From Clostridia bacterium (GTDB lineage: Bacteria; UBA6262; WVXT01; JAUXBS01): 13,842 bases of DNA. Below are positions 1 to 13,842 of this stretch, piece after piece. The notes below the pieces were generated by a model. It was not told the DNA's origin. It did no database searches and worked only from the letters and a program-made list of their open reading frames with translations. Position 1 is the stretch's first letter. Each line of letters opens with the position of its first letter. The stretch spans positions 1-13,842 of the forward strand of contig JAUXDE010000041.1 of the NCBI GenBank assembly GCA_030618495.1. Direction: 5' to 3'. Both the position numbers and the translations under genes were made by a program.

Positions 1-24
1 TAAATAAAAATTATTAAAAATAAT

Positions 25-309
25 ATGAATGAAATAAAAATAATTTTAATCATTCTGGTGATGTTTCTCCTGACAATCCTTGCTTCCAATCAGGATTCAG
101 TGCAATTAAAATTCTTTGGACTGCAAACACAAAGCACATCCCTGACAATCTTCATTCTTGGCTCAGTTCTTTTGGGCGCCGTGTTCACGGGGCTGGTCAG
201 TTATTTCTCTAACAAAAAACTCAGGAAGGAACTGGTAGAGAAAGAAAAGAAAATCGAGGAACTCGAGGAATTCAAGGAAGCATACGAAAAAGATGTCAGG
301 GAATTATAG
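25..309 (+). CDS. LapA-domain small membrane protein
   Basis: This is a 94-residue inner-membrane protein. Two hydrophobic segments (about residues 5-21 and 39-61) flank the short motif NQDSVQLKFFG (22-32), which matches the N-Q-x-x-V-x-L-x-F-F-G pattern of the LapA/DUF1049 family. A charged, Lys/Glu-rich coiled-coil tail follows (about 64-94). E. coli LapA acts with LapB in control of lipopolysaccharide assembly, but many bacteria with this domain have no proven role for it, so only the family assignment is secure. The 24 bases upstream are A/T only and contain no Shine-Dalgarno sequence, so the start is either leaderless or coupled to a gene outside the window. The next gene, mutS, starts 42 bp downstream, so the two may be co-transcribed. 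Confidence 0.8.
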   Translation: MNEIKIILIILVMFLLTILASNQDSVQLKFFGLQTQSTSLTIFILGSVLLGAVFTGLVSYFSNKKLRKELVEKEKKIEELEEFKEAYEKDVREL

Positions 310-340
310 TGTAAGTAACACTACATCATCTTTGTTTAAC

Positions 341-354
341 AGGAGTTTCCTTTG
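341..354 (+). promoter_or_regulatory. Ribosome binding site fixing a TTG start for mutS
   Basis: AGGAG at 341-345 lies 6 nt upstream of TTG at 352. The first downstream ATG in frame (373, residue 8) has no such site and would remove residues that precede the mismatch-recognition domain. TTG is therefore the better start. Confidence 0.7.
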
Positions 355-2964
355 CCCGAACTCACGCCCTTAATGTCCCAATACCAGCATATAAAAAAGG
401 ACCTCAATGATACCATTCTCTTTTTCAGGTTGGGTGATTTTTATGAGATGTTCGGGGACGATGCAAAAAAAAGCTCAAAGATTCTGGAAATCACCCTGAC
501 TTCCAGGCATAAAGTCCCCATGTGCGGGATTCCTTACCATTCATCAGGAAAGTATATTTCGCGTCTTATTAAGGCCGGTCAAAAAGTTGCCATTTGTGAG
601 CAGACCGGGGATCCGAAGACATCAAAAAATATTGTAAAACGTGAGGTTGTAAGGATTATAACTCCGGGGACTGTCCTTGAAGAAAATATCCTTGATGCAA
701 AACAAAACAACTTCCTTGCCGCTGTATATAAGTCCGATGACAAGTCTCCCGTACTGGGCATGGCATGCGCCGACATGTCAACAGGGGATTTTCTGGCAAC
801 CGAATTTAATTCCGCCAATGCCTTGAATAACCTTGAATCAGAACTTGCGCGTCTTTCCGTTGCTGAAGTTCTTCTGTCAAATTCAGCGGAGTCGGACAAT
901 CAGCTGACAGGATTGTTAAAGAAACTCAACCTGCCGTTCAATTACTGCGATGACTGGCATTTCGTTCATGAAAACGCAAATACCGTTCTTAAAGAGCATT
1001 TTCAGTTGAAATCATTAAAGGGGCTCGGGTTTGAAAAAAACACTGCTGCCGTTAGCGCGGCAGGAGCGATTTTAACTTACATGAAGGAAACACAGAAAAG
1101 TTCCCTGCCTCACCTCCAGCCGCCAAAACTTTTTATGACTGCAGACCGCATGATACTTGATGAAACAACCATACGCAACCTTGAACTAATCTCAAATCTT
1201 AATGACGGCTCAAGGAAGGGGAGCCTACTTGGAATTATTGACCTTACGGTAACTTCCCCCGGAGCCCGCATGATGCGCCGGACAATACTGCATCCCTTTG
1301 TTAAAATAAAGGAGATAAAGGACAGGCAGGACAAAGTGACTTTCTTCTTCCAGGATTCAATAAGAAGGGAAAAAATAAGAAGTCTTTTAAAAAACATTTT
1401 TGACATGGAAAGGCTGGCAGGCAGGTTGAACTGCGGAACCGCAAATGCCAGGGATTTAAACAGTTTATCGCGTTCCTTCAGTGTAGTGAGAGAAATCAAG
1501 GATGAATTGAGGGAAAAATCGCCGGTTTCAGGACTGATTGAAAAAATGGGGTCGCTTGAATCGCTCGTGAAACTTATAGAAACATCCATTGTCCCGGAAC
1601 CCCCTGTGACCATTACTGAAGGCGGCATAATTAAACCTGAATATAATCCGGAGCTTAACAAGTTATACCAATCAACGACAGGCGGTAAAGAATGGATAAC
1701 CAGGCTTCAGGAACAAGAACGAAAAAGAACAGGTATTAATTCCCTGAAAGTCGGTTATACAAACGTTTTCGGATACTATATTGAATTAACTAGAACCAAA
1801 CTGAAACAAGTTCCTGATGATTACATCCGCAAGCAGACGCTTGTAAACTCCGAGAGATTTATAACTCCCGAATTGAAAGAACAGGAATCCCTGATTTTGG
1901 GAGCGGAGGAAAAGAAAAAACAACTCGAGTACGAAATATTCCAGAACATACGTTCTGAAATCATGAAAGAAACAAGTATTATACAGGAAACATCAAAAGC
2001 TGTAAGCGAACTCGATGTCCTGTGCGCGCTTGCAGAAACCGCCGCAATCAACAACTATATCAGGCCTGAAGTTAATGACGGTGATATTATTCAAATAAAA
2101 GAAGGCCGTCATCCCGTGGTGGAAAACATGCTTTCTGGCGGTGATTTTGTGCCCAATGATACATTGCTTGATGAGAATGAAAACCAGGTATTAATAATAA
2201 CCGGCCCCAACATGGCGGGGAAATCTACTTATATAAGACAGGTTGCAATAAGTGTGTTATTGGCGCAAATGGGAAGTTACGTGCCTGCCGAAGAAGCCGT
2301 TATAGGTGTTTCTGAGCGTATATTTACCCGCATAGGCACCGTTGATAACATATCAAGAGGTGAGTCGACTTTTATGGTGGAAATGATGGAAGTTGCAAAT
2401 ATATTGAACAATACCACAGAAAAAAGCCTGCTGATTCTTGATGAGGTGGGCAGGGGCACCTCCACTTTTGACGGAATCAGTATTGCATGGGCCGTTATTG
2501 AGTACCTGACCGGCAGCAGGTTCCCTGAAGCAGGGCCCAGGACGCTTTTTGCGACACATTATTTTGAGCTTACAGACCTTTCCCGCACTATTATGAGAAT
2601 AAAGAATTATAACTTTTCTGTAAAGGAATGGAACGATAACATAGTCTTTTTAAGGAAGCTGGTCCAGGGGAGCGCTGACAAGAGTTATGGTATCCACGTT
2701 GCAAAACTCGCAGGCCTTCCGAAAACGGTCATTCGCAGGGCTGAGGAAATACTTGATAACCTTCAGGATAATTCCTACAGGGAAGACGGAATACCGAAAC
2801 TTGCAGGGTCAAAGGACGGCGTAAAACAATTAAACCTGTTTTATGAACATGACCCTGTCTTTAGTGAACTTGAAAACATTGAACCTGAAAACATGACGCC
2901 TTTAGAGGCGCTAAACAAGCTTAACGAACTGAAGAATAGCGTGAAGAAGAAAAGCAGGAAATAA
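352..2964 (+). CDS. mutS: DNA mismatch repair protein MutS
   Basis: MutS recognises mismatches and small loops as a dimer and recruits MutL in an ATP-dependent way. The protein has 870 residues, the usual length for MutS1. The mismatch-reading motif GDFYEMF is at 28-34 (Phe30 stacks on the mismatch, Glu32 contacts the base). Connector, core-lever and clamp domains follow. The C-terminal ABC ATPase shows the Walker A motif GPNMAGKST (618-626), Walker B with signature LLILDEVGRGTST (693-705), the FATHYFEL motif with the conserved His (733-740) and a helix-turn-helix dimerisation segment DKSYGIHVAKLAGLP (776-790). The start is TTG with a good AGGAG site. All key residues are present, so it should be active. 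It is followed 25 bp later by the PilZ gene, with mutL beyond, so the MutS/MutL pair is almost adjacent. Confidence 0.98.
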   Translation: MPELTPLMSQYQHIKKDLNDTILFFRLGDFYEMFGDDAKKSSKILEITLTSRHKVPMCGIPYHSSGKYISRLIKAGQKVAICEQTGDPKTSKNIVKREVVRIITPGTVLEENILDAKQNNFLAAVYKSDDKSPVLGMACADMSTGDFLATEFNSANALNNLESELARLSVAEVLLSNSAESDNQLTGLLKKLNLPFNYCDDWHFVHENANTVLKEHFQLKSLKGLGFEKNTAAVSAAGAILTYMKETQKSSLPHLQPPKLFMTADRMILDETTIRNLELISNLNDGSRKGSLLGIIDLTVTSPGARMMRRTILHPFVKIKEIKDRQDKVTFFFQDSIRREKIRSLLKNIFDMERLAGRLNCGTANARDLNSLSRSFSVVREIKDELREKSPVSGLIEKMGSLESLVKLIETSIVPEPPVTITEGGIIKPEYNPELNKLYQSTTGGKEWITRLQEQERKRTGINSLKVGYTNVFGYYIELTRTKLKQVPDDYIRKQTLVNSERFITPELKEQESLILGAEEKKKQLEYEIFQNIRSEIMKETSIIQETSKAVSELDVLCALAETAAINNYIRPEVNDGDIIQIKEGRHPVVENMLSGGDFVPNDTLLDENENQVLIITGPNMAGKSTYIRQVAISVLLAQMGSYVPAEEAVIGVSERIFTRIGTVDNISRGESTFMVEMMEVANILNNTTEKSLLILDEVGRGTSTFDGISIAWAVIEYLTGSRFPEAGPRTLFATHYFELTDLSRTIMRIKNYNFSVKEWNDNIVFLRKLVQGSADKSYGIHVAKLAGLPKTVIRRAEEILDNLQDNSYREDGIPKLAGSKDGVKQLNLFYEHDPVFSELENIEPENMTPLEALNKLNELKNSVKKKSRK

Positions 2965-2989
2965 AATTATTCAAGAGGAGGTATTCAAT

Positions 2990-3460
2990 ATGCCTAAAAA
3001 AAAGAGTAAGAAGAAAGATCCTGAACGGAGAGTGCATTTCAGGTTTCCTACAATCACAATAGTAAAAGAAGTTGTCATTGCGGTGGCTCATCCGAAATCG
3101 AAGAATAAGAATGTCATGCCTGCAATAATGTACAATTTAAGCGCCGGGGGAATAGCTATTGTAACATTCGACAAGGTTCCCGTGAATTCAATGATCACCC
3201 TTAATCTTGACCTCGGCAGTGTAAACCTGGAAAATATTACCGGAAAAGTAGTGCGCGTTGAGGGGAAAAACGTAACTTATCTTATTGCAATTGATTTCTA
3301 TAATCTTCCCCAGCAACTAAAGAAAAAAATAAAGAAAATAGCGGATGATGCCGATATTTGTGAGACAAACATTTTGCTGGGTGAAAAACATGTTTGTACA
3401 AAGAAGTGTAGTTATTACGATTTATGCATAAATCCGATGAAAAAGAAGGCCAGGCGATAA
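2990..3460 (+). CDS. PilZ-domain protein with C-terminal Cys cluster
   Basis: This 156-residue protein is a predicted cytoplasmic c-di-GMP receptor. After a very basic N-terminus (Lys/Arg in residues 3-14), it has both halves of the PilZ ligand signature: RxxxR as RVHFR (14-18), and (D/N)xSxxG as NLSAGG (49-54). Predicted beta-strands follow to about residue 102. C-terminal to the PilZ barrel is a Lys-rich helix and then four cysteines, C124, C136, C140 and C146, with spacing C-x11-C-x3-C-x5-C. This could bind zinc or an Fe-S cluster, but that is inference. The gene has the strongest ribosome site in the window (AGGAGGT, 2976-2982, 7 nt before ATG), which suggests high translation. It sits between mutS and mutL, 25 bp after the mutS stop. 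The output is unknown: PilZ proteins act in motility, adhesion, polysaccharide synthesis or gene control. Confidence 0.85.
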   Translation: MPKKKSKKKDPERRVHFRFPTITIVKEVVIAVAHPKSKNKNVMPAIMYNLSAGGIAIVTFDKVPVNSMITLNLDLGSVNLENITGKVVRVEGKNVTYLIAIDFYNLPQQLKKKIKKIADDADICETNILLGEKHVCTKKCSYYDLCINPMKKKARR

Positions 3461-3465
3461 AAGTA

Positions 3466-3483
3466 AAAAACTAAAGAGTTTTT
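3466..3483 (+). other. AT-rich hairpin between PilZ gene and mutL
   Basis: A perfect 7-bp inverted repeat, AAAAACT / AGTTTTT, with a 4-nt AAAG loop starts 5 nt after the PilZ stop codon. It ends in a T run, as a terminator would, but it has only one G-C pair and the T run is part of the stem. It is at best a weak attenuator between the mutS-PilZ and mutL-merR units. Confidence 0.3.
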
Positions 3484-3499
3484 CCGTATTAATAGAAAT

Positions 3500-5278
3500 A
3501 TGCCTGCAATTAAACTTTTAAGCGATGATGTTATAAACAAGATATCAGCCGGTGAAGTGATAGAAAGGCCGGCTTCGGTTGTCAAGGAACTGCTTGAAAA
3601 CTCCCTTGATGCGGGCGCCAGTCACATCAGTGTTGAAATAAAAAAGGGGGGCACAAAACATATCAGGGTTTCGGATAATGGCATCGGCATAGAAGAAGAA
3701 GATGTCTTGACCGCCATGCAGCGCCATGCCACAAGTAAGATAACCTGCCTTGAAGACCTTTCAAAGATTAACAGCCTCGGTTTCCGCGGAGAAGCGCTGC
3801 CTTCAATAGCGTCCGTTTCCAAATTCGGGATGATCACAAGGCCAAAGAACAGAAATACCGGCTTTGCCGTGAAAATGTCGGGTGACAGGAATCCCGAACT
3901 ACAGAAAACGGGATGCGCTGCCGGGACAACCATGATTATCGAGGACCTTTTCTTTAATACTCCGGCAAGGTTGAAATTCTTGAAATCAAATGCAACCGAA
4001 ACACTGCACATTACGAATCTTGTTCAGCAAATAGCCTTATCGTGCCCTGAAATAAACATTGAACTGAAGGAAGACGGCCGCAAAATACTCGGCCCCCTTC
4101 CAAAAAACCAAACTCCCCTGCAGAGAATCGCCTCTTTGTTCGGCAGTAGAGTAGCGGACAATCTCGTGCCTGTTCATTCAGAAAACAATTTCATCAAACT
4201 TTCTGGATTTATAACAAAACCGGCATTGAACTATCCCAACAATAAGTACCAGTTCTTTTTTATTAATAAGAGGTCAATCAGAAGCAGGTTGTTGGGGCAT
4301 GCTGTAATGAAAGGATACGGTTCCCTGCTTGCAAACAAAAGGTATGCAGGCGTATTTCTGTTCATTGAAATAAAACCCGAGTTTATAGATGTAAACATCC
4401 ATCCCACAAAAAGGGAAATCCGCTTTACGAACGAGAATGCAATGCACACATTCGTCGTTGAAACGCTTCAAAAATTCTTAAGGCAGCAAGAAGTAATACC
4501 TGAGATCCAGGCATCCCCGGCTTATGAAAAACCGGACATTGCAAGGGATGGAAGAATAAAAGAGGCAATAAGCGATTACATCACCAGGAACAAATCATCC
4601 TACAGGTCGCCCGCAAGGAGGGACCTCTTAAAACAGGAAAAGTTCGATTATCGTAAAGAAAAGGAAGAATTTGAAAAAACTCTTACCGATACCATGCAGC
4701 CCCTGGCGCAGATAAACAACACTTACATAATAGCGCAGGGAAGCGACGGTATGTTTATTATAGACCAGCACGCAGCATGGGAACGCATCAATTACGAGAT
4801 ATTCAAGAGCCTTTACGGGGGAAATAATATATCTTCCCAGTCGCTGCTGATTCCAATGAACCTTGAACTTCCTTCCGGAAACGCAATAATACTGAAGGAC
4901 AATATTCAATTCTTTTCAAAAATGGGATTTGAGATTTCCGAATTTGGAGAAAATTCCTATATCATTAATGCAATTCCCGCAATGTTTGGCGATAGGATTG
5001 ATTATAAACAGTTATTATCCGATATGCTTGACCTTATTTCAGAATCAAAAGGACAGGTAGGTTCGAGTTCCGGGATTGATGAGCTCACTGACGGTATTTT
5101 CAAAATCATGGCGTGCAGGGCTTCCGTCAAGGCAGGCGATAATTTGAGTAGGGAAGAAATGGAGGAGCTCATAAAAGGGTTAAACAAATGCAGTATACCT
5201 TATTCATGTCCTCACGGCAGGCCTACGATGATTAAAATGAGTACCGATGAGCTTGAAAAAAGGTTTAAGCGTAAGTAA
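3500..5278 (+). CDS. mutL: DNA mismatch repair endonuclease MutL
   Basis: MutL couples mismatch recognition by MutS to strand incision. The 592-residue protein has the GHKL ATPase motifs ELLENSLDAGA (30-40), DNGIGI (59-64) and GFRGEAL (94-100), and the transducer motif VNIHPTKREIRF (298-309). A charged linker (about 340-395) leads to the C-terminal dimerisation domain. That domain carries the metal-dependent nicking motif DQHA(x2)E(x4)E as DQHAAWERINYE (422-433), together with MACR (537-540) and CPHGRP (570-575), so this is the endonuclease-type MutL of organisms without MutH. A Q-x-x-L-x-P segment, QSLLIP (447-452), matches the beta-clamp-binding motif known from Bacillus MutL. No Shine-Dalgarno sequence precedes the ATG, and the upstream gap holds only a weak hairpin. 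It heads a tightly packed run ending with the MerR gene, with miaA starting 5 bp after its stop. Confidence 0.97.
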   Translation: MPAIKLLSDDVINKISAGEVIERPASVVKELLENSLDAGASHISVEIKKGGTKHIRVSDNGIGIEEEDVLTAMQRHATSKITCLEDLSKINSLGFRGEALPSIASVSKFGMITRPKNRNTGFAVKMSGDRNPELQKTGCAAGTTMIIEDLFFNTPARLKFLKSNATETLHITNLVQQIALSCPEINIELKEDGRKILGPLPKNQTPLQRIASLFGSRVADNLVPVHSENNFIKLSGFITKPALNYPNNKYQFFFINKRSIRSRLLGHAVMKGYGSLLANKRYAGVFLFIEIKPEFIDVNIHPTKREIRFTNENAMHTFVVETLQKFLRQQEVIPEIQASPAYEKPDIARDGRIKEAISDYITRNKSSYRSPARRDLLKQEKFDYRKEKEEFEKTLTDTMQPLAQINNTYIIAQGSDGMFIIDQHAAWERINYEIFKSLYGGNNISSQSLLIPMNLELPSGNAIILKDNIQFFSKMGFEISEFGENSYIINAIPAMFGDRIDYKQLLSDMLDLISESKGQVGSSSGIDELTDGIFKIMACRASVKAGDNLSREEMEELIKGLNKCSIPYSCPHGRPTMIKMSTDELEKRFKRK

Positions 5279-5283
5279 CCCTT

Positions 5284-6180
5284 ATGAATAACTCAATAAT
5301 CATAATTCTCGGACCTACTGCTTCGGGAAAATCAGAATTTTCCTTGTCACTTGCCAAAAAGTTGAACGGTGAAATAATCTCCGCTGATTCGATGCAGGTA
5401 TATAAACACATGAATATTGGAACGGCAAAGCCACCCTGTTCCCAAAGGAAAGCTGTTCCGCATCATTTTATAAGCATCATCAACCCGGATGAGGATTTCA
5501 GCGCGGGGAAGTTCAAGCGTAAGGCTGAAAGGGTTATTGATAGAATATTAAACAAAAAAAAAGTCCCGATCGTAGTCGGCGGGACAGGACTTTACATAAG
5601 GACTTTAACGGACGGGCTCTGCGAAAGTCCACCTGAGAATAAAAAAATAAGAAGGGAATTGGAATCGCTTGCAAAAAAGCATGGCAACCCGCGCCTGCAT
5701 AGTATGTTAAAAAAAGTTGACGCGGTCGCGGCGGAAAATATTCATCATAATAATTTAAGAAGGATAATACGCGCCCTGGAGGTTTACAAGGCATCGGGTA
5801 TCCCGTTTTCCGAATGGCATAAGAGGATGGAAAAACCGGGCTACAGGTTCAGGATGTTCGGGCTTTCCCGGGAACGCGCAGTACTTTACGGGCGTATCAA
5901 TGACCGGGTTGACCGGATGTTTAAGAGGGGGTTTGTTAACGAAGTGAAACGCCTCATTAGAATGGGTTACGGCAAGAACTTGCATTCAATGCAGTCGATC
6001 GGCTATAAACACGTAGTAGAATACCTTGAAAACAAGTACGACTATGCGACTCTTGTAGAACTTGTAAAGAGAGATACAAGGCGCTATTCCAAGAGGCAGA
6101 TGACATGGTGGAATAAGGACAGCCGTATACAATGGATTAACGGTGATTCAGCTCAGCTAAGCAGGAAGGTGTGTCAATAG
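5284..6180 (+). CDS. miaA: tRNA dimethylallyltransferase MiaA
   Basis: MiaA transfers a dimethylallyl group from DMAPP to N6 of A37 in tRNAs that read codons starting with U, the first step toward ms2i6A. The length, 298 residues, is typical. Visible motifs are the P-loop GPTASGKS (10-17), DSMQVY with the general-base Asp35 (35-40), VVGGTGLYIR (97-106), NLRRIIRALEVY (157-168), and the C-terminal TRRYSKRQMTWW (265-276) that contacts the tRNA and the prenyl donor channel. The start ATG is 5 bp after the mutL stop without a clear ribosome site, so translation is probably coupled to mutL. hflX begins 3 bp after its stop. The E. coli order is mutL-miaA-hfq-hflX. Here hfq is absent between miaA and hflX. 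Confidence 0.97.
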   Translation: MNNSIIIILGPTASGKSEFSLSLAKKLNGEIISADSMQVYKHMNIGTAKPPCSQRKAVPHHFISIINPDEDFSAGKFKRKAERVIDRILNKKKVPIVVGGTGLYIRTLTDGLCESPPENKKIRRELESLAKKHGNPRLHSMLKKVDAVAAENIHHNNLRRIIRALEVYKASGIPFSEWHKRMEKPGYRFRMFGLSRERAVLYGRINDRVDRMFKRGFVNEVKRLIRMGYGKNLHSMQSIGYKHVVEYLENKYDYATLVELVKRDTRRYSKRQMTWWNKDSRIQWINGDSAQLSRKVCQ

Positions 6181-6183
6181 ATC

Positions 6184-7494
6184 ATGTATACATTAAAGAA
6201 AATAAAAAACAATGAAAAGGAAAAGGTTTTTCTCGTTGGGGTTGATACGGGTAAAAAAGGCAACCTTACTACCATCGAGAGCATGGAAGAACTCGAATCA
6301 CTTTCAAAAACAGTTAATGCGGAAATAATCGGGCAGTATATCGCAAGAAGAACTTCAATCAATCCGGGTTGTTTCATAGGAAAGGGTAAGGCGGCGGAAA
6401 TAGGCGAGATATGCAAAAAACATGAAATAACGACTGTTATTTTTGATGACAACCTTTCACCTTCACAGCAAAGGAACCTTGAAGAAATCATTGAAGTTAA
6501 AGTAATTGACAGGACCAATCTTATCCTCGATATCTTCGCAAGCAGGGCAAGGACAAGAGAGGGCATATTGCAGGTTGAACTCGCGCAGCTTGATTATCTC
6601 CTGCCAAGGTTAACCGGCAGGGGGGTGACTTTTTCACAGCAGGTAGGAGGCATAGGAGTGAGGGGGCCCGGTGAAAAAAAACTTGAATATGACCGTAGAA
6701 AAATACACGACAGGATACACTTGCTTAAAAATGGAATCGAAGAAATAAGGGAACACCGGCAACAACAGCGCCGGAAGAGACAGGAAAACTTCCTGCCTGT
6801 GATTGCCCTCATCGGGTACACGAATGCAGGCAAATCAACTCTGCTGAATAATATATGCAACTCTGATGTTTTTGTTGAAGACAAACTGTTTGCAACACTT
6901 GACCCCACCACGAGAAGGGTTTCCCTTCCCGGCGACAGGAAGGCTTTGTTTATTGACACTGTTGGATTGATAAATAAACTTCCCCATCAACTCATTGCGG
7001 CATTCAGGGCAACGCTTGAGGAAATCGTGTATTCCGATATTCTTATTCACGTAGTCGACGTTTCTCACCAACAGTATGAAAAAGATATTTTAAGCGTCGA
7101 AAAAGTACTTGAAGAATTAAATATTCTTGACAAACCGGTGATTTTTACATTTAATAAGGTAGATTTAATTAAGGATGAGTTGTATCTTGAAAACCTTAGA
7201 AAGCAAAGAAGGAAAAAGTCAAAAGTTGTATTGATTTCCGCAACTGACAAATATGGATTTGATGAACTGTTTAAAGCAATAACGCGTGTACTGAAAAAAG
7301 AAGTTAAAACCTATAACCTGGAAATCCCGCAGAGCAGAAACGACATAGTAAGTTCAATATACAAGAACTGCAAAATACTTAAAACCGCCTATAAAGATAA
7401 CAACGTTATTCTGAAAGCGGAACTTAACACTGCATTGGCCGGGAAACTGGAGCCATTCATCGTAAAAGGACGGAGAAAGAAAAAATGTCAATAA
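6184..7494 (+). CDS. hflX: Ribosome-associated GTPase HflX
   Basis: HflX is a TRAFAC-class GTPase that binds the 50S subunit and splits stalled ribosomes under stress. The protein has 436 residues. The N-terminal HflX domain (about 15-115) is followed by a Gly-rich helical segment containing GGIGVRGPGEKKLE (155-168). The G domain has G1 GYTNAGKST (211-219), G2 region FATLDPTTRR (236-245), G3 DTVG (258-261), G4 NKVD (324-327) and a G5-like ISATDKYG (around 350). A short C-terminal domain follows. AGGAAGGTG at 6163-6171, inside the end of miaA, can serve as the ribosome site. Its last 10 bases overlap the start of pgsA. All nucleotide-binding motifs are intact. Confidence 0.96.
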   Translation: MYTLKKIKNNEKEKVFLVGVDTGKKGNLTTIESMEELESLSKTVNAEIIGQYIARRTSINPGCFIGKGKAAEIGEICKKHEITTVIFDDNLSPSQQRNLEEIIEVKVIDRTNLILDIFASRARTREGILQVELAQLDYLLPRLTGRGVTFSQQVGGIGVRGPGEKKLEYDRRKIHDRIHLLKNGIEEIREHRQQQRRKRQENFLPVIALIGYTNAGKSTLLNNICNSDVFVEDKLFATLDPTTRRVSLPGDRKALFIDTVGLINKLPHQLIAAFRATLEEIVYSDILIHVVDVSHQQYEKDILSVEKVLEELNILDKPVIFTFNKVDLIKDELYLENLRKQRRKKSKVVLISATDKYGFDELFKAITRVLKKEVKTYNLEIPQSRNDIVSSIYKNCKILKTAYKDNNVILKAELNTALAGKLEPFIVKGRRKKKCQ

Positions 7495-8081
7495 TGACAA
7501 TCCCTAATTACCTGTCTTTGTTCAGGATACTCGCAACCCCGGTAATCATACACTTTTTATTAAAAGGCATGCATACCCAGGTGTTTATACTGTTTTCGCT
7601 TGCCGTCATTTCTGACGGCGTTGACGGCTTTATTGCGAGAAAATATCACCAAGAATCAAAATTAGGAAAATTCCTCGACCCTTTTTCCGACAAATGCCTT
7701 CTTTTATTGACATTTAATACCCTTGCAATCATTGGCAGAATACCAATGTGGTTTTTCCTCATTGTTTTTGGCAAAGAATTGATACTGGCGGCCTGCTGGA
7801 TGTCTTTTCGCTACATAATAAGGGAAATACGGGTCGAACCCGACAAGTACGGCAAGGTGGCATCAGGGCTCTTAATGCTACTTATAACATTCATTATAAT
7901 TGAGAACCTTAATCTTGCCCCATTAAAACCATTAAATTACATGATACCCTCGCTTTTGCTTATTACGCCTTTTCTTATCGGTATTTCACTTTTTTCATAT
8001 GTGACTTCCGGCGTGAAACAGATTAATGAGTATCAAAAGAAAGTACTGGGAAACAAACCCGGGGAAACAGCTGATGATTAA
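7485..8081 (+). CDS. pgsA: CDP-diacylglycerol-glycerol-3-phosphate 3-phosphatidyltransferase
   Basis: This membrane enzyme condenses CDP-diacylglycerol with sn-glycerol-3-phosphate to give phosphatidylglycerophosphate, the committed step to phosphatidylglycerol and cardiolipin. The CDP-alcohol phosphatidyltransferase signature D(x2)DG(x2)AR(x8)G(x3)D(x3)D is complete: D44, D47-G48, A51-R52, G61, D65 and D69. Hydrophobic segments lie at about 11-28, 30-46, 70-88, 90-103, 122-140 and 145-172, consistent with six transmembrane helices. The length of 198 residues is normal. ATG 7485 overlaps hflX by 10 bp and has GGAG at 7472-7475 in range. A second in-frame ATG at 7494 overlaps the hflX stop but is further from that site. 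GpsA, encoded immediately downstream, makes its substrate glycerol-3-phosphate, so adjacent reactions are co-encoded. A related CDP-alcohol transferase specificity cannot be fully excluded. Confidence 0.9.
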   Translation: MSIMTIPNYLSLFRILATPVIIHFLLKGMHTQVFILFSLAVISDGVDGFIARKYHQESKLGKFLDPFSDKCLLLLTFNTLAIIGRIPMWFFLIVFGKELILAACWMSFRYIIREIRVEPDKYGKVASGLLMLLITFIIIENLNLAPLKPLNYMIPSLLLITPFLIGISLFSYVTSGVKQINEYQKKVLGNKPGETADD

Positions 8082-9078
8082 AAATATTGCGGTTCTTGGC
8101 GCGGGCAGCTGGGGCGCAACCCTTGCAGCCCTTCTTTGTGAAAAGAAATATAGCGTTAACCTGTGGGAGTTTGACAGAAAACAGGCATCATACCTTAGCA
8201 GCAGCAGGAAATTGCAGGTCCTGCCCGGACTGAAAATACCGCGAAAAATAAACATAACCAACGATATTTATGGTGCCGTAGAAAACGTCGATATGATTGT
8301 ATTTGCAGTCCCTTCGCAGAAAACAAGGAAAACGGCAAATATGCTTTCAGCGGTTTCATTCCCCAGCAGTACAATTATCGTAAATGTTTCCAAGGGTATT
8401 GAAATAAAAACGTCAATGCGCCTGTCGGAAGTATTGAAACAGGAACTTCCCGCAAACCTTGGAAAAAGAATTGTTGTTCTTTCCGGGCCGTCTCATGCGG
8501 AAGAGCTAAGCAGGAAACTTGCTACTACTATAGTTGCGGCATCAAAAAGCCCGGCGCTGGCCGGGACCGTACAGGAAGTATTTACTACGCCTTATTTCAG
8601 GGTGTATACCAGCAATGACATGACAGGCGTAGAAATAGGGGGCGCTTTAAAAAATATCATTGCAATTGCCGTTGGAATCGGGGACGCTATTAAAACAGGG
8701 GACAACACAAAAGCCGCATTGATTACAAGAGGCTCTTTTGAGATAATGAAACTTGGAAAAACTCTTGGAGCAAAAAGCGCAACGTTTGCGGGGCTTTCGG
8801 GTATCGGAGACCTCATTGTCACCTGTATCAGCAAAAATAGCCGTAATCGCAATTTTGGAGAAAAAATAGGGCAGGGGAAAACGGTCAAGCAGGCACTATC
8901 CGAAATCAAGATGGTGGTTGAAGGAATTTCCACCACGAAAGCTGTAAGAGAGTACGCAAAAAAACACAACATAAAGATGCCCATAACCGAACAGGTTTAT
9001 CAAATACTGTTTTGTAATAAGAACCCATTGAAAGCTGAAAAAGAACTAATGACCAGGGAATCAAAATCTGAGTATTAG
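8074..9078 (+). CDS. gpsA: Glycerol-3-phosphate dehydrogenase [NAD(P)+]
   Basis: GpsA reduces dihydroxyacetone phosphate to sn-glycerol-3-phosphate for phospholipid synthesis. I place the start at ATG 8074, not at the in-frame ATG 8026. The 8074 start puts the Rossmann motif GAGSWG at residues 9-14, as is usual for the family, has GGGGA at 8061-8065 8 nt upstream, and overlaps the pgsA stop by only 8 bp. The 334-residue protein shows K107 in VSKGIE, GPSHAEE (138-144), the catalytic Lys193 in GALKNI, NTKAALITRG (211-220) and SGIGDLIVTC (242-251), all conserved in GpsA. It is a soluble cytoplasmic enzyme that supplies PgsA and acyltransferases. The HU-family gene follows 6 bp after its stop. 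Confidence 0.96.
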   Translation: MIKNIAVLGAGSWGATLAALLCEKKYSVNLWEFDRKQASYLSSSRKLQVLPGLKIPRKINITNDIYGAVENVDMIVFAVPSQKTRKTANMLSAVSFPSSTIIVNVSKGIEIKTSMRLSEVLKQELPANLGKRIVVLSGPSHAEELSRKLATTIVAASKSPALAGTVQEVFTTPYFRVYTSNDMTGVEIGGALKNIIAIAVGIGDAIKTGDNTKAALITRGSFEIMKLGKTLGAKSATFAGLSGIGDLIVTCISKNSRNRNFGEKIGQGKTVKQALSEIKMVVEGISTTKAVREYAKKHNIKMPITEQVYQILFCNKNPLKAEKELMTRESKSEY

Positions 9079-9084
9079 GACATA

Positions 9085-9372
9085 ATGAATAAGAACGATA
9101 TAATTGATAAAGTTTCGCGTGTGACCTGCGCCAAGAAAGAGGCGGCTGATGCCGTTAATGAATTCATTTCAGTCATCAAGCAGGCTCTCGCAAACAACAA
9201 AAGAGTAACGATTTCCGGTTTTGGGTCTTTTGTTGTAAGGAACAGGAAAGCGCGCAAAGGGGTGAATCCCCGCACGGGCAAGCAAATCCATATCAAGGAA
9301 AAAGCTACAATAAAATTCAAGTCGGCAAAAAACATACTGGCTGATAAGAATAAAATTCATGAATACGATTAA
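9085..9372 (+). CDS. HU/IHF-family DNA-bending protein
   Basis: This is a 95-residue histone-like protein. The N-terminal helical dimerisation part (1-40) is followed by the GFGSF turn (45-49) and the DNA-embracing arm RNRKARKGVNPRTGKQI (52-68), which contains the conserved Arg-Asn-Pro tip with Pro62 that intercalates in DNA. The C-terminal strand and helix follow, with about 5 extra polar residues at the end. An HU and an IHF subunit cannot be separated with certainty from sequence alone. The AGGA at 9077-9080, overlapping the gpsA stop, is the likely ribosome site. The end overlaps the MerR gene by 14 bp. An IHF/HU gene followed by a MerR-type gene is a recurrent bacterial pair. Confidence 0.93.
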   Translation: MNKNDIIDKVSRVTCAKKEAADAVNEFISVIKQALANNKRVTISGFGSFVVRNRKARKGVNPRTGKQIHIKEKATIKFKSAKNILADKNKIHEYD

Positions 9373-9715
9373 TATACCTGACAAGAAATATTTCACGATC
9401 GGCGAAGTTTCCAGGTTAACCGGCATTAAGCCTTTCGTATTAAGGTACTGGGAATCTGAATTCAAGTTGCTAAGGCCCGTAAGAAGAGAGAGCGGGCAAA
9501 GAAGGTACCTGCATAAGGATATTGAATTGATTGCTACGATAAAATCCCTGCTTTATGAACGCAGGTTCAGTATAGCCGGGGCAAAAATAAAATTGAAGGA
9601 ACATAACAAAAAAATAGATAAGCAATCGGAATTGTTTGAAAAAGACAGCGCGGCGATCTCACTGATAAAAGAGATAAAAAAGGAAATCACGGGAATACTG
9701 AAAACGCTTGAGTAA
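9359..9715 (+). CDS. MerR-family transcriptional regulator
   Basis: This 118-residue protein has an N-terminal winged-helix MerR DNA-binding domain: YFTIGEVSRLTGIKPFVLRY (11-30) forms the helix-turn-helix, and GQRRYLHKDIELI (46-58) forms the wing and the following helix. Helix SIAGAKIKL (71-79) and a lysine-rich coiled-coil (about 80-118) complete it. There is no cysteine-based metal site and no large effector domain, so the ligand, if any, is unknown. It overlaps the upstream HU/IHF-type gene by 14 bp and has no ribosome site of its own, so translation is probably coupled. It is the last gene of the housekeeping run, and the sparse repeat-rich region begins right after it. Confidence 0.9.
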   Translation: MNTINIPDKKYFTIGEVSRLTGIKPFVLRYWESEFKLLRPVRRESGQRRYLHKDIELIATIKSLLYERRFSIAGAKIKLKEHNKKIDKQSELFEKDSAAISLIKEIKKEITGILKTLE

Positions 9716-9937
9716 TCATTCCCGGGACATGGCCCGGCTGGACGGCGCTTAAGAGCCTGAAATATAACAAGATACTTGAATTCCAATGATGAACTCCCAC
9801 CGACAATAAATCCATTCCGTACTTTCCCATGGTTTCCCGGACTTTTAGCAGCGTTTGGTCAATAAATGGTCAATATTTTGTAGTATTGTATTGATCGGGG
9901 GGGGGATGTCTATTCTAAATATGATTTTAAAATCGTC
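9716..9937. other. Intergenic region between merR and the toxin-antitoxin genes
   Basis: No credible gene is visible on either strand. It contains a short GC-rich hairpin (CCGGG / CCCGG, 9722-9737) after the merR stop without a following T run, repeat copy A, and a run of nine G at 9897-9905. It marks the boundary between the compact operon and the accessory region. Confidence 0.6.
9787..9880 (+). repeat. Dispersed repeat, copy A (partial)
   Basis: The segment shares the right part of copies B and C: the ACTCCCACCGACAATAAA-type left block, a decamer array, TAGCAG, and the terminal double TGGTCAATA. It holds three decamers (9816-9845, each ending TTT) and the 11-bp tandem pair at 9856-9877. 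It lacks the 49-bp left block that is identical in B and C. It is in the same orientation as the other copies. Confidence 0.85.
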
Positions 9938-9966
9938 TTGACATATTTGAATAGATAATGTATAAT
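9938..9966 (+). promoter_or_regulatory. Consensus sigma-70 promoter of the brnT-type operon
   Basis: TTGACA (9938-9943), a 17-bp spacer, and TATAAT (9961-9966) are a perfect match to the housekeeping promoter. Transcription should begin near 9973, leaving a leader of about 10 nt before ATG 9984 and no room for a ribosome site. Confidence 0.85.
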
Positions 9967-9978
9967 ATGGTATATACA
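9959..9978. promoter_or_regulatory. Candidate autoregulatory operator over the -10 box
   Basis: The inverted repeat TGTATA-N8-TATACA overlaps the -10 box and the predicted transcription start. Ribbon-helix-helix antitoxins of BrnA/CopG type are known to repress their own operons at such palindromes. Assigning this one as the operator is inference. Confidence 0.5.
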
Positions 9979-9983
9979 ATAAT

Positions 9984-10292
9984 ATGAACATAAAACAACT
10001 CGATACTGAAGATTTTGAATGGGACAAACATAATACAGAAAAAAACCTTAAAAAACATAACGTTACTTCAAATGAATGTGAAGAAGCATTTTTCAATGAA
10101 GCATTAATTGCTTTAGATACAAAACATTCCTATAATGAAGAAAGATATTTTATAATGGGAATCACTAATGCAGGAAGGTTGTTGTTTGTGGTTTATACTA
10201 TTCGCAGAAATAAAGTGAGAGTAATATCCGTAAGGGATATGAATAAGAAGGAAAGGAAAATATACCATGAAAAAACTAAAAAAGATACCTAA
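9984..10292 (+). CDS. brnT: BrnT-family toxin of a type II toxin-antitoxin pair
   Basis: This 102-residue protein belongs to the BrnT (DUF497) family, RelE-fold ribonucleases that block translation. Family landmarks are FEWD (11-14), N21 with KH (24-25), H48, EERYFIMG (52-59), the LLFVVYT strand (66-72) and VRVISVRD (78-85, in place of the commoner IISAR), followed by KKERKIYHE (88-96) with Glu90, Arg91 and Tyr94. The acidic, basic and tyrosine residues typical of the family are in place, so it may be active. It is preceded by a perfect sigma-70 promoter with a palindrome over the -10 box, and no Shine-Dalgarno sequence is seen. It overlaps the antitoxin gene by 26 bp. Codons are more A/T-rich than in the housekeeping block, consistent with horizontal acquisition. 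Confidence 0.9.
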   Translation: MNIKQLDTEDFEWDKHNTEKNLKKHNVTSNECEEAFFNEALIALDTKHSYNEERYFIMGITNAGRLLFVVYTIRRNKVRVISVRDMNKKERKIYHEKTKKDT

Positions 10293-10557
10293 TTTCAAAA
10301 ATGAAGATGAAGAGTTTGAATTCTGGTCTACTCATGATTCAACTGAATATATTAATTGGAAAAAATCTGGTAGGGTTATTTTCCCCAATCTGAAACCCAC
10401 TACAAAATCAATACCAATAAGGTTCCCCCTTTATATGATTGAGGAATTGAAATATCTTGCGAACAGGAATAATGTCCCTTACCAGTCACTTATCAAGGTA
10501 TACCTGGACGAACGTTTAAGGCAGGAATTGAATAAGAAGAAAAAGAAAGTATCCTAA
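10267..10557 (+). CDS. CopG/BrnA-type antitoxin
   Basis: This 96-residue protein is the partner of the BrnT-type toxin, whose gene it overlaps by 26 bp. The N-terminal segment IPNFKNEDEEFEFWSTHD (7-24) is the usual toxin-facing motif of the CopG_antitoxin/BrnA group (IP-x-F-x-x-E-x-x-x-x-FW-x-x-x-D). It is followed by the ribbon-helix-helix: strand TKSIPIRFP (46-54), helix 1 (55-68), the NNVPYQSLIK turn and helix 2 (68-84). The C-terminus is a lysine-rich tail. As a dimer it should bind DNA, probably the palindrome at 9959-9978, and neutralise the toxin. The ribosome site AAGGAAA lies within the end of the toxin gene. The toxin-first gene order matches BrnT/BrnA loci and is reversed relative to many other toxin-antitoxin pairs. 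Confidence 0.88.
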   Translation: MKKLKKIPNFKNEDEEFEFWSTHDSTEYINWKKSGRVIFPNLKPTTKSIPIRFPLYMIEELKYLANRNNVPYQSLIKVYLDERLRQELNKKKKKVS

Positions 10558-10637
10558 AAGTGTGATAAATATTCTGTGTATACGGTCGTTCTCACTTCAA
10601 TCTCAATGAGAATCACTACTTGAAATCTTCATTCATA

Positions 10638-10666
10638 TTGATTTTATTCCCGCATATTGTTATAAT
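10638..10666 (+). promoter_or_regulatory. Possible sigma-70 promoter before repeat copy B
   Basis: TTGATT (10638-10643), a 17-bp spacer and TATAAT (10661-10666) match the promoter consensus well. Transcription would start near 10673 and run into a strong GGAGGGG site and repeat copy B. In AT-rich DNA such matches can be accidental. Confidence 0.45.
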
Positions 10667-10696
10667 TGCAAATTCATTGGAGGGGAAGGTGACATC

Positions 10697-10732
10697 GTGA
10701 ACGAAGTGAACGAGAAATGTCCGTGGTGCTAA
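10697..10732 (+). CDS. Possible 11-residue peptide ending CPWC
   Basis: GTG at 10697 opens an 11-codon frame reading (M)NEVNEKCPWC, then TAA. A GGAGGGG ribosome-site-like sequence (10679-10685) lies 11 nt upstream and a promoter-like pair lies before that. The stop overlaps ATG 10732, which opens a 6-codon frame (MVSHRS) inside repeat copy B. The Cys-Pro-Trp-Cys ending resembles a zinc-ribbon or redox motif. It could be a degraded gene start, a leader peptide or chance. Confidence is low. Confidence 0.2.
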   Translation: MNEVNEKCPWC

Positions 10733-10847
10733 TGGTAAGTCACCGGTCTTGAAAGGCGATGAGTATATCGTCGTGAAGCAATCCCACCGACAATAAAACT
10801 ATTCCGTACTTTCAGCAGTGTTTGGTCAATAAATGGTCAATATTTTG
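10732..10847 (+). repeat. Dispersed repeat, copy B
   Basis: The first 49 bp (10732-10780) are identical to 12260-12308 in copy C. They contain the hairpin GGCGAT / ATCGTC with a 6-nt loop (10755-10772, one G-U pair in RNA). The rest aligns with A and C, with only one decamer (10803-10812) before CAGCAG and the 11-bp tandem pair TGGTCAATA-NN (10823-10844). The GTGAACGAAGTGAACGAG stretch at 10697-10714, just to its left, and GAAGCAATCCC resemble short dispersed elements common in environmental bacteria. Confidence 0.88.
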
Positions 10848-10886
10848 AAATCCTTAAGACACTCATTGTTTTTTGCTATATCTGGA

Positions 10887-10964
10887 ATAAGTGATAATAA
10901 GAGAATGTCATATTATCATATATGGTCATAAGTAAAAATAAAGAAATTCCTTATTATCACTTAT
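10887..10964. repeat. 15-bp perfect inverted repeat
   Basis: ATAAGTGATAATAAG (10887-10901) is exactly complementary to 10950-10964, with 48 bp between the arms. After a 1-nt bulge, GAAT / ATTC (10903-10906 / 10946-10949) adds 4 pairs. A competing smaller hairpin uses GATAATA (10892-10898) with TATTATC (10911-10917). It lies about 150 bp upstream of the ATPase gene. Confidence 0.75.
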
Positions 10965-11077
10965 AATTGATATATAAGCTAATAAATATAAATCTTTCTT
11001 CAAAATTCTATTGACAAATTTATAATATGAGGAGTTTCCCCGTCCCTTCCTGTTCCCGGAAATATCATACTATACGC

Positions 11078-11106
11078 TTGACATTTCATGGGTAATAATA
11101 TACAAT
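11078..11106 (+). promoter_or_regulatory. Sigma-70 promoter of the ATPase gene (leaderless)
   Basis: TTGACA (11078-11083), a 17-bp spacer and TACAAT (11101-11106) are near-consensus. The start codon ATG 11114 is only 7 nt after the -10 box, exactly where transcription should begin, so the mRNA is predicted to be leaderless. A 7-bp inverted repeat, TACTAAT / ATTAGTA (11106-11132), spans the start. Confidence 0.8.
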
Positions 11107-11113
11107 ACTAATC

Positions 11114-12280
11114 ATGAGAACAATTATTAGTAGAAACCATGACATTAAAAAAATCGAGGAATTATTAAAAGTGTTTCCGGTAACAGCTATTTTTGGGCCA
11201 CGGCAATCGGGCAAGACATTTCTGGCAAAACAAATAAAATATAATCATTATTTTGATCTGGAGAATCCAAGGGATATTGCTCTTCTTGAAAATCCACAAC
11301 TTGCATTGGAAGATTTGACTGGTTTGATAGTTATTGACGAAATACAACGCCTGCCGGATTTGTTTTCAGTTATGCGTTATCTTGTGGATAATAATCAAAA
11401 GCAGAGGTATCTTATTCTGGGTAGTGCTTCAGGAGTTTTGATAAAGCAAAGTTCAGAGTCATTAGCAGGGAGGATAGGGTATTATTATCTTGGAGGATTT
11501 TCTATCCCGGATGCCGGAGGTTCAAATATTAAAAAATTGTGGTTGAGGGGTGGGTTTCCACGCTCATTCACCGCGCGTAATAACAAAGAAAGTTTTTTGT
11601 GGCTTTCAAATTATATCAGCACGTTCCTTGAAAGAGATATTCCACAATTAGGTATAACCATACCTTCCGGCACGCTTAGAAAATTTTGGATAATGTTAAG
11701 CCATTATCATGGAACCATCCTTAATTATTCAGAGATTGCAAGGTCCTTTGGTGTTTCAGATATGACTGTAAGGAAGTATATTGATATACTTGAAAAGACA
11801 TTTATGGTAAGAATACTCCAGCCATGGTATGTAAATATAGGTAAACGGCTGGTGAAGAGTCCTAAAATATATCTAACTGATTCGGGTGTTTTTCATTCGC
11901 TCGTGTCACTGGAGGATATTAACCAGTTGATTGTTCATAATAAAGTGGGAGCTTCCTGGGAAGGGTTTGCGCTTGAATGTGTTGCGAAGTCTCTTCAAAA
12001 GAAAAAGGAAGAATTATTTTTCTGGAATACTCACACTGGCGCCGAACTGGACCTGTTTTGGCAGGATAAAGGACAGAACTGGGGAGTTGAGTTTAAATAT
12101 TCAGATGCTCCAAGAATAACACGTTCAATGCATTCGGCGATTAATGACTTGAAACTTTCTCATCTCTGGGTTATTTATCCGGGGAAACAAATGTATAAGC
12201 TTAATGCCAGGATTACCGTAATACCTCTAAATACAATAAAAGATATTTGGGACTATGCGATGGTAAGTCACCGGTCTTGA
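11114..12280 (+). CDS. AAA ATPase with DUF4143 C-terminal domain
   Basis: This 388-residue member of the AAA_14/DUF4143 family is a very widespread, often transferred group of unknown cellular role. The N-terminal P-loop domain has Walker A GPRQSGKT (28-35), Walker B LIVIDEIQ (71-78), the sensor-like strand LILGSAS (100-106), SLAGR (116-120) and the family motif LWLRGGFPRS (142-151). A linker with YISTFLERDIPQLG (167-180) and a winged-helix-like segment (about 186-230) follow. The DUF4143 part resembles a PD-(D/E)xK nuclease fold: Glu283 or Glu288, Asp313 in GAELDLFW and E326-x-K328 in GVEFKYS. The last six residues (MVSHRS) and the stop are encoded by repeat copy C, so the native C-terminus was probably slightly different. 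It is expressed from its own promoter with a predicted leaderless start and lies between repeat copies B and C. Confidence 0.88.
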   Translation: MRTIISRNHDIKKIEELLKVFPVTAIFGPRQSGKTFLAKQIKYNHYFDLENPRDIALLENPQLALEDLTGLIVIDEIQRLPDLFSVMRYLVDNNQKQRYLILGSASGVLIKQSSESLAGRIGYYYLGGFSIPDAGGSNIKKLWLRGGFPRSFTARNNKESFLWLSNYISTFLERDIPQLGITIPSGTLRKFWIMLSHYHGTILNYSEIARSFGVSDMTVRKYIDILEKTFMVRILQPWYVNIGKRLVKSPKIYLTDSGVFHSLVSLEDINQLIVHNKVGASWEGFALECVAKSLQKKKEELFFWNTHTGAELDLFWQDKGQNWGVEFKYSDAPRITRSMHSAINDLKLSHLWVIYPGKQMYKLNARITVIPLNTIKDIWDYAMVSHRS

Positions 12281-12403
12281 AAGGCGATGAGTATATCGTC
12301 GTGAAGCACTCCCGCCGACAATAAAACTATTCCATACTTTCAGGTACTTTCACGTATTTTCATGTACTTTTAGCAGCACTTGGTCAATAAATGGTCAATA
12401 TTT
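12260..12403 (+). repeat. Dispersed repeat, copy C
   Basis: The first 49 bp are identical to copy B and overlap the 3' end of the ATPase gene. The hairpin GGCGAT / ATCGTC is at 12283-12300. Four decamers with consensus CANGTACTTT occupy 12331-12370, followed by TAGCAG and the 11-bp tandem pair (12381-12402). It has the same orientation as A and B. Confidence 0.9.
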
Positions 12404-12490
12404 ATATCCAAATCAAAATATTGCTTGAATTTACTAATAACTCGTGCAGATTTTGGCAGTAGTAGAAAGGCAAGTTTACTGATATTTATT

Positions 12491-12519
12491 TGGACAAATA
12501 AAGGAAAATAGGGTATAAT
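12491..12519 (+). promoter_or_regulatory. Sigma-70 promoter of the membrane protein gene
   Basis: TGGACA (12491-12496), a 17-bp spacer and TATAAT (12514-12519) differ from consensus at one base. The predicted start of transcription, near 12526, coincides with the ATG of a 12-codon upstream ORF (12528). Confidence 0.75.
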
Positions 12520-12527
12520 CTATCAAA

Positions 12528-12566
12528 ATGCAATCAGAAATTCTGTTTGGGCAGGATACCGACTAG
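12528..12566 (+). CDS. Possible 12-codon leader peptide (uORF)
   Basis: ATG 12528 opens a frame reading MQSEILFGQDTD and ending at TAG 12564-12566, just 3 nt before the main gene's ATG at 12570. It begins about 8 nt after the -10 box, so it would be the leaderless first cistron and could deliver ribosomes to the main start, which has only a distant AGGA-type site (12553-12556). No regulatory motif such as repeated codons is visible. Whether it is translated is unproven. Confidence 0.3.
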   Translation: MQSEILFGQDTD

Positions 12567-12569
12567 AAA

Positions 12570-13842
12570 ATGAGTAAATTAATTCTGGTATTATTCTTTT
12601 TATCCGGTGCATGCGGCCTGATCCATGAAGTTGTCTGGACCCGTTTGCTCAGCCATGTCTTTGGCACTACGGTATATGCAGTAAGTACCGTTCTTGCTGC
12701 ATACATGGCAGGTCTTGCACTCGGTTCCTATCTTTTTGGGAAAATTATAGATAAATACGACAGGCCTTTGAAGATGTTCGGGATTCTTGAAGCGGGTATA
12801 GGAATAACTGCCTTGCTGGTCCCCTATTTCTTTAATGTATTAGGGAACATATATGTTGTTTTTCATTCAGTAAATAATAATTATGTTTTCTCAATAATTA
12901 GGTTTTTAACATCATTCCTTGTCCTTATGATTCCTACAACACTGATGGGGGGAACGTTACCTGTTTTAAGTAAGTATTTTATAAAGAAGTCTAACAGGCT
13001 TGCTTCAAATATGGGCACGATTTACAGTGTAAATACTTTTGGAGCTATGGCAGGCAGTTTAATTGCTGGTTTTATACTAATAGAAAACATCGGTATTGGC
13101 AACACAATTATTCTTGCAAGCGTAACAAACCTTATTATAGCGGGTATAGTTCTAAGGGTAAAAGTCAAGGATAAGGTTCCTGCCATACAGAATTATAAGC
13201 CAGAACAAGTAATATCTGAAAAGTATCCTCGGTGGATTGGAAATATAATCCTTTTTGTATTTGCTATTTCGGGATTCTGTGCGCTTGCCTATGAAGTATT
13301 ATGGTCAAGAATTCTGGTTTATGCTCTGCGTAGTTTAACCTATTCCTTTACACTTATGCTTTCCACGGTTTTGTTAGGTATTGCACTCGGCAGTTACCTT
13401 TTTTCAAAAATTATTGATAGGAATAAGCATCTGCTTACAACCCTTGGTTTGCTCGAGGCAATGATAGGCCTTGTTGTTTTTTTGGGAATGCTCGGATTTG
13501 GCAGTGTTAGTAAGTTCTGCTTCTATTCAGGGGATAACTGGCTAACCTGGATAATTATCAGGTTTATTGCCTGTTCTTTAATAATGCTATTACCTGCAAT
13601 GCTTATGGGCGGGGCTTTCCCGCTGGTAGGTAAAATATATGTAAACAGTATAAAGAAAATAGGCAAATCAACTGCAAACATGTATTCTGTAAATACCGTT
13701 GGAGCAATAATCGGTTCACTTGTAGCAGGTTTTATAATGATTCCCCTTTTTGGTGTCCAGAAAAGCATTTTCATTTTTGGTCTTGTGAATATTATTGGCG
13801 GCTTAGTTGTAATAATGCTTGATAATTCTACAGGCAAGAAGT
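12570..13842 (+). CDS. Spermidine-synthase-like polytopic membrane protein (3' end outside window)
   Basis: This frame runs without a stop from ATG 12570 to the window edge, giving 424 visible residues. It is built from two homologous halves about 220 residues apart: SGACGLIHEVVWTR (12-25) versus SGFCALAYEVLWSR (234-247), IPTTLMGGTLPVLSK (121-135) versus LPAMLMGGAFPLVGK (341-355), and IYSVNTFGAMAGSLIAGF (151-168) versus MYSVNTVGAIIGSLVAGF (371-388). Each half has about six or seven hydrophobic helices. These motifs are characteristic of the membrane part of the 'fused MFS/spermidine synthase' family, in which a spermidine-synthase-like Rossmann domain may follow. That domain is not within the visible part, so enzymatic activity cannot be claimed. 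The substrate is unknown. It has its own promoter and lies just beyond repeat copy C. Confidence 0.85.
   Translation, partial: MSKLILVLFFLSGACGLIHEVVWTRLLSHVFGTTVYAVSTVLAAYMAGLALGSYLFGKIIDKYDRPLKMFGILEAGIGITALLVPYFFNVLGNIYVVFHSVNNNYVFSIIRFLTSFLVLMIPTTLMGGTLPVLSKYFIKKSNRLASNMGTIYSVNTFGAMAGSLIAGFILIENIGIGNTIILASVTNLIIAGIVLRVKVKDKVPAIQNYKPEQVISEKYPRWIGNIILFVFAISGFCALAYEVLWSRILVYALRSLTYSFTLMLSTVLLGIALGSYLFSKIIDRNKHLLTTLGLLEAMIGLVVFLGMLGFGSVSKFCFYSGDNWLTWIIIRFIACSLIMLLPAMLMGGAFPLVGKIYVNSIKKIGKSTANMYSVNTVGAIIGSLVAGFIMIPLFGVQKSIFIFGLVNIIGGLVVIMLDNSTGKK

Follow-up and report, generated by a model that had tools for sequence, protein, structure and literature searches.

The evidence modestly favours the view that an array of accessory genes adjoining a conserved housekeeping operon in an uncultured Clostridia bacterium arose when tiny CIME-like elements, att-flanked but integrase-less, accreted in tandem. 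The array lies in the window, i.e., the whole 13,842-nucleotide contig C165 (JAUXDE010000041.1), so that its right end falls outside view. The original prediction described a modular array, built by recombination at the operon edge, whose mobilisation was unexplained. The first part is supported by the module-free operon edge in relatives, the confinement of the repeats to one locus and the lack of an IS or integron signature. The second part gives way to a likely explanation, the anatomy of a tyrosine-integrase attachment site (core plus arm-type sites) displayed by the repeats, which allows the array to be read as a tandem accretion of att-flanked elements that lack an integrase.

In the proposed mechanism, the three repeats, A, B and C, would be relic att sites once used for integration by a tyrosine-recombinase system. 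In each, a crossover core similar to a tRNA 3′ part would be followed by one or more 10-bp units and then by two 9-bp arm-type sites. Small elements with equal ends and differing cargo would have inserted successively beside merR. Copy A would then be attL, retaining the chromosomal left flank, and B and C would be element-element junctions. The cargo would follow in series, with the BrnT/BrnA pair first, a DUF4143 ATPase second and a third cargo that probably begins with an MFS-like gene. Since these elements carry no integrase, they may have been mobilised in trans or may represent decayed CIME-like islands accreted by site-specific recombination. We infer from sequence that A, B and C were att sites, and likewise the order of the integration events and the mobilisation in trans.

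Chromosomal setting and extent of the repeats

The left border of the array is a MerR-family regulator gene (9359-9715, + strand, as are all features below; Pfam MerR_1), the last gene of a conserved mutS-mutL-miaA-hflX-pgsA-gpsA-HU-merR run. In three members of the same order (G002, G004 and G005), the feature immediately after merR is tRNA-Pro(GGG), which identifies the array as extra DNA. In the host genome, the tRNA-Pro(GGG) side forms the start of contig C159.

Copies A (9787-9880), B (10732-10847) and C (12260-12403) are direct repeats of about 95-145 bp in a single orientation. Sequence comparison confirms the prediction that they delimit modules and excludes chance. BLAST found no other copy in the 1.69-Mb genome, and a whole-genome pattern search (24 bp, 3 mismatches allowed) likewise returned none off the contig; the search proposed at the outset thus yields three copies at a single locus, bounding accessory genes. 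B and C are 96% identical over 84 bp (10732-10815 and 12260-12343), a longer block than the 49 bp given originally. All three copies contain ATTCC(G/A)TACTTTC and share the 3′ end TTGGTCAATAAATGGTCAATATTT, identical in 3/3. B and C match each other in both halves, whereas A matches them by its right part alone, from position 9787 onwards (TGATGAACTCCCACCGACAATAAA), and its left flank is unrelated to either. This asymmetry is expected of an attL followed by internal junctions. An IS or MITE is ruled out, because the ends carry no matching inverted repeats and the three copies sit at a single locus.

Cargo modules

The module between A and B encodes a toxin-antitoxin pair, namely a BrnT toxin (9984-10292; PF04365, E 2.9e-26) and a BrnA/CopG-type antitoxin (10267-10557; PF12441, E 1.1e-28), preceded by a promoter with a perfect sigma-70 consensus (9938-9966, 12/12). 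Between B and C lies a gene for a 388-aa AAA_14-DUF4143 ATPase (11114-12280; PF13635, E 3.7e-41; PF13173, E 1.2e-23) with its own promoter-like site (11078-11106, 11/12). This protein corresponds to PADLOC PDC-S01 (E 1.1e-78), a candidate phage-defence ATPase, and its last residues and stop codon fall inside copy C. Past C, a sigma-70-like promoter (12491-12519, 11/12) precedes a gene for a fused MFS/spermidine-synthase-like membrane protein (12570-13842; PF07690, NF037959), which is open at the contig end and is probably the start of cargo 3. The Pfam and PADLOC matches and the three promoter scores bear out both the predicted module contents and the claim that each module has its own promoter. 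The cargo genes are mutually unrelated although their ends are common, and each cargo of 0.85-1.5 kb amounts to one operon or one gene. From A to the contig end, no integrase, relaxase or transfer gene is found.

It could be supposed that insertion is driven by the DUF4143 ATPase-nuclease gene itself, with long direct duplications of the target left behind. Indeed, direct repeats of differing sequence flank 3/4 DUF4143 loci in the genus versus 0/31 usable control loci, the nearest viral relative (on viral contig L137) has a flanking repeat of 134 bp, and in an Emticicia plasmid a DUF4143 gene stands alone between ara genes. However, copy A bounds the toxin-antitoxin pair and not the DUF4143 gene, so that this agency is unsupported for A; no flanking repeats occur at nine plasmid and eight further viral DUF4143 loci, and the repeat lengths (37-155 bp) show no fixed size. 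We consider this explanation quite improbable.

Internal anatomy of the repeats

The repeat is indeed present in three copies, but it is not the simple block first described: its anatomy is composite. From left to right, it consists of a tRNA-like or att core, a run of 10-bp units and two 9-bp sites. Copy A has the right half only, i.e., the core TGATGAACTCCCACCGACAATAAA, three 10-bp units (TACTTTCCCA TGGTTTCCCG GACTTTTAGC; 9820-9849), which were read from the sequence and align with units at a tRNA in G004, and the proposed arm-type pair TTGGTCAATAAATGGTCAATA (9855-9875). Copy B is a full junction with left half, core, a single 10-bp unit and the putative pair at 10822-10842. Copy C, also a full junction, has four units (TACTTTCAGG TACTTTCACG TATTTTCATG TACTTTTAGC; 12335-12374) ahead of its putative pair (12380-12400). 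The periodicity in C was recovered both by TRF (period 10, score 51, at 12335-12370) and by autocorrelation, which peaks at lag 10. The core-to-tail distance is 41, 21 and 51 bp in A, B and C, respectively, and thus changes in 10-bp steps only. The tail itself is made of two 9-bp sites with an 11-bp period (TGGTCAATA-AA-TGGTCAATA). These repeated sites near the core are proposed to be integrase arm-type sites, as expected at the sequence level of a tyrosine-integrase att site, and the 10-bp units plausibly serve as directionality-factor or accessory sites.

Variation in the number of 10-bp units also resembles slippage, and the array might instead reflect passive duplication, in which slippage, unequal crossing-over or homologous recombination multiplied an intergenic repeat and the gaps between copies acquired genes, the copies themselves having no recombinase function. 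The lack of an integrase in the array and the 96% identity of B and C fit plain duplication. Against this, the cargo is unrelated despite the common ends, A has one half only, no further copies exist in the genome, and the tail and 10-bp units recur at tRNA or att sites of independent genomes (see below). Passive duplication therefore appears rather unlikely, while retaining some weight.

Copy B can fold into a strong hairpin (-21 kcal/mol), which might suggest a cassette array of a non-canonical, integron-like or Xer (dif-module-like), type, as might the small promoter-bearing modules, the single orientation of the repeats and the toxin-antitoxin genes, a typical dif-module cargo (PMC13141974, PMC6449649). 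Yet the left arm of this hairpin is missing from A and C. Read by eye, the copies hold neither GTTRRRY/RYYYAAC attC core sites, which rules out an integron array and agrees with the prediction that recognisable attC core sites are lacking, nor a 28-bp XerC/XerD dyad at the module borders, and the repeats are 95-145 bp long. A PF00589 search of the genome gave four matches, of which two are XerC/D-like proteins, intact at 306 aa, and the other two are fragments of decayed integrases; none of them lies beside the array, and no integron integrase does. An origin of this kind is very improbable.

tRNA likeness of the core

The segment at 10718-10792, which encloses the core and left half of B, resembles tRNA-Ser(UGA). 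BLAST aligns it in register with tRNA genes of four unrelated genomes, the matches of copy B falling in tRNA-Ser and tRNA-Gln genes. The alignments beat shuffled sequences, but they had been picked after the hit. The tRNA identity of the core is nonetheless the weakest link of the reading. The Rfam tRNA model gives copy B no score, and the window contains no intact tRNA. A known structured RNA, such as a riboswitch or rRNA, was rejected as the identity of the repeat, with no Rfam match above threshold. A host tRNA was likewise rejected as its source, none of the 31 recovered host tRNAs fitting better than shuffles, and a host tRNA-Ser(UGA) gene is absent among the tRNA matches listed. A tRNA-Pro remnant at A was rejected too, its fit being no better than shuffles.

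Similar sites in other genomes and viral contigs

A search of 97 other genomes returned few partial matches to the repeat, four of them within tRNA genes, and the 19-bp tail pattern has zero copies in 385 other genomes. Across 84,980 species genomes, two matches to the repeat were found, both resembling coding sequence, and plasmid and phage records gave nothing convincing. In viral contigs L028 and L030, the exact tail TTTGGTCAATAAATGGTCAATA occurs in two copies together with one 19-bp copy. These three copies, counted in one virus, lie within 600 bp, where they flank a tRNA 3′ half recognised by eye, and adjoin a PF00589 integrase; in L028 the tail points the opposite way to the tRNA half. 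In viral contig L096, which carries a gene for an integrase with an arm-binding domain, a tRNA 3′ half (Rfam tRNA, 30.3 bits) is followed 64 bp later by a variant tail; another variant lies in L097, where a prophage ends beside a tRNA cluster. In G004, a decayed tRNA-Thr is followed downstream by 10-bp units and a variant tail; this stretch aligns with A and C above 1000/1000 shuffles and with B above all but one of 1000. The tail motif is rejected as a sufficient att marker, as the degenerate pattern also matches coding sequence and about as many matches come from a reversed control pattern. Homology stops right at the tail, so no shared integrase remnant is present to prove common origin.

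Comparison with known systems

CIMEs and tandem island accretion of the ICESt1 type involve att-flanked segments devoid of genes for integration or transfer (PMC5704250). The array resembles them in its tandem stack, common att-like ends and unrelated cargo, as well as in the loss of integration and transfer genes from A to the contig end. It differs in its cargo of 0.85-1.5 kb and in having neither a resident ICE/IME nor an integrase. No cognate integrase adjoins the repeats in the window, and the last junction (attR) is absent from the assembly.

According to the portions consulted of a study on Dehalococcoides, islands at ssrA are arranged in tandem, like the modules here, and delimited by short direct repeats of the RNA gene end, as the present modules may be, and 15 lack an integration module (PMC3146451). 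These islands are far larger, involve a serine (CcrB-like) recombinase, and are not reported in those portions to carry an arm-type pair or 10-bp units. The attP of ICEMlSym-R7A has IntS arm-type sites and RdfS, the directionality factor occupying 10 bp per molecule (PMC11963761). Its multiple short arm-type sites containing TGGT are similar in kind to those proposed here; however, it belongs to a complete ICE that encodes its integrase, the site sequences are different, and our 10-bp units are only candidate factor sites. In Acinetobacter, small accessory modules, toxin-antitoxin genes among their cargo, lie between recombination sites that are described as 28-bp Xer sites on mainly plasmid-borne modules (PMC13141974, PMC6449649); none such occurs in the array. 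Integron gene cassettes share the layout of single-gene modules between repeats of one orientation, whereas the array has no attC cores or adjoining integron integrase and each module has its own promoter.

Implications for defence-gene cargo

The formerly unexplained cassette array gains a concrete candidate identity, its repeat resembling an att site with phased accessory and arm-type sites and not an anonymous sequence. If correct, single-gene defence cargo (toxin-antitoxin pairs and PDC-S01 ATPases) can stack beside housekeeping operons as minimal integrase-less elements, which would provide a route for the build-up of defence genes in uncultured lineages devoid of integrons, IS elements or visible islands. 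A broader and doubtful proposal is that such genes move as cassettes of one gene, each with its promoter and with ordinary integrase attachment and arm sites at its borders, and that integrases acting in trans gather them in tandem; this would be a cassette system distinct from both integrons and Xer modules. Viral contig L137 would then have the same layout with a different recombinase. Its repeats contain GTTAGGC/GTTAGAC, but they are not taken as proven attC sites, since the conserved sequence runs well beyond these motifs, unlike in attC. On this independent contig, a half-repeat stands in front, followed by a VapBC-like pair, a repeat, the DUF4143 gene and a further repeat.

Organization of the Repeat Array

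The window contains three direct repeats in the same orientation, as originally predicted: A (9787-9880), B (10732-10847) and C (12260-12403). Copies B and C have 84 bp in common at 96%, beyond which they differ by indels, and both carry the identical end TTGGTCAATAAATGGTCAATATTT. Copy A has only the right-hand part in common with them, starting at TGATGAACTCCCACCGACAATAAA; its left flank is unrelated to B and C, the left halves of which are common to both. A genome-wide search (1.69 Mb, 179 contigs) found no repeat copy beyond these three, and contig C165 in its entirety makes up the window.

Domain matches bear out the predicted cargo, i.e., a toxin-antitoxin pair between A and B (BrnT, PF04365, with a BrnA/CopG antitoxin, PF12441), a DUF4143 ATPase between B and C (a single AAA_14-DUF4143 gene), and a membrane protein after C (an MFS/fused spermidine-synthase-like gene, open at the contig end). 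The DUF4143 protein corresponds to candidate defence PDC-S01 in PADLOC, and the stop codon of its gene lies inside copy C. Each module had also been expected to have its own promoter, and a strong promoter-like site is found at each. A G run at 9898-9907, between copy A and the toxin-antitoxin promoter, is a possible slippage site.

Genomic Location of the Array

G+C content drops from 0.416 in the operon that ends with merR to 0.31-0.37 in the array. In three genomes of the same order (G002, G004 and G005), tRNA-Pro(GGG) directly follows the HU-merR pair, and in G002 the order continues with other genes, tRNA-Pro(CGG), a sigma factor gene and apt. Contig C159 of the window's genome opens, at its first base, with the start of tRNA-Pro(GGG), followed by the gene of a conserved membrane protein and then by tRNA-Pro(CGG), the sigma factor gene and apt. 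Because of this gene order and the start of C159, the array most likely sits between merR and tRNA-Pro(GGG), with the join itself outside the assembly. In G001, from the same genus, a different gene follows merR and there is no tRNA at that spot; the closest G001 relative of the DUF4143 gene (48%) is on another contig, as is the closest MFS relative.

Anatomy of the Repeat

From left to right, the repeat is composed of a core, TGAA..(A/C)TCCC(A/G)CCGACAATAAA, 10-bp units of type TACTTTCANG (A has three, B one and C four) and a tail, TTGGTCAATAA-ATGGTCAATA, made of two 9-bp sites with an 11-bp period. Tandem Repeats Finder scored C alone (period 10, score 51), in which autocorrelation peaks at lag 10 (24/38). 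The ATTCC-to-tail distance is 41, 21 and 51 bp in A, B and C, respectively, and thus varies in 10-bp steps only, which unit slippage alone would also give. In ICEMlSym-R7A, arm-type sites containing TGGT are documented and the directionality factor binds one molecule per 10 bp (PMC11963761); by analogy, we infer that the 10-bp units may be directionality-factor-type sites.

A resemblance to tRNA-Ser(UGA) extends over copy B and the sequence upstream of it (10718-10792). In three genomes ~26 nt match the D arm and anticodon loop, and in a fourth genome the match is to tRNA-Gln; the register is kept in every case. Since the Rfam tRNA model gives no score on this stretch, it would at best be a decayed or partial tRNA, and its tRNA identity is the weakest link of the integration reading set out below. 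Immediately to the left of copy B, a palindrome-like GACATCGTGAACGAAGTGAACGAGAAATGTC (10691-10721) is a separate interspersed motif outside the repeat, with partial copies on contigs C6 and C21 of the same genome and a relative in G001; its locations also include L013:1438-1474.

Proposed Origin by Successive Integration

The unrelated left flank of A and the left halves common to B and C suggest that successive site-specific integrations would have produced the order chromosome-attL(A)-element 1-junction(B)-element 2-junction(C)-element 3. In this scheme, an element would run from core, accessory sites and arm sites through its cargo to a left-half end; as the array carries no integrase, such elements would have been moved in trans or have decayed. 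The definition of CIMEs and accretion is of this kind, att-flanked segments that lack integration and transfer genes being stacked in tandem (PMC5704250), and in Dehalococcoides ssrA-bounded islands form tandem runs, 15 of them lacking an integration module (PMC3146451). The original prediction of modules separated by repeats is borne out, and its interpretation holds in part, mobility being presumed. Judged from sequence, the locus is, somewhat more probably than otherwise, a small stacked array of putative att-bounded, integrase-less modules. This kind of structure is already known as CIME/accretion; what is unusual is how small the cargo is, a single gene or a single operon.

The Tail Motif in Other Genomes

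An exact 20-bp search of IMG/VR with the tail matched two nearly identical viral contigs, L028 and L030; there the tail occurs twice in full and once as a 19-bp copy, all inside 600 bp. By eye, these copies flank a tRNA 3′ half on both sides, for which Rfam returned no match, and a tyrosine integrase gene (PF00589) adjoins. A looser pattern found two contigs, with the tail in an att setting in both: L096 encodes an integrase with an Arm-DNA-bind_3 domain and has the tail 64 bp past a tRNA 3′ half that scores 30.3 bits with the Rfam tRNA model, and L097 has it at a prophage end adjoining a tRNA cluster. G004 has a decayed tRNA-Thr(CGT) with 10-bp units and then a variant tail, TTTGGTCAAAAAATGGTTAAAA, downstream of it. 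The alignment score of this stretch exceeds those of all 1000 shuffles for A (42, the best shuffle reaching 31) and for C (41, the best shuffle reaching 36), and those of all but one for B. A third tail pattern had matches in coding sequences as well, and about as many matches were obtained with a reversed pattern as control; the tail motif is therefore meaningful only with its context.

The G004 locus (L024:1332-2586, at the end of contig C95) contains the decayed tRNA-Thr(CGT), the units, the variant tail and, beyond an array of A-rich repeats ~30-35 bp long, a serine recombinase gene; it is probably a mobile-element end.

Flanking Repeats at DUF4143 Loci

Direct repeats, different each time, flank 3/4 DUF4143 loci in the genus, the unbiased count being 2/3 as the window's locus was picked for its repeats, and 0/31 usable control loci (E < 0.001). 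The G001 locus on contig C147 has 37-bp flanks at 89% (L119:578-614 and 2000-2036), and a locus on contig C118 of the window's genome has 155-bp flanks at 89% (L120:1189-1343 and 3020-3174) that encode a small RHH/CopG-like protein. The region 2072-4287 of viral contig L137, the nearest viral relative, holds a VapBC-like pair and, after it, a DUF4143 gene bracketed by two copies of a 134-bp repeat (93%); a half-repeat (E 0.003-0.012) precedes the VapBC-like pair. This layout is the same as that of the window; the repeat is unrelated to the window's and contains GTTAGGC/GTTAGAC. Of the DUF4143 loci examined on plasmids (nine) and on other viral contigs (eight), none had flanking repeats. These comparisons hint that DUF4143 genes often travel as small repeat-bounded cargo, with no one common repeat.

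On Emticicia oligotrophica plasmid pEMTOL02 (L155:2232-5691), a lone DUF4143 gene separates the gene for L-ribulose-5-phosphate 4-epimerase from araA; it is on the other strand from these neighbours, with gaps of only ~40-60 bp, as if one gene had been inserted into an operon.

Other Recombinase Traces

The window's genome holds another integrase relic on contig C61 (L083:1302-1794), which has internal stops, lies ~50 bp from tRNA-Ser(GCT) and carries its own 11-bp-period pair, TGGTGTCCATTTGGTGTCCAT, at the 3′ end. At the right end of contig C169 (L086), a toxin-antitoxin-like pair precedes an integrase fragment, and the contig end repeats the antitoxin 3′ end, possibly through a collapsed tandem duplication or an assembly break. 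In G002 (contig C29, L158:1435-4560), three tandem tyrosine recombinase genes with overlapping ends resemble a recombinase-in-trio (RIT) element.
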